DNA from: Rhabdobacter roseus
GTDB lineage: Bacteria > Bacteroidota > Bacteroidia > Cytophagales > Spirosomataceae
Assembly: GCF_014202275.1 (NCBI RefSeq)
Contig: NZ_JACHGF010000010.1
Coordinates: 124,001-188,000, forward strand
DNA: 64,000 nt
Direction of reading: 5' to 3'
Part shown: piece after piece, positions 1-64,000 of the stretch
How positions within the stretch are numbered: position 1 is the stretch's first letter
Layout: the number at the start of each line of letters is the position of its first letter
The notes under the pieces: model-generated
Databases searched by the model: none
The model's input: the letters and a program-made list of their open reading frames with translations, nothing else
What the model was told of the DNA's origin: nothing
Made by a program: the position numbers and the translations under genes

Positions 1-1248
1 CCCGTGCTGGTGCAGCCCGGCGATACCGTGGAGCAGTGGGTGACGCTCCAGCTGATACACGCGCCCACTCGCTACCAGGAGGAGGTTTCCCGAGTGGATG
101 CTCCCCGAGTGGATACTCCCGGAGTGGATACTCCCGGAGTGGATACTCCCGGAGTGGATACTCCCGGAGTGGATGCTCCCGGAGTGGATGCTCCCCGGCT
201 ATTAATGCCCTGCCTCGGCTACGCCCGCAACGCCACCTACGGCCCCCTCACGGAGCAAGACGTGGTGCTGCTTCGTCAGGTACCTTTTGCCCACTACCGG
301 GTAGAGGTAGCGCTGAGCCAGCCCGACTGGAAGGCTGATTGGGCGGCGGCTCAGGCAGAAGCCCAGCAGCTGGGTACTTCGGTGGAGCTGGTGGCCTGGG
401 TGGGCCATGACCTGCGCCAGGAGCTGCCCCCGCTGCTAGGTACCCTCGCCGATAGTCCGGTGCGGGTGCGTAGTTTGCTGGTGCTTCCGCGGCAGGTACC
501 TTGGTCGGCGAGTTGGTTTGCGGAAGTGGCGGCGCTGGTGCGGCAGCAGGGCGTGGAGGTACCTTTGGGCTACGGCACCGACGGCTACTTTGCCGAGCTC
601 AACCGCAACCGTCCGCCCGAAGCGCCCGGCTATGACTTCGTGAGTTTTTCGGTCAATCCGCAGGTACATGCCTTCGACACCCGCACGCTCATCGAGAACG
701 TATCGGCACAGCGGTACGCGGTGGAGACGGCCCGGCAGTTTTTGCCCCCAGGGGTACCTATTCACGTGTCACCGGTTACGTTCAGGATCCGGAACTACCC
801 CGCCGGGCCGGAAAGTACCCTCCCGCCCGACCAGGACCCGCGCCATACTACCGAGCTGGGGGCCGCCTGGATGCTCCTCAGCCTCAAGTACCTGGCGGGT
901 GCTCAGCGCCTTACCTACTTCGAGACCACCGGCCCGAAGGGGATTATCCCCGGCGCGCCAAGTACCTCCCCGAGCCCCGAAACCTACCCCCTGCACAGGT
1001 ACCTGGCGCGCATCCGCGCCTTTGACCCCAGCTGGATACTGGACCTGCGCGTACCGGAGCCCTTCGTGTGGGACGTACTGGGGCTGGAAAACGCCCGCGG
1101 TGAGCAGCTGTACTTTATGGTCAACTTCAGCACCGAGCCCCGGCAAGTGACACTACCCGGACTGGCCGGGGCGCATTTCCTGGCGGCGGAAAGCATTCAC
1201 GAATGGTTTGTAGCAAATAATCCCGACGAGCCTGAAAAAATTGGATAA
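1..1248 (+). CDS. C-terminal part of a TIM-barrel protein, possibly a D-apionate lactonase
   Basis: The reading frame is open from the first base of the window, so the true start lies upstream and only about 415 residues are visible. There is no signal peptide or membrane segment in the visible part. The segment with NPQVHAFD followed by SPVTFR, and the late Glu in YFETTGPKG, fit a TIM-barrel hydrolase; from memory these resemble the D-apionate lactonase (ApnL) family of apiose catabolism, but I could not check this. A run of seven VD[TA]P[GR] units near the visible N-terminus looks like a flexible linker generated by DNA slippage. The gene is followed by ppa on the same strand. The family call is tentative; the coding call is firm because the frame stays open for 1.2 kb with native codon use. 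Confidence 0.55.
   Translation, partial: PVLVQPGDTVEQWVTLQLIHAPTRYQEEVSRVDAPRVDTPGVDTPGVDTPGVDTPGVDAPGVDAPRLLMPCLGYARNATYGPLTEQDVVLLRQVPFAHYRVEVALSQPDWKADWAAAQAEAQQLGTSVELVAWVGHDLRQELPPLLGTLADSPVRVRSLLVLPRQVPWSASWFAEVAALVRQQGVEVPLGYGTDGYFAELNRNRPPEAPGYDFVSFSVNPQVHAFDTRTLIENVSAQRYAVETARQFLPPGVPIHVSPVTFRIRNYPAGPESTLPPDQDPRHTTELGAAWMLLSLKYLAGAQRLTYFETTGPKGIIPGAPSTSPSPETYPLHRYLARIRAFDPSWILDLRVPEPFVWDVLGLENARGEQLYFMVNFSTEPRQVTLPGLAGAHFLAAESIHEWFVANNPDEPEKIG
91..195 (+). repeat. Seven tandem 15-bp units inside a coding region
   Basis: Seven consecutive 15-bp units of the form SGAGTGGATRCTCCC run from 91 to 195 and encode repeated VDTPG/VDAPG. The three central units are identical and the outer ones differ by one or two bases, as expected of slippage expansion. 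Because 15 is divisible by three, copy-number change keeps the frame. Confidence 0.95.
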
Positions 1249-1255
1249 CAAAGGT

Positions 1256-1263
1256 TAATTTTG
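1256..1263 (+). promoter_or_regulatory. Candidate -7 box for ppa
   Basis: TAATTTTG matches the Bacteroidetes -7 consensus TAnnTTTG and lies about 53 nt before the ppa start codon. No convincing -33 TTTG sits at the expected 19-20 nt spacing, so this is a weak call. Confidence 0.35.
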
Positions 1264-1316
1264 GGCTGAGATAACCGATTGAGCGGGATTTTGAAACCAA
1301 ATAATTGTATTTTTTT

Positions 1317-1928
1317 ATGAATGCGAATGTGCACAAAGCCCATCCCTGGCACGGAATACCCATCGGGGATAAGTCGCCGGAGATTGTTACGGCCTTTATT
1401 GAAATTGTTCCTACGGATACCGTCAAATACGAAATTGATAAACAAACGGGCTACCTCAAGATCGACCGCCCGCAGAAGTACTCCAACATCGTACCGGCGC
1501 TCTACGGCTTCATACCCAAGACCTATTGCGCCGAGCTGATTGCGAAGCTGGCCAACGAACGCTCGGGCCGGGTAGTGACCGAAGGCGACGGTGACCCGCT
1601 GGACATCTGCGTACTTTGCGAGAAAATTATTTCGCACGGGGACATCATCTGCGAGGCGCGGCCCATCGGAGGCATTCGGCTCATCGACGGCGGCGAGGCC
1701 GACGACAAGATCATTGCCGTGCTGAAAGGCGACGAAGTATACGGAGCCTACAACGACCTGAGCGAACTACCCGCCAACGTCGTGGAGCGCCTCAAGCACT
1801 ACTTCCTCACCTACAAAAACCTACCGGGCGAGCCCGCCCACATCGAGATCACGAACGTCTACGGTCGCGACGAAGCCCACGAGGTGATCCGGACATCGGT
1901 CGAAGATTACAAGCATTCTTTTTATTGA
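1317..1928 (+). CDS. ppa: Inorganic pyrophosphatase (family I)
   Basis: Cytosolic soluble pyrophosphatase, which hydrolyses PPi to two phosphates and so pulls biosynthetic reactions forward. The family I signature is plain in EGDGDPLDICVL, where the three Asp residues bind the catalytic Mg2+. KYEID and YGFIP are further conserved segments. I chose the ATG at 1317 because the upstream in-frame candidate is a TTG (1305) embedded in a T-run; this gives 203 residues, normal for the family. It stands alone, with a TAnnTTTG box about 50 nt upstream and an intrinsic terminator just after the stop. Confidence 0.95.
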   Translation: MNANVHKAHPWHGIPIGDKSPEIVTAFIEIVPTDTVKYEIDKQTGYLKIDRPQKYSNIVPALYGFIPKTYCAELIAKLANERSGRVVTEGDGDPLDICVLCEKIISHGDIICEARPIGGIRLIDGGEADDKIIAVLKGDEVYGAYNDLSELPANVVERLKHYFLTYKNLPGEPAHIEITNVYGRDEAHEVIRTSVEDYKHSFY

Positions 1929-1963
1929 GAGAACCCAGGCCTCACCGCCAAGTACCTTCCGGG

Positions 1964-1990
1964 CTCCGTCGTTGGCGGAGTCTTTTTTTT
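1964..1990 (+). terminator. Intrinsic terminator after ppa
   Basis: A 5-bp perfect stem (CTCCG/CGGAG, loop of 7) is followed directly by a run of eight T residues. It lies 36 nt after the ppa stop codon. Confidence 0.75.
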
Positions 1991-2047
1991 GTGGCAGAGG
2001 GTACTTGAAGCAAGGGGTACTTTTCCTAAAAATACCCGGCAAGGCTC

Positions 2048-2068
2048 CCTTACTCCGCCGGAGTAAGG
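2048..2068. other. Perfect 9-bp hairpin between ppa and prfC
   Basis: CCTTACTCC (2048-2056) is exactly complementary to GGAGTAAGG (2060-2068) with a 3-nt loop. A T-run follows only about 30 nt later, so it is not a classical terminator. It could be a second transcription-stop element or a protein-binding palindrome. Confidence 0.5.
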
Positions 2069-2129
2069 ACCGGGGATAGAGGCCATTCCCTTGGGGCTTT
2101 TTTTAACTCTCAACGACCCATTACCCCCA

Positions 2130-2157
2130 TTTGGTCCTTATAAATTGCGTATCTTTG
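2130..2157 (+). promoter_or_regulatory. Bacteroidetes-type promoter of prfC
   Basis: TATCTTTG (2150-2157) matches TAnnTTTG exactly, and TTTG at 2130-2133 could be the -33 element, though the 16-nt spacing is shorter than the usual 19-20. The prfC start codon follows 75 nt downstream. Confidence 0.55.
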
Positions 2158-2232
2158 CGGAAAATTTGGACAAGCATACCGAAAGCCAGCCCCCGCCAGG
2201 GTACCTGCTGCTACCGGTTAGGAATCAGAAAC

Positions 2233-3828
2233 ATGAACATTCATCAAGAAATAAAAAAACGGCGCACCTTTGCCATCATTAGCCACCCGGATGCTGGCAA
2301 AACGACCCTGACGGAAAAGCTCCTGCTCTTTGGCGGGGCCATCCAGACCGCCGGAGCCGTGAAATCCAACAAGATCAAGAAAACGGCCACTTCTGACTTC
2401 ATGGAGATCGAGAAGCAGCGGGGGATCTCGGTAGCTACCTCGGTGATGACCTTCGAGTACCGCGACCTGCTCATTAACATCCTGGACACGCCGGGCCACA
2501 AAGACTTCGCCGAAGATACCTACCGCACCCTCACGGCCGTGGATAGCGTAATTCTGGTGGTAGACTGCGTGAAGGGCGTCGAGGAGCAAACCGAGCGGCT
2601 GATGGAAGTGTGCCGGATGCGTAACACGCCGGTGATCATCTTCATCAACAAGCTCGACCGCGAAGGCCAGAGCCCCTTCGACCTGCTGGACGAGCTGGAG
2701 GCCAAGCTGAGCATTCGGGCGCGGCCGCTCACCTGGCCCATCAACATGGGCTCCAACTTCAAGGGCGTGTACAGCCTTTACGAGCAGAAGCTTTATTTTT
2801 TCAAAATCAATAAAACCAAGGTAGAAACCGACGTAGCCGAGGTAAGCCTCGACGCCCCCAACCTGGATACCCTGCTGGGTCCCCGCGACGCCGAGACCCT
2901 GCGCGAGGAGGTGGAGCTGGTGGAGGGCGTGTACGATGCCTTCTCGGAAGAAGCCTACCAGAAAGGCGAGCTGGCGCCGGTATTTTTTGGCAGCGCCATC
3001 AATAACTTCGGGGTCAAAGAGCTGCTGGATACCTTTTGCCAGATCTCGCCTACGCCCCAGCCGCGGCCCACGGACGTGCGGCAGGTACTTCCTACGGAGC
3101 CGAAGTTTAGCGGGTTTGTGTTCAAGATCCACGCCAACCTGGACCCCCGCCACCGCGACCGCATCGCGTTCCTGCGGATCTGCTCGGGCAGCTTTGAGCG
3201 GGGCAAGTTTTACCACCACGTGCGGCTGAACAAAGACCTCCGCTTTTCGAGCCCGTTTAGTTTCATGGCCGCCGACAAGCGAATCCTGGAAGAAGGCTTC
3301 CCCGGCGACGTAGTAGGGCTGTACGACACGGGTCACTTCAAGATCGGCGATACGCTGACGGAAGGCGAAGACCTGCAGTTTTCGGGGATTCCGAGTTTCT
3401 CGCCCGAGATTTTCAAGGAATTAATCAACCTGGACCCGATGAAGGCCAAGCAACTGGACAAGGGCGTACAGCAGCTCACCGACGAAGGCGTGGCGCAGCT
3501 CTTTACGCTGGAGCTGGGTAATCGTAAGATTGTGGGTACGGTGGGCGAGCTGCAGTTTGATGTGATCCAGTACCGGCTCGAAAACGAGTACGGGGCCAAG
3601 TGCCGCTGGGTACCCATGAACGTGGCCCGCGCCTGCTGGATCACCAGCGACAACAAAGCCAAGCTGGCCGAGTTTGTGCGCCTGAAAGGCAACCAGATCG
3701 CCTTCGACAAGGACATGAATCCGGTGTTTCTGGCCGAGTCGGAGTGGATGATCCGCATGAACCGCGAGAATAATCCCGACATCCAGTTCCACTTCACATC
3801 GGAGTTCAAGACGGAAGTGACGGTGTAG
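2233..3828 (+). CDS. prfC: Peptide chain release factor 3
   Basis: Translational GTPase that removes RF1/RF2 from the ribosome after peptide release. The G-domain motifs are complete: [13 protein letters not shown] (P-loop, residues about 16-28), QRGISV (switch I), DTPGHKDF (G3) and NKLD (G4). The remainder contains the EF-Tu-like beta-barrel and the RF3 C-terminal domain ([18 protein letters not shown]). The open frame runs upstream to 2131, but the ATG at 2233 gives [20 protein letters not shown] and a length of 531 residues, matching the family, and lies downstream of a TATCTTTG box. Confidence 0.95.
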
Positions 3829-3861
3829 ATTTGATTTTAAAGTACCTAAGGTACCTATAGC

Positions 3862-3896
3862 CAAAGTACCCCCAAGTTCGGCTCGGGGGTACTTTG
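3862..3896. terminator. Bidirectional terminator carrying the RGTACY motif
   Basis: CAAAGTACCCCC (3862-3873) pairs perfectly with GGGGGTACTTTG (3885-3896) around an 11-nt loop, with A/T-rich flanks on both sides. It sits between the convergent genes prfC and the DUF4890-like gene and can serve both. Both arms contain the AGTACC/GGTACT motif that is over-represented throughout the native DNA. Confidence 0.75.
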
Positions 3897-3918
3897 CTTT
3901 TAAAGGGGTACTTGGGGC

Positions 3919-4275
3919 TTAGTTACGCGGACCTCGGCCGCCGCCCTGGCGCATTTCCTCCGCCAGTGCTTTGTACTTTTCCTGCTGCTCGGGCGTGAGC
4001 AGCGCGTTCATGTCTTGCTGAAACTTCTCCTGAACATCCCGCATTCCTTCCCGGTTTTGGGCTTCGCGCAATTCCTGCATTTTCTGAAAGCGGGTCAGGT
4101 TCAGGGTGTAGACTTGCTTTTGTTGCTCTTCGTTAAGTCCGAGTCGTTCAACCATCGTTTTGGTTTGGCTTTCGGCGCGCGCTTCGGGCGTGGCGTTGTT
4201 TCCTCCGCCGCCTCGTTGGGCGAAGGCCGTCATACTGCCCAGCAGCAGTAGTAGGGCTAAGGTTGCTTTTTTCAT
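3919..4275 (-). CDS. Small secreted DUF4890/Spy-like protein
   Basis: 118 residues with a clear signal peptide (MKKATLALLLLLGSMTAFAQ), so exported to the periplasm. The mature part is Gln/Glu/Arg-rich, helical and ends in a glycine-rich GGGRGPRN tail. The pattern LGLNEEQQKQVYTLNLTRFQKMQELR followed by LLTPEQQEKYKAL is, beyond the cut-off of what I quote here, the alpha-helical layout of the DUF4890 and Spy/CpxP-like periplasmic chaperone families. Function in this organism is unknown. It is convergent with prfC and shares a bidirectional terminator. Confidence 0.75.
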   Translation of the reverse strand: MKKATLALLLLLGSMTAFAQRGGGGNNATPEARAESQTKTMVERLGLNEEQQKQVYTLNLTRFQKMQELREAQNREGMRDVQEKFQQDMNALLTPEQQEKYKALAEEMRQGGGRGPRN

Positions 4276-4353
4276 TGTGGTTAACGGTTTTGATGAATTA
4301 ACGCAAGCTTAGATGCCCGTTGCCACCCAGGGTTTAACGGAGGTACGTATTTT

Positions 4354-4641
4354 TTATAACCACTTCTTTACTAGTTCCGCCCACTCTTCGCGCAGCGTCT
4401 GGTCGGAGGGAGAAACCCCCGCCCGCCGGTACCAGTAGCCCGCGTTCCAGGTGTCGCCCTCCACGCGGTGCAGGTAGGCGTGCAATAGGTCGTAGGCGCG
4501 GGTACCTTCCTGGCTTTGGGCTATTTCGTGGGCGGCGTGCCAATCCCCTTTGGCGTCGTGCCAAAGCGCTTCGAGTAGCGGCGGTAAACCTTTGGGTGGC
4601 ACATGCAGTTCCAAGGTGGCATTGAATTCTTCGTAGGTCAT
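4354..4641 (-). CDS. Conserved hypothetical protein, 95 residues
   Basis: The open frame extends to 4728, but the upstream part is AT-rich and unlike protein; the ATG at 4641 (MTYEEFNATL) is the natural start. The protein is small, cytosolic and helical, with the pattern LLEALWHDAKGDWHAAHEIA and LHAYLHRVEGD..NAGYWYRRAG. I recognise this layout from uncharacterised proteins found in Bacteroidetes and cyanobacteria; no biochemical role is known to me. It is divergent from the S24-type regulator, with a very AT-rich 160-bp gap between them. Confidence 0.7.
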   Translation of the reverse strand: MTYEEFNATLELHVPPKGLPPLLEALWHDAKGDWHAAHEIAQSQEGTRAYDLLHAYLHRVEGDTWNAGYWYRRAGVSPSDQTLREEWAELVKKWL

Positions 4642-4803
4642 AGCTAGGTAATGTAGGTAGTAGCAGAAGCGTAAAAGTACATAATCGGTTTTAAAGCAAA
4701 AAAAAGTAAGCCCTTGGTAGAAATCCATCTTTTTTACGAGAAAGATTGTTTTTATTATTTTTTATGTGTTATTTTTACTCAAACAAAAAGCAAACACGCC
4801 GGT

Positions 4804-5505
4804 ATGTCTATTTTTTTTGCTCAAAACCTGGTCTTCCTTCGCTCGCGACTAGCCGATCGGCCCTCTCAACAGAAACTGGGGGATGCGCTGGGGCTTAAAA
4901 AATCGACGCTAGCGGCCTGGGAGGCAGGGCGAGCCAAGCCTTCCTTTGACGACTTGCTACGCCTGGCCGAGTACTTTACCATATCCACGGACGATCTTTT
5001 GAAGCGGGATTTGGCCAAGGAGTTGAGCCGTCCCTGGATCAAAGAAGACAACCTCCGGGTACTGGTCACGACCGTAGACCGCGACAATGCCGAAAACATT
5101 GAGTTTGTACCGGTAAAGGCCATCGGCGGCTACACCGAAGGCTACGGAGATGTGGACTACATTGCCCAGCTACCCGTCATCAGCCTGCCATTTTTGTCGC
5201 CCGACCGCAAGTACCGGGCCTTCCCTTTTGAGGGCGATTCGATGCCGCCGCTGCGTGAGGGCTCCATTGTGTTTGGAGAGTACATCGAGTACTGGGAGCG
5301 CATCAAGAGTGGCACGATCTGTTTGGTAGTAACCAAAGAGGAGGGGGTAGTTCTCAAAAAAGTATTTAACTACCTGGAAGAAAAGGGCGTACTCGTGCTC
5401 AAGTCCTTGAACGAGCGCTACGCGCCCTATCCGGTACGTCGGGAAGATATTCTTGAATTATGGCAGTTTGTTGGCTACTTTTCCCGGGAGTTTCCCGTGA
5501 GCTAA
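4804..5505 (+). CDS. XRE/S24-family repressor-like regulator
   Basis: 233 residues from the ATG at 4804; the frame upstream is AT-rich non-coding. The N-terminus is a helix-turn-helix of the XRE type (QQKLGDALGLKKSTLAAWEAGRAKPS). The C-terminal half resembles the LexA/CI S24 peptidase fold, with the nucleophile serine in FEGDSMPPL (about Ser146) and a Lys pair in VVLKKVF (185/186) where the general-base lysine is expected. Such proteins repress target genes until self-cleavage or ligand binding. No prophage genes lie nearby, so the targets are unknown; it is divergent from the 95-residue hypothetical gene and may control it and itself. Confidence 0.8.
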   Translation: MSIFFAQNLVFLRSRLADRPSQQKLGDALGLKKSTLAAWEAGRAKPSFDDLLRLAEYFTISTDDLLKRDLAKELSRPWIKEDNLRVLVTTVDRDNAENIEFVPVKAIGGYTEGYGDVDYIAQLPVISLPFLSPDRKYRAFPFEGDSMPPLREGSIVFGEYIEYWERIKSGTICLVVTKEEGVVLKKVFNYLEEKGVLVLKSLNERYAPYPVRREDILELWQFVGYFSREFPVS

Positions 5506-5552
5506 CGATTCGTCCGTTTTCTGATAAACACCCTTACTTTATCTAAATCTAT

Positions 5553-5984
5553 ATGATGTATCGTTCAAGTCCGGCAGTTATGAAAAAAGTGAGTCACATC
5601 CTTAACGAGCTTCGAAGCAGTACCCCTTTCTTTACCATTCGGGAAGCGGACGAATTCATTCGTTTCCTGGAAGAAGGGCTTCGGGGGCAGGAAACCTACT
5701 GTGAGAGACGTCCCGATGGTAGCATTGGCAACGCCCTTGTGCTGGTGGAAGATAACCTCGTGGAAATAAGCGAGGCAAACCTTGAGTACCCCGAGCGGTC
5801 CATTGCCATGCAGCTGCGGGTGGAAGATCCGGAGGCTTGCCGGCAGCAGATGATCCGGGCGGGTGCCCGCCCGGTGGTAGAGCCCGCCGGGGCGGTAGAG
5901 CCCCGTCGGCAGTCGGTACTGGTTGATCCCTGGGGAAATCAATGGTACCTCTCCCGGCATACGGACCCCTACTACCTAGCCTAG
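5553..5984 (+). CDS. VOC-superfamily (glyoxalase-like) protein
   Basis: 143 residues. The paired beta-alpha-beta-beta-beta layout of the vicinal oxygen chelate fold is suggested by FFTIREADEFIRFLEEGLRG near the start and the closing VLVDPWGNQWYLSRHTD, which is the typical end of PhnB/YdcJ-like members. Metal ligands are not obvious, so enzymatic activity cannot be assigned. The ATG at 5553 is followed by alternatives at 5556 and 5580, and the start could be either. It is a single gene between the regulator and the histidine-kinase operon. Confidence 0.7.
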   Translation: MMYRSSPAVMKKVSHILNELRSSTPFFTIREADEFIRFLEEGLRGQETYCERRPDGSIGNALVLVEDNLVEISEANLEYPERSIAMQLRVEDPEACRQQMIRAGARPVVEPAGAVEPRRQSVLVDPWGNQWYLSRHTDPYYLA

Positions 5985-6125
5985 CGCTGCGGGCCTACCG
6001 GACAAATCCGCGGCGGGATTGGGAGCCTATATATACTCCGTACGATTTTATTGGTATATTCCGTCGAAATTCTCCCGCGTAGCCGCGCGGGCTTGTCGGA
6101 ACTTTACTTTTTTTATTAATCGGAT

Positions 6126-7484
6126 ATGGAATATGGTTCTGCCTTTGTCGCTTTGGGGCTGGCCCATCTCGGCCTACGCTGGTTCCGTCGTTTTCTGGAT
6201 ACCCCCACCCGCCTGCCCGAATGGGACCAACTGCTCAACCGGGTAGTTCCGGCCTCTTTTGTAGTGGCAGGGCTGGTCCTGGCTTTTCGCATCAATCTTG
6301 ACGCCGACTGGCTCCTCTGGACCATATACGTGATCGTGCTGGCTACAACCTACCGCCTCCGATCCTACCGCCCCGCCGAGCTGTTGTTTTGGGCCATGTG
6401 GCCCTACGTAGTAACGGCGGGTTTAAAAATTCTGACCAAAACTTTTTTACCGGACTTTTACCGGCCTTACCGTCCCTATTTCGAGTCGGCCTCGGCCTTT
6501 GCGGTCATGTGGCTCCTGGGGGCCATCATCTACACCATCCGGCAGAAAAAAGCCCTGGAGCGGGATCTGCTGCTGAAGCAAGAAGAAGAGGAACGCAAGC
6601 GCCGGATCGAGCAGGAAAACCAGGTACTGGAAGGCATGGTGGCCGAACGCACCTCGGAGTTGACCCGCCAGAAAGAAGAACTCGAGCACGCACTGGTGGA
6701 GCTCAAAGCCACGCAGGCGCAGCTGATCCAGTCGGAGAAGATGGCGAGCCTCGGCGAGCTCACGGCCGGGATTGCCCATGAAATCCAGAACCCCCTCAAC
6801 TTCGTCAATAATTTCTCGGAAGTGAGCGATGAGCTGGCGCAGGAGATTGAGGAGGAGATCCGGGCCGGTAATACCGAGGAGGTACTTTACCTGGCGCAGG
6901 CGATCCGGGAAAACCTCCAGAAAATAACCCACCACGGCAAACGCGCCGACTCCATCGTGAAAGGCATGCTGGAACATTCCCGCATGAGTACCGGCGAAAA
7001 AGAACCCACCGACCTCAACGCCCTGGCCGACGAATACCTGCGGCTTTCGTACCACGGGCTACGTGCCAAAGACAAAAATTTCAACGCCGAGCTCATCGCC
7101 GACCTGACCCCCGACCTGGGGCTGGTGCGCGTGGTGCCGCAGGATTTTGGCCGGGTGCTGCTCAACCTCTTCAACAACGCTTTTTACGCCGTACGCAAAA
7201 GGCAGGAGGGGGAGGCGGCCACCTACCGGCCTCAGGTGCGGGTAAGTACCCGCTTGCAGGGCGACGAAGTGGAAATACGCGTGCGGGACAACGGAACAGG
7301 AATACCCCAGGCGGTTGTTGATAAAATTTATGATCCGTTTTTTACCACCAAACCCGCCGGACAAGGTACCGGGCTGGGGCTGTCGCTGAGCTATGACATT
7401 GTAGCCAAAGGCCACGGAGGTACCTTGGAAGTACAAAGCCGGGAAGGAGAATTCACGGAGTTCATCATTCGCTTACCAAACTAA
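6126..7484 (+). CDS. Membrane sensor histidine kinase
   Basis: 452 residues. Residues about 1-140 form several hydrophobic segments (membrane input domain), then a charged coiled coil (about 140-200) leads into the HisKA domain with phospho-acceptor His218 in GIAHEIQNPLN. The HATPase_c domain carries the N-box (LLNLFNNAFYAV), G1 (DNGTGIP) and G2 (GQGTGLGLSLSYDI). There is no PAS or receiver domain. It is first in an operon with a stand-alone receiver gene (34-nt gap) and a receiver-cyclase gene, so it likely phosphorylates one or both. The input signal cannot be read from the sequence. Confidence 0.9.
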   Translation: MEYGSAFVALGLAHLGLRWFRRFLDTPTRLPEWDQLLNRVVPASFVVAGLVLAFRINLDADWLLWTIYVIVLATTYRLRSYRPAELLFWAMWPYVVTAGLKILTKTFLPDFYRPYRPYFESASAFAVMWLLGAIIYTIRQKKALERDLLLKQEEEERKRRIEQENQVLEGMVAERTSELTRQKEELEHALVELKATQAQLIQSEKMASLGELTAGIAHEIQNPLNFVNNFSEVSDELAQEIEEEIRAGNTEEVLYLAQAIRENLQKITHHGKRADSIVKGMLEHSRMSTGEKEPTDLNALADEYLRLSYHGLRAKDKNFNAELIADLTPDLGLVRVVPQDFGRVLLNLFNNAFYAVRKRQEGEAATYRPQVRVSTRLQGDEVEIRVRDNGTGIPQAVVDKIYDPFFTTKPAGQGTGLGLSLSYDIVAKGHGGTLEVQSREGEFTEFIIRLPN

Positions 7485-7517
7485 CAACGTCGCCTAATTG
7501 GACCAAAAACTTTGCCC

Positions 7518-7901
7518 ATGAGCCCACTAAAAATACTGGTCGTTGATGACGAGCAAGACGTCAAGTCCCTCTTCGAACAGCGCTTCCGGCGCGAAATCCG
7601 GAGTGGCAGTGTATTCTTTACCTTCGCGTTTTCGGGCGAAGAGGCGCTGAAGTACATGGAAGCGCACGGCTCGGAGGTCGTTTTGATCCTGTCGGATATC
7701 AACATGCCCGGCATGAGCGGCATCGAGCTGCTGAAGCACATCCGGGTGGAGCACCCCTCGCCCCACCCGCAGGTCATGATGGTGACGGCCTACGGCGACG
7801 AGCAAACCTACCAGCAGGCCATGCAGTTCGGGGCCAACGATTTCCTGACCAAGCCGCTGGATTTCAGTCAACTCAAAGAGAAACTCACCACCCTACTATG
7901 A
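7518..7901 (+). CDS. Single-domain response regulator
   Basis: 127 residues forming one receiver domain and nothing else: acidic pocket VVDDEQD, phospho-acceptor Asp in ILSDINMPG, switch Thr in MMVTAYGD and Lys in FLTKPLD. I take the ATG at 7518 over a TTG two codons upstream. The stop codon overlaps the next start (ATGA), so the two are translationally coupled. With no output domain it probably acts as a phosphate relay or through protein contact with the neighbouring kinase or cyclase. Confidence 0.9.
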   Translation: MSPLKILVVDDEQDVKSLFEQRFRREIRSGSVFFTFAFSGEEALKYMEAHGSEVVLILSDINMPGMSGIELLKHIRVEHPSPHPQVMMVTAYGDEQTYQQAMQFGANDFLTKPLDFSQLKEKLTTLL

Positions 7902-8944
7902 GCGCAAAGATTTTGGTCGTAGACGACGAAACGGATCTTCAGGCCCTGATCAAGCAGAAATTTCGGCGTCAGATCCGGGAGCAGAAGTACGAGTTTGTGT
8001 TTGCCGAAAACGGAGAGGAAGCCCTGCAAAGAATCCAGGAAAATGCGGACGTAGCCCTGGTACTGAGCGACATCAACATGCCCATCATGGACGGGCTCAC
8101 CCTCCTCACCAAGCTGCACGAATCCAGCCCGCTGATTAAGGCCGTGATCGTGTCGGCCTACAACGACATGGAGAAAATCCGGACCGCCATGAACCGCGGT
8201 GCCTTCGACTTTGTGTGCAAGCCCATCGACTTCGTGGACCTGGACGTGACCATCCAGAAAACCCTGCAGCACGTGGAGCAGCTGCGCCAAACGCTGAAAG
8301 CCATCCAGGAAAACAACATCCTGAAAATGTACGTGGACGAAACCGTGCTCACCTTCATGGGGCGCAGCGAGTTTGAAACGTCCCTTATGCTCAACGAAAC
8401 CATCGAGGCCACGGTGGTTTTTATGGATATTTGTGGCTTTACGGCGATCTCCGAAAAAGAAGCGCCCGACGTGGTGGTGCAGATGATCAACAAGTACTTC
8501 GACGTGATGGTGAAGGAGATCATCGCGCAGGGCGGCTACGTGGATAAATTCATGGGCGACGCCATCATGGCCGTGTTCCGGGGCGACTACCACCTCGACC
8601 GCGCCATCGACGCCTCGCTGGCCGTGCGGGCCCAGATCGCCTCCATGCAGGAAGCCCTCCCCAACCAGCTTACGTTCGTACCTAAAGTAGCCATTGGCAT
8701 CAACACCGGCGAGATGGTGTCGGGCAATATTGGCTCCGTCACCTTGCGCCGCCTCGACTACACCGTCATTGGCGACACCGTTAACGTGGCCCAACGATTT
8801 CAGGCCGCGGCCCAGCCGGGACAAATCATCATCAGCGAAGCCGCCTACCAGCAGGTGAACGAGTCGTTCCACTGCCAGAAAGTAGGGGAGGTACTTCTGA
8901 AAAACAAGTCCGAGCAGGCCATGATTTACGAGGTACTTGACTAA
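7898..8944 (+). CDS. Response regulator with class III adenylate/guanylate cyclase domain
   Basis: 348 residues. Residues 1 to about 125 are a receiver domain (VVDDETD; phospho-acceptor Asp in LSDINMPIM; Lys in VCKPID). After a helical linker, residues about 165-348 are a class III nucleotide cyclase: metal-binding Asp in VFMDICGFT and in DKFMGDAIMAVF, and RRLDYTVIGDTVNVAQR carrying the transition-state Asn and Arg. The Lys in DKFMGD suits ATP as substrate, so cAMP is the likely product, but cGMP is not excluded. Phosphorylation by the upstream kinase would control second-messenger synthesis. ATGA overlap with the preceding receiver gene. Confidence 0.92.
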   Translation: MSAKILVVDDETDLQALIKQKFRRQIREQKYEFVFAENGEEALQRIQENADVALVLSDINMPIMDGLTLLTKLHESSPLIKAVIVSAYNDMEKIRTAMNRGAFDFVCKPIDFVDLDVTIQKTLQHVEQLRQTLKAIQENNILKMYVDETVLTFMGRSEFETSLMLNETIEATVVFMDICGFTAISEKEAPDVVVQMINKYFDVMVKEIIAQGGYVDKFMGDAIMAVFRGDYHLDRAIDASLAVRAQIASMQEALPNQLTFVPKVAIGINTGEMVSGNIGSVTLRRLDYTVIGDTVNVAQRFQAAAQPGQIIISEAAYQQVNESFHCQKVGEVLLKNKSEQAMIYEVLD

Positions 8945-8997
8945 GCGTTAGCCCGAAAAAGGAGATACACAAAAAGGAGCAGGGTACTCTCGGAACG

Positions 8998-10071
8998 ATG
9001 GAAGCCAATCGCAAAATCATCCACGTGGATATGGACGCGTTTTTTGCGTCGGTGGAGCAGCGCGACTTCCCCGAGCTGCGCGGCAAACCCGTAGCCGTGG
9101 GCGGGAGCGGCGACCGGGGCGTGGTGGCGGCGGCCAGCTACGAGGCCCGCCGGTACGGCGTACGCTCGGCCATGGCTTCCAAAGTAGCCCGGCGTAAGTG
9201 TCCGTCGCTGATTTTTGTCAAGCACCGCTTCGATGTCTACAAGCAAGTCTCTAGCCAGATCCGGGCCATCTTTGCGGAGTACACCCCGCTCGTGGAGCCG
9301 CTCTCGCTCGACGAAGCCTACCTCGACGTAACCGAAAACCTGCGCGGCCTGAAGTCCGCGACGCTCATGGCCCAGGAGATTAAGGAGCGGATCTGGCAAA
9401 CGACCCGCCTGACGGCCTCGGCGGGGGTGTCGTACAATAAGTTTCTGGCCAAGCTCGCCTCCGACCACCGCAAACCCAACGGCCTGTTTGTGATCAAACC
9501 GCACGAGGGCCTTGACTTTGTGGCGGCGCTGCCCGTGGAGCGTTTTCACGGCGTAGGGCGCGTCACGGCCGAGAAGATGCACCGCCTGGGCATTCAAACC
9601 GGCCTGGACCTGCGCCAGCAAACGGAGGCTTTTCTGCGGCAGCACTTTGGCAAGTCGGGCGGGCATTACTATCGCATCGCGCGGGCCGAGGACCAGCGCC
9701 CCGTGGAGCCCGACCGCATCCGGAAGTCGGTGGGCTCCGAAAACACCTTCGGGCAGGATCTGGACACGCTGGCCGAAATGCAGGGCGGCCTGGCCCCGCT
9801 CATGGACGACGTCTGGCGCTGGTGCGACCGCACGCAGGTTTTTGGCCGCACCGTGACGGTGAAGATCAAGTTGAACGACTTCCAAATCCTGACCCGCAGC
9901 CGCTCGGCGCTGCTGCCGATCCGGGAGCGCGCCTTTTTCGAGAAGGTAGCCTACGAATTGCTGGAAGAAAATTTCCCCCTGCCCCGGCCCGTGCGGCTGC
10001 TGGGCGTGTCGCTCTCCAACCTGGAAGACACCCATCCCTACGAAGGCAAGCAACTCACGCTGAGTTTTTAA
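8998..10071 (+). CDS. dinB: DNA polymerase IV (Y-family, translesion)
   Basis: 357 residues, standard length for DinB. Catalytic carboxylates are seen in HVDMDAFFASVEQRD and PLSLDEAYLDVT; the steric-gate Phe pair follows in DAFFA. SAGVSYNKFLAKLASDHRKPNG is, in part, the palm/fingers motif and VERFHGVGRVTAEKM the helix-hairpin-helix. The little-finger domain ends with LTLSF. A second, isolated copy of the last ~70 codons occurs at 29640-29863, and in both places the same leader sequence follows. dinB marks the last native gene before the first cassette island. Confidence 0.96.
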   Translation: MEANRKIIHVDMDAFFASVEQRDFPELRGKPVAVGGSGDRGVVAAASYEARRYGVRSAMASKVARRKCPSLIFVKHRFDVYKQVSSQIRAIFAEYTPLVEPLSLDEAYLDVTENLRGLKSATLMAQEIKERIWQTTRLTASAGVSYNKFLAKLASDHRKPNGLFVIKPHEGLDFVAALPVERFHGVGRVTAEKMHRLGIQTGLDLRQQTEAFLRQHFGKSGGHYYRIARAEDQRPVEPDRIRKSVGSENTFGQDLDTLAEMQGGLAPLMDDVWRWCDRTQVFGRTVTVKIKLNDFQILTRSRSALLPIRERAFFEKVAYELLEENFPLPRPVRLLGVSLSNLEDTHPYEGKQLTLSF

Positions 10072-10269
10072 AGGGGTACTTTTGGGAGGAAGGATTTGTA
10101 TCTTCGTTCTATCAGGCAGTAAGGGATGGGGTACTTTTCAGGAAAGTGTGCGGAGGGTACTTGCGCAAGCCTTGGATTCCTGAAAAATAAAGCCAACGTA
10201 GGTAGTAAAGCTGGAAAGACAAAGGCTTATTTGAACTTAATCGCGATCTTTTAATTCAGGTTTTTTTGT

Positions 10270-10381
10270 TCCTGTAAGCTCACTTAATAAAATATATACG
10301 ACACGTAAAATGCAATATTATAAAGGTATTGTACAAATAAATACAAAAAAGTACTACATTATTTTCGTATATTTACTAGTT
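10270..10381 (+). repeat. Cassette leader copy L1 (attI-like), after dinB
   Basis: A 112-bp segment that recurs with the same length at 30080-30191 and in shorter form at about 28563-28635 and 31746-31764. Shared blocks include AATAAAATA, CACGTAAAAT, GTACAAATAAATACAAAAA and the terminal CGTATATTTA. TATATTTA (10368-10375) is one base off the TAnnTTTG promoter box and lies exactly 3 nt before the cassette junction GTTATAGGGC. The 10072-10269 stretch before it holds only RGTACY-rich intergenic DNA. Confidence 0.8.
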
Positions 10382-11079
10382 ATAGGGCATTTTAAGACAG
10401 ACCCCAACCGACAATGAAGTACAAGAACTATAAATCAGCAATCCACAACTTCGCACACTCATTCATGAGCATTGATTACATGAAAAGTGGACGACTTGCT
10501 GTAAATGTTCTTATTGACCTTTACAATCTCAGCTTGGAACCTAAAGCGACCTTTGACTTTATTGACAAGAAAATTCTACCGACTAAAGCAAAAACAAAGG
10601 AGAGTAATGAATTGCTCAACGACTATTTGAGCTGGTTGCCTGACCATTTTGCCCGACACAATTGCGACTTGACAAAATTGGAAGTTCTTCAAATAACAAT
10701 CTGGACTGACTTTGACAACGCCAAGACACCGCCAGGTATGAGTAACAGCAAGGAATTTATCGTTCATACGTTGACAAAATGGAAAGCTAACGGACGTAAC
10801 GAACAGACAATTGAAATTTCGCAGACAGAAATTATTAAGGAGAATTTTCTCAAGTTGAGAATACCTGAATTTAAGTGACACTAAACGCCCTATAACATGG
10901 GGTTTTGTGCAAGTGGGGCACGACGTTGTTACGTCAGCTATGAGCAAGCATCAGCTTTTGTTCCAGCGTGACGAACAACATTCAGCAACAGAATAAACAA
11001 TGAACTTTAATTTATAAATTGAGCAGCGGTTACGAGCAGACGGAACACAGAATTCCCCACCTGCACAAAGCCCTGTTCG
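10380..11079 (+). mobile_element. Integron-like cassette A (hypothetical gene)
   Basis: About 700 bp. It begins with TTATAGGGC after a G at 10379 and its 3' element begins with the exact complement GCCCTATAAC (10887-10896), a 10-bp match. This is the relation expected between the start of an integron cassette (G/TTRRRY) and the inverse core of its own attC. It carries a single AT-rich gene and the 3' palindromic element E1. Confidence 0.7.
10414..10878 (+). CDS. Cassette-borne hypothetical protein, 154 residues
   Basis: A soluble, mostly helical protein with no signal peptide, membrane segment or recognisable motif; I do not recognise the family. Conspicuous features are the Lys/Asn-rich composition, a central LSWLPDHFARHNCD segment and ITIWTDFDNAKTPPGMSN. 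Codon use is far more AT-rich than dinB next door, so it is acquired DNA. It is the only gene of its cassette and starts 38 nt after the leader's TATATTTA box, which is its likely promoter. Confidence 0.65.
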   Translation: MKYKNYKSAIHNFAHSFMSIDYMKSGRLAVNVLIDLYNLSLEPKATFDFIDKKILPTKAKTKESNELLNDYLSWLPDHFARHNCDLTKLEVLQITIWTDFDNAKTPPGMSNSKEFIVHTLTKWKANGRNEQTIEISQTEIIKENFLKLRIPEFK

Positions 11080-11085
11080 TTAGGT
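10887..11085 (+). repeat. attC-like palindromic element E1
   Basis: About 199 bp between GCCCTATAAC and GTTAGGT (the latter fits GTTRRRY). The outer arms GGGGTTTTGTGCAAGTGGGG and CCCCACCTGCACAAAGCCC are near-perfect complements. The central part includes AGAATAAACAATG and TTATAAATT, which recur in element E4. It fills the whole gap between the hypothetical gene and the two-component system. Confidence 0.75.
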
Positions 11086-11127
11086 GCAAGCCTAAAGAAC
11101 GACACTACCGAAACAAACCGACAACCA

Positions 11128-11164
11128 AATTCAAAATTTCTACAAAATTGAAATGGTAACTTTG
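11128..11164 (+). promoter_or_regulatory. Promoter and shared operator upstream of the response regulator
   Basis: A 21-bp block AATTCAAAATTTCTACAAAAT (11128-11148, quoted here minus nothing essential: core ATTCAAAATTTCT) recurs with two mismatches at 13130-13150 upstream of the outer-membrane gene. TAACTTTG (11157-11164), an exact TAnnTTTG box, ends 4 nt before the ATG, implying a leaderless or nearly leaderless transcript. The shared block is a good candidate binding site for the regulator itself. Confidence 0.5.
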
Positions 11165-11168
11165 ACCA

Positions 11169-11843
11169 ATGAAAATACTGATTATAGAAGACGAAAACGA
11201 CCTTGCCGACAGCATCTCTGAATATCTTTCGGAAGAAAAATATTTATGTGAGTTTGCAAAAACTTTTAATCAGGCATTGGACAAAATAGAATCCTTTAAT
11301 TACGACTGCATCTTGTTAGACATTATGTTGCCAGACGGCAACGGAATGAATATTTTAGAAGAACTCAAAAGACAAGACAAACAAGACGGTGTAATTATTA
11401 TTTCTGCAAAAAACGCATTAGACGACAAAATAAAAGGACTTCAAATTGGTGCAGACGACTATTTGACAAAGCCTTTTCATCTTTCGGAACTATCAGCAAG
11501 GATTTACTCGGTTATCAGAAGAAAACAATTTGGAAATTCAAATACGGTTCGACAAAATGAATTAGAAATAGACTTGCTTGCAAAGACTATTTCAGTTCAT
11601 AATCACCCTGTTATTCTAACCAAAAAAGAATTTGATTTATTGCTCTACTTTGTTGGAAATAAAAACAGAGTAATTTCAAAAAGCACCTTGGCTGAACATC
11701 TTTCAGGTGATTTTGCAGATATGTTAGACAACCACGATTTTGTTTACGCTCATATCAAAAACTTAAAAAAAAAATTGAGTGAAGCTGGATGCGAAAGTTA
11801 TTTAAAGACTGTTTACGGAACAGGTTATAAATGGGAAGGATGA
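11169..11843 (+). CDS. OmpR-family response regulator
   Basis: 224 residues: receiver domain (IIEDENDLADS, phospho-acceptor Asp in ILLDIMLPDGNG, Lys in YLTKPFH) followed by a winged-helix DNA-binding domain (ILTKKEFDLLLYFVGNKNR, ending YLKTVYGTGYKWEG). It is a transcription factor paired with the overlapping kinase gene. The 21-bp block repeated upstream of it and of the outer-membrane gene suggests autoregulation and control of the barrel protein. AT-rich and cassette-borne. Confidence 0.92.
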   Translation: MKILIIEDENDLADSISEYLSEEKYLCEFAKTFNQALDKIESFNYDCILLDIMLPDGNGMNILEELKRQDKQDGVIIISAKNALDDKIKGLQIGADDYLTKPFHLSELSARIYSVIRRKQFGNSNTVRQNELEIDLLAKTISVHNHPVILTKKEFDLLLYFVGNKNRVISKSTLAEHLSGDFADMLDNHDFVYAHIKNLKKKLSEAGCESYLKTVYGTGYKWEG

Positions 11844-13126
11844 ATAGATTACTAAACAAATCGCTTAAATCATTCACCATTTATGCACTTATTGTTTTAG
11901 CGGCAAGTGTTCCTGCATACCTTTATTTGGTTGATAGTATTTGGCTTCGTGAGTTGGATGAACACAACGAAATTGTAGCTGACAGAACGGAAAACGAACT
12001 CAATAAATTACAACTATCTGAAACCGAATTGAATCAAAGCATAGTGCTTTGGAACAAAATTCAACCCGGAACCAACCTTCAAAAGACCACTTTAGAAAAA
12101 AACAGAAAAGACAGCACCTATACAGTATCAAGAAAAAATCCCTATGTAACTCACGAAGATATTGACCGATTTCGGGGGCTTTCGAGAGTGATTGAAATAA
12201 ATGGAGAAAATTATTTACTCACCTTAGAAACCAATGTTGAAGAAACCGAAGAAACGGTCGTTGCAATAGCTATTCTGACTTTTTTATTTTTTCTGATTTT
12301 AGTTGTCGGTTTTCTGATTCTCAACAGACGATTATCCGTAAAACTATGGCAACCTTTTAAAAATACTTTGGCGAAGTTGAAAGCATTTAATCTCAATTCA
12401 CAAAGCAATATTTCGTTTGAAAAATCAAACATCATTGAGTTTGAAGAATTAAATGTGGCTTTGAATAAGTTAATCGAACACACGGTTTCGGTTTACAAAT
12501 CCCAAAAAGAATTTACAGAAAATGCTTCACACGAACTTCAAACTCCTTTGGCAATTATTAAAAACAAATTGGACATACTTCTGCAAAAGGAAACATTAAC
12601 AGACAGGCAATATCAAATTATAGAAGACATCAATAACGCATTAACAAGGGTTTCACGTATCAACAAAAATCTATTATTGCTTGCTAAAATAGAAAACCAT
12701 CAGTTTGATGATAACGAAACAATAAATCTGGCTGAGTTGACCATACAATGTTTAGAGCAATTACAAGAGCATTTTTTAAATAAAGAATTAAGCGTTAAAA
12801 CAAATATTGAAAAAGATTTTTCTATTACAGGAAACAAAATGTTAATCGAAATTCTCATCAATAATTTATTGCTCAACTCGATTAGGCATAACTCACAAAA
12901 AGGAACAGTTGAAGTAAAATTGAACTCATCAGGTTTCATTATCTCCAATTCAGGAAACATAGCCTTGGATAAAGAACATCTCTTTAAACGGTTTAAAAAA
13001 ACTTCCAATGAAAATTCAGGAAGTGGTCTTGGGTTGGCTATTGTTGAGCAAATTTGCAAAAGACATCATTGGACAATAACCTATGAATTTCAGCAAGAAA
13101 CACACATTTTAAAAATCAGCTTTTAG
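11840..13126 (+). CDS. Sensor histidine kinase, partner of the upstream regulator
   Basis: 428 residues from the ATG at 11840, which overlaps the regulator's stop codon (ATGA); an ATG at 11831 is the alternative. Two membrane helices (about 12-32 and 137-160) bracket a ~100-residue periplasmic sensor region. The HisKA His lies in ASHELQTPLAIIKN and the ATPase domain carries NNLLLNSIRHN and GSGLGLAIVEQIC. Translationally coupled to the regulator, inside cassette B. The signal is unknown. Confidence 0.92.
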   Translation: MNRLLNKSLKSFTIYALIVLAASVPAYLYLVDSIWLRELDEHNEIVADRTENELNKLQLSETELNQSIVLWNKIQPGTNLQKTTLEKNRKDSTYTVSRKNPYVTHEDIDRFRGLSRVIEINGENYLLTLETNVEETEETVVAIAILTFLFFLILVVGFLILNRRLSVKLWQPFKNTLAKLKAFNLNSQSNISFEKSNIIEFEELNVALNKLIEHTVSVYKSQKEFTENASHELQTPLAIIKNKLDILLQKETLTDRQYQIIEDINNALTRVSRINKNLLLLAKIENHQFDDNETINLAELTIQCLEQLQEHFLNKELSVKTNIEKDFSITGNKMLIEILINNLLLNSIRHNSQKGTVEVKLNSSGFIISNSGNIALDKEHLFKRFKKTSNENSGSGLGLAIVEQICKRHHWTITYEFQQETHILKISF

Positions 13127-13129
13127 TAC

Positions 13130-13150
13130 AATTCAAAATTTCTTCTAAAT
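13130..13150 (+). promoter_or_regulatory. Second copy of the candidate regulator-binding block
   Basis: The block with core ATTCAAAATTTCT matches 11128-11148 at 19 of 21 positions and lies about 43 nt before the outer-membrane gene. This ties the outer-membrane protein to the two-component system as a probable target. Confidence 0.5.
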
Positions 13151-13192
13151 CGCTTCGGAGCTTTGCAGGGTAACTTAAAATTTATCCAATTT

Positions 13193-14581
13193 ATGAAGCG
13201 TAGTATAGCAACTCTGTTTATTCTGTTTTCAATCACAATCGTAAAGGCTCAAGAAATAGACAGTCTTTCATTCATTAAATCGAAACGAATGTCGGATGAT
13301 GACCTTGCGAAAAAGCGAGAAGGAACCTTTTTTACGGGAATACCCGATTTTTCTTCCGACCCAGTTACAGGTTTCGGTTTTGGGTTAAGAACAAACACCT
13401 ATTGGAATGGAAATCGTGATAATCCTTTATTTCCCTACACACCATATTTGGCAAAACTAAAAGCGAATGCAGCTTATTACACTTCAAATGCAAGAGAATT
13501 AGTTCTTTCGCTTGATGTTCCCTATTATAAAGGAACACGTTGGAGATTTAAAATTGATTTTAAGGCACAACAAAACCCCGCCAATTTATATTTTGGATTA
13601 ACAGAATCAACACTTGGGCAACTTCGCCTACCATCTGACGAAAACACCACTTTTTCAACATATCGAGAATTTGACAGAGCAAGAAAAACGTTGAGACCAG
13701 GCGGAGTTGGAGAAGCTGATTTTGTAACAGATGCACTCTCGAACCGATTTAGGGAAACGGAATATATGCTCAATTTGAAAGCCGATTATGCACTTGGAAA
13801 TGGCAAATGGCGTATAATGGGTGGTTATGAAATTCAGCATTTGAGTTATACAACTTTTGAAGGAATGGAAGCGGAAGCAATCGACCCGATTACAGGACAA
13901 AACACAACTGCACCAAACGGCATTTCACTTTTAAGACGAGATTTTGAAGACGGTTTAATTTCAGGAGTTGACGGTGGTTGGGTTTCAATTATTCAGACGG
14001 CTTTGATTTTTGACACAAGAGATTTTGAACCCGACCCTACAAAAGGTTATTACTTTGAAATAGCAAATGAATATTCCAGTAAATACATTGGTTCACAATT
14101 CGACTTCAATAAACTTTTTATCCAAGGACGAGCCTATCAAAAATTACCAATTGGCAAGCGGACAGTTTTAGCAGGACGATTTGGAGCAGGCAATATTTTT
14201 GGAAACAATGCACCATTTTTTGAATTTCAAGACCAATGGAGTCCAGAAGGAAGTATCAACGCTTTGGGTGGCAGACAATCATTGCGTGGCTATCGAGCTA
14301 ACCGATTTTTGGCTCGTTCAATGTGGTTCACCAATGTAGAATTGAGAGTAAGACTTGCAGAAACTCAAATTGGAAAGCAAAGATTTGCCTTTGCCGTAGC
14401 ACCGTTCTTTGACGCAGGTACAGTAAGAGACCGTTGGCAAGACTTAAATTTTAAAAACATTAAAACTTCCTATGGCGGTGGATTACGAATAGCTTGGAAT
14501 CAGTCCACCATTTTATCGTTTGACTATGGACATTCAAAAGAAGATAGACTTTTTTACTTCGGGATTGGACAAGCATTTTAG
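13193..14581 (+). CDS. Omp85/BamA-like outer-membrane beta-barrel protein
   Basis: 462 residues from the ATG at 13193, which gives a proper signal peptide (MKRSIATLFILFSITIVKAQ). The opening region (FFTGIPDFSSDPVTGFGFGLR) fits the DUF5982 module and the C-terminal half the bacterial surface antigen barrel, with GGRQSLRGYRANRF as the conserved VRGY/F-type segment and a C-terminal Phe. There are no recognisable POTRA repeats, so a secretion or lipid-transport role is unproven. It is the third gene of cassette B and is preceded by the block shared with the regulator. Confidence 0.8.
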   Translation: MKRSIATLFILFSITIVKAQEIDSLSFIKSKRMSDDDLAKKREGTFFTGIPDFSSDPVTGFGFGLRTNTYWNGNRDNPLFPYTPYLAKLKANAAYYTSNARELVLSLDVPYYKGTRWRFKIDFKAQQNPANLYFGLTESTLGQLRLPSDENTTFSTYREFDRARKTLRPGGVGEADFVTDALSNRFRETEYMLNLKADYALGNGKWRIMGGYEIQHLSYTTFEGMEAEAIDPITGQNTTAPNGISLLRRDFEDGLISGVDGGWVSIIQTALIFDTRDFEPDPTKGYYFEIANEYSSKYIGSQFDFNKLFIQGRAYQKLPIGKRTVLAGRFGAGNIFGNNAPFFEFQDQWSPEGSINALGGRQSLRGYRANRFLARSMWFTNVELRVRLAETQIGKQRFAFAVAPFFDAGTVRDRWQDLNFKNIKTSYGGGLRIAWNQSTILSFDYGHSKEDRLFYFGIGQAF

Positions 14582-14647
14582 ACTTCAAAACGACTGACTT
14601 AAACATAAAAAAAGTATCTTAGTCGGACGAAAAACAAGAAGGCCAGC

Positions 14648-14780
14648 ACCTAACAGCGGTTTGGCGTAATGGCGGTTGTAGTGCTTCGTATGACAGTTTT
14701 GTGGTAGGTTCAAGTTCGGTTCTTCGATGGAACTTTTGTGCTTAAAATCCGCCACTACGCCAAGCCGCAAACCGTTAGCG
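14648..14780 (+). repeat. attC-like palindromic element E2
   Basis: 133 bp from ACCTAAC to GTTAGCG. Left arm TAACAGCGGTTTGGCGTAAT and right arm ACTACGCCAAGCCGCAAACC are near-perfect complements ending in TAAC/GTTA. The centre contains GTTCTTCGATGGAACTTTTG, shared in form with E5 and E6. It has the shape expected of an attC site. Confidence 0.8.
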
Positions 14781-14806
14781 GTAATTCTAAACCATACTAA
14801 AACACA

Positions 14807-14974
14807 ATGACAGAAACAGAACAATTTTGCCAAATACTAAGAGAACGTTCTGCTGAAAATGTTTCGGCTGGACGACTACTTTTTCAGAACAGACTGTTTG
14901 GACAGCTAATATCAGTTTTAAGACAAGAACTAGACTCTTTAGTTCGAGCGGTTTTTCTATTGAGTAATGACTTA
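14807..14974 (+). pseudogene. Cassette gene interrupted by an IS630-family element
   Basis: Starts MTETEQFCQILRERSAENVS and is broken after codon 56 at a TA dinucleotide (14973-14974). Removing the insertion joins it in frame to 16617-16643, giving only eight more codons before a stop, so the 3' part was probably lost too. Function unknown; soluble, helical. It belongs to the cassette that begins TTAGCGGTAATTC after element E2, whose own left palindrome arm is missing. Confidence 0.6.
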
Positions 14975-14986
14975 TTGATCAGTGCG

Positions 14987-15087
14987 TTAGTTTGTAAAGA
15001 ATTCTATTTCTTGTTTATGAAAGAAAGAAGAAATAAGCCTTGGGTTCTTTCTTAACTCCTCCACTTTTGCAAGTACGGCATCTGAGG
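14987..15087 (-). pseudogene. C-terminal fragment of the IS630-family transposase
   Basis: Reads SDAVLAKVEELRKNPRLI then SSFFHKQEIEFFTN and a stop. The LRKNPRLISSFF pattern is typical of IS630 transposase C-termini. It is out of frame with the N-terminal piece because the middle was deleted. Confidence 0.5.
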
Positions 15088-15098
15088 TGTGCCGATTA

Positions 15099-15935
15099 TT
15101 ATGGACACGTGACTTGCTTAGTTAAAGAATAACAATAATGATTTTCATATTGCATTGGACTCTGATAATTCAGACTTGAATGTTTACGGTTGGTGTTGTA
15201 ATACATTTCAATATATTCAAAGATTTCTGTTTGGGCATCTTCCAAATTGTCAAAGATTCCATCCTCGAGCAGTTCGGCTTTGATTCGGCTGAAGCAAGAC
15301 TCCATGAATGCATTATCATACGGATCATCGGCCCGGCTCATGGATTGTGCTATTTTTCTTTTCAGTAGCAGCTTACGAAACATGCCTCCCGCGTACTGGC
15401 CCCCACGGTCTGAGTGTACAATAAGTCCAGCTTTGACATTTCTTGTGGCAAGCGCTTTCCGCAACGCTGTTATCACCAGCTCCTCCCGCCTGTGGCTGGC
15501 CAACTGCCAGCCCACAATCCTTCTTGAGTATAGATCCATCCACACGGACAGATAAGCCCATCTGCCCTGGGAAAGCGGGATATACGTGATATCACCTACC
15601 CACACTTCATCAGGCCTTGTAGGCGGTTGACGCTCCAGCAGCAGATTGGGGCTGATAGGGTAAGGATGCCTGCTCTCAGTGGTCCGGGGCACAAAGCTGC
15701 GAGGCTGTATGGCTCGTAATCCATGCTGGTGCATCACTTTTCTGCATGCATACTTCCCAATTCTAAGACCCTGATCCTTTAACTCCGCGCAAATCCTGCG
15801 GATGCCGTAACGCTGCTTGTGCGCTCTAAATACTTCCACGATCTGCTGTTCCACCTGCTGCTTTTCTATATTTTTTACTTTTGGCTTCAAGTACTCGTAA
15901 TACGCACTGCGGCTGATCTGCATGGCGCGGCACAA
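15099..15935 (-). CDS. IS3-family transposase OrfB (DDE integrase domain)
   Basis: 278 residues from the first ATG, but the frame stays open upstream (DRCKFIKTHQHQYPIKLLCR) to the slippery site in orfA, so the working enzyme is probably an OrfAB fusion made by -1 frameshifting. HTH_21 region YGIRRICAELKDQGLRIGKY, then rve core with the catalytic triad: Asp in WVGDITYIP, Asp in IVHSDRGGQY, Glu in NAFMESCFSRIKAE. The last codons lie inside the left inverted repeat. Apparently intact. Confidence 0.92.
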   Translation of the reverse strand: MCRAMQISRSAYYEYLKPKVKNIEKQQVEQQIVEVFRAHKQRYGIRRICAELKDQGLRIGKYACRKVMHQHGLRAIQPRSFVPRTTESRHPYPISPNLLLERQPPTRPDEVWVGDITYIPLSQGRWAYLSVWMDLYSRRIVGWQLASHRREELVITALRKALATRNVKAGLIVHSDRGGQYAGGMFRKLLLKRKIAQSMSRADDPYDNAFMESCFSRIKAELLEDGIFDNLEDAQTEIFEYIEMYYNTNRKHSSLNYQSPMQYENHYCYSLTKQVTCP

Positions 15936-15988
15936 CAGCTTGATGGGATACTGATGCTGGTGTGTTTTAATAAACTTACAGCGATCCT

Positions 15989-16297
15989 TTACTGCGAGCG
16001 AGAGAAGATGCCCAAGGCTTTTTTTAAAATGTCTCGCTCCATTTCCAGTTCACGCAGCTGCTTTTGTAGCGCCAGGTGTTCCGATAAACTAACTTGTGAA
16101 GGGGGCACGGGTTCAGATAGAGTCGCATTAGTACTGCCAAGGGCCTGCCTTCGCCAGCGGTAAATGATGTTTTCTCCTATACCCAATGAACGGGCAATGT
16201 CCGCTACCGAACGGCCAGCTGCAATCATGTTAACAACTTCTTGCTTGAAGGAAACATCGTACTTCCTCCTGCTTTTCTGTGATTTTTTGTTCTGCAT
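15989..16297 (-). CDS. IS3-family transposase OrfA (helix-turn-helix)
   Basis: 102 residues. The HTH_Tnp_1 domain is plain in KYDVSFKQEVVNMIAAGRSV with DIARSLGIGENIIYRWRRQ, followed by a leucine-zipper-like helix (EHLALQKQLRELEMERDILK). A run of seven A followed by G near 16018-16025 (minus strand), in KKALGIF, is the usual programmed -1 frameshift signal that joins OrfA to OrfB. Confidence 0.92.
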   Translation of the reverse strand: MQNKKSQKSRRKYDVSFKQEVVNMIAAGRSVADIARSLGIGENIIYRWRRQALGSTNATLSEPVPPSQVSLSEHLALQKQLRELEMERDILKKALGIFSRSQ

Positions 16298-16345
16298 CTC
16301 TACTTGCTAATTTATGCAAGTTACGTGTCCATCAAAATTAGACCA

Positions 16346-16570
16346 TCTCACTTTCAACTGCTCTTGTGTAAGGCGACAAGCTGGCCCTTGGGGTTTACGC
16401 CATACCAGACCAGCCTCGCCATTCTCTTTATACTTCTTCAGGGTCCGACTTACCCAACCTTCGGTTAATCCCAAGGCTTGGGCAATGCTGGTCTGTTTCC
16501 AGCCTGCTTCTTTTAGTTCGGCACAACGCCGACGTAGAAGCTCATAATCACTTCGTTTGTATTTTGCCAT
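16346..16570 (-). pseudogene. N-terminal fragment of an IS630-family transposase
   Basis: MAKYKRSDYELLRRRCAELK begins a typical IS630 winged-helix N-terminus (QTSIAQALGLTEGWVSRTLK). The ATG at 16570 is the natural start. The frame is cut by the IS3 right end after about 75 residues; the DDE catalytic domain is absent. Confidence 0.8.
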
Positions 16571-16673
16571 AGACAACAAAATACAATATCTTTACAATCC
16601 TACTCATCTATCAATAAACAGTAGTTTTTCAATTAAACTTTAGTAATAATATCAGCTTTTTGTGTTTCAATTT

Positions 16674-16706
16674 CCCGCCCGAACGCAAAGCCCCAAAACG
16701 TTATCT
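16674..16706 (+). repeat. Right half of an attC-like element (E3)
   Basis: CCCGCCCGAACGCAAAGCCC followed by CAAAACGTTATCTGC matches the right arms of E2, E4 and E5 (consensus CGCCAAGCCGCAAACCGTTA). No complementary left arm is found upstream, so this element has lost its left half, consistent with the damage to the cassette gene before it. Confidence 0.6.
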
Positions 16707-16729
16707 GCAATTTTAACAACCATCACGTT

Positions 16730-17032
16730 ATGACAATTACAAGACTTTGGCACGGACGAACTAATTTAAAGGACGCAGACATGTATCTTGAATACGTTAT
16801 GCAGACAGGACTTAAAGAATACGTTTCCACAAAAGGTAATTTATCCGCTAAAATATTACGTAGAACGGAAGGCGAAACGTGCCATTTTATTACAATTAGT
16901 GAGTGGGATAGTTATGAAAGCATTATAAACTTTGCAGGAAAGGATTTTGAAAAGGCAAAGTACTATCATAAGGATAAAGAATACCTTATAGAATTGGAAG
17001 AAAATGTAATACATTACGAAACTTACGAATAA
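16730..17032 (+). CDS. ABM-domain (antibiotic biosynthesis monooxygenase-like) small protein
   Basis: 100 residues; ferredoxin-like fold of the ABM/dimeric alpha-beta barrel type suggested by MTITRLWHGRT at the start, ETCHFITISEWDSYESI in the middle (strand then a W-containing turn) and a C-terminal strand. Small ABM proteins act as dimers in monooxygenation or haem handling, but no catalytic residue identifies the substrate. AT-rich, 3 bp before the next gene, so the two form an operon within cassette D. Confidence 0.65.
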   Translation: MTITRLWHGRTNLKDADMYLEYVMQTGLKEYVSTKGNLSAKILRRTEGETCHFITISEWDSYESIINFAGKDFEKAKYYHKDKEYLIELEENVIHYETYE

Positions 17033-17035
17033 GTC

Positions 17036-17713
17036 ATGGAAAATGTATTAAAGGTCGGGCTTGACTTTGCAGCGCCAATTCCCTTACATACAGACATTTC
17101 AAGTAAAAAATTTGAAGGCTTTGAAGTTGATTTAATGAATGAGATTGCCAAGGAACTTAGTGTTGCATTAGAGCATAAAGTTGCCTATTGGGAAGATATT
17201 ATTGCTGATATTATACACCAAAAAATAGATATTATTTGTTCAGCCGCTACTGTTACAGAAAAAAGAAAAGAAATAGTAGCATTTAGCAACCCATATCTCA
17301 ATTTTCATCTTGCTTTAGTTTGTAATAAAGATAATATTGTTGCCTTGAAAGACTTAAAAGACAAAAATATAGGTGTGAGAATAAGCTCAGAAGCCGAAGA
17401 ATATTTGAAAAAAAATTTTCCAGAAAAAGAATTGTTTCTTTTCGATACAAACGATGAACAATATGGAAGGCTAACGGAAAAAGAAATTGACGCTTTGATT
17501 GACGATACACCAATTGCTTATGGGTTTGTTGAAAATAATTCTGCTATCGTTATGGCTGAAATAATTAAAAGTACGCCTTCGCAGTATGCAATTATCATTA
17601 ATAAAGAAAATATTGATCTGCTAAATCAAATTAATAGCGCGCTTGATAAGTTTGAAAAAAATGGCTATTTGCAAGACAGAAGGGATTTTTGGTTTAAGGA
17701 CACGCAGCTATAA
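17036..17713 (+). CDS. Solute-binding protein family 3-like protein without signal peptide
   Basis: 225 residues matching the periplasmic binding-protein type 3 fold: VGLDFAAPIPLHT, then FEGFEVDLMNEIAKELSV, DIICSAATVTEKRKEIVAFS and VALKDLKDKNIGVRISS. These normally bind amino acids for ABC uptake, but this copy has no signal peptide and no transporter genes nearby, so it may act in the cytosol as a ligand sensor or enzyme. Coupled to the ABM gene. Confidence 0.75.
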   Translation: MENVLKVGLDFAAPIPLHTDISSKKFEGFEVDLMNEIAKELSVALEHKVAYWEDIIADIIHQKIDIICSAATVTEKRKEIVAFSNPYLNFHLALVCNKDNIVALKDLKDKNIGVRISSEAEEYLKKNFPEKELFLFDTNDEQYGRLTEKEIDALIDDTPIAYGFVENNSAIVMAEIIKSTPSQYAIIINKENIDLLNQINSALDKFEKNGYLQDRRDFWFKDTQL

Positions 17714-17720
17714 ACCCTGT

Positions 17721-17919
17721 GGCTAACAGGCGGTTTGGGAATACGGTGGGGCGACGAATATATGCTCAACTTTTTGTTCGTTATTCGGCTTCAGCCCAGC
17801 CGACGAATAAAGCAATAGAATAAACAATGTGCATTTGGTTATAAATTTAGCTGTAGTTATGGACTGACTTTTTCCAAATACCGCCCGAACGCCAAGCCGA
17901 AAACCGGTGGGCGTTAAAC
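17721..17919 (+). repeat. attC-like palindromic element E4
   Basis: About 199 bp from GGCTAAC to GTTAAAC, the latter an exact GTTRRRY. Left arm CTAACAGGCGGTTTGGGAAT and right arm CCGCCCGAACGCCAAGCCGA with AAACCGG are complementary with bulges. The centre shares ATAGAATAAACAATG and TTATAAATT with E1, defining a long subfamily. It closes the first cassette island. Confidence 0.75.
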
Positions 17920-18240
17920 TCAAAAACCACTTTCCGTTCACTTTCCAAGAATAAAACTACCAAAAGGTGCCTTATCATGTATTGGTTACGCATACTTTGA
18001 GAGCATATTCGTAAAGTACCTCTTTGACGCGTCAAAGAAATACGTATCCAAGTATGAAGCTTTACCGCTTAATGCCCAGATGAGTAAAAGTACCCATCGC
18101 CCCTCCAATCGACCCAAAGTACCCCTCCGACGAAGCTGCCCGCGAAAAATGACTATTTTCAGCCCCGAAAGGCCATTCGCGTTTGTATTGGTGTGAAAGG
18201 TACCTATGCCGTGCGATACGGCCAAGGATGATGTGTAGTA
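17920..18240. other. Gene-free junction right of the first cassette island
   Basis: Starts as AT-rich DNA after E4, then returns to native RGTACY-rich sequence near 18000. It contains the 65-bp repeat at 18139-18203 and no open frame I would support. Confidence 0.6.
18139..18203. repeat. 65-bp flank repeat, copy 1
   Basis: CCCGCGAAAAATGACTATTT followed by TCAGCCCCGAAAGGC and ending GTGAAAGGTAC recurs with the same length at 33353-33417, at roughly 90 percent identity by eye. ACCCAAAGTACCCCTC just before it (18112-18127) is also shared. It lies right of both cassette islands. Confidence 0.8.
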
Positions 18241-19962
18241 TTAGGCCTTGGGAAGGGATATCGTAAAGGTGCTACCGGCCCCAAAATCGCTATCGATGGT
18301 GATACGCCCGCCCTGTACTTCAATAAACTCTTTGCTAATGGCCAGCCCCAGTCCGGTACCTTCTCTGGGCGAGCCGGGTACTTTGAAGTAGCGGTCAAAT
18401 ATTTTGGCCTGGTACTGCGGCTCGATACCCTGGCCCGTATCCTGAACGGAAATCGTAAGGGTAGTTTCGTGGTTTTCTACGCGGACAAAAACGGTAGCAT
18501 GCTCGTAGGAGTAGCGAATGGCATTCGAGATAAGATTGGTAAGTACCCAAGTCGTTTTTTCACTATCCACCCGGATGAGGGTACTTTCTTTCGGGTACGA
18601 CGTCACCAGCTGAACGTGCTTTTGCTCGGCTAGTACTTTGGTTGCGTTGAGGGCATCCTGTACCATCGCTTGCGGATCGGTAGCTTTGATGCGCATGGGG
18701 ATATTGCCACTTTCTACCTGCGTGATGTTCAGCAATTCGCCGGTGATTTTTAAGAGTCGATTGGCATCGTCATTGATGCCTTCCAGGAGCGTTTTTTGCT
18801 CTTCGTTTAAAACGCCAATACGTTGATTCTCCAGAAGCTGCAAGCTCATTTTGATGGAGGATATGGGGGTCTTGAACTCGTGCGATACCGTGGCGATAAA
18901 ATTGGTTTTTGCAAATTCCAACTCCTTGTACTCCGTCACATTTCTCAAAATAATGACGTGTCCAATAAGTACCTTTTCTTTTTCCCCCGTGGGCACCAGG
19001 GAGATATGTAACGCTTCTTTTTCAAAGTACCCCTCTTTGCCGTTCGCAACTATTTTCAAGGGATTTTTCTTGGACGTAGAATGCCCTTCCTCCCTCAAAT
19101 CCTGGATGAGCAGGCGGATCAAATCATTCTTTAGGGCTAGCGTTGGGGCATTTACTCCGAGTAGATTGGGCTGGCTAATGCCGATAATCTTGCTAGCCTC
19201 TTCGTTGACAAAAATGACATTTAACTGCTCATCGAGCCCCAGCACGGGGTCGTGCATGATATTGATCAGGGCCTCGATACGCTTCTTTTCCATCATAAGC
19301 CGGGCTACATTACTCTGGTTGTATTCTTCCAGCTTTTCGGCCATGGTATTAAACGAGCGGGCCAAGTCTCCGAATTCGTCGTGCCCTTCGAAATGAACCC
19401 TTTCGGAGTAATTTTTATAGGCAATCTGTTTAATACTTTGGGTGAGTTCACGAATCGGATCGGCAATGGTAGCGGGAAGGTTGATCAGCAGCGTAAACGC
19501 AATCAAAAAACAGCAGGTAGCCGTAATGACGATCCAGAGAGTAGCGGTATTGGCGGTTTGCTTGGCTAGCTCGCTTTTGCGCTGAATGGCTTGCATGTTC
19601 ATTTCCATGAGTGAAAAAATTCCCCGGCGAATAAAGGGTAGTTGAGTACTATCGTCGTTGCCGTCACGATACAGATTAAAGTGCACTCGAACCGTACGGG
19701 TAGCTTCTTCCTCGCCTATTTCGGTAACATTTCGCTCCTGTCTTTGCAGATTTTCTTCAAACGTTTGTCGGGCCGACACGCTGCTTTCTTCCAGCTGCAA
19801 GAGCATATTTCGGGCGTAGAGCAACGAGTTATAGTTGGCCAGCAGAATCCCTTCCGTATCCGCCTTGAGCGCGTTGATGTACCGGGTACCTACGACCCCC
19901 ATGAGGACAATGAGTAGAAAGAGGAAGCCTACTCCTAACGTAATTTTTGCTTTGATTTTCAT
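18241..19962 (-). CDS. HAMP-PAS sensor histidine kinase of the kdp locus
   Basis: 573 residues: two membrane helices (about 8-28 and 140-163) around a periplasmic four-helix-type region, HAMP domain (about 165-220), PAS domain (HDPVLGLDEQLNVIFVNEEA), HisKA with His361 in ATVSHEFKTPISS, and HATPase with NLISNAIRY, DTGQGI and GTGLGLAIS. The start codon abuts the stop of the short kdpD gene with no gap. It supplies the kinase module missing from the short KdpD and probably signals to the sigma-54 regulator at the other end of the locus. Confidence 0.9.
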   Translation of the reverse strand: MKIKAKITLGVGFLFLLIVLMGVVGTRYINALKADTEGILLANYNSLLYARNMLLQLEESSVSARQTFEENLQRQERNVTEIGEEEATRTVRVHFNLYRDGNDDSTQLPFIRRGIFSLMEMNMQAIQRKSELAKQTANTATLWIVITATCCFLIAFTLLINLPATIADPIRELTQSIKQIAYKNYSERVHFEGHDEFGDLARSFNTMAEKLEEYNQSNVARLMMEKKRIEALINIMHDPVLGLDEQLNVIFVNEEASKIIGISQPNLLGVNAPTLALKNDLIRLLIQDLREEGHSTSKKNPLKIVANGKEGYFEKEALHISLVPTGEKEKVLIGHVIILRNVTEYKELEFAKTNFIATVSHEFKTPISSIKMSLQLLENQRIGVLNEEQKTLLEGINDDANRLLKITGELLNITQVESGNIPMRIKATDPQAMVQDALNATKVLAEQKHVQLVTSYPKESTLIRVDSEKTTWVLTNLISNAIRYSYEHATVFVRVENHETTLTISVQDTGQGIEPQYQAKIFDRYFKVPGSPREGTGLGLAISKEFIEVQGGRITIDSDFGAGSTFTISLPKA

Positions 19963-21084
19963 TTAGGAAAGAAGGATCAGGTCAACGTGGCTGGTGGCGA
20001 GTTTACAGAGAAGCTTATTAAAGACGGTGGTCGACCAAATGATGGCGAAAAGAGTGAGGTGCGGTTTGCCTACACAGATGGTTGTTATCCTTCGGCTTTC
20101 GGCTTGTTCTACGATGGCGTTGGCTATGCTTGGGTGTTGTACCTTGATAATTTCGGCTCCCAGCTCCATGGCCAGCTTGAAGTTATTAATCAGGTGCCGT
20201 TGCTTGTCGAGCGGAATGCGGTTGGGGTTCTCGCGGGGTGTCTGCACGTAGAGTACATACCACTTGCTGTGGTAGTAGTTGGCCAGGCGGGCCGTTTTAC
20301 GGATTACATTTTTAGCCGTTTTTTCGTTGCTACTGATGCAGGCCAGGAAGCGTTCGTGCCGAAAACTGGCTTTGCTCACTTCTGTTTCTACCTTGCGCTC
20401 CACTTGCGAGGCCACTTCCTTGAGGGCGAGTTCGCGGAGTTGTAAAATGTGGTCACTTCTAAAAAAGTTGTTTAGTGCTGCTTCAATCTTATCCGCCTGG
20501 TAGATTTTTCCTTCCCGTAGCCGGGCAATCAACTCATCGGAGGTAAGGTCAATGTTGACGACTTCGTTGGCCTCAGCAAGCACACTATCCGGCACCCGTT
20601 CCCGCACTTCTACGCCAGTAATAAGCCTTACCTCTTCGTTGAGGCTTTCAATGTGCTGAATGTTCACGGCCGAAATCACGTTGATGCCTGCATTCAGAAT
20701 ATCCAGTACGTCCTGCCAGCGCTTTTCGTTTTTACTACCCTGGATGTTCGTGTGGGCGAGTTCATCTACCACCACTACCTCGGGCCGGAGGTTGATAATG
20801 GCCTGCACGTCCATTTCATCCAGCTCTTTGCCTTTGTAGAAGAGTTTTCGTCGGGGCACTACCGGTAGCCCTTCTAGTAGTGCGTGGGTTTCAGCACGAT
20901 GGTGGGTTTCAATGTAGCCAATTTTAACATCAATTCCATTTTTAAGCAGCGTGTGGGCTTCCTGGAGCATCCGGTACGTTTTGCCCACCCCGGCGCTCAT
21001 GCCAATGTATACTTTGAACTTTCCCCGCCTCGATTTCCGTATTAGCTCCAGAAACTCTTCGGCAGAACGCTTGGTTTCTTCCAT
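19963..21084 (-). CDS. kdpD: Short KdpD (sensor domain plus universal-stress domain, no kinase)
   Basis: 373 residues corresponding only to the cytosolic N-terminus of classical ~900-residue KdpD. Walker A GMSAGVGKTYRM, Walker B VVVDELAHTN, and a C-terminal Usp-like domain from about residue 245. The four transmembrane helices and kinase domain are absent; a separate membrane kinase follows immediately. In full-length KdpD this part senses intracellular K+ and nucleotide. Known layout in Bacteroidetes. Confidence 0.92.
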   Translation of the reverse strand: MEETKRSAEEFLELIRKSRRGKFKVYIGMSAGVGKTYRMLQEAHTLLKNGIDVKIGYIETHHRAETHALLEGLPVVPRRKLFYKGKELDEMDVQAIINLRPEVVVVDELAHTNIQGSKNEKRWQDVLDILNAGINVISAVNIQHIESLNEEVRLITGVEVRERVPDSVLAEANEVVNIDLTSDELIARLREGKIYQADKIEAALNNFFRSDHILQLRELALKEVASQVERKVETEVSKASFRHERFLACISSNEKTAKNVIRKTARLANYYHSKWYVLYVQTPRENPNRIPLDKQRHLINNFKLAMELGAEIIKVQHPSIANAIVEQAESRRITTICVGKPHLTLFAIIWSTTVFNKLLCKLATSHVDLILLS

Positions 21085-21112
21085 GGTTCTAGCAAGAATA
21101 AATGGTTGTTTT

Positions 21113-22204
21113 TTAGGGAATCGTCAGCGCCAGCGAAGTACCTACGAAGGTGTTGCTTCGGCGGGGCGGATTATCGCTGGTAAAAATAGCATCCCGGCTC
21201 CGAAAAGTACGGGCTTCCACCCGCCACAGCAGATTGCCTTGTACCTGTATGTCCACGTTCACCGAGTAGCCCGCGGTCTGGAAGCCGTTGGGCGTACCGG
21301 AGGCGATGATAACCTCGTTCGGGTCGGCGTAGTACTCGGCGCGGGCCGCCAGCGCCAGCTGTTCCGTGGGTGTGTACCTTACAATGCCTACGGGCGAGCA
21401 CCAGCTATGATACTGACTGCTGCCAGGTACCTGCTGCTGAGCTCCCCAGTCGAAGCCGGTAATGAGGCCGAGCCGCTTGCTGAGCTGAAAGATGCCATAG
21501 AAGTTGTGAAAGTACCGCATTTGCCGGGCTCCCGCCGGGGAGTCACTACCCACGAACGAACTGCTGTTGAGCGTGACACGCGCGCTGGGCGTCCAGCTGA
21601 GCTGGTGGCCAAAGGAAGGTACCTGGTTGCCGGGTACTCGCTGGATCCGCTGCCAGCCGTTCAGCAGCAGGCCGCTCAAAAACCACTTACCGTTGCCAGA
21701 AGTATAGGAGATTTTGGCTCCGCTGAGGTAGTAGGGTGAGTTTTCGGCCAGGAGGCTGCGGGTCATGTTCCAGGTGATGGCCCCGATGGCACTTTCAAAG
21801 CCAATGTGGGAGGCAAAAATACCCGCATCTACCCAGAGCTCGTGGGTTTTGGAAAGCTTCACCCCGGCGTTGGCCTCAAAAATATGCTTAAGTACCCCCG
21901 GCTCGGCGGCCAGGTTGGCGTTGGCGTAGGTGCCAGCCATGAGGGCTAGTTTTCCGCGCACCCGATCATGCTGGTAGGTGACCTGTACGTATCCCAGATT
22001 GAGATTTACCTCGTTGTGCCGGTTGAACGAATACAAAAAATCGGGGCGGGTATGGTCAGCGGGATTGGCGAAGTCAAATACGTAGTAGGTCTCTAGGTAG
22101 CCGCTTACGGCAAAGGAGCTCGGTCGCGTGGCAGTAGAATCGCTCTGGGCGTGGGACAATAGAGCGCCGGACAAAGCCAGCAGCGTAAGGAGGTGCGTTT
22201 TCAT
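21113..22204 (-). CDS. Outer-membrane beta-barrel porin (OmpL/Bbp2-like) in the kdp operon
   Basis: 363 residues with signal peptide MKTHLLTLLALSGALLSHAQ. Alternating hydrophobic strands rich in aromatic residues (GYLETYYVFDFAN, YSFNRHNEVNLNLGYVQVTY, LITGFDWGAQQ) fit the putative beta-barrel porin-2 family. Its position between kdpC and kdpD suggests a role in letting K+ or osmolytes across the outer membrane, but this is inferred from context only. Confidence 0.8.
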   Translation of the reverse strand: MKTHLLTLLALSGALLSHAQSDSTATRPSSFAVSGYLETYYVFDFANPADHTRPDFLYSFNRHNEVNLNLGYVQVTYQHDRVRGKLALMAGTYANANLAAEPGVLKHIFEANAGVKLSKTHELWVDAGIFASHIGFESAIGAITWNMTRSLLAENSPYYLSGAKISYTSGNGKWFLSGLLLNGWQRIQRVPGNQVPSFGHQLSWTPSARVTLNSSSFVGSDSPAGARQMRYFHNFYGIFQLSKRLGLITGFDWGAQQQVPGSSQYHSWCSPVGIVRYTPTEQLALAARAEYYADPNEVIIASGTPNGFQTAGYSVNVDIQVQGNLLWRVEARTFRSRDAIFTSDNPPRRSNTFVGTSLALTIP

Positions 22205-22316
22205 ATATAAGTTGTCTACTCAGCGGAACGTTCCAGGCGCGTCGGGTCAGGTTTCATCAAGAAGCCTGCCTAGATAAGCATGTTGGGAGCGTTTTAATAT
22301 AGGTGTTTTGGGGCGG

Positions 22317-22880
22317 CTACAAGTTCTGTAGGGCCAGATTAATTTTCAGAACATGGACCCGCGCCGTCCCGAACAGCCCCAGTAGGGGCGCTTCGGTGTA
22401 CTGGTCCACAAGCTGCCGAAGCGTTTCTTCGGGTACTTTCCGCAGCCGGGCGATGCGCTTCACCTGCACCCGGGCCCCTTCTACCGAAATGTGCGGGTCC
22501 AGGCCACTGCCGCTGGCGGTCACCAGGTCGGAGGGTACCTGCGAGCGGTCTAGGCCGGGATTGTGTTCCAGAAAGTACCTGATGCGCTGCTCCACCTCGG
22601 CCAGGTGCGCTGGGTTTGAGGGGCCCAGGTTACTCCCGCCCGCCCCGGCCGCGTCGTAGTCCACCGCCGAGGGGCGCGACCAAAAATATTCATCGGCGGT
22701 AAACGCCTGCCCTACGTTAACGTAGTAGGTACGTTCATTTTGCGTAATCACGAGACCTTTGCCCTGATTGGGAGCCAGCTGGGCCACGCTCCAGACTATC
22801 AACGTGTAAAACCCGCAGAAGAATACCAGACACACCAGCGTAAGCCGGAGGGCGGGTAGTAGATGTGATTTAATTTCCAT
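22317..22880 (-). CDS. kdpC: Potassium-transporting ATPase subunit C
   Basis: 187 residues with one N-terminal membrane helix (LTLVCLVFFCGFYTLIVWSV) and a periplasmic body. FWSRPSAVDYDAAGAGGSNLGPSNP, of which WSRPSA and GSNLGPSNP are the family signatures, and SGSGLDPHIS are diagnostic for KdpC, which stabilises the KdpAB pump. Sits 44 bp after kdpB in the operon. Confidence 0.95.
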   Translation of the reverse strand: MEIKSHLLPALRLTLVCLVFFCGFYTLIVWSVAQLAPNQGKGLVITQNERTYYVNVGQAFTADEYFWSRPSAVDYDAAGAGGSNLGPSNPAHLAEVEQRIRYFLEHNPGLDRSQVPSDLVTASGSGLDPHISVEGARVQVKRIARLRKVPEETLRQLVDQYTEAPLLGLFGTARVHVLKINLALQNL

Positions 22881-22924
22881 GATGTACTCGTTTTCAAATG
22901 TTTAAAAAGTACTCTATTCTCTGT

Positions 22925-24937
22925 CTAGATAAAGACGGATACCACTACATCGATGAGCTTGATGCCGATGAAAGGTACCACCACGCCGCCCAGGCCATAG
23001 AGGAGGAGATTGCGGCGTAGTAACGCGCTGGCCCCTATGGGCTTGTAGGCTACTCCCCGTAGCGCCAGCGGAATGAGGAGCGGAATAATGAGCGCATTAA
23101 AAATCACCGCCGACAGGATGGCGCTTTCCGGACTGTGCAGTTTCATGACGTTAAGACTTTGTAAGGCTGGGATGGCTACCACAAACAAGGCCGGTATGAT
23201 GGCGAAGTACTTGGCTACGTCGTTGGCGATGCTGAAGGTTGTGAGGGTCCCGCGCGTCATGAGGAGTTGCTTGCCGATTTCCACAACCTCGATGAGCTTG
23301 GTGGGGTCGTTGTCGAGGTCCACCATGTTACCGGCTTCTTTGGCGGCCTGGGTACCGCTGTTCATGGCGACGCCCACGTCGGCCTGCGCCAGGGCAGGGG
23401 CGTCGTTGGTACCGTCGCCCATCATGGCCACCAGGCGGCCTTCGGCCTGCTCCCGGCGGATGTAGTTCATTTTATCTTCGGGCTTAGCCTCCGCGATAAA
23501 GTCATCCACCCCGGCCTTATCGGCAATGTATTTGGCCGTCAGTGGATTATCGCCTGTAACCATCACCGTTCTGATCCCCATGCGACGTAGCCGCTCGAAC
23601 CGCTCCTGAATGCCCGGCTTGATGATATCCTGTAGTTCAATGACGCCCAGGACCCACTCATTCTCCGACACCACCAGTGGGGTACCTCCGTTGCTGGAGA
23701 TGGTTTTCACCCTTTGTTCGATCTCCACCGGGAATGGATTGCCAGCCTTTTCACTCAAGGCGCGGATGGCGTCCGTGGCGCCCTTGCGAATGCGGACGTC
23801 TCCGTAGTCAATGCCGGAGCTGCGGGTTTCGGCTGTGAACTTGATGAAGCGCGGGTTATCGACGGCGTAGGTAGCCGGATTCACCCCGGCCAGCTCCAGG
23901 ATGGACTTTCCCTCGGGCGTTTCGTCGCTGAGGGAGCTAAGTACCACGGCCTTTAGGAAGTGCTTTTCGTCCACGCCGGGAGCGGGATAGAAGTACGTAG
24001 CTTTACGGTTGCCGATGGTGATGGTACCCGTTTTGTCGAGCAGCAGCACGTCTATGTCCCCGGCGGTCTCGACGGCCCTGCCGCTCTTGGTAATGACGTT
24101 GGCACGTAAGGCGCGGTCCATACCGGCAATCCCGATGGCCGACAGCAGCCCTCCGATGGTCGTGGGTATCAGACACACAAAGAGGGAGATGAAGGCCGCA
24201 ATGGTAATGGGTACATGGGCGTAGTCGGCGAAGGGCTTAAGTGTGACCGTCACAATGATGAACACCAGCGTAAAGCCCGCCAGCAGAATCGTCAGGGCTA
24301 TTTCATTGGGCGTTTTCTGACGGCTCGCCCCCTCCACCAGGGCAATCATCTGGTCCAGAAAGCTCTCGCCGGGCTGGGTCGTGACGACCACCTTGATGCG
24401 GTCCGAAAGTACCTTGGTGCCGCCCGTTACGGAGCTTTTGTCGCCCCCGGCCTCCCGGATGACCGGGGCGCTCTCGCCCGTGATGGCGCTTTCGTCAATG
24501 GTAGCCAGGCCTTCGATGATTTCTCCGTCCGACGGAATCACGTCTCCGGCTTCGCATACGAAAATATCGCCTTTTTGGAGTTGTGATGAAGAAAGTACCT
24601 TCCCGTTTTCGAGCCGGGCGGGGGTTTCCTGTCGGGTTTTGCGCAGGCTGTCGGCCTGGGCTTTGCCCCGGGCTTCGGCGATGGCCTCGGCTAAGTTGGC
24701 AAATAGTAACGTTAGCAGCAGGACCACAAAGACCGTGAAGTTGTAGCCAAAACTACCCTGGGCGTGGTTGCCCGTCAGTGACGAAAGGCTCACGACCAGC
24801 ATGATAGCTGTACCGATTTCGACGGTAAACATGACCGGATTTTGAATCAACGTGCGGGGATCAAGCTTTCGGAAGGATTGTTTCAATGCCTGCTGTACCA
24901 GATCTTTTTGAAATACGGATGGATTATTGCTTTTCAT
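22925..24937 (-). CDS. kdpB: Potassium-transporting P-type ATPase subunit B
   Basis: 670 residues, normal length. Catalytic phosphorylation motif DKTGTIT (Asp near residue 301), TGES in the actuator domain, [14 protein letters not shown] and the hinge [18 protein letters not shown] are all intact. Hydrolyses ATP to drive K+ uptake through KdpA in the inner membrane. Follows kdpA by 15 bp. Confidence 0.97.
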
Positions 24938-24952
24938 AGTGATGGTGATGAA

Positions 24953-26656
24953 TTATTTGGTCATAGTGAAGTACTCGGCCAGGGGGCCTAGCGTCAGCGC
25001 CGGGAAAAAGGCCAGGGCCGCCACGATGCTAATGACCGCTAAGACCATGATTCCGAAGGTAGCAGTGTCGGTTTTGAGGGTACCGGCACCTTCGGGAATG
25101 TACTTTTTGCGGGCCAACAGCCCGGCAATAGCCACCGGCCCGATGATGGGCAGATACCGCGCCAGGAGCATCACAAGCCCGCTGACGAGGTTCCAGAAGG
25201 GTGTGTTGTCGCCCAGGCCCTCGAAGCCACTGCCGTTGTTGGCACTCGCCGAACTGAACTCGTAGAGTATCTCACTGAATCCGTGGAAACCGGGGTTGTT
25301 GAGCCAGTCGGCGTATTCTGTGGGGTTGGTGGTGTAGAGGTAGCTGGCTAGCGCCGTCCCGGCCAGAATCAGGAAGGGATGTAGCAGGGCTACCAGCATG
25401 GCAATTTTTATTTCCCTCGCTTCCACCTTTTTACCCAAAAACTCGGGCGTACGCCCCACCAACAGCCCGCTGATGAACACCGCCAGGATGATGAAGACGA
25501 AGAAGTTGAGAAAGCCCACCCCGACGCCCCCGTAGAAGCAATTGATCATCATGCCCAGTAGGGCAAATAGACCCGTTAGCGGCGTTAGGCTGTCGTGCAT
25601 GGCGTTGACGGAGCCGTTGCTGGTACAAGTAGTATTGATGGCCCAGTAGGCCGAGGCCGCCGGGCCGAAGCGGACTTCCTTCCCTTCCATGCTTCCCAGG
25701 GGCTGGGCGATACCCAAGTCCGCAAGGGCCGGGTTGCCTTTCATCTCAAAGTAGATCGACGGTACCACCAGCAGCAGGAACCCCACCGTCATGACCCCGT
25801 ACACCATCCAGGCCAGCCGAGGCCGCCGCACCACACGTCCCATCGCAAACACCAGCGCCAGGGGAATCAGGAAAATAAATACCGTTTCCAGAAGATTGGT
25901 CAGGTAGTTGGGGTTTTCCAGCGGGTGGGTCGAGTTGGGGCCGTAGTACCCGCCCCCGTTGGTCCCCAGCTGCTTGATGGAGATAAAGGCGGCGGCCGGT
26001 CCGCGGCTGATGTGCTGGGTAACTCCCTCCAGGGTAGTTATGGTATCTTTTCCCTCGAAGGTCATGGGCGTTCCGTTAAAAACCAGAATCACCGCGCCAA
26101 TCAAGGCAATGGGAAACAAGATACGCGTACAGGAGCGCACGAAAAAGCCGTAGAAATTACCCAGCTCCCCCGTCGTGCGCTCGCGCAGGGCATGAAAGAC
26201 CACCGCACTTATGGCCATACCCGTGCCAGCGCTGATAAACTGCCAGAGCATCAGCGTGAGCTGGCCCAGGTAGGAAAGGCCCGTTTCGCCGGAATAGTGT
26301 TGCAGGTTGGTGTTGGTAACAAAGCTTACGGAGGTATTAAACGCCAGATCGGCACTCATAGAGGGGTTACCGTCCGGATTGAGGGGAAGCCAGCTCATGT
26401 TGGTCAACACAAACAAAGAGAATATAAACCAAATCATGTTGATCGTAAGCAGTGCCACCAGGTGCTGCTTCCAGGTCATGGGCCGGTGGGGATCAATGCC
26501 GCCGAGTTGGAAGAAGAGTCGGTCCAGCGGGTTAAAAAGAGCGTCCAGCCAGGTACTTTCGTGGTTGAAGACTTTTCCGATGTAACGCCCCAGCGGCACC
26601 GCCAGAGCTAGTACGAGTACATACATGAGGACTATCCCGAGTATTTCCGTATTCAT
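24953..26656 (-). CDS. kdpA: Potassium-transporting ATPase subunit A (K+ channel subunit)
   Basis: 567 residues with about ten membrane helices. Selectivity-filter-like segments typical of KdpA are visible (NTSVSFVTNTNLQHYSGE, QLGTNGGGYYGPNSTHP, TTCTSNGSVNAMHDS, FSSASANNGSGFEG). Binds and conducts K+ in the KdpFABC complex. Directly downstream of kdpF by 3 bp. Confidence 0.97.
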   Translation of the reverse strand: MNTEILGIVLMYVLVLALAVPLGRYIGKVFNHESTWLDALFNPLDRLFFQLGGIDPHRPMTWKQHLVALLTINMIWFIFSLFVLTNMSWLPLNPDGNPSMSADLAFNTSVSFVTNTNLQHYSGETGLSYLGQLTLMLWQFISAGTGMAISAVVFHALRERTTGELGNFYGFFVRSCTRILFPIALIGAVILVFNGTPMTFEGKDTITTLEGVTQHISRGPAAAFISIKQLGTNGGGYYGPNSTHPLENPNYLTNLLETVFIFLIPLALVFAMGRVVRRPRLAWMVYGVMTVGFLLLVVPSIYFEMKGNPALADLGIAQPLGSMEGKEVRFGPAASAYWAINTTCTSNGSVNAMHDSLTPLTGLFALLGMMINCFYGGVGVGFLNFFVFIILAVFISGLLVGRTPEFLGKKVEAREIKIAMLVALLHPFLILAGTALASYLYTTNPTEYADWLNNPGFHGFSEILYEFSSASANNGSGFEGLGDNTPFWNLVSGLVMLLARYLPIIGPVAIAGLLARKKYIPEGAGTLKTDTATFGIMVLAVISIVAALAFFPALTLGPLAEYFTMTK

Positions 26657-26659
26657 GGC

Positions 26660-26737
26660 TTAAAATTTTTCGGGTTTGAGTAAGACGTAGCCCATGTAGC
26701 CAAATACGGCCAGGGCAATGAGGAATAAGATTAGCAT
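26660..26737 (-). CDS. kdpF: KdpF small membrane subunit, 25 residues
   Basis: A single hydrophobic helix, MLILFLIALAVFGYMGYVLL followed by KPEKF, ending 3 bp before kdpA. Length, position and the terminal K-P-E-K-F pattern match KdpF, which sits in the lipid interface of the Kdp complex. Confidence 0.9.
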   Translation of the reverse strand: MLILFLIALAVFGYMGYVLLKPEKF

Positions 26738-26809
26738 GGTCTTAGCGATTTATGATGTTAGGTAGGGTACTACGAAAGAGCGGTTGTCGATGGTTGCTTT
26801 TTCATGGTT

Positions 26810-26890
26810 TTAGATTTTTTCAAATAGGTCAATGACTTTGTACAGAAGTCCGAACACCAGGAGTCCGAGGGCATACATGAGTAGGATCAT
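26810..26890 (-). CDS. Small hydrophobic peptide upstream of kdpF, 26 residues
   Basis: MILLMYALGLLVFGLLYKVI followed by DLFEKI: one membrane helix with a short charged tail. It precedes kdpF on the same strand by 72 bp. It resembles KdpF in size and topology but is a distinct sequence; it could be a second KdpF-like subunit or a regulatory leader peptide. Confidence 0.6.
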   Translation of the reverse strand: MILLMYALGLLVFGLLYKVIDLFEKI

Positions 26891-26910
26891 AGCTTGGTTT
26901 TTGGTTGGTT

Positions 26911-26925
26911 CCTTCAAGTATGCCA
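26911..26925 (-). promoter_or_regulatory. Possible sigma-54 promoter of the kdp operon
   Basis: On the minus strand TGGCATACTTGAAGG partly matches TGGCAC-N5-TTGC: the -24 GG is present and the -12 position shows GG rather than GC. The presence of a sigma-54 activator gene next door makes this worth noting, but the match is weak. Confidence 0.25.
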
Positions 26926-27002
26926 ATTTCCATTCCCTAATTCTGATCGAATGGGTACTTTGTTATGAATCAGATAATTGCAAGTAGCGGGGGGGCCGCC
27001 GA

Positions 27003-27034
27003 AAGAAAAAAGCCCTTTCAAAATGAAAGGGCTT
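27003..27034 (-). terminator. Intrinsic terminator of the sigma-54 regulator gene
   Basis: AAGCCCTTTCA (27010-27020) pairs perfectly with TGAAAGGGCTT (27024-27034) around a 3-nt loop, followed on the minus strand by TTTTTT. It separates the regulator transcript from the kdp operon. Confidence 0.85.
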
Positions 27035-27060
27035 ATCGTAGCGTTTTGAAAGGGGTACTT

Positions 27061-28410
27061 TTAGCTCAGGTTATACTCAGCCAGCTTTCGGTAAAGGGTA
27101 GTAAGGGCAATGCCCAGCAGCTCGGCGGCCTTGGTTTTGTTGCCATGGGCGTGTTGCAGTACCAGCTCAATATGCTTTTTCTCGGCCGCGGCTAAGGCAA
27201 AGTTAGAAAGTGACGAAGGCTCGGGCGAAGACGACGTACGGAAGGCTTGTAATTCAAACGGTAGGGTATCGGGGGTAAGCGTCTCGGAAGCCGCTAAGAT
27301 CACGCTGCGCTCGATGACATTTTTTAGCTCCCGGATATTTCCGGGCCAGGTATGGCGTTTCAGCGCGTGCAGGTAGTCATGGGTGTACGAAGTGATTTTT
27401 TTATTGGTTTTGGCGGCAAACCAGGTTTGAAAGTACCTAAGAAGAGGTTCCAGATCGGCCGTTCGTTCGCGTAGGGGAGGGAGCTCGATCTGAAATACCG
27501 ACAAGCGGTAGTACAAATCTTCCCGAAAGTGCCCCGCCTGGATTTCCTGGAGCAGATGGCGGTGCGTAGCCGCCACAATACGCACATCTACCCGCGTGGG
27601 CTTACTTTCGCCGATTTTGATAAACTCTCCGTTTTCCAGGGCCCTTAGCACCTTGGCCTGCAGGTCCAGGGGCATTTCTCCAATTTCGTCCAAAAAGAGG
27701 GTGCCTTTATGAGCGGCCTCCATGAGCCCTTTTTTGTCCTTAAGAGCTCCGGTAAAGGCCCCGGCTTTGTAGCCAAACATCTCACTCTCTAGTAAGTCCT
27801 TGCCGAAGGCCGAGCAGTTGATGGCAACGAAGGGGTGGGCTTGGCGCAGGCTTGCTTGGTGAATGGCCTGCGCAAAAACTTCTTTTCCGGTTCCGGTTTC
27901 TCCCGTTAAGAGCACGGTGGTGCTGGTAGAAGCTACTTTTTCGGCTAGGGTAATTACCGACCGGATGGCCGCAGAATGGCCTATGATGGACGCAAAGGAA
28001 TGTTTTTCGCCTAATTGCTTTTCTAACTGCTGGACTCTGCGGGCCAGCTCCACCTTTTCCACGGCCCGGTAGAGGAGCGGAATGATTTTGTTGTTGTCGT
28101 CGCCTTTGGTGAGGTAGTCAAAGGCCCCGTTTTTAATGGCTTGTACGCCGTCGGGAATGTTTCCGTAGGCCGTCAGCAGGATGATCTCCGTGAGCGGATA
28201 CGTCGCTTTGATTTGCTTCACCAGCTCTACCCCGTACGCATCGGGTAGTTTAACGTCACAGAGCACCACGTCGATATCCGTTCTTTCGAGCTGCTTCCAG
28301 GCCGCTTTGGCGTTCTCGGCCTGCAGCAGCTCGAAGCCTTCCAGACTAATGATCCGGGCCAACAGGGAACGAAGCTTTTCTTCGTCGTCGATTAGTAGTA
28401 TTTTTTTCAA
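27061..28410 (-). CDS. Sigma-54-dependent response regulator (NtrC family)
   Basis: 449 residues: receiver domain (LIDDEEK; phospho-acceptor Asp in VVLCDVKLPDAYG), AAA+ domain with Walker A GETGTGKEVFAQA, the sigma-54-contact loop GAFTGA and Walker B TLFLDEIGEM, and a C-terminal Fis-type helix-turn-helix (KTKAAELLGIALTTLYRKL). The start codon is TTG; no in-frame ATG lies just upstream. It takes the place of KdpE in this locus and probably activates kdp in response to the HAMP-PAS kinase. Confidence 0.92.
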   Translation of the reverse strand: MKKILLIDDEEKLRSLLARIISLEGFELLQAENAKAAWKQLERTDIDVVLCDVKLPDAYGVELVKQIKATYPLTEIILLTAYGNIPDGVQAIKNGAFDYLTKGDDNNKIIPLLYRAVEKVELARRVQQLEKQLGEKHSFASIIGHSAAIRSVITLAEKVASTSTTVLLTGETGTGKEVFAQAIHQASLRQAHPFVAINCSAFGKDLLESEMFGYKAGAFTGALKDKKGLMEAAHKGTLFLDEIGEMPLDLQAKVLRALENGEFIKIGESKPTRVDVRIVAATHRHLLQEIQAGHFREDLYYRLSVFQIELPPLRERTADLEPLLRYFQTWFAAKTNKKITSYTHDYLHALKRHTWPGNIRELKNVIERSVILAASETLTPDTLPFELQAFRTSSSPEPSSLSNFALAAAEKKHIELVLQHAHGNKTKAAELLGIALTTLYRKLAEYNLS

Positions 28411-28562
28411 ACTGGTAGTGGCTAGCGGAAGAGGCTTTATGTTGATGACGCAAAGGTAGCGAAGTTCTCAGTGGATGAGCGCATCCTACCTCGCCACCCC
28501 GGGGAGCCCCACCGCATCCGGAAGGCTCCGAAAATACCAGGACCTGTTCCGCATCTTTTTGA

Positions 28563-28635
28563 ACCTACTAGCTCACTAAATACATACAAAAAGTACTACC
28601 GTGCCGCGTCTGCAAAACTTTCGTATATTTAGGAT
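28563..28635 (+). repeat. Cassette leader copy L2 (shortened)
   Basis: ACATACAAAAAGTACTACC, TCTGCAAAACTTTCGTATAT and TTTA match the 3' part of L1 and L3. TATATTTA (28624-28631) is again 3 nt before the cassette junction, here TTTGTAGGAC. Confidence 0.7.
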
Positions 28636-29229
28636 TTGTAGGACATTCAAAAACAGGTTTGCCAATGAACCCTCCAATCCGGACGCTGGAAGAGCAAAAG
28701 AATGAGTTTAAAAGCAGAAAACTACTGGCTACGCCACTTGCCGGATTACTGGCTTGGCTTATCGTTGGCCTGGGCGGTATTTTTCTATCTCCTACGGGTA
28801 AAGTTTGGGTATTGTTTATTGCGACAGGAAGCATCGTGTATCTAGGTATGTTCATATCGAAATTTACGGGCGAGAACTTCCTCGACAAAGACAAGCCTAA
28901 AAACACCTTTGATAAACTCTTCTTTTCCACCGTTGGCCAAGCTGTGCTGGTTTATGCCATCGCCATCCCATTTTTTCTTTATGATTACACTTCCCTGCCG
29001 CTCACAGTAGGAATCCTAACGGGATTGATGTGGCTGCCCGTGAGCTGGCTCATTGACCACTGGGTAGGTATTTTCCATGCGGTTGGAAGAACAGCCCTTG
29101 TACTAACTCTTTGGTATATAGTGCCCCAGCACCGGTTTGTGGCCATCCCCTTTGCCATAGTGGGCATCTATATAGTAACGATTGCAATTTTGATGAACAG
29201 AAAGATCTGAAGCTATAAAGTCCTACAAC
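28636..29229 (+). mobile_element. Integron-like cassette (DUF7010 membrane protein)
   Basis: Starts TTGTAGGAC and ends with the exact complement GTCCTACAAC at 29220-29229. A truncated second copy begins at exactly the same base (31539) behind element E5, showing that the unit moved with defined ends. The right part of its own palindrome seems lost in 29230-29400. Confidence 0.7.
28665..29210 (+). CDS. DUF7010-type integral membrane protein
   Basis: 181 residues from the ATG at 28665 (a TTG lies two codons upstream). About six hydrophobic helices, with RTLEEQKNEFKSRKLLATPL before the first and FISKFTGENFLD in the first loop. I recognise the layout as the uncharacterised DUF7010 family, often annotated simply as hypothetical membrane protein. 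GC content is higher than in the neighbouring cassettes, nearer to the host. A truncated duplicate occurs at 31539-31738. Confidence 0.7.
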   Translation: MNPPIRTLEEQKNEFKSRKLLATPLAGLLAWLIVGLGGIFLSPTGKVWVLFIATGSIVYLGMFISKFTGENFLDKDKPKNTFDKLFFSTVGQAVLVYAIAIPFFLYDYTSLPLTVGILTGLMWLPVSWLIDHWVGIFHAVGRTALVLTLWYIVPQHRFVAIPFAIVGIYIVTIAILMNRKI

Positions 29230-29639
29230 ATCCGTTTACTTCAGTAGCGGAGGAAGAACGTGCTATGAATCAAAAAGCTTGGTCAACTTTAATGATCCGT
29301 GAATTAGCTTATAAAGTTAGGTAAGCGACAAAATTCCTTCTATTTGATTGGAGAAGAGTTATTAGGTCATTTGCTCCCTCGTTGGTCGTAGTTTTCAATT
29401 ACGTCCTGGTGTTACGCGGTCTCTGACCGAAGTGCCAGTTGGCGAGCACTAGCCTCGGTTGGAGACCGAAGATGCACAAACGTAGTGGAATGCCGTCCAA
29501 TGGGGTGCCGACCGGAAAGAGACCGCTCTGGGGCGGGAAAAGTATCCTTTGACACTTCAAAGAACGGAAGTATCCCCTCAGTGAAGCCTCATCCAGTACA
29601 TCCTGAACACTTACAAAATGTAAACCAATTTTATTATTA
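29230..29639. other. Gene-free region with remnant sequence and a dispersed repeat
   Basis: After the cassette end there is AT-rich DNA without a supported gene, then the 106-bp repeat at 29405-29510. Nothing else was recognised. Confidence 0.5.
29405..29510. repeat. 106-bp dispersed repeat, copy 1
   Basis: CCTGGTGTTACGCGGTCTCT ... CAGTTGGCGAGCACTAGCCT ... recurs at 33130-33234 with about 85 percent identity by eye. It has internal dyad symmetry (CGGTCTCTGACCGA and CGGTTGGAGACCGA), so it may fold as RNA. The two copies bracket most of the second island. Confidence 0.75.
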
Positions 29640-29863
29640 GCCGCATCATCACTGTTAAGTTGAACGACTTCCAAATCCTGACTCGCAGCCGCTCGGCGCT
29701 GCTGCCCATTCGGGAGGGTACCTTTTTTGAGCAAGGTATTGCCTACGAGCTGCTGGAAGAGAACTCCCCTCTGCCGCGGCCCGTGCGGCGGCTGGGCGTG
29801 TCGCTCTCCAACCTGGAAGACACCCACCCCTACGAAGGCAAGCAACTCACGCTGAGCTTTTAA
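29640..29863 (+). pseudogene. Duplicated 3' fragment of dinB
   Basis: Encodes LNDFQILTRSRSALLPIREG through YEGKQLTLSF, nearly identical to the last ~68 codons of dinB (9868-10071), including the stop codon. No upstream polymerase domains are present. Sequence after the stop also matches the DNA after dinB (GGTACTTG.GCAAGCC, then the 112-bp leader), so the whole dinB-tail-plus-leader block was duplicated. Confidence 0.9.
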
Positions 29864-30079
29864 GGTACCCTGTGGGAGAAAACGCTGTGTCATTATTTTG
29901 GGATAGGGTACCTTCATTTTCTTTTGGGGAAGCGAGCGGAGGGTACTTGGGCAAGCCATAAATTCCTAAAAAATAGAACTATCTTGTGCAGCAAAGGCGA
30001 AAAGAGAATGACTTATCTGAATTTGAAGAGAATGACTTATCTAAACTTGATAGGGATGTCTAACACCTAATTTTCTTTG

Positions 30080-30191
30080 ATCCTATTAGCTTACTCAATA
30101 AAATAAGTACGGCACGTAAAATTCAATATTTTATAGTTATAGTACAAATAAATACAAAAAGTACTGCAAAACTTGCGTATATTTACGAGTT
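30080..30191 (+). repeat. Cassette leader copy L3 (attI-like), full length
   Basis: 112 bp matching L1 (10270-10381) along its whole length, with GTACAAATAAATACAAAAA, AGTACT and GCGTATATTTACGAGTTA. TATATTTA at 30178-30185 lies 3 nt before the junction GTTATGTGCC. As after dinB itself, it follows the dinB 3' end. Confidence 0.85.
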
Positions 30192-31538
30192 ATGTGCCAT
30201 TATAGACAGACAAAACCGTTTAACAAGACAAGAATTTAATGAATATATTATACAACAACTCTATTTGTAATTCCTCTATTTTGGGTTATCATCCAAAATT
30301 CACAAAAGAACAGGAACAACAAATATTCGCAACTTTTTTTGAGCAACTACTTTTGTTCGATTGCATTGTAATAAGCACGGATAAAGACAACTTTTCATTA
30401 ACATTTTTAATTTCAAGACTTGGACTTGAAACAGTTGAAAGATTAATAAGAAGTGGTTATATAAAATTTAGTATAAAGTCAGCAATAATTGTAACAGGAA
30501 CTGGACATCAAAAAGAAGACGGAAGTATTGACGAAAGTGTTATTTATTCACAACCTCCAATAGTTGGTGGAGTTTTAGGTGACGCTGAGCTTGACCCCGA
30601 AAAAAATGCTTTTAGAGCTTTAAGTCGATTTGAAATTGATAAAAAAAGAAGAAACAAACTAATTGATAAAATCGCAAAATCATATTTGTCAACAGATAAT
30701 ATGAAAATTGGAGTTGATACGACAGATTTTATTTTAAATTCCTATCAACAAAACCATTTAGAACACCTCGGGTTACCTTTTTTAAAAGACCCACAAGATT
30801 TAGACATTGAAGAAAGACGAAAACTTTTAGACTTGGCAAATTCAATACTTGAAGCAGGTATTATTTCAAAAAATGGTTTTAAAAGCTATAACAACTACGG
30901 AGAATTTGAAATTGCAGAAAAGAGTTTTGAAAATATTGGAAAAGCGTACAATATAAGCTCTAATGTATCAGAAATACTAAAAATTGAAAACACACCAGAT
31001 TTAAGACAAATATTTTTAAATAATCAATTTGAGGTTGATGATATTTTTAAATTGCGACATCTTAAAACGGCAAAATATTTTAGAAAATGGATAAATGAAG
31101 TAGGTGAAAATGCTAATTCAAATGAAGTTACAGAAGCCTATCTAGCTGAAATAAAAGAAGCCAAATCATTTTTTAATACCACAAAAGGAAAAATAATAAA
31201 AAACACTTTTATGTATGGAGCGACATCTGGATTAGGAATGTTAATTGCTGGACAAGTAGGTGCGGTTGTTGGTGGGGTAATAAAACCGTTCGTTGAGCCA
31301 GCCGTTGACTATGGACTTGGTTTAATTGAAGAATTTACTGTTGACGGACTGTTTGCTGGTAAAACGCCCAAAATATATATTGACAAACTTAAAGACGAGA
31401 TAAAATAATGGCACATAACAGCAGTTTGGCAAAATGGCGGGTTCAGTGCTAAATTCAACGATAGTTCTTCGATTGAACTCTTGTGCAAAACTGAACATTT
31501 GTGCTTCGATTTCCGCCACTGCGCCAAGCGCCAAACCG
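30190..31538 (+). mobile_element. Integron-like cassette (389-residue unknown protein)
   Basis: Starts at GTTATGTGCCATTAT (30189-30203) and its 3' element starts with the exact 15-bp complement ATAATGGCACATAAC (31405-31419). It holds one AT-rich gene, whose stop codon lies within the terminal inverted sequence, and element E5. Confidence 0.75.
30239..31408 (+). CDS. Cassette-borne hypothetical protein, 389 residues
   Basis: I do not recognise the family. Mostly soluble and helical, with a Lys/Glu/Asn-rich composition, a central IDKKRRNKLIDKIAKSYL helix and, near the C-terminus, a glycine-rich hydrophobic segment (YGATSGLGMLIAGQVGAVVGGV) that could insert into a membrane. No catalytic motif stands out. 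A defence or toxin role would be a guess; single-gene cassettes often carry such functions. The leader box TATATTTA lies about 54 nt upstream. Confidence 0.65.
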   Translation: MNILYNNSICNSSILGYHPKFTKEQEQQIFATFFEQLLLFDCIVISTDKDNFSLTFLISRLGLETVERLIRSGYIKFSIKSAIIVTGTGHQKEDGSIDESVIYSQPPIVGGVLGDAELDPEKNAFRALSRFEIDKKRRNKLIDKIAKSYLSTDNMKIGVDTTDFILNSYQQNHLEHLGLPFLKDPQDLDIEERRKLLDLANSILEAGIISKNGFKSYNNYGEFEIAEKSFENIGKAYNISSNVSEILKIENTPDLRQIFLNNQFEVDDIFKLRHLKTAKYFRKWINEVGENANSNEVTEAYLAEIKEAKSFFNTTKGKIIKNTFMYGATSGLGMLIAGQVGAVVGGVIKPFVEPAVDYGLGLIEEFTVDGLFAGKTPKIYIDKLKDEIK

Positions 31539-31544
31539 TTGTAA
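31413..31544 (+). repeat. attC-like palindromic element E5
   Basis: Left arm TAACAGCAGTTTGGC...TGGCGG and right arm CCGCCACTGCGCCAAGCGCC-AAACCGTTG are complementary with one bulge. The centre holds GTTCTTCGATTGAACTCTTG, as in E2 and E6. The element closes one cassette and its final GTTGTAA opens the truncated copy of the DUF7010 cassette. Confidence 0.8.
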
Positions 31545-31738
31545 GACATTCAAAAACAGGTTTGCAAATTACCCATCCAATCAGGACGCTGGAAGAGCAA
31601 AAGAATGAGTTTAAAAGCAGAAAGCTACTGGCTACGCCACTTGCCGGATTACTGGCTTGGCTTATCGTTAGCCCTGGCGGCATTTTTCTATCTCCTACGG
31701 ATAACATTTGAGTATTGTTTATTGCGACAGGAAGCATC
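31539..31738 (+). pseudogene. Truncated copy of the DUF7010 cassette
   Basis: About 200 bp, roughly 93 percent identical by eye to 28636-28833. It reads THPIRTLEEQKNEFKSRKLL then a frame break after SPTDNI, and ends in GAAGCATCGTG, where a leader fragment takes over. Identity starts precisely at the TTGTARGAC cassette boundary. Confidence 0.85.
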
Positions 31739-31745
31739 GTGTTAT

Positions 31746-31764
31746 CTTTCGTATATTTAAGAGT
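31746..31764 (+). repeat. Cassette leader fragment L4
   Basis: CTTTCGTATATTTAAGAGT repeats the terminal part of the leaders. TATATTTA (31752-31759) is 3 nt before the junction GTTAGCTAAAA and probably drives the RidA-like gene. Confidence 0.6.
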
Positions 31765-31801
31765 TAGCTAAAATCTTTTACAAATATTACGATTAAATTA
31801 A

Positions 31802-32245
31802 ATGAATATGAAATACATTATCCTACTTCCGTTTTTATTATTTTTTTCTAATACTTTTTCCCAAGAAAAAAAAGTTAAAAAAGAAAAATGGCATTGGAAT
31901 AACAACAATATAAAACAAGATACAATTGCGGGTTATTGTCAAGTTTTAAAAATTGATAATGTCCTTTATATTTCAGGTGCTGTAACAAATGATATTACTC
32001 CGGAAGGAATTACATCAGTTTATAACGATTTAAAAGCTTCATTAGCAAGTTTTGGAGCAACCTTTGCCAATGTTGTGAAAGAAAATCTATATACAACAGA
32101 TATTGAAGAAATGAAAAAATTTAATTACGTCAGAAAGAAATTTTATGGCAATGATTTTCCCGCAGCTACTTGGGTTCAGATACAAAGATTGTATATGCCA
32201 AAAGCTAAATTAGAAGTTGAGTTAATAGCACATCTGCCAAAATAA
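31802..32245 (+). CDS. Secreted RidA/YjgF-like protein lacking the catalytic Arg
   Basis: 147 residues with signal peptide MNMKYIILLPFLLFFSNTFSQ. The Rid fold is visible in LKIDNVLYISGAVTND, VYNDLKASLASFGATFANVV and a C-terminal KAKLEVELIAHLPK. Canonical RidA enamine deaminase has Arg in the PAR.CVEV segment; here that stretch reads FPAATWVQIQRL, so the key Arg is missing and deaminase activity is doubtful. Rid proteins are normally cytosolic, which makes an exported one odd. AT-rich; the cassette ends are TTAGCT and AGCTAA. Confidence 0.75.
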   Translation: MNMKYIILLPFLLFFSNTFSQEKKVKKEKWHWNNNNIKQDTIAGYCQVLKIDNVLYISGAVTNDITPEGITSVYNDLKASLASFGATFANVVKENLYTTDIEEMKKFNYVRKKFYGNDFPAATWVQIQRLYMPKAKLEVELIAHLPK

Positions 32246-32262
32246 TTTACAAGAAAGGCTTC

Positions 32263-32402
32263 AGCTAATAAGGAATTACCAAAGTGGGAATTAATGGCTT
32301 CGATTGGACATTTCAGCAACGTTCAATTTTTGCCCTTCGATTGAACTATACTGCTAAACATTCCCGCCTTCGTCAATACCAAAACCGCTGGCATGTATAA
32401 GT
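32263..32402 (+). repeat. attC-like palindromic element E6 (degenerate)
   Basis: Begins with CAGCTAAT, nearly complementary to the cassette start GTTAGCT, and ends CATTCCCGCCTTCGTCAATA then CCAAAACCGCTGGCATGTAT. The centre has CCTTCGATTGAACTATACTG as in E2/E5. The terminal core is GTATAAG rather than GTTRRRY, so it may be decayed. Confidence 0.55.
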
Positions 32403-32427
32403 GCAAAGAGACTATAAATAATAGATT

Positions 32428-32961
32428 ATGAACCAGATAGAGAGTTTAAATCAGCCAAACAACGGAATAATAAAAAGACCAACGGCAATTACTGTCATAT
32501 GTGTTTTTGGATTCATTGGAGTTGGATTATCTATTCCTATGATTTTCTCAGAATTTGCGAGGCAAATAGGTTCCTGGTTTCCTTCATACGCAGGTTTTGT
32601 AACAACCGTGAATTTAATTTGTATGGTAGGATTATGGCGAACGAAAAAGTGGGGGCTTTATATATATTCTGTTCTTGTTCTAATTAATCAAATTGTTTTG
32701 ATCACAAAAGAAGAGTGGAATGTTCTAATCTTGATAGTTCAGGGAATTATTATTTTAATTGCCTTATATCATTTGCAACCTAGCACTAGGCCAACATACA
32801 ATCAAGTTGCCTTATACCTCAAAAGAAAAGCATGGGCAATTATAGTAGCCTATATGGTTGGAATACACAATTTCTATAGAGAGGAACAAAAAGATCCTAT
32901 AGAGATTGTTTACACTATAGACAACATCGAAGAACAGGAAAATGCTGAACCTGAAGATTAA
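32428..32961 (+). CDS. Cassette-borne hypothetical membrane protein, 177 residues
   Basis: About four hydrophobic helices (residues roughly 17-40, 52-70, 75-92, 97-115), with RTKKWGLYIYSVLVLINQIV in the middle and an acidic C-terminal tail (IDNIEEQENAEPED). I do not recognise the family beyond small integral membrane proteins. AT-rich relative to the host and last gene of the second island. No complementary cassette end is visible behind it. Confidence 0.65.
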   Translation: MNQIESLNQPNNGIIKRPTAITVICVFGFIGVGLSIPMIFSEFARQIGSWFPSYAGFVTTVNLICMVGLWRTKKWGLYIYSVLVLINQIVLITKEEWNVLILIVQGIIILIALYHLQPSTRPTYNQVALYLKRKAWAIIVAYMVGIHNFYREEQKDPIEIVYTIDNIEEQENAEPED

Positions 32962-33129
32962 GATAGCCTTGAACAAACAACAGGTAGTAACGATCGCCAC
33001 ATCGCCAATGCTTTATCGTACCTGTAAGCCTAAATGACCGTAAATCTACTATGAACTTTAAAGGAGGAGTAATAACTATCGGTTCCCTACTTTGGGAGGA
33101 AACCCTCGTTAGGCGGTACTCCGCTACGC

Positions 33130-33234
33130 CCTGGTGTCACGCGGTCTGTGACCGAAGTACCAGTTGGCGAGCACTAGCCTCGGTTGGAGACCTAAGACGC
33201 ACAGACGTAGCGGATAATGTCCAACGGAGTGCCG
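33130..33234. repeat. 106-bp dispersed repeat, copy 2
   Basis: 105 bp matching 29405-29510 (CCTGGTGTCACGCGGTCTGT ... CAGTTGGCGAGCACTAGCCT ... GGAGTGCCG), with the same internal dyads. Confidence 0.75.
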
Positions 33235-33352
33235 CCCAGCCGTAAACTACGCTTAGCAGCACTCAAAGTACCCTCCGTCACTCCAAACAACCCAAAGTAC
33301 CCCTCTAGCACAGCCGCCCGCTCTGGGCAGCTCATGAACTTCTCGTCAACAT

Positions 33353-33417
33353 CCCGCGAAAAATGACTATTTTCAGCCCCGAAAGGCAGTCCGCGTTTAT
33401 ATTTGCGTGAAAGGTAC
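33353..33417. repeat. 65-bp flank repeat, copy 2
   Basis: Same length as 18139-18203 and sharing CCCGCGAAAAATGACTATTT, CAGCCCCGAAAGGC and GTGAAAGGTAC. It lies right of the second island just as copy 1 lies right of the first. Confidence 0.8.
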
Positions 33418-33494
33418 TTTGCGTTTGGCCAAGTACCGGCACCGGGTCCGAACGCGGACGAAGTTTAAACCCAACGAATTCCATTAACAAACCT

Positions 33495-35681
33495 ATGAAA
33501 CGAGTACTGCTTGTGTGGGTACTGTGGCTGACCCTCACGCCACTCCTGGCCCAAATCCCCCCTACCTTCCAATGGCTGCCCGACGGCAGTGGCTACCGCG
33601 ACGCCCAGCAGGGTGAAATCGTGGAGGTGAAACTACCCGACCGCAGCCAGCAAGTACTGGTGTCGCGCCAGCAGCTGACGCCGCAAGGTACCTCCAAGCC
33701 CCTGGAGGTACGCAGCTACACGCTGTCCGAAAACAGCAACCTGGTGCTGATCTACACCAATACGCGCCGCGTGTGGCGCTACGACACCCGGGGCGACTAC
33801 TGGGTCCTGAACCGCACTACCAACGCCCTCACCAAGCTGGGCAAGAGCCTGCCCGAAGCGTCGCTGATGTTTGCCAAATTCTCGCCCGACGGCACCCAGG
33901 TAGCCTACGTGAGTGCGCACAACGTGTACGTGGAGGACCTGAAAACCAACCAGATCAAGCCCCTCACCACCGACGGCACCGCGCGGGTGATCAACGGTAC
34001 CTTCGACTGGGCCTACGAGGAGGAGTTCGACTGCCGCGACGGCTTCCGGTGGAGCCCCGACAGCAAGGCCGTGGCCTACTGGCAGCTCGACGCCACCAAG
34101 ATCCGGAATTTCCTCATGATCAATACCACCGACTCCATCTACGCTTATAATGTACCCGTAGAGTACCCCAAAGTGGGTGAGACGCCCTCGCCCTACCGCA
34201 TCGGAGTGGTGGACATCGCCACGGCCAAAACCCAATGGATGAGCATCCCCGGCGACCCGCAGAATACCTACGTACCCCGCATGGAGTGGGCTGGCAACGC
34301 CAACGAGCTGGTAGTGCAGCAGCTCAACCGCAAGCAGAACGAAAGTACCCTGCTGTACGTCAACGTAAAAACGGGCAAAGCTCAGCCCTTCTACTCCGAA
34401 ATGGACAACGCCTGGATCGACATCCAGAGCCGCTGGGCCAACGGTCCCGAAGGCTGGGACTGGCTCAACGGCGGCAAGGAGTTTGTGTGGGTGAGCGAGA
34501 AAGACGGCTGGCGGCACACCTACCGCGTGAGCCGCGACGGCAAGAAGGAAACGCTCATTACGGCGGGGAATTACGACGTGATCCGGCCCGTGCTGATCGA
34601 CGAGAAAAGCAATACGTACTACTTCATGGCCTCGCCCGACAACGCCACGCAGGCTTACCTCTACAAAGTACCCCTGGACGGCAAGGGTAAGGCCGTGCGC
34701 GTGAGCCCGGCCGAGCAGGCAGGTACCCACAGCTATGACGTTTCGCCGGGCGGCAAATACGCGCGGCATCGCTTCTCCAACGCCCGCACCATGCCCATCA
34801 CGGAGTGGATCAGCCTGAGCAACCACGCCTCGCTGGACCCCAACGCGGGCGTGAGCAAAACGCTGACGACCCCGCAAGGTACCTCCGACTTCGGCATCGA
34901 GTTTTTTAAAGTAAAAACCGCCGACGGCATCGAAGCCGACGCCTGGATGGTGAAACCCAAGAACTTCGACCCCGCCAAAAAGTACCCCATCGTATTTTCG
35001 GTGTACGGCGAGCCCGCCTCAAGTACCGTGCGCGACAGCTACGGCACGGGCCGCAACCGCCTGTACGTGGGCGACATGGCCGCCGACGGCTACATATACG
35101 CTTCCGTAGACAACCGCGGGACGCCTTCACCCAAGGGCAGCGCCTGGCGCAAGGCCATCTACCGCAACATCGGTACCATCAACATCCGCGACCTGGCCAT
35201 GGGGGCCAAGGAAATGTTTGCGCGCTTCCCATACATCGACACCAGCCGGGTGGCGGTGCACGGCTGGAGCGGCGGCGGGTCGTCGACGTTGAATCTGCTT
35301 TTTCAGTACCCTCAGCTCTTCCAAACGGGCATTGCCGTAGCGGCCGTAGCCAACCAGCTCACCTACGATAATATCTACCAGGAAAGGTACATGGGCGTGC
35401 CGCAGGAAAACCGCGAGGATTTTATCAAAGGATCGCCCATTACTTACGCCAAAAACCTGGTCGGGAACCTGCTGTACATCCACGGCACGGGCGACGACAA
35501 CGTACACTACCAAAACGCCGAGATGCTCGTCAACGAGCTCGTGAAGCACAACCGGCAGTTTCAGTTCATGGCTTACCCCAACCGCTCGCACGGAATTTAC
35601 GAAGGTGAAGGTACTTCCCGGCATTTGGCCACGTTATTTACCAAGTACCTCAAGGAACACTGTCCGCCCGGCGGGCGCTAG
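33495..35681 (+). CDS. Dipeptidyl-peptidase IV (S9 family), secreted
   Basis: 728 residues with signal peptide MKRVLLVWVLWLTLTPLLAQ; acts in the periplasm, removing X-Pro/X-Ala dipeptides from peptides. N-terminal beta-propeller, including WAYEEEF with the Glu pair that anchors the substrate amino terminus, then the alpha/beta hydrolase domain: nucleophile Ser592 in HGWSGGGSS, Asp in GTGDDNVHYQN (667/668) and His699 in NRSHGIYEG. The nucleophile motif has Gly where many members have Tyr (GWSYGG). Complete and of normal length; native codon use. Confidence 0.93.
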   Translation: MKRVLLVWVLWLTLTPLLAQIPPTFQWLPDGSGYRDAQQGEIVEVKLPDRSQQVLVSRQQLTPQGTSKPLEVRSYTLSENSNLVLIYTNTRRVWRYDTRGDYWVLNRTTNALTKLGKSLPEASLMFAKFSPDGTQVAYVSAHNVYVEDLKTNQIKPLTTDGTARVINGTFDWAYEEEFDCRDGFRWSPDSKAVAYWQLDATKIRNFLMINTTDSIYAYNVPVEYPKVGETPSPYRIGVVDIATAKTQWMSIPGDPQNTYVPRMEWAGNANELVVQQLNRKQNESTLLYVNVKTGKAQPFYSEMDNAWIDIQSRWANGPEGWDWLNGGKEFVWVSEKDGWRHTYRVSRDGKKETLITAGNYDVIRPVLIDEKSNTYYFMASPDNATQAYLYKVPLDGKGKAVRVSPAEQAGTHSYDVSPGGKYARHRFSNARTMPITEWISLSNHASLDPNAGVSKTLTTPQGTSDFGIEFFKVKTADGIEADAWMVKPKNFDPAKKYPIVFSVYGEPASSTVRDSYGTGRNRLYVGDMAADGYIYASVDNRGTPSPKGSAWRKAIYRNIGTINIRDLAMGAKEMFARFPYIDTSRVAVHGWSGGGSSTLNLLFQYPQLFQTGIAVAAVANQLTYDNIYQERYMGVPQENREDFIKGSPITYAKNLVGNLLYIHGTGDDNVHYQNAEMLVNELVKHNRQFQFMAYPNRSHGIYEGEGTSRHLATLFTKYLKEHCPPGGR

Positions 35682-35731
35682 GGGTACTTGGATGTGTACA
35701 AGGTACTTTGGAGAACGAAATGATTCATACC

Positions 35732-36478
35732 ATGAAAAAGATACTGAGCGTACTGGTGCTGCTCGTGGCGACGGAAGCGACGGCCCAGATTGAAATAAAC
35801 GACAATACCCGCGACCGGATCAATACCCTCACGACGGGAAGCATGAATCCGGGCTATAGCAGCTTTTGGGGGCCGCCGGTAAAGGCGGGTACCGTAGTGG
35901 GGGAAGTTTACCTGGATACGGTGTGGGCGCGGGGGTACGTCAAATTAATCCAGCCCATTCCGGCGGTGGGAGGTACCCCGCAGGATAGCCTGGGCGGCCT
36001 TGCGATGCGCTACAACGTGTACAGCAACGAAGTAGAAGTGCTGCTGGATACCTATAAAGACGTGAAAGCGATTCCGGGAAATCGGATCAAGTACTTTTCG
36101 GTGCAAAGAAACGGGCAGCCCATCCGGCTGGTCAACGTCGAGAACTACCCGTCCGACAAGACTCCCAAGGGTTTTTACGAAGTACTGGCCGACGGGAAAC
36201 TGATGCTGCTGCAAAACTACCGCGTGCGGGTACAAAAACCTACCTACAACGCGGCCGTGGGCGTGGGCGAAAAAGACCATCGATTCAGCGTCGAGACGGA
36301 CTGGTACGTGGCTCACAACGGCCAGGCCGAAAAGTGGAGCCCAAGCAAGAAAGCGGTACTTCAGCTGATGAAAGACCGGGAAAAAGAGGTTTCGAACTAC
36401 CTCAAAAACCACCAACCCGACTTCAAAAACCAGGACGATCTGGTGCAGCTTTTTGCATTCTACAACGGAAATAACTAG
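35732..36478 (+). CDS. Hypothetical secreted protein
   Basis: 248 residues from the ATG at 35732, which yields a signal peptide (MKKILSVLVLLVATEATAQ); in-frame ATG 35720 and TTG 35708 are alternatives. The mature part has the strand-rich layout AMRYNVYSNEVEVLLDTYKDVKAI seen in uncharacterised Bacteroidetes secreted proteins, then a Lys-rich helical tail (LQLMKDREKEVSNYLKNH). Function unknown. It follows the peptidase gene by 50 bp and may be co-transcribed; an intrinsic terminator follows. Confidence 0.7.
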   Translation: MKKILSVLVLLVATEATAQIEINDNTRDRINTLTTGSMNPGYSSFWGPPVKAGTVVGEVYLDTVWARGYVKLIQPIPAVGGTPQDSLGGLAMRYNVYSNEVEVLLDTYKDVKAIPGNRIKYFSVQRNGQPIRLVNVENYPSDKTPKGFYEVLADGKLMLLQNYRVRVQKPTYNAAVGVGEKDHRFSVETDWYVAHNGQAEKWSPSKKAVLQLMKDREKEVSNYLKNHQPDFKNQDDLVQLFAFYNGNN

Positions 36479-36484
36479 CAGAGA

Positions 36485-36513
36485 GGGGCGGCCATCACCG
36501 CCCCTTTTCTTTT
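36485..36513 (+). terminator. Intrinsic terminator after the hypothetical secreted protein
   Basis: GGGGCGG (36485-36491) pairs with CCGCCCC (36498-36504), loop of 6, followed by TTTTCTTTT. Confidence 0.85.
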
Positions 36514-36536
36514 GTTCTTCGTTTTGCAAAAAAAAC

Positions 36537-37718
36537 TTATTTTCGACCCAGCCGGTGCCACATTTCGGCGCAGGCGCGGGCGTTGTGGTAGGGGCCTTTC
36601 CAGAAATGAATCTTGTCGTTTTTGAGCGGGGTGCCGTCTTCCTTCACTGTACCGTACCATTCCCCTTTTTCATTATCCACGAATTTTTCCTGAATGTATC
36701 GCCAGGTACCTTCGGCTTTGTCGCGGAAGTGCGCCTGGCCGGACAGCTGGTAGGCGTTGTAGAACCCCACCATTTGCTCGGCCAGTACCCACCAGCTGCG
36801 GTCGGTGTTGGTGTGCTGGGTGGCGGGGTCGTACTCGTAGTGCAGGGCGCCGTCGGCTCCCAGGCCGGTGGCGGCGGCTTCGGCCATCCGGACGGCGCGC
36901 TCCCGCAGGCGGGCCAGTAGGGTGGGGTCATGAAGTACCTCGGCGGTTTCGTACAGCAGCCAGGAGGCCTCGATGTCGTGGCCGTAGGAGATAATGTCGT
37001 CTTTGGGCTCCCAGTTTTTGGTAAAGAAAAGCTGCATCCGGTGCGAGTCGGCCCGCACGATGTGCGTCAGGATGGCGTCCAGCATGGACGTAATTCGCTG
37101 GCGCAGCAGGTCTGTCGGCCACACCCGGTACAGGTTGGTATAGGCCTCGATCAGGTGCAGGTGGGTATTCATGCTCTTGACCCACGGCTTCTTGCTCAGG
37201 ATCAGGTCGTCGGTTTCGGACCAGTCGGGCGCGAAGGCCTCCAGGTACCCCTGGCGTTCGGGGTCGTAGGCGTGTTTTTCAATTTTTTCAAAAAGACCCT
37301 TTGCCAGCGCCAGGGCCGGAGGGTACTTGGTGGCCCGGTAGTACTCGCTGAGGCCGTAGATCGCAAACGATTGTCCGTAGATCTGCTTGCGGGCGTCCAG
37401 CGGCTGGCCGTCGGCTGTGACCGACCAGTAGACGCCGCCCTGCCCGCGGTCCAGGAAGTACCTTTCGAGGTAGTTGTAGGCACTTTGGGCGTGGGCCAGG
37501 TACCTGCGCTTGTGGAGCAGCCGGTTGGCCATCGAGAAGGTCCACAGGATGCGGGCCGTCACCACCACCGAGCGCGGGGCGTCCGGCACGGGCTTGTTTT
37601 CGTACGATACCCGCCCGTGAAAGCCCCCCCGCTGGGTGTCGGGGGCGTAGGTTTCCCAGTAGTCCAGGATACGGAGGAGTTCTTTCTTAAAAGCCGAAGT
37701 CGTAAAGGGCGCCAGCAT
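36537..37718 (-). CDS. AGE-family sugar epimerase, probably cellobiose 2-epimerase
   Basis: 393 residues, no signal peptide, (alpha/alpha)6 barrel of the N-acylglucosamine 2-epimerase family. Signature segments SVVVTARILWTFS, KSMNTHLHLIEAY, SYGHDIEASWLL, WWVLAEQMVGF and WKGPYHNARACAEM carry the conserved His residues that shuttle the C2 proton. These patterns fit cellobiose 2-epimerases (cellobiose to glucosyl-mannose) better than GlcNAc epimerases. No mannan-degrading partners are adjacent, so its pathway is not shown by context. A TACCTTTA box (37742-37735) lies close upstream. Confidence 0.85.
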   Translation of the reverse strand: MLAPFTTSAFKKELLRILDYWETYAPDTQRGGFHGRVSYENKPVPDAPRSVVVTARILWTFSMANRLLHKRRYLAHAQSAYNYLERYFLDRGQGGVYWSVTADGQPLDARKQIYGQSFAIYGLSEYYRATKYPPALALAKGLFEKIEKHAYDPERQGYLEAFAPDWSETDDLILSKKPWVKSMNTHLHLIEAYTNLYRVWPTDLLRQRITSMLDAILTHIVRADSHRMQLFFTKNWEPKDDIISYGHDIEASWLLYETAEVLHDPTLLARLRERAVRMAEAAATGLGADGALHYEYDPATQHTNTDRSWWVLAEQMVGFYNAYQLSGQAHFRDKAEGTWRYIQEKFVDNEKGEWYGTVKEDGTPLKNDKIHFWKGPYHNARACAEMWHRLGRK

Positions 37719-37785
37719 GGTTGGTAAAGGTAGGTTTTTGAGGCAAAGTACCTTTGCTAGCGATTATACTGTTGCCCTCCTCAAA

Positions 37786-39564
37786 CTACCAGCGATCGCC
37801 GGTCCATTCGGGTACCCGCAGGCTGTCGCGCTGCATCCGGTAGCGCGGGTTAGCGCCGTCGTAGTAGAGGGTACCTAGCTGGAAGGTTTGGGCGGGCAGC
37901 GTTACGGCCTGGACGCTAAACAGCAGATCACCGTAGAGGTACCTTCCGGTTTTTACGAAATTGGTCAGCGAGTTGACGGGCGCCTGCATGGGAAACACAA
38001 ACTGGTAGTTGTCGTTCTTGAGCAGCAGGTAGTAGTGGCGCTGCTCTTGCTGCTCGGGCCGGAAGCCGGGCAGGCTGAACGTGAATGAGTTGGAAGTACT
38101 GTCGTAGCGGGTTTCGACGGGAGGTACTTCGGCCAGCGGGCCGGGCGTGGCGTTTTGGAGGTAGGGCAGGTACTTAATCTGGTAGAGCCCAATTCGCTCC
38201 GCCTCCTTCATGTTTCGGTAGTTAAACTGCTGCGTCCGTCCGCCCCAGATTCCGTAGTCGCCCAGGTAGCTGTTTTCGTTGCTGCCGTAGTTAAAGAGGT
38301 GCGCCTGCCGGAGGCGGGTGTCGTACTGCGTATCACCCAGCTGGAAGTAGTAGCTGCCCAGCCAGGCCAGGACCGAAAGCGGTAGGGCTACCGAAAAAAT
38401 AATCGTACGGCTGCGGGCGGTATTGAAAACCATAAAAGCACCCAGGTACGCCAGGCCAAGCACAATGACGGGGTATATTTTGAGCCGGTCGGAAAGTACC
38501 TGGCCGCCCACGGCCGAGCTGGTGCGGGCCACCACGATGAGGTAGCAGGTCACCAGCAGCAGGGCGGCGGTACCTACGAAAAACAGCGCCACCCGGTAGT
38601 GAACCGGCGGAGGGGGCATCGAAGAAGGGTAGCGCCGCATACGCTCACGAGCCCCCGAGCGAATGGCGCGGGTACTTTTGCCCAGGCCGAGGGCAATGAG
38701 TACCCAGGCCAGAACACCGCTGAGCAAAGGTACCCAGAAAATGGGCTGCCGGAAGGTGTCGATGTTCAGTAAAAAGTTTTTATACACAAACAAACTACCC
38801 GTATAAATAGCAAAGTAGATGGCCTGGAGCCAGTAGGGCGGGGGCGTCACCGTGGGGTCAGGAGCGGGCAATCCCCAGCCGGGATGCATGTAGTTTCGGA
38901 AATACAAGGCGGCCGTGAGTACGGCAATGCCCGTCCAGATGAGCAGCGGAAGGTACTTCCGGCGGATGAGCAGCACCAGCCCCACGGCTCCGTAGCCAAA
39001 CAACCCGCTGGAAAAACCACCCACGGCGATCCACTGAAAAATCACGGCCAGGGGAATACGCCACCAGCCGTCGCGCGTGACGAGCCATACGGCCAGCATC
39101 GAAAAAAACAGCGAAGGGAGGTAGAGTTGATTGGTAAGCGCCCAAAAAACGTACACCCGGAGCTGGGGTTGAAAAAGCAGGAAAAGGAGGGGTGTGGCGT
39201 ACAGCAGCGGAATGCGGTTTTTGTAAAATAAGTACAAAAAGAGCGCGTAGAACGCCAGGAAATAAAGGATGCCGCCCACCATGGTGTGGGTGTAGTCGAG
39301 CTCGCCGCCGTGCAACCAGGTAGAAAACAGGGAAATCAGCCGGGCGTAGGGATAGCGGTGGCCAAATCCCTGCGCAAAAAGCCCCGTAATGCGATCGTCC
39401 CAGGACATCGTGGGCCAGTGCACCATGAAGGAAGTAAAGTAGTGCTCTTCGTGCTGGGGGTAGTTTACTTTATAAGTTTGGAAATAGACAAAAAAAAGAA
39501 TGATGGGCAGTAGGGTAAGTAGTATAGAGGCAACCAGGCGGAAGGTCTTGCTGTGTTTTGACAT
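37786..39564 (-). CDS. Large hypothetical integral membrane protein
   Basis: 592 residues from the ATG at 39564; an ATG at 39576 is possible but lies too close to the TACCTTTG box at 39594-39587. About ten membrane helices in the first 400 residues (LRVYVFWALTNQLYLPSLFF, VALFFVGTAALLLVTCYLIVV and others), then a ~190-residue extracytoplasmic domain rich in Tyr and Gln. The topology is like polymer-associated or GT-C membrane proteins, but no DxD/ExD glycosyltransferase signature is clear. Function unknown. Confidence 0.7.
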   Translation of the reverse strand: MSKHSKTFRLVASILLTLLPIILFFVYFQTYKVNYPQHEEHYFTSFMVHWPTMSWDDRITGLFAQGFGHRYPYARLISLFSTWLHGGELDYTHTMVGGILYFLAFYALFLYLFYKNRIPLLYATPLLFLLFQPQLRVYVFWALTNQLYLPSLFFSMLAVWLVTRDGWWRIPLAVIFQWIAVGGFSSGLFGYGAVGLVLLIRRKYLPLLIWTGIAVLTAALYFRNYMHPGWGLPAPDPTVTPPPYWLQAIYFAIYTGSLFVYKNFLLNIDTFRQPIFWVPLLSGVLAWVLIALGLGKSTRAIRSGARERMRRYPSSMPPPPVHYRVALFFVGTAALLLVTCYLIVVARTSSAVGGQVLSDRLKIYPVIVLGLAYLGAFMVFNTARSRTIIFSVALPLSVLAWLGSYYFQLGDTQYDTRLRQAHLFNYGSNENSYLGDYGIWGGRTQQFNYRNMKEAERIGLYQIKYLPYLQNATPGPLAEVPPVETRYDSTSNSFTFSLPGFRPEQQEQRHYYLLLKNDNYQFVFPMQAPVNSLTNFVKTGRYLYGDLLFSVQAVTLPAQTFQLGTLYYDGANPRYRMQRDSLRVPEWTGDRW

Positions 39565-39586
39565 ACGGAATGGCATTAGGAAGGCC

Positions 39587-39594
39587 CAAAGGTA
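39587..39594 (-). promoter_or_regulatory. -7 box upstream of the large membrane protein
   Basis: TACCTTTG on the minus strand matches TAnnTTTG exactly. Its position favours the start codon at 39564 over that at 39576. Confidence 0.5.
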
Positions 39595-39707
39595 GGGAAT
39601 TCAGGTTAATTACGGCAGCGCGGCGGAGGTAGTTTTCGTGAATGGGCTTTTTCGAGCACGGTGTTTATTGGTTACAAAAAAGGAAGGGAGAGTAAACGGA
39701 AATAGTC

Positions 39708-39715
39708 TATTTTTG
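39708..39715 (+). promoter_or_regulatory. -7 box upstream of the CDF transporter
   Basis: TATTTTTG is an exact TAnnTTTG match 41 nt before the TTG start codon of the transporter. No well-placed -33 TTTG is seen. Confidence 0.5.
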
Positions 39716-39756
39716 TTAAAAGAGCAATCCGCGTTTTTCTAAACCCGAAGTACCCC

Positions 39757-40671
39757 TTGGAACACCACCACCATCACCACGGCCATTCGCACGCGCCCAC
39801 GCTCACCCACCTCAACCGGGCCTTTCTAGTGGGGATTGGCCTGAACAGTATTTTTGTACTGGTGGAGTTTGGCGCGGGCTACTGGTACAACTCCCTGGCG
39901 CTGATCTCCGACGCTGGCCATAACCTCAGCGACGTAGCCAGCCTGGTGCTGGCACTGCTGGCTTACAAACTGGCCAAAGTACCCCCCACTAGTACTTTCA
40001 CCTACGGCTACCGCAAAACCACCGTGCTGGTGTCGCTCCTGAACGCCGTCATTTTGCTCATGGCCATTGGTGTCATTGCCTGGGAGAGCCTGGAGCGGCT
40101 CAAGTACCCCCGCGAGGTGGCCGGTGGTTCGGTAGCCCTCGTAGCCGGGATTGGCATTGTGATCAATAGCCTGACGGCTTTTTTATTTTTCAAGGATAAA
40201 GACAAAGACCTGAACATCAAAGGAGCCTATCTGCACATGGCCGCCGACGCCCTGGTGTCGCTGGGCGTGTTGGTGGCGGGGGTGGTTATTACGTATACCC
40301 ACTACTACTGGCTGGATACGGCCGTGAGCCTGGCGATTGTGGTGGTCATTTTCTTTTCTACCTGGGGCTTGCTGCGCGACAGCCTGGTACTTTCGCTGGA
40401 CGGAGTACCCCACGGCATTGACCTGGCCAAGGTGAAAGAAGCCCTGCAGCACTACCCCGAAATCCGGGAAGTACACCACCTGCACGTGTGGGCCATCAGC
40501 ACCACCCAAAATGCTTTGACGGCCCATCTGGTGGTGGAGGATGGCTACCAGATGGCGTCCTTTGTGCAGCTCAAAGCCCGGCTTCGGCACGACCTGGAGC
40601 ACCTCAATATTCAGCACGCTACGCTGGAGCCGGAAACCAACCAGGAGCGTTGTCAGACCGACGAATGCTGA
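39757..40671 (+). CDS. Cation diffusion facilitator (zinc exporter, CzcD/ZitB-like)
   Basis: 304 residues with six membrane helices and a His-rich N-terminus (MEHHHHHHGHSH). Transport-site residues HxxxD are present twice: His55/Asp59 in DAGHNLSD and His160/Asp164 in LHMAAD. The C-terminal cytosolic domain (EIREVHHLHVWAISTTQNAL) is the metal-sensing ferredoxin-like fold. Exports Zn2+ or similar ions in exchange for protons. The start appears to be TTG; there is no in-frame ATG before the His run, and the family usually begins this way. Confidence 0.92.
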   Translation: MEHHHHHHGHSHAPTLTHLNRAFLVGIGLNSIFVLVEFGAGYWYNSLALISDAGHNLSDVASLVLALLAYKLAKVPPTSTFTYGYRKTTVLVSLLNAVILLMAIGVIAWESLERLKYPREVAGGSVALVAGIGIVINSLTAFLFFKDKDKDLNIKGAYLHMAADALVSLGVLVAGVVITYTHYYWLDTAVSLAIVVVIFFSTWGLLRDSLVLSLDGVPHGIDLAKVKEALQHYPEIREVHHLHVWAISTTQNALTAHLVVEDGYQMASFVQLKARLRHDLEHLNIQHATLEPETNQERCQTDEC

Positions 40672-40743
40672 GGCCAACGGGGGTACTTTAGTCTTCTTAG
40701 TACCATTTAATGGAAGCTTATTTGGTCAAAAAAATAACATAAA

Positions 40744-40774
40744 TTGCCTTCGCAGGGTTTTGGAACTACCTTTG
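40744..40774 (+). promoter_or_regulatory. Full Bacteroidetes promoter upstream of an outer-membrane protein gene
   Basis: TTG (40744-40746), 20-nt spacer, TACCTTTG (40767-40774): a good match to TTTG-N19/20-TAnnTTTG. Transcription would start near 40782, so translation must begin at the ATG at 40796 rather than at 40781. Confidence 0.65.
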
Positions 40775-40795
40775 CCGAAAATGGATGGTGTTGTT

Positions 40796-41674
40796 ATGGT
40801 TAAAATAGTACAAGTCGTTTTTCTAAGTGTGTGGGCCGTAGGTTCGGTTTGGGCCCAGATTGTTCCCGGCTCGGAAGGGGTGGAAAAAGAGGTACTTGAC
40901 AGCCTTTTTGTGGAAGAAGTAGAGAACAGCCGCACCCCCGACAAGGTACTTCACGCCGAGCCGCTCTACATTGATTTGATCCGTGACCTGGGGGCCCGGA
41001 AGGGCGAGCGCGAATGGAACGTGGGTATGGGCCTGACGGACAACCAGCAGTTTGATCGGTACGAAGCGCTGATCGAATACGAGTGGGCACCTGCCAACCG
41101 GCTGGGGCTGGAAGTAGAGCTCCCTTTTACGTTTTATTCCACGCGCTACGGCGATACCAACACCCAGGCTCCAGCCAGTAAGCTGGACGGCATCAAGACG
41201 GCGATCCAGTGGTCCTTTTTTGTTTCGGAAAAATGGAAAACGTCCCTGGCCGTGGGATACATCAACGAATTGACGCTGCCCGTTTTTAAACAGTACGGAG
41301 AAGGTACCTTTTTTAGCGGCAACGTCTACAATCCGTTTTTTGTGGCCGCCAAGCGCTGGGGCAATCGCTTCCACACGCTGGTGTACGCGGGCCCCCATTA
41401 CCGCCACCAGTTTAAGGAGCGCACCGTCCATACGGAATGGCAAATCAATACCAACTTTCACTACATGGTACCCGGCACGCGCAACTTCATCGGGATTGAA
41501 TTTAACAAAGAGCTCGAGCACCACAATTTTGACATGGTAATGCGACCGCAGATGCGGGTCGGCATTTCCGAAAACCTACTGATTGGTATCGTGACGGGCA
41601 TCCCGCTGAACCGGCAAAACCACCGCTTAAGTACCTTTCTGCGGCTGATCTACGAGCCGCGCGAGCACAAGTAG
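40796..41674 (+). CDS. Conserved outer-membrane protein (HAEPL type)
   Basis: 292 residues with signal peptide MVKIVQVVFLSVWAVGSVWAQ. The mature part starts HAEPLYIDLIRDLGARKGER followed by alternating strands (YEALIEYEWAPANRLGLEVE, AGPHYRHQF), a barrel layout I recognise from conserved Bacteroidetes proteins of unknown function. The open frame extends upstream to 40541 inside the previous gene, but the promoter at 40744-40774 fixes the start at 40796. Convergent with the phosphatase gene, 6 bp apart. Confidence 0.75.
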   Translation: MVKIVQVVFLSVWAVGSVWAQIVPGSEGVEKEVLDSLFVEEVENSRTPDKVLHAEPLYIDLIRDLGARKGEREWNVGMGLTDNQQFDRYEALIEYEWAPANRLGLEVELPFTFYSTRYGDTNTQAPASKLDGIKTAIQWSFFVSEKWKTSLAVGYINELTLPVFKQYGEGTFFSGNVYNPFFVAAKRWGNRFHTLVYAGPHYRHQFKERTVHTEWQINTNFHYMVPGTRNFIGIEFNKELEHHNFDMVMRPQMRVGISENLLIGIVTGIPLNRQNHRLSTFLRLIYEPREHK

Positions 41675-41680
41675 GTCCCT

Positions 41681-43087
41681 TTATTTTTTGGAAGTACTTT
41701 TCCGGGCTTTGTACTGCTGGAAGCGCAGGTTGTATTGTTCCAGGTCTTCCGCCTTGAAGCTTTTCAGCAGCCTTTCGGGCAACTCGAGCCGCTCTTCCTG
41801 CGCCAGGCCAGCCGCCAGGTCCACCAGCGTATTTTTGCCTTTTTTATCTTTCACCAATTCAAAGGAATCGTACAAAGCCCCCGTGACGGTGAAGGCTTTG
41901 TAGGCCAGTTTATTTTCGTCAACGTGCACCGTTTGGTACAGCTGGGTGTTGGAAGCGGCCCGGTCCATCCAGTCCTGCAAGCCGATGTCGTACATTTTGG
42001 GTCCACTCACCGACACCACGTATACGGGGCCGTCGGGTACTTTGCGGCTTTGGCCCAGGGGCATGTTCAGGCCGCGGCCGTAGGTGTGGTCGTGGCCCTG
42101 AAGTACCAGATCCACCTTGTTGTTGCGGTAAATGGGCTCCATGCGGGCGCGCCACTCGTCGTTGTCGCGGCCATTTTTGGTGGAGTAAATGGGGTGGTGG
42201 TGGATCACGATGGTCCAGCGGTTGGGGTTATTCTTCAACGTTTGCAGCAGCCACTGCGCCTGCTCTTCGAGCACCAGCGAGTCCAGCAGGGCACCCTGGG
42301 AGTCGAGCGAAATGAACCGAATGCCCTGGTAGTCGAGGTAGTAGGCCGTTTCGAGCAGGCGCTTGGGGCCGTTTTCGGGTAGGGCAAAGGAGGGGCGCCA
42401 GTGCATCGAAACCCGTCGTTCGCCGTCGGTATCCTTGAAGTACTCGTGGTTACCGGGCGTGGTCAGGCTAGGTACCATGCCGTTGACCCAGCCCCCGGCC
42501 TCAAACCACTCGCCCCACTGGTAGTCGGTATTGGAATTGTTGATGAGGTCGCCGGCGTGGATCATGAGGTTGGCCTGGGGCAGGGTAGAGTAGGCTCCCC
42601 GAACGGCCCGCGACCAGAGCGAACGGAGGTCGTTTTGGGCGTCGCCAAAGTACAGGAACGACACCGGGGCGGGTTTTTCCTGGGCCGTGGTGAAGTGAAA
42701 CCACTCGCTCCAGTGCTCGCCGTCGCCGACGCGGTACACGTACTGGGTACCTGGCGTGAGGCCCGTGAAATTGACCCAATGGTACTTTACGGACGTACCC
42801 TCAATCGTGACGGCCTCGGTGGTAGCGGGTACCAGGCGGGCACGGGGCACGAAGTCGGGCGAGGGATCGGCTTCGTGAATGGCCGCCACGGCTTGGGTTA
42901 CGGAAACGTCCGTGCGCCAGTTGACGGCCTGCGAGCGGGCGGGGTCCCCCTTCCAACCCAAAATGACGCGATCCGGGAAAGGGCTGGCCGGGTAGGTTTT
43001 GTTAGCCTGGGCGCAGAGAGGGGTAGTATGAAGTACCCATAAACCCACGACGGCCAACAGGCATTGAGTAATAAAGGAGCGAGACAT
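41681..43087 (-). CDS. Purple-acid-phosphatase-like metallophosphoesterase, secreted
   Basis: 468 residues from the ATG at 43087 with signal peptide MSRSFITQCLLAVVGLWVLH. An N-terminal fibronectin-III-like domain (VNWRTDVSVTQ, TGLTPGTQYVYRVGD) precedes the calcineurin-like catalytic domain with metal ligands in YFGDAQND, HAGDLINN, PGNHEY, VIHHHPIY and QGHDHTYGRG. This architecture is that of purple acid phosphatases, which cleave phosphomonoesters outside the cytosol. A C-terminal helical tail of about 60 residues ends ARKSTSKK. Confidence 0.88.
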   Translation of the reverse strand: MSRSFITQCLLAVVGLWVLHTTPLCAQANKTYPASPFPDRVILGWKGDPARSQAVNWRTDVSVTQAVAAIHEADPSPDFVPRARLVPATTEAVTIEGTSVKYHWVNFTGLTPGTQYVYRVGDGEHWSEWFHFTTAQEKPAPVSFLYFGDAQNDLRSLWSRAVRGAYSTLPQANLMIHAGDLINNSNTDYQWGEWFEAGGWVNGMVPSLTTPGNHEYFKDTDGERRVSMHWRPSFALPENGPKRLLETAYYLDYQGIRFISLDSQGALLDSLVLEEQAQWLLQTLKNNPNRWTIVIHHHPIYSTKNGRDNDEWRARMEPIYRNNKVDLVLQGHDHTYGRGLNMPLGQSRKVPDGPVYVVSVSGPKMYDIGLQDWMDRAASNTQLYQTVHVDENKLAYKAFTVTGALYDSFELVKDKKGKNTLVDLAAGLAQEERLELPERLLKSFKAEDLEQYNLRFQQYKARKSTSKK

Positions 43088-43283
43088 AGCGAGGGGGAAA
43101 GGAATAATCGGTACAAACATCAGCACTAATACCGTATTTTTTAGCAGACAGGCTATTAAGATTATGTGAAATTAGCCCTACCTTGGAAGGCCAACAACCG
43201 TTTAGGTTTAAGTACGTATCTTTACGAGGTACTTGTAGCCCAGAAGCGGCTTTTCTTTCATCATTTTTTAATCAAAAAAAACC

Positions 43284-43433
43284 ATGTTTTTAGCCATCCT
43301 GAATTTTTTTAAAGGACGCCTTACCAAAGACTCCATCGAGGCGGCCCGCAGCGATACCAAACGAATGTCACGCCAGGAAGCGCTTCAGCAAATGCGCAAG
43401 CTAGCCGGTAAGCAGCCGGAAAACGGGAAGTAA
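43284..43433 (+). CDS. Small hypothetical protein, 49 residues
   Basis: MFLAILNFFKGRLTKDSIEA continuing to KRMSRQEALQQMRKLAGKQPENGK: a short hydrophobic start and an amphipathic helix. Below the length usually annotated. Preceded by TATCTTTA (43217-43224), one base off the promoter box. It codes for a plausible peptide but I cannot name it. Confidence 0.5.
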   Translation: MFLAILNFFKGRLTKDSIEAARSDTKRMSRQEALQQMRKLAGKQPENGK

Positions 43434-43797
43434 CCGCCTGCCCAAGTACCTCACGGCGCTAAAGTACCCTTACGGGTATTGGCTTCACAAAGTACCTTTC
43501 AACCTGCCGTCCTTTCTCTTTCCTACTAGGCCCAAGTACCTTTCTAGCCTAGGATAGGTACTTTCTTCTTTACGGCTTCGTCCTGCTTTTTATAAAGTAC
43601 CCCTGACTACCCGCGTGGGGGTAGTCAGTCGGGCTGGATTTCTACCCAAATCTTCTGCTATGGCCTATTTTTTCGTGGGCTCTACTTCGGCTGTGGCTAG
43701 AAGGTCCCTTCGGAAAAACTCCTTCTGGCATGAATGTTTTTTAAGTGATCAGGTAATTCTGCCGATTTAAAAGTAAAAATTGGCTTTCAATGAACCT
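43434..43797. other. Gene-free stretch dense in RGTACY and with a hairpin
   Basis: Six RGTACY copies occur between 43440 and 43600. CTGACTACCC (43603-43612) pairs with GGGTAGTCAG (43619-43628) as a perfect 10-bp stem without a T-run. Possibly a terminator, an attenuator or a binding site before glgX. Confidence 0.5.
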
Positions 43798-45979
<2,182 letters not shown>

Positions 45980-46005
<26 letters not shown>

Positions 46006-47821
46006 AACAATAGGAGTAAACTTCAACGATAAGGGTGAAGCGGAAGTGAGCGTGTGGGCGCCTGAGGCCAAAAAGGTAGAGCTGCTGAGTGCCAGACATA
46101 CACTCCCCTTGGCAAAAGCCGAATACGGGTATTGGGAACTAGTCACGAGTGCACTAAAGCCGGGCGATCCGTACCACTTTGCTGTTGATGGCAAGGAACA
46201 AAGGCCCGATCCGGCCTCTTTGTCCCAGCCTGAAGGCGTGCATGGCCCTTCGCAAGCGTTTGATTTGAAGGCTTTCTCCTGGACCGACCAGTCCTGGGCC
46301 AACTACCCCCTAGAAGAGTACCTGCTGTACGAACTCCATACGGGTACTTTTACTCCCGAAGGTACCTTTGAGGCCTTGGAGCAAAAGCTGGACTACCTCC
46401 TCGAGCTGGGCGTGACGGCCATCGAGCTCATGCCGGTGGCGCAGTTTCCCGGCAGCCGCAACTGGGGCTACGACGGCGTGTTTCCTTACGCGGTGCAGTA
46501 CTCGTACGGCGGGGCGGCGGGGTTGCAGCAGTTGGTCAATCGTTGCCACGAAAAAGGCATCGCCGTGGTGCTGGACGTAGTCTACAACCACCTGGGCCCG
46601 GAAGGCAACTACCTGGGTGAATACGGCAAGTATTTTACCGATAAATACCATACCCCTTGGGGCGGCGCGGTTAATTTTGACGACGCCTGGTGCGACGGCG
46701 TACGGCGCTACTTCATCGAGAACGTGCTGATGTGGTTTCGGGATTTTCATATCGACGCCCTGCGTATGGACGCCGTACACGCCATCAAAGATTTTGGGCC
46801 TGTACATATCCTCAAAGATATCCGGAAGTACGTGGATCAGCTGATGGCGGAAACCGGCCGAAAGCACTACCTGATCGTGGAAATGGACCTGAACGATAAC
46901 CGCTACATTGCCCCCGTCGAGCGGGGCGGTTACGGCATGGATGCGCAGTGGGTGGATGAGTTTCACCACGCCCTACGCGTTACCTCGGGCGAGGAGCGCA
47001 ACGGCTACTACGCTGATTTTAACGGGATCGAGCACTTGGCCAAAGCCTACAATGATACTTACGTATATGATGGTCAGTTCTCGGCTCATCGAAAGCGCTT
47101 TTTTGGAACTAAAGTAGAAAGTACCCTGGGTCAGCAGTTTGTGGTATTTTCTCAGAATCATGACCACATCGGTAACCGCATGTTGGGCGAGCGAACGAGC
47201 CAGTTGCTAAGCTTCGAGATGCAAAAGCTCGTGGCGGGGGCCGTACTATTGAGCCCGTACCTACCCATGCTTTTTATGGGGGAAGAATGGAGCGAACCCC
47301 ATCCATTCCTGTACTTTGTGAGCCATACCGACCCGGAGCTGGTAGAGGCAGTGCGCAAGGGACGGAAGGCTGAGTTTGCGGCTTTTCACCTCGAAGGAGA
47401 AGCCCCCGACCCGGTGGCCGAAACTACCTACCAGGATTCCAAACTGCAATGGGAGCTGTTGGGGCAAGAGCCGCACCAGACCATGTTTCGCTACTACCAA
47501 CAGCTCATCAGGCTACGAAAAGAGCAACCCGCCCTGCGGTGCCTCAGCCGCGAGCAACTTTCGGCCGAAGCGAACAAAGCCCAGCAAACCCTGGAACTTC
47601 GGCGCTGGGACGCCGGGCAGCGGGCACTTTGCCTGCTGAATTTCTCGGATCAACCCCAGACAATGGCCCTGCCCACGGAGGAAACCTCCTGGCGGAAATT
47701 ACTGTATTCGGCAGAGACGCCCTGGGGCGGGCCGGAGCAGCCTAACGACCAGCTGCTCGCGGGCAGTAGCGTTACCGTACAAGCACAATCACTCCTAATC
47801 TGCACCAACCACTATGTATAA
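45980..47821 (+). CDS. treZ: Malto-oligosyltrehalose trehalohydrolase (copy 1)
   Basis: 613 residues. E-set/CBM48 domain (GEAEVSVWAPEAKKVELL), then the GH13_10 barrel with nucleophile Asp264 in LRMDAVHAI, Glu301 in LIVEMDLND and the third Asp in QNHDHIGNR. Cuts the alpha-1,4 bond next to the trehalose end made by TreY, releasing free trehalose. Overlaps glgX by 26 bp and treY-malQ by 8 bp, so it is the middle gene of a translationally coupled operon. A second copy is at 54542-56404; the usual Ser before the conserved Asp (ESDLN) is Met here. Confidence 0.92.
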
Positions 47822-50800
47822 TCCCGGCGCGACATACCGCATTCAGTTTCATAAAGAATTCTCATTTGCGGATTTCGAGAAAATCATCCCGTATCTGCAA
47901 AAGCTGGGCATCAGTACCGTATACGCGTCGCCCATTCTGGAGTCGACCCCGGGAAGTACCCACGGCTACGATGCCGTAAATCCCCACGAGATCGACCCAG
48001 AACTCGGCGATCAGGAGCAGCTGACGGCGCTCAGCGAGGTACTTAAAGAGCAAGGAATTGGCTGGTTACAGGACATCGTCCCCAACCACATGGCCTTCGA
48101 CCCGAGCAACCCCTGGCTGATGGACGTGCTCGAAAAAGGCGAACAGTCGGAGTACGCGCCGTTTTTTGACATAGCCTGGAACAGCCCACTCTACCAGGGA
48201 AGTATCATGGTACCCTTCCTGGGCGCCCCACTGGAGGAGGTCATCGAAGCGGGTGAACTAAAAGTGGCCTACGACGGCGACCGGCTCGTCTTTAGTTATT
48301 TCGATACGAACTACCCCTTGCATCCCAATTCGTACGCTAGCCTGCTGGTGTCGAAGGAGGATAAGCCCAACGAGGCCGTGCAGCAGATCTTGGAGCAGCT
48401 GGACCAGCTGAATCATATCGAAGACGCCAAAAGTTACTCGGCTGCCTGGGATGAGCTCCGTATGCAACTGGCCGCGCTGATGAAGGCTGAAAGTACCAAA
48501 AAGTACCTCCAAAAACGCCTGGCCGACGTAAACGCCAGCGCCGGGCTCCTCGAGCAGCTGGCCGACGAGCAGTGCTATCGCCTCTGCAACTGGCAGGAAA
48601 CCGACAACCAGATCAATTTCAGACGCTTTTTTACGGTTAATGGACTGATTTGCCTCAATATTCAGGATGACGAAGTATTTCAGCATTACCACGCGCTCAT
48701 CAAAACGCTAATCGACGCGGGTCTTTTTCAAGGGCTTCGGGTGGACCACATCGACGGACTCTACGACCCTTCGAGGTACTTGGAACAGCTCCGGGAGCTG
48801 GCCGGTGAGGAAGCTTACCTGGTGGTAGAAAAAATTCTGGAAGCGGGCGAGGTACTGCCCACGGCCTGGCCGATTCAGGGAAACACCGGCTACGATTTTC
48901 TGGGTCAGGTGAATAACCTTTTTACCTACAAAGCAAGTGAAGAAGCTTTCACGGACTTTTACCACCAGCTCGTGGGCGATACCAGCTCACCCGCCACGTT
49001 GCAGCGCGAAAAGAAGGCCTATATCCTCTACGAAAGCATGGCCGGAGAGCTGGAGAATCTGTACCAGCTCTTTATCAAATTAAACCTAATTGATAAACGG
49101 ATTTTCGCCTCGATCCATAAAGAGGACATGAAAAACGCCATCGGCGAGTTTCTGATCCAATGTCCGGTGTATCGCTACTACGGCAATCAGTATCCGTTGC
49201 AAGACGAGGAAGCCGCGGCCGTGCAGCAAATCATCAACCGGGTGCGGCGTTACGACCCCGAGCTTCGCCAGGCAGTAGGCTTGCTGGAGGATGTACTACT
49301 CCGGAAGCCCCATGAAGGCAATCAAGAACGAAACGAACGCACGCTGCACTTTTACCAGCGTTGTATGCAGTTTACGGGCCCGCTGATGGCCAAGGGGGTA
49401 GAAGATACACTCATGTATACCTACCACCGTTTCATTGGGCACAACGAAGTAGGCGATTCGCCCGAGTCCTTTGGCTGTACCATCGATGAGTTCCATCAGC
49501 TCATGCGGGCGCGGCAGGAGCAATGGCCGCTTTCGCTTAATGCCACCTCGACCCACGATACCAAGCGCGGCGAGGACGTGCGCGCACGCCTGAACGTACT
49601 CACCGAACTACCCGAAGCATGGATGGCGAAGGTAGAGGAGTGGCAGGAAATGAATCAGGTTTTGAAGGATGACGTGGGCCCCGACGCCAACGAGGAGTAC
49701 TTCATCTACCAGACCTTGGTGGGGGCCTACCCCATGCCGGGCGAAGATGAGGATGATTTTGCCAATCGGCTGGAGGAGTACCTTCAGAAAGCGATGCGCG
49801 AAGCCAAGCTGAATTCCAACTGGACCGAGCCCGACGAAGAGTACGAAGCCGCTACCAAAGCCTTTGCGAGCGGGCTGCTGGATCAAAGCAGGCCCTTCTG
49901 GAAGAGTTTTCAGGACTTTCACCAAAAAGTGGCGGACTACGGCATCGTGAACTCCCTGGGCCAGGTACTTCTTAAATTTACGGCCCCCGGTACCCCAGAC
50001 GTATACCAGGGCTGTGAGCTGTGGGATTTGAGCCTGGTTGATCCTGACAACCGCCGGGCGGTCGACTACGCCAAGCGACAACAGTGGCTCGATGAGCTGC
50101 TCGAAGCGGAGGAAAATCCGGCCCGGGAGCTGTGGCAGCACCGCCACGACGGGCGCATCAAGCTGTGGCTTACCCAACAGCTCTTTGCCTTGCGTCGTCA
50201 GCAACCGGATGTTTTTGCTCAGGGTGAGTACCTGCCCCTGGAGGTGAAGGGGGCATATCAGGAGCACGTGATAGCCTTTGCGCGCAAGTACCACCGGCAT
50301 TGGTACCTCGTTGCGTTGCCGCTCCACACAGCCCGACTGGTGGAAGAGCAGGGCCGTGAGCTGCTTGACCTAAACTGGAAGGACACCCGAATCCTGCTGC
50401 CGGAAGGTACCTCCGAGGAGTGGGAGCTACTTATGCTGGATGGCAAAGCTACCTACGCGGGGGAGATCCCGGTGCAGTCTCTTTTTGAGCAACTACCCTT
50501 TGCTGTCCTCAAGGGAAAACAAGCGGATAACGTGCGTAGCGCCGGAATTTTGCTGCACATCAGCTCACTGGCGTCTCCCTTCGGTATCGGTGATCTGGGG
50601 CCCGAAGCCCGGGCTTTTGCCCAATTTTTGCAGCGCGGGAACCAGCGTTACTGGCAGCTACTGCCCCTAAACCCCACCGAGGCCAAGCAGGGCCACTCGC
50701 CCTATAGCGCTACCTCGAGCCGCGCCGGAAATCCTTTGTTGATCAGCCCGGAGCTACTGGCCAGGGAAGGGCTGCTTCCCAAAAACGAGCTATCCAAGTA

Positions 50801-52031
50801 CCACCTGCCGCAGACCGGTCAAACCAACTATGCCGACGTAGAACGGGTGAAAGGCGAGCTGCTTCGGAAGGCTTACGTTGCCTACAAAACGGCCCAAGGT
50901 ACCTCCACCGACCACTCCTTTGAGGCTTTTTGTGAGCAAAATGCCAGCTGGCTGCATGACTTTGCCCTGTACATGGTCCTGAAAGAACAACACCAGGGCC
51001 AAGCGTGGTTTGAGTGGCCCGAGGCCTTGAAGCTACGTGACCCCAAGGCCCTCGAAGAGCTGGCCCGCCAGGAGGCCGATAAGGTTCGGGAAGTAAAATG
51101 GCAACAGTATGTTTTTATCAAGCAATGGAAAGACCTCCGGGCCTACTGCAACGACAAATCCATTGAGCTCCTGGGCGACTTGCCCATTTACGTGAGTTAC
51201 GACTCTGCCGACGTGTGGGCCGATCGGGATCTCTTTCACCTCGACGAAGACGGGAAGCTAACGGGCATTGCGGGGGTACCTCCCGATGCTTTTAGCACCA
51301 CCGGTCAGCTGTGGGGAATGCCCGTGTACCAGTGGGAGGTACTTAAAGAGCAGGGCTACGCCTGGTGGGTCGACCGCCTCAAACGAAACATGGAGCTCTT
51401 TGACCTCGTGCGTCTGGACCATTTCCGTGGCTTTGCGGCCTACTGGGAGGTACCGGGCGGGGAAGAAACCGCCGTGAACGGGCTTTGGGTACCTGGTCCG
51501 GGGGCCGACTTCTTCGAGGCCGTACAGGCCGAGCTGGGCGAGCTACCCTTTGTGGCCGAAGACCTGGGGGACATTGATGCCGCCGTGCTGCGGCTGCGGG
51601 ACCAATTCAACCTGCCCGGTATGAAGGTACTTCACTTTGCTTTTTCCGACAACATGCCGCGTAACGAGTACATCCCGCACCAGTACAGCTATAACTTCAT
51701 TGCTTACACGGGTACCCACGACAACAACACCACGCGCGGCTGGTACCGCCAGGAAGCCGACGAAGCGACCCGCCGACGGCTGGAGCTGTACGTGGGGCAC
51801 TCGGTGAGTGAGGAGGATGTACACCGGGTAATGGCCCGACTGGCCTACGCTTCGGTAGCCAAAATAGCCATTTTGCCCATCCAGGACGTGCTGGGGCTGG
51901 ACGAAACGGCCCGCATGAACATCCCGGCGTCCACCGAGGCCAACTGGGCCTGGCGGCTGCGGCCGGGGCAGCTTACGACGGCTGGCGAAAAGCAACTTCA
52001 GGAGTGGACTTGGCTGTATAACCGTGATTAA
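47814..52031 (+). CDS. Fusion of malto-oligosyltrehalose synthase (TreY) and 4-alpha-glucanotransferase (MalQ)
   Basis: 1405 residues in one unbroken frame. Residues 1 to about 895 are TreY (GH13_26), with ATYRIQFHKEFSF, nucleophile Asp311 in GLRVDHIDGLYD, Glu in YLVVEKIL and Asp in STHDTKRGED; it converts the reducing end of maltodextrin to an alpha,alpha-1,1 linkage. Residues about 905-1405 are MalQ (GH77): LLHISSLASPFGIGDLGP, nucleophile Asp1202 in RLDHFRGFAAYWE and Glu1249 in VAEDLGDI. MalQ would re-lengthen the short maltodextrins left by TreY/TreZ. The two enzymes are normally separate. Overlaps treZ by 8 bp. Confidence 0.93.
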   Translation: MYNPGATYRIQFHKEFSFADFEKIIPYLQKLGISTVYASPILESTPGSTHGYDAVNPHEIDPELGDQEQLTALSEVLKEQGIGWLQDIVPNHMAFDPSNPWLMDVLEKGEQSEYAPFFDIAWNSPLYQGSIMVPFLGAPLEEVIEAGELKVAYDGDRLVFSYFDTNYPLHPNSYASLLVSKEDKPNEAVQQILEQLDQLNHIEDAKSYSAAWDELRMQLAALMKAESTKKYLQKRLADVNASAGLLEQLADEQCYRLCNWQETDNQINFRRFFTVNGLICLNIQDDEVFQHYHALIKTLIDAGLFQGLRVDHIDGLYDPSRYLEQLRELAGEEAYLVVEKILEAGEVLPTAWPIQGNTGYDFLGQVNNLFTYKASEEAFTDFYHQLVGDTSSPATLQREKKAYILYESMAGELENLYQLFIKLNLIDKRIFASIHKEDMKNAIGEFLIQCPVYRYYGNQYPLQDEEAAAVQQIINRVRRYDPELRQAVGLLEDVLLRKPHEGNQERNERTLHFYQRCMQFTGPLMAKGVEDTLMYTYHRFIGHNEVGDSPESFGCTIDEFHQLMRARQEQWPLSLNATSTHDTKRGEDVRARLNVLTELPEAWMAKVEEWQEMNQVLKDDVGPDANEEYFIYQTLVGAYPMPGEDEDDFANRLEEYLQKAMREAKLNSNWTEPDEEYEAATKAFASGLLDQSRPFWKSFQDFHQKVADYGIVNSLGQVLLKFTAPGTPDVYQGCELWDLSLVDPDNRRAVDYAKRQQWLDELLEAEENPARELWQHRHDGRIKLWLTQQLFALRRQQPDVFAQGEYLPLEVKGAYQEHVIAFARKYHRHWYLVALPLHTARLVEEQGRELLDLNWKDTRILLPEGTSEEWELLMLDGKATYAGEIPVQSLFEQLPFAVLKGKQADNVRSAGILLHISSLASPFGIGDLGPEARAFAQFLQRGNQRYWQLLPLNPTEAKQGHSPYSATSSRAGNPLLISPELLAREGLLPKNELSKYHLPQTGQTNYADVERVKGELLRKAYVAYKTAQGTSTDHSFEAFCEQNASWLHDFALYMVLKEQHQGQAWFEWPEALKLRDPKALEELARQEADKVREVKWQQYVFIKQWKDLRAYCNDKSIELLGDLPIYVSYDSADVWADRDLFHLDEDGKLTGIAGVPPDAFSTTGQLWGMPVYQWEVLKEQGYAWWVDRLKRNMELFDLVRLDHFRGFAAYWEVPGGEETAVNGLWVPGPGADFFEAVQAELGELPFVAEDLGDIDAAVLRLRDQFNLPGMKVLHFAFSDNMPRNEYIPHQYSYNFIAYTGTHDNNTTRGWYRQEADEATRRRLELYVGHSVSEEDVHRVMARLAYASVAKIAILPIQDVLGLDETARMNIPASTEANWAWRLRPGQLTTAGEKQLQEWTWLYNRD

Positions 52032-52059
52032 GTACCTGTATGAGTAGGTGTAGAAAGAT

Positions 52060-52761
52060 ATGGAGAAACAACTCATTTATTTAGGCGACTGGCGACGGAT
52101 TCTTTTTGGCGAGGCTCCGGCGGAATTTATGATCGAAGTTTTTTTTCGCTCACTTATCTTTTACGTGATCTTAATTGTGGTCATGCGGTTTATGGGCAAG
52201 CGCATGAGTGGCCAGCTAACCATCATGGAAATGGCCGTCATGATTACCCTGGGGGCCATCATTGCCCCGCCCATGCAGATCCCGGATAAAGGCATGTTGC
52301 AGGGTTTACTGGTACTGCTTTGTGCCTTTATTTTTCAACGGGGCGTCAATTTTTGGGCCGTCAAGAGCAGCAAGGTAGAAAGCCTGCTACAAGGAGAAGT
52401 AAGCGTGTTGATCAAGGATGGAAGAATGCAGATGGAGGAAATGGAGAAAGCCAAAATCTCCAAGCAGCAGCTCTACGCCGTGCTTCGAAACAAAGCTATT
52501 TTTAACCTGGCCGAAGTAGAACGGGTGTACCTGGAAGCCTGCGGGCTATTTAGCATCTACAAGTACGATAAAGGCGACGCCGCCAAGCCCAAGGCCGGGC
52601 TCTCGCTTTTGCCTCCGGCCGACGAAGGAATTCAATCCCTGCTCGTAGAAATTGAAGAAGATGTTTTTGTGTGTAACAACTGCGGAAACCTGGCGACCAC
52701 TACCAAAACTACCTGTGACCGCTGCGGGAAGGACGCCTGGACGAAAGCCAAAAATAGCTAG
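52060..52761 (+). CDS. DUF421 membrane protein with C-terminal zinc ribbon (copy 1)
   Basis: 233 residues: three membrane helices (about 28-45, 60-75, 82-100), the DUF421/YetF soluble domain (SLLQGEVSVLIKDGRMQMEE, LRNKAIFNLAEVERVYLEAC), and a C-terminal four-Cys ribbon CNNCG...CDRCG. Role of the family is unknown; the ribbon suggests metal binding or a protein contact. Followed 46 bp later by a paralogue. Confidence 0.85.
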   Translation: MEKQLIYLGDWRRILFGEAPAEFMIEVFFRSLIFYVILIVVMRFMGKRMSGQLTIMEMAVMITLGAIIAPPMQIPDKGMLQGLLVLLCAFIFQRGVNFWAVKSSKVESLLQGEVSVLIKDGRMQMEEMEKAKISKQQLYAVLRNKAIFNLAEVERVYLEACGLFSIYKYDKGDAAKPKAGLSLLPPADEGIQSLLVEIEEDVFVCNNCGNLATTTKTTCDRCGKDAWTKAKNS

Positions 52762-52807
52762 GCTCTTCCTGTAATTTTTTCAAGAACCCAAGCCATTACA
52801 ATATATC

Positions 52808-53530
52808 ATGAGTGCTTACGAAATACGAATTGATGACTGGGCGCGGATTTTGTTTGGGAACGTCCCCGCCAGCTTTTTTATTGAGGTAGTTGTTCGGACG
52901 GCCTTTGTGTACCTGATCTTAATGGTATCCATGCGCATGATGGGCAAACGGATGGCCTCTCAGCTCGGACGAAACGAGCTGGCCGCCATGACCTCCCTGG
53001 CGGCGGCCATTGGGGTACCTTTGCAGTCGGCCGACCGCGGCTTGCTTCCGGCGGTGATTATCGCCGTGATCGTGGTTTTTGTGCAACAGTACATTGCCAA
53101 AATAGCCACGACCAACGAAACGTTTGAGAAAATCACGCAGGATAACATTGATACGCTCGTCAAAGATTCGACTATGAATCTTAAGAACATGGAAAAAACG
53201 CGCCTATCGCGGGCGAGGGTTTTTTCTCAGCTACGCTCCAGCGGAATCCGGCACCTGGGCGAAGTAAAGCGTTTGTACATCGAGGCCAACGGCTCGTTTA
53301 CTCTCATCAAAAATGAAGAAGAGGTACCTGGACTATCCGTTCTGCCTGACTTAGATCCGGAGTTTGCCGTTCTTTCGCTTAAGCCCAGTGGCCAAAGGGT
53401 TTGTTTCCACTGTGGCAATGCCCACCCCACAAACGAACACTTACAGGAGCCCTGTGAAAATTGCCAGGCTACCCACTGGGTAGATGCCGTTGAAGCAAAA
53501 AAAGAAGCCGTAGAAGTACCTGCGGACTAG
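52808..53530 (+). CDS. DUF421 membrane protein with C-terminal zinc ribbon (copy 2)
   Basis: 240 residues, same design as its neighbour: membrane helices (FFIEVVVRTAFVYLILMVSM), DUF421 core (DNIDTLVKDSTMNLKNMEKT, RHLGEVKRLYIEANGSFTLI) and ribbon CFHCGNAHP...CENCQ. The pair may form a heteromer. The two begin alike (DWRRILFG and DWARILFG), pointing to tandem duplication. Confidence 0.85.
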   Translation: MSAYEIRIDDWARILFGNVPASFFIEVVVRTAFVYLILMVSMRMMGKRMASQLGRNELAAMTSLAAAIGVPLQSADRGLLPAVIIAVIVVFVQQYIAKIATTNETFEKITQDNIDTLVKDSTMNLKNMEKTRLSRARVFSQLRSSGIRHLGEVKRLYIEANGSFTLIKNEEEVPGLSVLPDLDPEFAVLSLKPSGQRVCFHCGNAHPTNEHLQEPCENCQATHWVDAVEAKKEAVEVPAD

Positions 53531-53536
53531 CTTTGC

Positions 53537-54475
53537 CTAGATCGAAATAGCGATTTTCCCCGTAAAGCTTTCGTTCTCAAGCATGTCGTGCGCCCGGCCT
53601 ACTTCTTCCAGCGGAAAAGTACGGGCAATGTAGGGCTTCACTTTTCCGCTTTCTACCAGTTCTTTCAGGATCATCAAATCTGAGGCTTTGGGTTTTACTA
53701 CTACTACCTTCATCCGCTGCCGGATCAGGTTCAGGGCTGCATCCACGGCACTGACTACGTCCTTGACGCCCCCGCGCGTGGAAATAAACAGCGCTTCCTG
53801 GGCCAGGTTGTCCTTGATTTCCGTTGGGGCAAGCTGACCCGTGGCGTCAAAGATAAGGTCAAAAAGCAACGTAGGGGGTACTTTCTCTTTTTTGTAATCA
53901 AATACCTTGTCGCAGCCCAGGGCCTGGGCAAAGGCCACGTGCGGAGTACTGCAAGTACCCGTCACCACCGCGCCGAGACTTTTAGCCACTTGCACCGCCG
54001 CGCTCCCCACGCCGCCAGTGCAGCCATGAATGAGCACCCGGTTTCCAGCCTTGAGGTGGCCTTCATCCACCAGGCCCTGCCAGGCGGTGAGCGCTACCAG
54101 CGGCAACACGGCCGCTTCCGTAAAACTACAATTGGTGGGTTTGAGGGCGGCGTGCTCTTCATCCACGGCTACTTCTTCGGCGTAGGCACCGCCTTTTATG
54201 GCGCTGTTGAAGCCAAACACCTCGTCTCCGATCTGGAAGCGGCTACTGCGGGAGGCAATGACCGTCCCACTGAAATCGGCCCCGATGATCTGGTCGCCCA
54301 GCAGGCCGCTGACGAGCTTCAAGGTACCCCGGCGAACGAGGGTATCCACCGGATTCACCGAAGAGGCCCGGTTCCGGACCAGGATCTGGCCGTCTTTGAG
54401 CTGAGGCGATTCCATCACTTTTATTTTAAACTGGTTGCTGGAACCGTATTTTTCGAGAACGGCGGCTTTCATCAT
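53537..54475 (-). CDS. Quinone-oxidoreductase-like MDR dehydrogenase
   Basis: 312 residues. GroES-like N-terminal domain (ILVRNRASSVNPVDTLVRRG) and a nucleotide-binding Rossmann domain with IHGCTGGVGSAAVQVAKSLG. No structural or catalytic zinc Cys cluster is present, which fits the NADPH-dependent zeta-crystallin-type branch. Substrate unknown. The start is ATG 54475 or the next codon 54472. Convergent with the DUF421 pair. Confidence 0.88.
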   Translation of the reverse strand: MMKAAVLEKYGSSNQFKIKVMESPQLKDGQILVRNRASSVNPVDTLVRRGTLKLVSGLLGDQIIGADFSGTVIASRSSRFQIGDEVFGFNSAIKGGAYAEEVAVDEEHAALKPTNCSFTEAAVLPLVALTAWQGLVDEGHLKAGNRVLIHGCTGGVGSAAVQVAKSLGAVVTGTCSTPHVAFAQALGCDKVFDYKKEKVPPTLLFDLIFDATGQLAPTEIKDNLAQEALFISTRGGVKDVVSAVDAALNLIRQRMKVVVVKPKASDLMILKELVESGKVKPYIARTFPLEEVGRAHDMLENESFTGKIAISI

Positions 54476-54541
54476 GGGTAGGTACTTTAGGTGAGATGTA
54501 GGAATGTTGGGGATTAATTTAAAAAGGGACTAAGTACCCTT

Positions 54542-56404
54542 TCAGGAAGTACCTCCATCCCGTTGGAATTTAAATACTACCACCGAAGCCGGGGCGAGCT
54601 CAAGGGTACTTTCGGAGCTGATCTCTGTGGCATACGCCTGACCGTCCTGGGGCGGAGATTCCACCCACTCGGGTTCCTTTGAATCCAGGATTTTTTTCCA
54701 GGTACCGGTCCAGCTGGGGAAAGTATAGGGAATGCCCTCATCGCTGAGGTTGAAAAGACACAGCAGGTGCTCCTCTTCGTTTTCGCTGATCCGATGCAAC
54801 ACAAAGCCCCTTTGTCCCAGGATATGCACCCGTACCTCGTTTTTACAGACGTTCTGTAGGGCCGGTTCGGTGCGGCGCAGGCTAATGAGCGTTTGGTGCC
54901 AGCGAAGCAGCTTCTGGTGCTTGCCGTGGCCGCGCTTCTGCCAGTCGATTCGGGAGCGCCGGAAGGTATCCTCGTCGTCGGGGCTGGGTGGTTCGGTGTC
55001 CCACTGGTAGCTCTCAAACTCTTTTTTACGGCCTTCACGTACGGCCTCGATGAGCGCGGGCTCCGAGTGGCTCACAAAATAGAAGAAAGGCGATTGGTCG
55101 CCGTATTCTTCTCCCATAAACAGCATAGGTACATAAGGCGACAACAGGATGGCCGCTGCCGCCAGTTTCTGCCGTTCAAAATCAACTAACATGCACAAAC
55201 GCTCGCCCCCAACCCGGTTGCCGATCTGGTCGTGGTTTTGGTTAAAAACCACAAACTGATCCCCCGGTATCCCCACCGACGACGCCCCGTGTTTTCGCTT
55301 GCGGAACTTCACGTACTCGCCGCTGTGCACAAAACCGTCGGTGTAGGCTTTGGCGAGCTGTTCCAGATGCCCGAAATCTGCGTAGCGTTCCCGGCCCGCC
55401 GGGTCCAGCAGCACGTACAGGCTGTGGTGAAAGTCGTCGAGCCATTGGGCTTCAAAGCCCATACCCCCTACTTCCGGCGATTTGACCACGCGCGGACTGT
55501 TGAGATCGCTTTCGGCAATGAGGTAAAACGTGCGCCCGACGCGTTGCTGCAATGACCTTATTTTGTGGTGCAAAAATTCCCAAAAACTCACCGCGCCGGT
55601 GTCATAGATGGTGTGCACGGCGTCCAGGCGGAGGCCGTCGAGGTGGTAGGTCTCAAACCAGTGGATCACGTTGAGCGCAAAGTAGTCGCGCACGCCGTCG
55701 GACCAGTCGCCGTCGAAGTTGATGGCGGTGCCCCAGGGTGTGGCGTATTTTTCGGTAAAGTACGGACCGTACTGGCCAAAGTAGTTTCCCTCCGGCCCCA
55801 GGTGATTATACACCACGTCCAGAAACACGGCAATGCCTCGGGCATGGCAGGCATCCACTAGCTTTTTCAGCCCCTCCGGCCCTCCGTACGAATTTTGTAC
55901 CGCATACGGATATACGCCATCGTAGCCCCAGTTGCGGCTGCCGGGAAACTGCGCCACCGGCATGAGCTCCAGGGCGTTGATGCCCGTGGCTACGAGGTCG
56001 TCCAGGTAGGGGATGATGGCCTCGCAAGTACCTTCCTCCGTAAAAGTACCTATGTGTAACTCGTACATGATGAGATCTTTAAAAGGCAGCCCGCGCCAGT
56101 CTTTGTCCTGCCAGGCGTAGACCGCGTGATCAACTACCTCCGAGGGGCCATGTACGCCTTCGGGCTGGTAGTGCGAGGCGGGATCGGGGTACTTTTCGGC
56201 TTCGTCCGGAGCGAAGTAGTAGCGGGTACCGGGGGGGATGTCGTCCAACGTAAGGCTAAAGTACCCCATTTCTCCCTTAGGCATGTCGAGCTGCTGCTCG
56301 ACCGGTGCCAGGAGGTGCAGCGCCATTTTTTTCTTCTCCGGAGCCCATACCGTAAAGGTACATTGATGAGTATCTGCTGAAAAACAAGCACCGATGGTTT
56401 TCAT
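54542..56404 (-). CDS. treZ: Malto-oligosyltrehalose trehalohydrolase (copy 2)
   Basis: 620 residues with the same architecture as the copy at 45980: CBM48-type start (HQCTFTVWAPEKKKMALHLL), GH13_10 barrel with Asp in LRLDAVHTI, Glu in LIAESDLNS and Asp in QNHDQIGNR. Here the Glu motif has the canonical ESDLN form. Clearly a paralogue, not a recent duplicate. It starts 4 bp after the alpha-glucosidase stop, so both are one transcript, separate from the main treZ operon. Confidence 0.92.
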   Translation of the reverse strand: MKTIGACFSADTHQCTFTVWAPEKKKMALHLLAPVEQQLDMPKGEMGYFSLTLDDIPPGTRYYFAPDEAEKYPDPASHYQPEGVHGPSEVVDHAVYAWQDKDWRGLPFKDLIMYELHIGTFTEEGTCEAIIPYLDDLVATGINALELMPVAQFPGSRNWGYDGVYPYAVQNSYGGPEGLKKLVDACHARGIAVFLDVVYNHLGPEGNYFGQYGPYFTEKYATPWGTAINFDGDWSDGVRDYFALNVIHWFETYHLDGLRLDAVHTIYDTGAVSFWEFLHHKIRSLQQRVGRTFYLIAESDLNSPRVVKSPEVGGMGFEAQWLDDFHHSLYVLLDPAGRERYADFGHLEQLAKAYTDGFVHSGEYVKFRKRKHGASSVGIPGDQFVVFNQNHDQIGNRVGGERLCMLVDFERQKLAAAAILLSPYVPMLFMGEEYGDQSPFFYFVSHSEPALIEAVREGRKKEFESYQWDTEPPSPDDEDTFRRSRIDWQKRGHGKHQKLLRWHQTLISLRRTEPALQNVCKNEVRVHILGQRGFVLHRISENEEEHLLCLFNLSDEGIPYTFPSWTGTWKKILDSKEPEWVESPPQDGQAYATEISSESTLELAPASVVVFKFQRDGGTS

Positions 56405-56408
56405 GAAA

Positions 56409-58031
56409 TTATAGGGTTGCGTCAGGGTCCAGCCGGATGATCAGGCCTTCGTCCCCGTACAGGCTAATGGGTTCTTGGATTTTTTCTCCTTCAATTTCCT
56501 GGTGCGTGGCAATCTCGACGGTACCTTTGATGGTCACGTTGGGTACGTTAAAGTAGCAGGGGCGGGGACTCATGTTGAGCAGAATCAAAAAACGGTCGTG
56601 GCCCTCCTGATGGCGCAGGTACGCAAAGAGCTGGTGGTCGGAGTAGACGGGCACGTAGTGGCCGGTCATGAGCGAAGGCTCCGACTGGCGCAGGCGGATC
56701 AGCCGCTTGTAAAGCGCCAGCATGGAATGGGAGTCGGCCTGCTGGGTCGCTACGTTGAAGCGGCGGTAGCTCCGGGCTAGCCGCAGCCACGGCTTTTGAT
56801 CCGTAAACCCGGCGTTTTCGCTATCATCCCACTGCATGGGCGTGCGGGCCGGGTCGCGGCTCAGGTTCTTGTCGGGCATGTTGAGGCCCTGGGGGTCCTG
56901 CACTTCACCAAAGGGAATGGGTACATCCCGCATCCCGATTTCCTCGCCGTAATAGATCGTGGGTGTTCCTCGCAGCGTAAGCAACAGCAGGGCGGCTATT
57001 TTGGCCTGCTGGAGGCCCACCCGGCTGGTAATGCGCGGCTGGTCGTGGTTGCCCAGTACCCAGTTTGGCCAGCCACCCGAAGGCAGCGCTCCTTCGTATT
57101 CGTCAATGGCCCGCGCTATGGTCTGAGCCTCCCAGGGTAGGGATAAAAGCAGGAAGTTGAAGGGTAAGTGAGCGCCCTTGTTGTCGATGCCGTAATACAC
57201 CATCAGCTGCTGGATGGGCAGGTAAATTTCCCCGATCATCATCCGCTCGTCGTATTCGTCCAGGACGGCCCGCATTTTTTGGACAATGTCGTGTACTTCG
57301 GCCTGGTCTGTCGAGTAGGTAGGTAGCAGCTGCTCGTGGGTAGACATGTGCGGTTCGTAATTGGGGTTGGTAGGATTGTTCCGCAGCTGCTCGTCCTTGA
57401 TCATGTGCCACATCACGTCCACCCGGAAGCCATCCACGCCTTTGTCCAGCCAGAAGCGCATCACGTTCAGCATGGCCTCCTGTACTTCCGGGTTGCGCCA
57501 GTTGAGGTCAGGTTGCTCTTTCAAAAAAGCGTGGTAGTAGTATTGTTGGGTAGTTTCGTCCCACTCCCAGGCGCTGCCGCCAAACACCGAAAGCCAGTTG
57601 TTGGGCGGACTACCGTCCGGGCGGCCGTCGTGCCACAGGTACCAGTCGCGCTTGGGATTGCTGCGCGAGGAGCGCGACTCCTGAAACCAGGCGTGCTGGT
57701 CGGAGGTATGGTTCGGGACCAGGTCCAGGATGAGCTTCATGCCGCGGCTGTGTACTTCGTGCAGCAGCGTATCAAAGTCAGAAAGGGTACCAAAGAGCGG
57801 GTCAATATCCTGGTAGTCAGAAATATCGTAGCCGTAATCCGCCATGGGCGAGGGGTAAATGGGCGACAGCCACACGGCACTTACGCCAAGTTCCTGCAGG
57901 TAGTCGAGCCGACGGATGATCCCCGGTAAATCCCCGACGCCGTCGCCGTTGCTATCCTGATACGAGCGGGGGTAGATTTGGTAAATGATGCCATCTTGCC
58001 ACCAAAAATGCTTGTTATCTTTTTGTTCCAT
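56409..58031 (-). CDS. GH13 alpha-glucosidase / oligo-1,6-glucosidase
   Basis: 540 residues, cytosolic. (beta/alpha)8 barrel with DLVPNHTS, nucleophile Asp205 in GFRVDVMWHM, acid Glu in MIGEIYLP and Asp in VLGNHDQPR. The start QDGIIYQIYPRSYQDSNGDG is typical of AglA/oligo-1,6-glucosidase. It would split maltose, isomaltose or short maltodextrins to glucose. Val after the nucleophile Asp leans to alpha-1,6 activity (oligo-1,6-glucosidases), though substrate range must be measured. First gene of a two-gene unit with the second treZ. Confidence 0.88.
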   Translation of the reverse strand: MEQKDNKHFWWQDGIIYQIYPRSYQDSNGDGVGDLPGIIRRLDYLQELGVSAVWLSPIYPSPMADYGYDISDYQDIDPLFGTLSDFDTLLHEVHSRGMKLILDLVPNHTSDQHAWFQESRSSRSNPKRDWYLWHDGRPDGSPPNNWLSVFGGSAWEWDETTQQYYYHAFLKEQPDLNWRNPEVQEAMLNVMRFWLDKGVDGFRVDVMWHMIKDEQLRNNPTNPNYEPHMSTHEQLLPTYSTDQAEVHDIVQKMRAVLDEYDERMMIGEIYLPIQQLMVYYGIDNKGAHLPFNFLLLSLPWEAQTIARAIDEYEGALPSGGWPNWVLGNHDQPRITSRVGLQQAKIAALLLLTLRGTPTIYYGEEIGMRDVPIPFGEVQDPQGLNMPDKNLSRDPARTPMQWDDSENAGFTDQKPWLRLARSYRRFNVATQQADSHSMLALYKRLIRLRQSEPSLMTGHYVPVYSDHQLFAYLRHQEGHDRFLILLNMSPRPCYFNVPNVTIKGTVEIATHQEIEGEKIQEPISLYGDEGLIIRLDPDATL

Positions 58032-58154
58032 AGGGTATAGCTGAAGTATGAGAAACTACGGGAGGTACTTCTGGTAGGTACCTGCGGTAGGCGTTCCGAA
58101 TTCAGACAGCGTTCCTTAAATATTCGTGCCAGAGAAGTACCCCAGGGAAAGCCC

Positions 58155-58185
58155 AAGTACCCCCTGAGCCGCGCTAGGGGTACTT
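58155..58185. other. Hairpin built from two RGTACY motifs
   Basis: AAGTACCCC (58155-58163) and GGGGTACTT (58177-58185) form a perfect 9-bp stem. Eight RGTACY copies occur between 58060 and 58300, against about 0.25 expected. Confidence 0.6.
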
Positions 58186-58206
58186 AAGTACCTTTTAATG
58201 ACTTCC

Positions 58207-58253
58207 ATAAAAAACAAGAGCCCGGCTACGGCAGAAAAAGCAACCGGCCGGGC
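58207..58253 (-). terminator. Intrinsic terminator of the phospholipid-type operon
   Basis: On the minus strand GCCCGGC pairs with GCCGGGC and is followed by TCTTGTTTTTT. It lies 45 nt after the stop of the last gene of the 58.3-64.0 kb operon. Confidence 0.75.
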
Positions 58254-58297
58254 AGGAAGGGCTTGAAGAAAATTGAAAAGTACCTCAGGAAAGTACC

Positions 58298-59035
58298 CTA
58301 GTCGCGGTTTACCGCTGTGGCTTTTCTTTCCAGTTCGTCCCGCGCATCGCCCAGTTTGAGGAGTTTTTGGGTATCCAGGTAGTTGACCACCAAAAATCCG
58401 GCGCACAGGATCCACACCAGATACATCATGCTGTTGAGGAAAAGTACCTCCAGCACCAGTACCGAGGCGATCACCAGCCGGATCTCGGTAGGGCCCATGG
58501 CACCGGAGTCAATGCTGTAGGTATCTGTTACTTTGTAGCGGAGCTGGGAGATGATCATGGCCCAGCCGTACAGAAATAGGATGAAAAAGGCCGAGAACTC
58601 GGAGGTACCTTTGGAATAAACCAAATAGCCCAGCGCAATGAAGGCCGTCCCGATCCAGTCGATGACGATGTCCAGTGAGAAGCCGTACCATTTCCGGGGC
58701 GTACCGCGGTAGTAGGCCAGGCGGCCATCGAGGGAGTCGCCGAACCAATTAATAAAAAGGCCCACCACTCCCAGTAGCAGGAAAGTACGGTCCTGGTAGG
58801 TAGCCAGCAGGAAGGCCACCAGTACCAGCACGCAGCCCGCCAGGCCAAGGCCCGAAAGTACGTTGGACGTGACGAAGGCGGGGATTCTTTTGACCAGGTA
58901 GGCCAGCGCCTGCTGCTCACTGGCTTTCAGGATATTGGTTCTTTTTCGGTCTGTAAAGAGCTTTTTCTTCTCCGCGTGGCGTACTTTTCTGTTCTCCCGT
59001 TGTTTGTTTTTCGCTTCTAGTCGCTGCTCTTCCAT
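58298..59035 (-). CDS. CDP-alcohol phosphatidyltransferase-family membrane protein (1)
   Basis: 245 residues with a basic N-terminal region (KNKQRENRKVRHAEKKK) and about six helices. The signature DGxxAR-x8-GxxxDxxxD is present as DGRLAYYRGTPRKWYGFSLD, so the four Asp/Gly anchors are kept but the Arg is Tyr. Members transfer a phosphoalcohol from a CDP-activated donor to an alcohol acceptor, in the membrane. Last gene of the operon. Confidence 0.8.
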   Translation of the reverse strand: MEEQRLEAKNKQRENRKVRHAEKKKLFTDRKRTNILKASEQQALAYLVKRIPAFVTSNVLSGLGLAGCVLVLVAFLLATYQDRTFLLLGVVGLFINWFGDSLDGRLAYYRGTPRKWYGFSLDIVIDWIGTAFIALGYLVYSKGTSEFSAFFILFLYGWAMIISQLRYKVTDTYSIDSGAMGPTEIRLVIASVLVLEVLFLNSMMYLVWILCAGFLVVNYLDTQKLLKLGDARDELERKATAVNRD

Positions 59036-59110
59036 GCCCCGTGGGTTGTTTTATTTTTAGGAATACCACTGGTTTTTTACCAATGATTCAAGGTACCTAT
59101 CCTGGGTACT

Positions 59111-59683
59111 TCAGGAGGGTTTGAGGCGCTGCACCACGGTTTTTCCGGTGGCGACCTCCGTGCCTTTCAGCTCAATGTACAGGACATTCGGCGACCAGAA
59201 CGTGCCGCCTTCGATCCGGATAAAGACCCGGTTGAGGATGCACTTTTTAGCGCCGATTTCGGTGTAAACGTGGTACTGGTTTTTCATATCCCGGCGCAGG
59301 TACAGGGGTAGTTTGGAGTAAGCCACCGAGCGCAGCTCGTACTCCTCGTTCCCGAGGGCTTTGGCGTTGATCCCGTACGCAAATTTACGCTGTAGGTAGT
59401 TCAGGTCCTGGCGAATGCCCCCTTCCGGGTAGCGAATCCAAAACGGGTGTACCGGCTGGCTCGGACTGATCCGCCCCTGGGCGTCGGTGTTGAGCTCGTA
59501 CACGATGGTATTGGTGTTTGGGTCTCGCTGAATATAAAATAATAGCCTGGGTACCTGGGTTGGAACCGGAAACGTGTCCGGATTGCTGACGGGGGTAGCC
59601 CGGCCTTTCTCGATTCGTTCAAAACGTGTAAAAGACGAAAAAAGCGGAATGATGGCGACTAAACTGATCAGAAGATATTTCAT
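59111..59683 (-). CDS. DUF4833 secreted protein
   Basis: 190 residues starting MKYLLISLVAIIPLFSSFTR (signal peptide or anchor). VPRLLFYIQRDPNTNTIVYE, HPFWIRYPEGG, QDLNYLQRKFAYGINAK and LPLYLRR fit the DUF4833 family, of unknown function. It is 18 bp after the PfkB gene in the same operon, so it may help handle the lipid product outside the cytosol (inference). Confidence 0.75.
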   Translation of the reverse strand: MKYLLISLVAIIPLFSSFTRFERIEKGRATPVSNPDTFPVPTQVPRLLFYIQRDPNTNTIVYELNTDAQGRISPSQPVHPFWIRYPEGGIRQDLNYLQRKFAYGINAKALGNEEYELRSVAYSKLPLYLRRDMKNQYHVYTEIGAKKCILNRVFIRIEGGTFWSPNVLYIELKGTEVATGKTVVQRLKPS

Positions 59684-59701
59684 AAAAACTAAATACGCTT
59701 G

Positions 59702-60607
59702 CTACTCAAAAACGGGGGCGCTGGTATCGGGGGTAAAAGTACCGTGCCGGATTACGTGTTCAACCTGATCGGGCTGGCCCGTGAAGGGCCCCGATGATTC
59801 AATTTTTAGCGTGGCCATTGCCGCTCCAAACTCACCGGCTTCGCGGATGGACTGGCCGTTGATTCGCTGGAGTAAATAGCCCGCCATGTAGGTGTCGCCG
59901 CAGCCGGTGGCATCCACGATGGCCTCGGGCCGGTAGGCCGGAATTTCGTGAAACGTGCCGTTGGAATAAATGACGGAACCCTTGCTGCCCAGCGTAATGA
60001 TCACCTCCCGAACGCCCCGCTCGGCCAGGTACCTGGCACCCGCCTGCACGTTCTGGTGGCCCGTGACGGCCTGCATCTCAAACTCGTTGGCTTTCAGGTA
60101 CGTAATGTACGGCAGCGCTTCTTCTTTATCGGCCCAGTCGCGGTGGTACACCTTTTGGTCTTGGACGTACCTGAGGTACCCCTGAATGTCCAGCGATACC
60201 TCGGCCTGCGCCGCTAGCTTCGTGATGAGTGCTACCGGAATGTCGTCCGAGAGCAGCGGGCCCAGGTGAAATACCCTGGCTGACAGCTCCGGCATGTGGT
60301 CTACCGCAAAGGGCGCGGCCTTGTGCAGCACGTTTTGCTCCCGGTGGTCCTGGTTGTGGCTGTAGATATTTTCAAAATGGACCGTAAACGCGCTGGGCAG
60401 TACGTGTACGGGAATGGAGGCCGCCCGGAGGTCGTCCACAATGTAGCTCTCCTGCGTGCCCAGGGCCGTCACCAACGTGTAGCGGAGGTTAAAAGGCTGG
60501 ATGGCCTTCGAAAAATAAAAGGAAGTACCCCCCGGCATGTAAGTGACGGACTGGGAGGTCACTACTTTATCCAGCGTAATGTGACCAATCGTGCATATGT
60601 CGTACAT
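59702..60607 (-). CDS. PfkB-family carbohydrate/inositol kinase
   Basis: 301 residues from the ATG at 60607 (an upstream TTG at 60619 is less likely). The ribokinase fold is shown by MPGGTSFYFSKAI near the start and the C-terminal DATGCGDTYMAGYL with the catalytic Asp and anion hole. Phosphorylates a sugar, nucleoside or polyol with ATP; the neighbours make a polyol such as inositol or glycerol a reasonable guess, but the sequence alone does not tell. 17 bp after the HAD gene. Confidence 0.85.
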   Translation of the reverse strand: MYDICTIGHITLDKVVTSQSVTYMPGGTSFYFSKAIQPFNLRYTLVTALGTQESYIVDDLRAASIPVHVLPSAFTVHFENIYSHNQDHREQNVLHKAAPFAVDHMPELSARVFHLGPLLSDDIPVALITKLAAQAEVSLDIQGYLRYVQDQKVYHRDWADKEEALPYITYLKANEFEMQAVTGHQNVQAGARYLAERGVREVIITLGSKGSVIYSNGTFHEIPAYRPEAIVDATGCGDTYMAGYLLQRINGQSIREAGEFGAAMATLKIESSGPFTGQPDQVEHVIRHGTFTPDTSAPVFE

Positions 60608-60624
60608 GGGATGTGTCAACTAGT

Positions 60625-61341
60625 TTATTGATTCAAGTTTCTGATGGCTTCAATACTTTGGCTAAAATCCGTAAGCTCTACGTCGGCCGACTGGGCCAAA
60701 CCCGGCTGGGCAGCGGGCTCTTCCCAGCCCTGCACCTTGAGCCATAAGGTACGGCAGCCCAGCTCCTTGGCCGGTACGATGTCCTTGGCGAAAGAATCGC
60801 CGATGACCACGCATTCCTGGGGGGGAAGACCTACTAAATCCGCGCCAAGCCGGTAAATGGCCGGATTGGGTTTACGAATCCCGACCACAGCCGACTCCAC
60901 CACATGCCGGAACAAGGAACGTATTTCGAACACCTCCAGTACGGTGTTGATATTGCCGTAGAAATTGGACACCAGCACCAGGGGGTAGCGGTCGGCGAGG
61001 GCCGCCAGCGTGGGCCGGGCCTGCGCTACCGTTTCCTGGGCAAAACGATCGCAATCCCGGGCAATGGCCCCGACGAAGGCGTCGTCCAGGGTGTATCCCT
61101 TTTCCCGCAGGAAGGCAAACTGCCGGTCCGTTTTCAGGTACAGGGTGTCGTAAAAGGTATGCTGGGGCTGGATGATCGGGTGGAGCGCCAGCGACCGCTC
61201 CCCGAAGGCATAGGCCAGGGCGAAATCGGCCTTCTCTACCGGCAGCTGGTGGCGTTGGTAGCTATCCCACAGCACGGCACCCCAATGCAGCCCGTTGGTG
61301 TCGATGGTACCTCCGTAATCGATCAATACTCCCTTTACCAT
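60625..61341 (-). CDS. HAD-superfamily phosphatase
   Basis: 238 residues. Motif I reads LIDYGGTIDTNG (nucleophile Asp, but the usual second Asp of DxDGT is replaced by Gly), motif II LVSNFYG, motif III Lys in GIRKPNPAIYR and motif IV VIGDSFAKDI. Loss of the general-acid Asp in motif I suggests altered catalysis. In this operon it could dephosphorylate a lipid head group. Overlaps the flippase-like gene by 7 bp. Confidence 0.8.
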   Translation of the reverse strand: MVKGVLIDYGGTIDTNGLHWGAVLWDSYQRHQLPVEKADFALAYAFGERSLALHPIIQPQHTFYDTLYLKTDRQFAFLREKGYTLDDAFVGAIARDCDRFAQETVAQARPTLAALADRYPLVLVSNFYGNINTVLEVFEIRSLFRHVVESAVVGIRKPNPAIYRLGADLVGLPPQECVVIGDSFAKDIVPAKELGCRTLWLKVQGWEEPAAQPGLAQSADVELTDFSQSIEAIRNLNQ

Positions 61342-62402
61342 GCGTTATTTTTGTTTTGGGCCTCGGTGGGCGCGGCGTAGGATAATCCTGATTCTTTCAT
61401 GGGGTTGTCTGGCGTTTTCGTTCGGTTTCGGTTCATCAGCGCCAGGCCCACCATGATCCAGAATACTTCCCGGATGCGCGTCACCACGCCAATGAATATA
61501 CCGCTGGCGGCGGGCAGGCCAATGCTCCGCAGTGCCAACGCCAGGCCGCCCTCGCGGGTACCTAGCTGCATGGGAAAAAAGAAGACGAGGTTGGCAAAGA
61601 GGGAGGATGCGGAGCTAATCACGAGCGCTTCCACCCACGACATCTTTAGCCCGATGGCCAGGGCCGTGCAGTAAATTTCCACGCAACCTACCCCGCGCGC
61701 CACAAATTCCAGGATCAGGGACGAATAAAAGCGAGGCTTGCGGTCGGCGTACAAAATCCGGATCTGGTTATCAATTTCGTGCAAAGTACCTTCCTTTTCC
61801 TGGGCAAATCCGTGCGCCCAGGCTTTCACCAGCGGCAGCTTTTTTAGGAGGGTGAGGGTACTTACGATGAAGCCCTTCCGGTATACCCGGATAAACCAGG
61901 TACCTAAGAGCACACTGATCAGAACCATGAACGCGCAGCCAGCCAGGAGTAGCCGACTAACCGGCACGAAGGCCAGGATTAGGCCCACGGAAGCCAGCCA
62001 GAAGAGGCTGTGCGAAAACATGTGCATGAGGCTGTACAGCAGCACCGACGACGACGCTTTGTGAATACCCACTTTCGGCTTGAGCTCCATGATGCGGTAG
62101 GGCTCTCCGCCCAGGCCCACAAAGGGCGTGATGTAATTGATGGCGTAGCCCGTGATGGTCAGCCGCAGCACCGCCCCAAACGACAGCTGCGTGGCGGGGA
62201 GGTCGGGCTCCTGAATGATGGCTTTGAACGCAAAGGCATTGAGCACGTAGATCAGCAGCCAGCTCCCGATCACGGGCACAAACCACACGCCCGTTTTCTG
62301 AATGTTCAACCAGATGTTGGCCAGCCCGATGCTGTAGATCATCACCCCCAAGGTACCTACGCCGAGAGCCAGAAAAATGGCCTTATATACTTTTTTGCCC
62401 AT
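61335..62402 (-). CDS. Lysylphosphatidylglycerol-synthase-like membrane protein (flippase domain)
   Basis: 355 residues with about eight helices of the UPF0104 / LPG_synthase_TM family (TPFVGLGGEPYRIMELK, FFFPMQLGTREGGLALALR). Only the membrane domain is present; the aminoacyl-transfer domain of MprF is absent, so it is likely a lipid flippase rather than a lysine transferase. Overlaps the genes on both sides (7 and 20 bp), showing tight coupling. Confidence 0.85.
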   Translation of the reverse strand: MGKKVYKAIFLALGVGTLGVMIYSIGLANIWLNIQKTGVWFVPVIGSWLLIYVLNAFAFKAIIQEPDLPATQLSFGAVLRLTITGYAINYITPFVGLGGEPYRIMELKPKVGIHKASSSVLLYSLMHMFSHSLFWLASVGLILAFVPVSRLLLAGCAFMVLISVLLGTWFIRVYRKGFIVSTLTLLKKLPLVKAWAHGFAQEKEGTLHEIDNQIRILYADRKPRFYSSLILEFVARGVGCVEIYCTALAIGLKMSWVEALVISSASSLFANLVFFFPMQLGTREGGLALALRSIGLPAASGIFIGVVTRIREVFWIMVGLALMNRNRTKTPDNPMKESGLSYAAPTEAQNKNNAW

Positions 62403-63348
62403 AGTCGTCGCCGGTTATGATCTTCTGGTAAAAGTACCCGCTTACTTTTTCCTGGCGCACGCACATGTAAATCAGGATGGGGTTCAGCACGAAGATGTCG
62501 AAGATAAAGTACAGCCAGGCCTGATCCAGGAAGAGCCACAGGAACAGAAAAAGTACCCGGGTATTGAACTGTACGATGTTGGTGTACTTCATCAAAGGCC
62601 GGTTTTGGGCCCGAAAATCCGTGATGAGGGTTTGGGGAAGTCCGTGGGGGTACTTGGTACGAATCACGGCCAGTAGTTTTTGTAGCCTGGGAGAAAAACT
62701 CTCCTGCAAGTTGGTGTAATTCAGGTACGTACGGGCTACGAGTTTCATGCCAAAATCCCTTTTCCAGCTCAGCTGATCGTACTCCCGCTGCAAATCCCGG
62801 CTGTTGTCCAGCTCGCTGCCCGAAGTACCCTTGATAAAAAACAGGTGGACGTTGCGGTAGTAGTCGGCCATGGCCGACTGCACCACGTGCGAAAAGCCCG
62901 CCACCACGCCCGGTACCCAGATCAGGGCCGTCCAGCCTTCGTTCATGCTGCGCAGGCACAGCGCCACGTGGATGGAGATAAACCAAAAGTCACCGGCGGC
63001 CCCGTCCAGGATGCGTCCCAGTCGGCTTTTGTTGTTGGTCATGCGGGCCAGCTGGCCGTCGGCGCTGTCTAACGAATTGGCAAACACCAGCGACAGCATA
63101 CCGATCACATTGATCCAGAGCTCCTGGCTGTAAAACAAGATACCGGCGGCCACGCCAAAAAAGATACTGATGATCGTGACCGTATTGGGCGTCATCCCGA
63201 TTTTGGCGCAAAACAACGCGATCTGAAAGCCGATGGGGCGGTAAAACCAAATGTCCAGGCGCTCCTCGGTGTCGTTTGATTTTAGCGAATGTTCAAAGGC
63301 ACTGGGGGCAGGTACCTGCGGCCGGGGTTCGTTGAGCAGATTATCCAT
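62383..63348 (-). CDS. CDP-alcohol phosphatidyltransferase-family membrane protein (2)
   Basis: 321 residues from the ATG at 63348. The complete signature DGQLARMTNNKSRLGRILDG with GxxxDxxxD spacing is present, so this copy is expected to be active, transferring a phosphoalcohol from a CDP donor. Around six helices; the loop after helix 4 (SSELDNSRDLQREYDQLS region) is long. Overlaps the ATP-grasp-like gene by 8 bp. Confidence 0.88.
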   Translation of the reverse strand: MDNLLNEPRPQVPAPSAFEHSLKSNDTEERLDIWFYRPIGFQIALFCAKIGMTPNTVTIISIFFGVAAGILFYSQELWINVIGMLSLVFANSLDSADGQLARMTNNKSRLGRILDGAAGDFWFISIHVALCLRSMNEGWTALIWVPGVVAGFSHVVQSAMADYYRNVHLFFIKGTSGSELDNSRDLQREYDQLSWKRDFGMKLVARTYLNYTNLQESFSPRLQKLLAVIRTKYPHGLPQTLITDFRAQNRPLMKYTNIVQFNTRVLFLFLWLFLDQAWLYFIFDIFVLNPILIYMCVRQEKVSGYFYQKIITGDDYGQKSI

Positions 63349-64000
63349 TCGTTTTTTCGGTAAATCGTTGAAAAATGCGGTCGGCAATGTGGGCTGCGGC
63401 CTCGTCCCGGCAGGGAGCGAAGCTGGGCCAGTCATTCAGATCAATGATGTGGAAATCGCCCTCCGGGCTAATGATGGCATCTCCGCCGTAAACGTCTACG
63501 CCCAGTACTTCGGCCGAGGTACTGGCCACCTGTTTGAGCCTATTTTCGTCAAAAGCGTGGTACATGGACTTCCCGTTAATGCTTTCGTAGGCCGAGAATT
63601 TGTGGTGGTTGGAGTCGTACGGATAAAACCAAAAGAAAAAATCAGTTCCGTACACCCCGTAGAACTTAACCAGATCGCCCACCAGATGTTCCGAAATAAC
63701 GGCGTCGGGGATGTTTCGGAACGAGTACTCCCGAAGTACCTCCTGGGCCTCCCGGCGGGAGTAGGCAAAGGTGACGTCCTCTTTATGAATGGCGTGAAAA
63801 TCGCCCCGTTTGATCCAAAAGCCCTTTCCCGGTAGTGCTTCAAATACCTCGTCGCCGGTGTAGGACGTAGGTACCGCAAAGCTTCTGGGGTAAGGTACCT
63901 GATGCTTGATCAAGGCATTGGTCATGTTGGTCCGGAAGCAATTTTCAATCCCGAAGCCCGAATTCACCACCACGGCTCCTGCCTCTTCCAGTTGCTGTAG
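63341..64000 (-). CDS. ATP-grasp-like protein, 5' end outside the window
   Basis: At least 219 residues; the frame is open to the edge and continues upstream. KGFWIKRGDFHAIHKEDV and VDVYGGDAIISPEGDFHIIDLNDWPSF look like the ATP-binding and metal-binding ends of an ATP-grasp fold (RimK-type), which joins a carboxylate to an amine or thiol. Whole-length domains cannot be judged because the start is missing. First visible gene of the operon. Confidence 0.65.
   Translation of the reverse strand, partial: LQQLEEAGAVVVNSGFGIENCFRTNMTNALIKHQVPYPRSFAVPTSYTGDEVFEALPGKGFWIKRGDFHAIHKEDVTFAYSRREAQEVLREYSFRNIPDAVISEHLVGDLVKFYGVYGTDFFFWFYPYDSNHHKFSAYESINGKSMYHAFDENRLKQVASTSAEVLGVDVYGGDAIISPEGDFHIIDLNDWPSFAPCRDEAAAHIADRIFQRFTEKTNG

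What the first reader, a model, noticed from the sequence alone, without database searches (positions are those of the whole stretch)
10270..17919. An integron-like gene-cassette array in a Bacteroidetes chromosome, with no integrase in view
Three successive units (10380-11079, 11080-14774, and the damaged 14775-17919 region) each end in a long palindrome with TAAC...GTTA ends. The two complete ones begin with a short sequence exactly complementary to the inverse core of their own 3' element (GTTATAGGGC/GCCCTATAAC; GTTAGGTGC/GCACCTAAC). That relation is the diagnostic of integron cassettes recombined at G/TT. All genes point the same way, are AT-rich and unrelated to neighbours. CALIN-type arrays (attC without integrase) are known; I am not aware of this subtype, with right arm CGCCAAGCCGCAAACCGTTA, being described.
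Basis: partly seen in the sequence, partly recalled or inferred. Interest (0 to 1): 0.95.

Follow-up and report, generated by a model that had tools for sequence, protein, structure and literature searches.

The report
Bacteroidota integrons with a different integrase
The window holds a row of genes with the exact boundary signature of integron gene cassettes, part of a gene-capture system whose sites occur across the Bacteroidota and which is likely run by a recombinase lacking the segment thought essential in integron integrases.

Summary
Window 10333-17909 is an integrase-less cassette array: an attI site (GTT at 10379), two intact cassettes and an IS-damaged remainder. The same genome carries, on another contig, an intact tyrosine recombinase followed at once by the same attI motif and cassettes. 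At 80 related loci, all 100 scanned sites lie on one side of the integrase. In 68 cassettes the start is complementary to its own inverse core at 5.40 of 6 bases (adjacent core 3.07, shuffled 2.48). Two cassettes shared between unrelated genomes, one of them the window's second, end at GTT on both sides; two near-identical genomes diverge at attI. Predicted folding favours the bottom strand in 59 of 65 circular forms, as in classical attC. The integrase is not IntI: 70 of 70 intact frames lack about 30 residues of the IntI-specific segment, and the family lies outside the IntI clade. An ssb gene often adjoins it. Such sites are in 127 of 198 sampled genomes of the window's class. It works like an integron but fails the tested definition of IntI: a new variant, perhaps an independent second kind. 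Nothing was tested at the bench.

The parts
10333..10381 (+). attI site (crossover GTT 10379-10381; core TTCGTATATTTACTA) without an integrase gene beside it
   Evidence: Same motif before the first cassette of the C18 integron and of relatives; 34 of 42 attI candidates at integrase loci carry the core with up to 2 mismatches, against 439 of 11983 GTTs in the loci
10380..11079 (+). cassette 1 (one gene, 10414-10878, no Pfam or NCBIfam match)
   Evidence: Start GTTATAGGGC complementary to own inverse core GCCCTATAAC; families
10887..11082 (+). attC-like site E1, long type (about 190 nt)
   Evidence: Scan; bottom strand folds with z -3.03
11080..14774 (+). cassette 2: response regulator 11169-11843, histidine kinase 11831-13126, DUF5982/Omp85 outer membrane protein 13193-14581
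   Evidence: Pfam; 87.3% identical to a cassette in L053 with homology ending at GTT on both sides
14646..14777 (+). attC-like site E2, short type (about 127 nt)
   Evidence: Scan; model hit 3.9e-24 (E2 was one of the 8 training sites); bottom strand pairs the R arms, z -2.73
14775..16702 (+). cassette 3, broken by IS3-type insertion (transposase genes 15099-15935 and 15989-16297, minus strand; a further HTH fragment 16307-16579); ends in half site E3 (about 16675-16703)
   Evidence: Sequence, Pfam, repeat family D1
16701..17909 (+). decayed unit: ORF 16730-17032 and SBP_bac_3 protein 17036-17713
   Evidence: Pfam; start ATCTGC does not match the inverse core (AGCCAC after reverse complement), so not an intact cassette
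17719..17909 (+). attC-like site E4, decayed right end (GGTG)
   Evidence: Model hit 1.1e-11 (E4 was one of the 8 training sites); sequence
30140..31544 (+). second array in the window: attI (GTT at 30189), one cassette with ORF 30239-31408 (no Pfam match), attC-like site 31410-31544
   Evidence: Exact own-start match, and the start lies on the attI motif
31763..32393 (+). further attI-like motif (GTT at 31763) and weak attC-like site 32260-32393

Best explanation
The window carries an integrase-less array of integron-type gene cassettes seated on an attI site, likely assembled by a tyrosine recombinase family of the Bacteroidota that is not IntI. Shown by sequence: attI, cassettes bounded at GTT, one hairpin site (attC) at the 3' end of a cassette, complementarity of cassette starts with their own inverse cores, cassette sharing and a swap at GTT, and an integrase gene beside attI at many other loci, one of them in this genome. 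Inferred: the integrase would excise a cassette as a circle by cutting the folded bottom strand of attC at G/TT and would insert it at attI, so that the newest cassette comes first. The attI core (an imperfect inverted repeat around TCGTATATTTACGA) would be its double-stranded target. The window array probably lost its integrase, or was filled in trans by the C18 enzyme; the evidence does not decide between these. The ssb genes beside many of these integrases are predicted to help handle single-stranded attC.
For: (1) Own-start rule: 68 cassettes at the integrase loci, own 5.40 of 6 (49 perfect), adjacent core 3.07, shuffled 2.48, highest of 2000 shuffles 3.00. Scanner sites only: 56 pairs, 43 perfect, shuffled mean 1.6, highest of 10000 shuffles 8. 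(2) Placement: all 100 scanner sites at 80 loci lie on one side of the integrase; 22 loci have them downstream on its strand, 21 upstream on the other strand; reversed control 2 hits against 59 in the same 40 loci. (3) attI: 42 of 45 loci with a first site have a GTT start matching it at 5 or 6 of 6 bases (the best of all GTTs between, so about one locus in ten could match by chance, my estimate); 41 of the 42 lie within 800 nt of the integrase end, and 34 carry the core. (4) Natural swaps: L052 and L053 are 98.96% identical over 11,299 nt and diverge at the attI GTT; L061 and L092 share a 1331-nt stretch at 100% with both edges at GTT, at different array positions; window cassette 2 and L053, both edges at GTT; own C24 and L177 at 95.5%, left edge at the start only; outside identity 0.29-0.37 for these three cassette pairs. 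(5) Bottom strand predicted more stable than top: 59 of 65 circular forms (p 7e-11), 58 of 74 array forms (p 8e-9). (6) Layout: longest ORF on the attC strand in 144 of 151 cassettes, starting a median 35.5 nt after GTT.
Against: No recombination was assayed. 37 of 80 integrase loci show no site with the scanner (35 when model hits are added), some with long flanks. In the family sample the strongest integrase class alone is not significantly associated with sites (12 of 15 with sites, against 74 of 135 genomes outside that class; p 0.097); strong plus middle classes reach p 0.001. 46 of 86 family genomes with sites have no integrase hit at the cut-off used, so many arrays are orphans or have other recombinases. 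20 of 33 tested own-genome sites have no exact start. 8 of 42 attI candidates lack the core. A fourth shared pair, L053 and L104 (77%), aligns only from 105 and 61 nt inside, so it shows no exact left edge. The circular forms and the cassettes were chosen partly by start match, so only and positions 7-12 are free of that choice.
Confidence: 0.92

Rival explanations
1. An ordinary integron: a true IntI, now lost or unassembled, built the array, and the linked recombinases are bystanders.
For: True IntI genes above the curated cut-off exist in 84 of 296 sampled genomes of the phylum.
Against: No IntI above the cut-off in this genome. Of the 84 genomes only one (G186) is marked same class (the number of same-class genomes in that sample is not printed). 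The site model finds 0 matches at 12 IntI loci (44,102 nt, short flanks). Sites and attI are tied to the non-IntI family by place. Only 2 of 100 sites fit both GTTRRRY and RYYYAAC.
Confidence: 0.04
2. The palindromes are dispersed miniature elements, terminators or transposon ends, not recombination sites.
For: They are dispersed: 36 hits in the genome at E up to 1, many single. They are long hairpins after genes.
Against: The own-start rule, attI, one-sided placement at integrases and cassettes ending at GTT are not features of terminators or MITEs. No matching element was found at the other end of the window's units.
Confidence: 0.02
3. A different recombinase, such as host XerC/XerD, moves the cassettes, and the linked family only acts at attI or is a remnant.
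For: Many genomes have sites without a detected family member. Arrays stand at attI-like sites without an integrase.
Against: Two lineages outside IntI (the 370-residue family and a group of about 550 residues) sit beside attI sites of their own and arrays that follow the own-start rule. The Xer-like locus L024 showed no site.
Confidence: 0.06

Closest known systems
Integrons with IntI (mobile class 1 and sedentary chromosomal integrons)
   Same: attI beside a tyrosine recombinase gene, mostly one-gene cassettes in one direction, attC hairpin at the cassette end, crossover in GTT, start/inverse-core complementarity, bottom-strand bias in predicted folding
   Different: Integrase lies outside the IntI clade and lacks the IntI-specific segment; complementarity runs to about 12 bases with a fixed mismatch at base 8 after GTT; 2 of 100 sites fit GTTRRRY and RYYYAAC together; ssb beside the integrase in 15 of 22 co-directional loci with sites
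CALIN (attC clusters without integrase)
   Same: The window array itself: attC-like sites and no integrase beside them
   Different: It keeps an attI, and a matching integrase stands elsewhere in the genome
Reverse-orientation integrons of Spirochaetota (named in a passage of PMC9668308; details recalled)
   Same: Integrase co-directional with the cassettes in 22 of 80 loci
   Different: Those use an IntI; here 21 of 80 loci of the same family have the divergent, classical layout
Xer recombinases and the integron-like group of simple tyrosine recombinases (PMC8138268, passages)
   Same: Best NCBIfam models are NF040815 (XerA/integron integrase, 188 bits, 220 needed) and TIGR02249 (165 bits, 265 needed)
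   Different: Below every NCBIfam cut-off listed; carries an extra N-terminal part of about 90 residues without a Pfam match
Homology-free uptake of aph(3')-IVb in Riemerella anatipestifer (PMC13148043, passages and section 11)
   Same: Reported unit is a gene with 27 nt of 5' and 140 nt of 3' sequence, with an attC-like fold, inserted at a specific chromosomal locus
   Different: The authors suggest site-specific recombination of unknown mechanism; the parts I read name no integrase, and I did not compare its sequence

Membership tests
Integron (functional definition) | Tyrosine recombinase gene with adjacent attI and a cassette array | tested here: met
   Contig C18 of this genome, and 42 of 45 named loci with a first site. 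In the window itself: attI and array, no integrase.
Integron (functional definition) | Cassette start complementary to own inverse core, crossover at GTT | tested here: met
   exact edges in shared cassettes in two pairs
Integron (functional definition) | attC folds as single strand, bottom strand preferred | tested here: met
   Predicted energies only: 59 of 65 circular forms, 58 of 74 array forms; strand use itself was not testable
Integron (functional definition) | Integrase catalyses attI x attC recombination | not testable with these tools
   needs an assay
IntI integron integrase | IntI-specific additional segment (alpha-I2 region) | tested here: not met
   13-15 residues opposite the 44 of IntI1 189-232 in 70 of 70 intact frames (10 of 80 loci with frames that stop early left out); 12 IntI of the phylum all have 44
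IntI integron integrase | Falls in the IntI clade; passes TIGR02249 cut-off | tested here: not met
   IntI (9 rows) and the family (28 rows) are separate branches, support 98 and 100, quick tree of 45 rows; 165 bits, 265 needed
Classical attC | RYYYAAC ... GTTRRRY | tested here: not met
   GTTRRRY 12, RYYYAAC 9, both 2 of 100 sites
[quoted passage not shown]
   E2 shows a 4-nt one-sided bulge and a mismatch in place of two clear single extrahelical bases
CALIN | Two or more attC sites, no integrase beside them | tested here: met
   window 10333-17909, with sites of the new type
Transposon with terminal inverted repeats | Matching repeats at both ends of the unit | tested here: not met
   One hairpin site per intact unit of the window, at its 3' end

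The most novel reading that the evidence does not exclude
This is a second kind of integron: an Xer-like recombinase lineage outside IntI, without the IntI segment and often with its own SSB, is the standing gene-capture system of the Bacteroidia. It has attI sites of its own and a large shared pool of attC cassettes, possibly arose independently of IntI integrons, and supplies the missing machinery for the homology-free gene uptake reported in Riemerella.
Probability: 0.6. Interest if true: 0.97.

Novelty: new variant of a known kind. Interest (0 to 1): 0.93.

Why it matters
The one complete integron that IntegronFinder 2.0 names for Bacteroidetes proper is in Salinibacter ruber (PMC9024848, passages); other papers list the phylum as having integrons without detail in the passages I saw. 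A main route of gene flow may thus have been overlooked, probably because search models ask for IntI and classical attC. It also challenges the view that the IntI-specific insertion is essential for integron function (PMC8138268, passages), and it makes an open question testable: how a gene with a 140-nt attC-like tail enters the Riemerella chromosome without homology (PMC13148043, section 11).

Tried and rejected
Rejected: transposon ends, MITEs or terminators (no second end; own-start rule holds); an ordinary IntI integron (no IntI above cut-off in the genome, segment missing); a phage integrase (25 phage records match at 1e-20, none with one place covering 80% of the query). Led nowhere: naming the organism (its genus holds only this genome); Pfam for most cassette proteins (6 of the 9 cassette proteins given to one search had no family); PADLOC (1 of 8 proteins matched, a GajA/OLD-like protein in the second C18 cassette). 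The AlphaFold2 model is only moderate (pLDDT 74.9, pTM 0.44); its best PDB match is the integron integrase 2a3v, TM 0.38, so I give it little weight. Literature searches for a prior description: (no paper held the terms). Judged by the titles and abstract openings listed, none describes a non-IntI integron of Bacteroidota; some searches listed only part of their matches (15 of 35, 12 of 36, 10 of 252). The library lacks most subscription journals and all preprints.
Full report
WHAT IS IN THE WINDOW. Cassette 1 (10380-11079) holds one gene of unknown family; cassette 2 (11080-14774) holds a response regulator, a histidine kinase and an Omp85-type protein. Cassette 3 is broken by IS3-type transposase genes on the minus strand, E3 survives as a right half, and E4 has lost its GTT. 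The first cassette stands on an attI motif, TTCGTATATTTACTA followed by GTT at 10379. A second small array lies at 30140-32393 in the same window.

THE INTEGRASE IS ELSEWHERE IN THE SAME GENOME. The window is part of contig C10 of a 6.9-Mb genome. Contig C18 holds a 373-residue tyrosine recombinase, followed by CGTATATTTAGGA|GTT and two cassettes, an alpha/beta hydrolase and an OLD/GajA-like AAA-TOPRIM protein, up to the contig end. A covariance model built from eight own-genome sites finds 36 sites in the genome at E up to 1, the eight training sites among them. Of these, 33 could be tested and 13 have an exact GTT-plus-six own start within 4.5 kb upstream, where 0.42 is expected. Cassette starts lie on attI-like motifs with no integrase on C10 (window 10379 and 30189), C4 and C17 (C18 type), and on C8 (twice), C3 and C1 (a second type, such as TTCGTATATACAAAT).

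RELATIVES. A protein search scored 7703 of 8000 candidates at E up to 0.001, which includes general tyrosine recombinases; the 120 listed are 66-83% identical. I used 80 named loci, the best 80 of 241; their titles name Cytophagales, Chitinophagales, Saprospiraceae, Flavobacteriaceae, Sphingobacteriales, Paludibacter, Ignavibacteria and Kapaibacterium, among others. A scanner that ignores own starts found 100 sites there. All lie on one side of the integrase: in 22 loci downstream on its strand, in 21 upstream on the other strand; 37 loci have none, some with long flanks. The reversed control gave 2 hits against 59 real ones in the same 40 loci. Own-start complementarity is 5.40 of 6 over 68 cassettes (49 perfect), against 3.07 for the adjacent core and 2.48 on shuffling; with scanner sites alone 43 of 56 are perfect, and the best of 10000 shuffles gave 8. 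Of 45 loci with a first site, 42 have a GTT start matching at 5 or 6 of 6 bases; 41 of these lie within 800 nt of the integrase end, and 34 carry the attI core with up to 2 mismatches, against 439 of 11983 GTTs in the loci and 3 of 114 attC ends.

NATURAL EXPERIMENTS. L052 and L053 (two MAGs) are 98.96% identical over 11,299 nt and diverge at the attI GTT into different first cassettes. L061 (Chryseobacterium lacus) and L092 (Moheibacter lacus) share 1331 nt at 100%, one cassette at different array positions, with both edges at GTT. The window's cassette 2 is 87.3% identical to a cassette in L053, beside an integrase with an open frame, again with both edges at GTT. Own C24 and a same-family genome (L177) share a cassette at 95.5%; that alignment begins at the start but stops short of the right end. 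L053 and L104 share one at 77% that aligns only from 105 and 61 nt inside. Outside identity is 0.24-0.37 in the four pairs. A fifth pair in that listing, L037 and L184, I take for one genome seen twice (flanks identical) and do not count.

SITE STRUCTURE. Complementarity between a cassette start and its own inverse core runs beyond seven bases. In 87 cassettes, positions 9-11 after GTT pair in 83-91%, position 7 in 71% and position 12 in 57%, while position 8 pairs in 0 of 87 (A opposite C in 69). On the bottom strand that A-C becomes a T-G wobble. Predicted folding is stronger for the bottom strand in 59 of 65 circular forms and 58 of 74 array forms. Classical consensus is mostly not met: 2 of 100 sites fit both GTTRRRY and RYYYAAC (consensus from PMC3053210, passages).

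THE INTEGRASE IS NOT INTI. It scores 165 bits on TIGR02249 (265 needed) and 188 on NF040815 (220 needed). All 70 intact family frames have 13-15 residues where IntI1 has 44 (positions 189-232), and 12 IntI from other classes of the phylum all have 44; 10 loci with frames that stop early were left out. Papers define IntI by this segment (PMC9668308 and PMC2426708, passages) and tie its alpha-I2 helix to an extrahelical base of attC (PMC3053210). In a quick tree of 45 rows, IntI, the family and a third group of about 550 residues are separate branches (98, 100, 98); the Xer outgroups are long, so whether the family is a sister of IntI or independent is open. Of the 550-residue group I looked at four loci; all four have a matching start near the integrase, on motifs such as GCGTATATACAGAT|GTT in two of them, and arrays that follow the own-start rule in most pairs. 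A C-terminal remnant of that group stands before the C24 array.

SSB. An ssb gene lies beside the integrase in 15 of 22 co-directional loci with scanner sites (10 upstream, 5 downstream), in 9 of 37 loci without, and in 0 of 21 divergent loci. In the own genome the two genes overlap. A dedicated single-strand binding protein fits a system that folds single-stranded attC; that role is inferred.

SPREAD. In the own family, sites occur in 86 of 150 genomes (E up to 1e-8) and integrase relatives in 54 of 150 (E up to 1e-60), overlap 40; strong plus middle classes against the rest give p 0.001, the strong class alone 0.097. Over the class, sites occur in 127 of 198 genomes (E up to 1e-10) and the integrase in 30 of 198 (E up to 1e-85). 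True IntI above cut-off occurs in 84 of 296 phylum genomes, one of them marked same class. A Chryseobacterium plasmid carries a related integrase with two sites; its one cassette pair matches at 5 of 6, and its attI candidate lacks the core.

KNOWN OR NEW. IntegronFinder 2.0 names one complete integron in Bacteroidetes proper, in Salinibacter ruber (PMC9024848, passages). [quoted passage not shown] A 2026 paper reports that in Riemerella anatipestifer a gene with 27 nt of 5' and 140 nt of 3' sequence, folding like attC, enters the chromosome without homology by a mechanism not yet elucidated (PMC13148043, passages and section 11). That unit has the anatomy of the cassettes described here; I did not compare sequences. 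Ten searches listed no description of this system, within the limits told under Tried and rejected.

VERDICT. The array works like an integron by the sequence tests run here, apart from the classical core consensus and extrahelical bases, and its integrase fails both tested criteria of IntI. I file it as a new variant of integron. Catalysis, strand use and the role of ssb are inferred.

Noticed in passing
window 28600-32400: A second array with attI motifs at 30189 and 31763 and a degenerate one near 28637; the one at 30189 follows a 3' remnant of a second dinB (residues 281-357, 82%), as the main attI follows the intact dinB (8998-10071). The dinB-attI segment seems duplicated.
   Followed up: partly
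L023 (contig C24), both ends: The contig begins and ends with the same sequence in opposite orientation, so the array there is probably bounded by copies of an insertion element; it also holds a C-terminal piece of a 550-residue-type integrase.
   Followed up: partly
L017:6705-7043: ssb gene overlapping the integrase start; in relatives ssb lies either before or after the integrase.
   Followed up: yes
attI cores, e.g. window 10364-10378 and L061, L088, L104: The attI core often reads TATATTTG or TATATTTA, like the Bacteroidetes promoter element TAnnTTTG (recalled), so attI may double as the cassette promoter.
   Followed up: no
L141 (NZ_CP041688): A Chryseobacterium plasmid holds a related integrase and two attC-like sites, so the system can be plasmid-borne.
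   Followed up: partly
G handles: True IntI integrases are common in other classes of the phylum (84 of 296 sampled genomes in all, one of them same class).
   Followed up: no
L163 (C2:29044-29204), L084, L097: Some sites share one odd inverse core (GAACTA after reverse complement), perhaps copies of one degenerate element.
   Followed up: no
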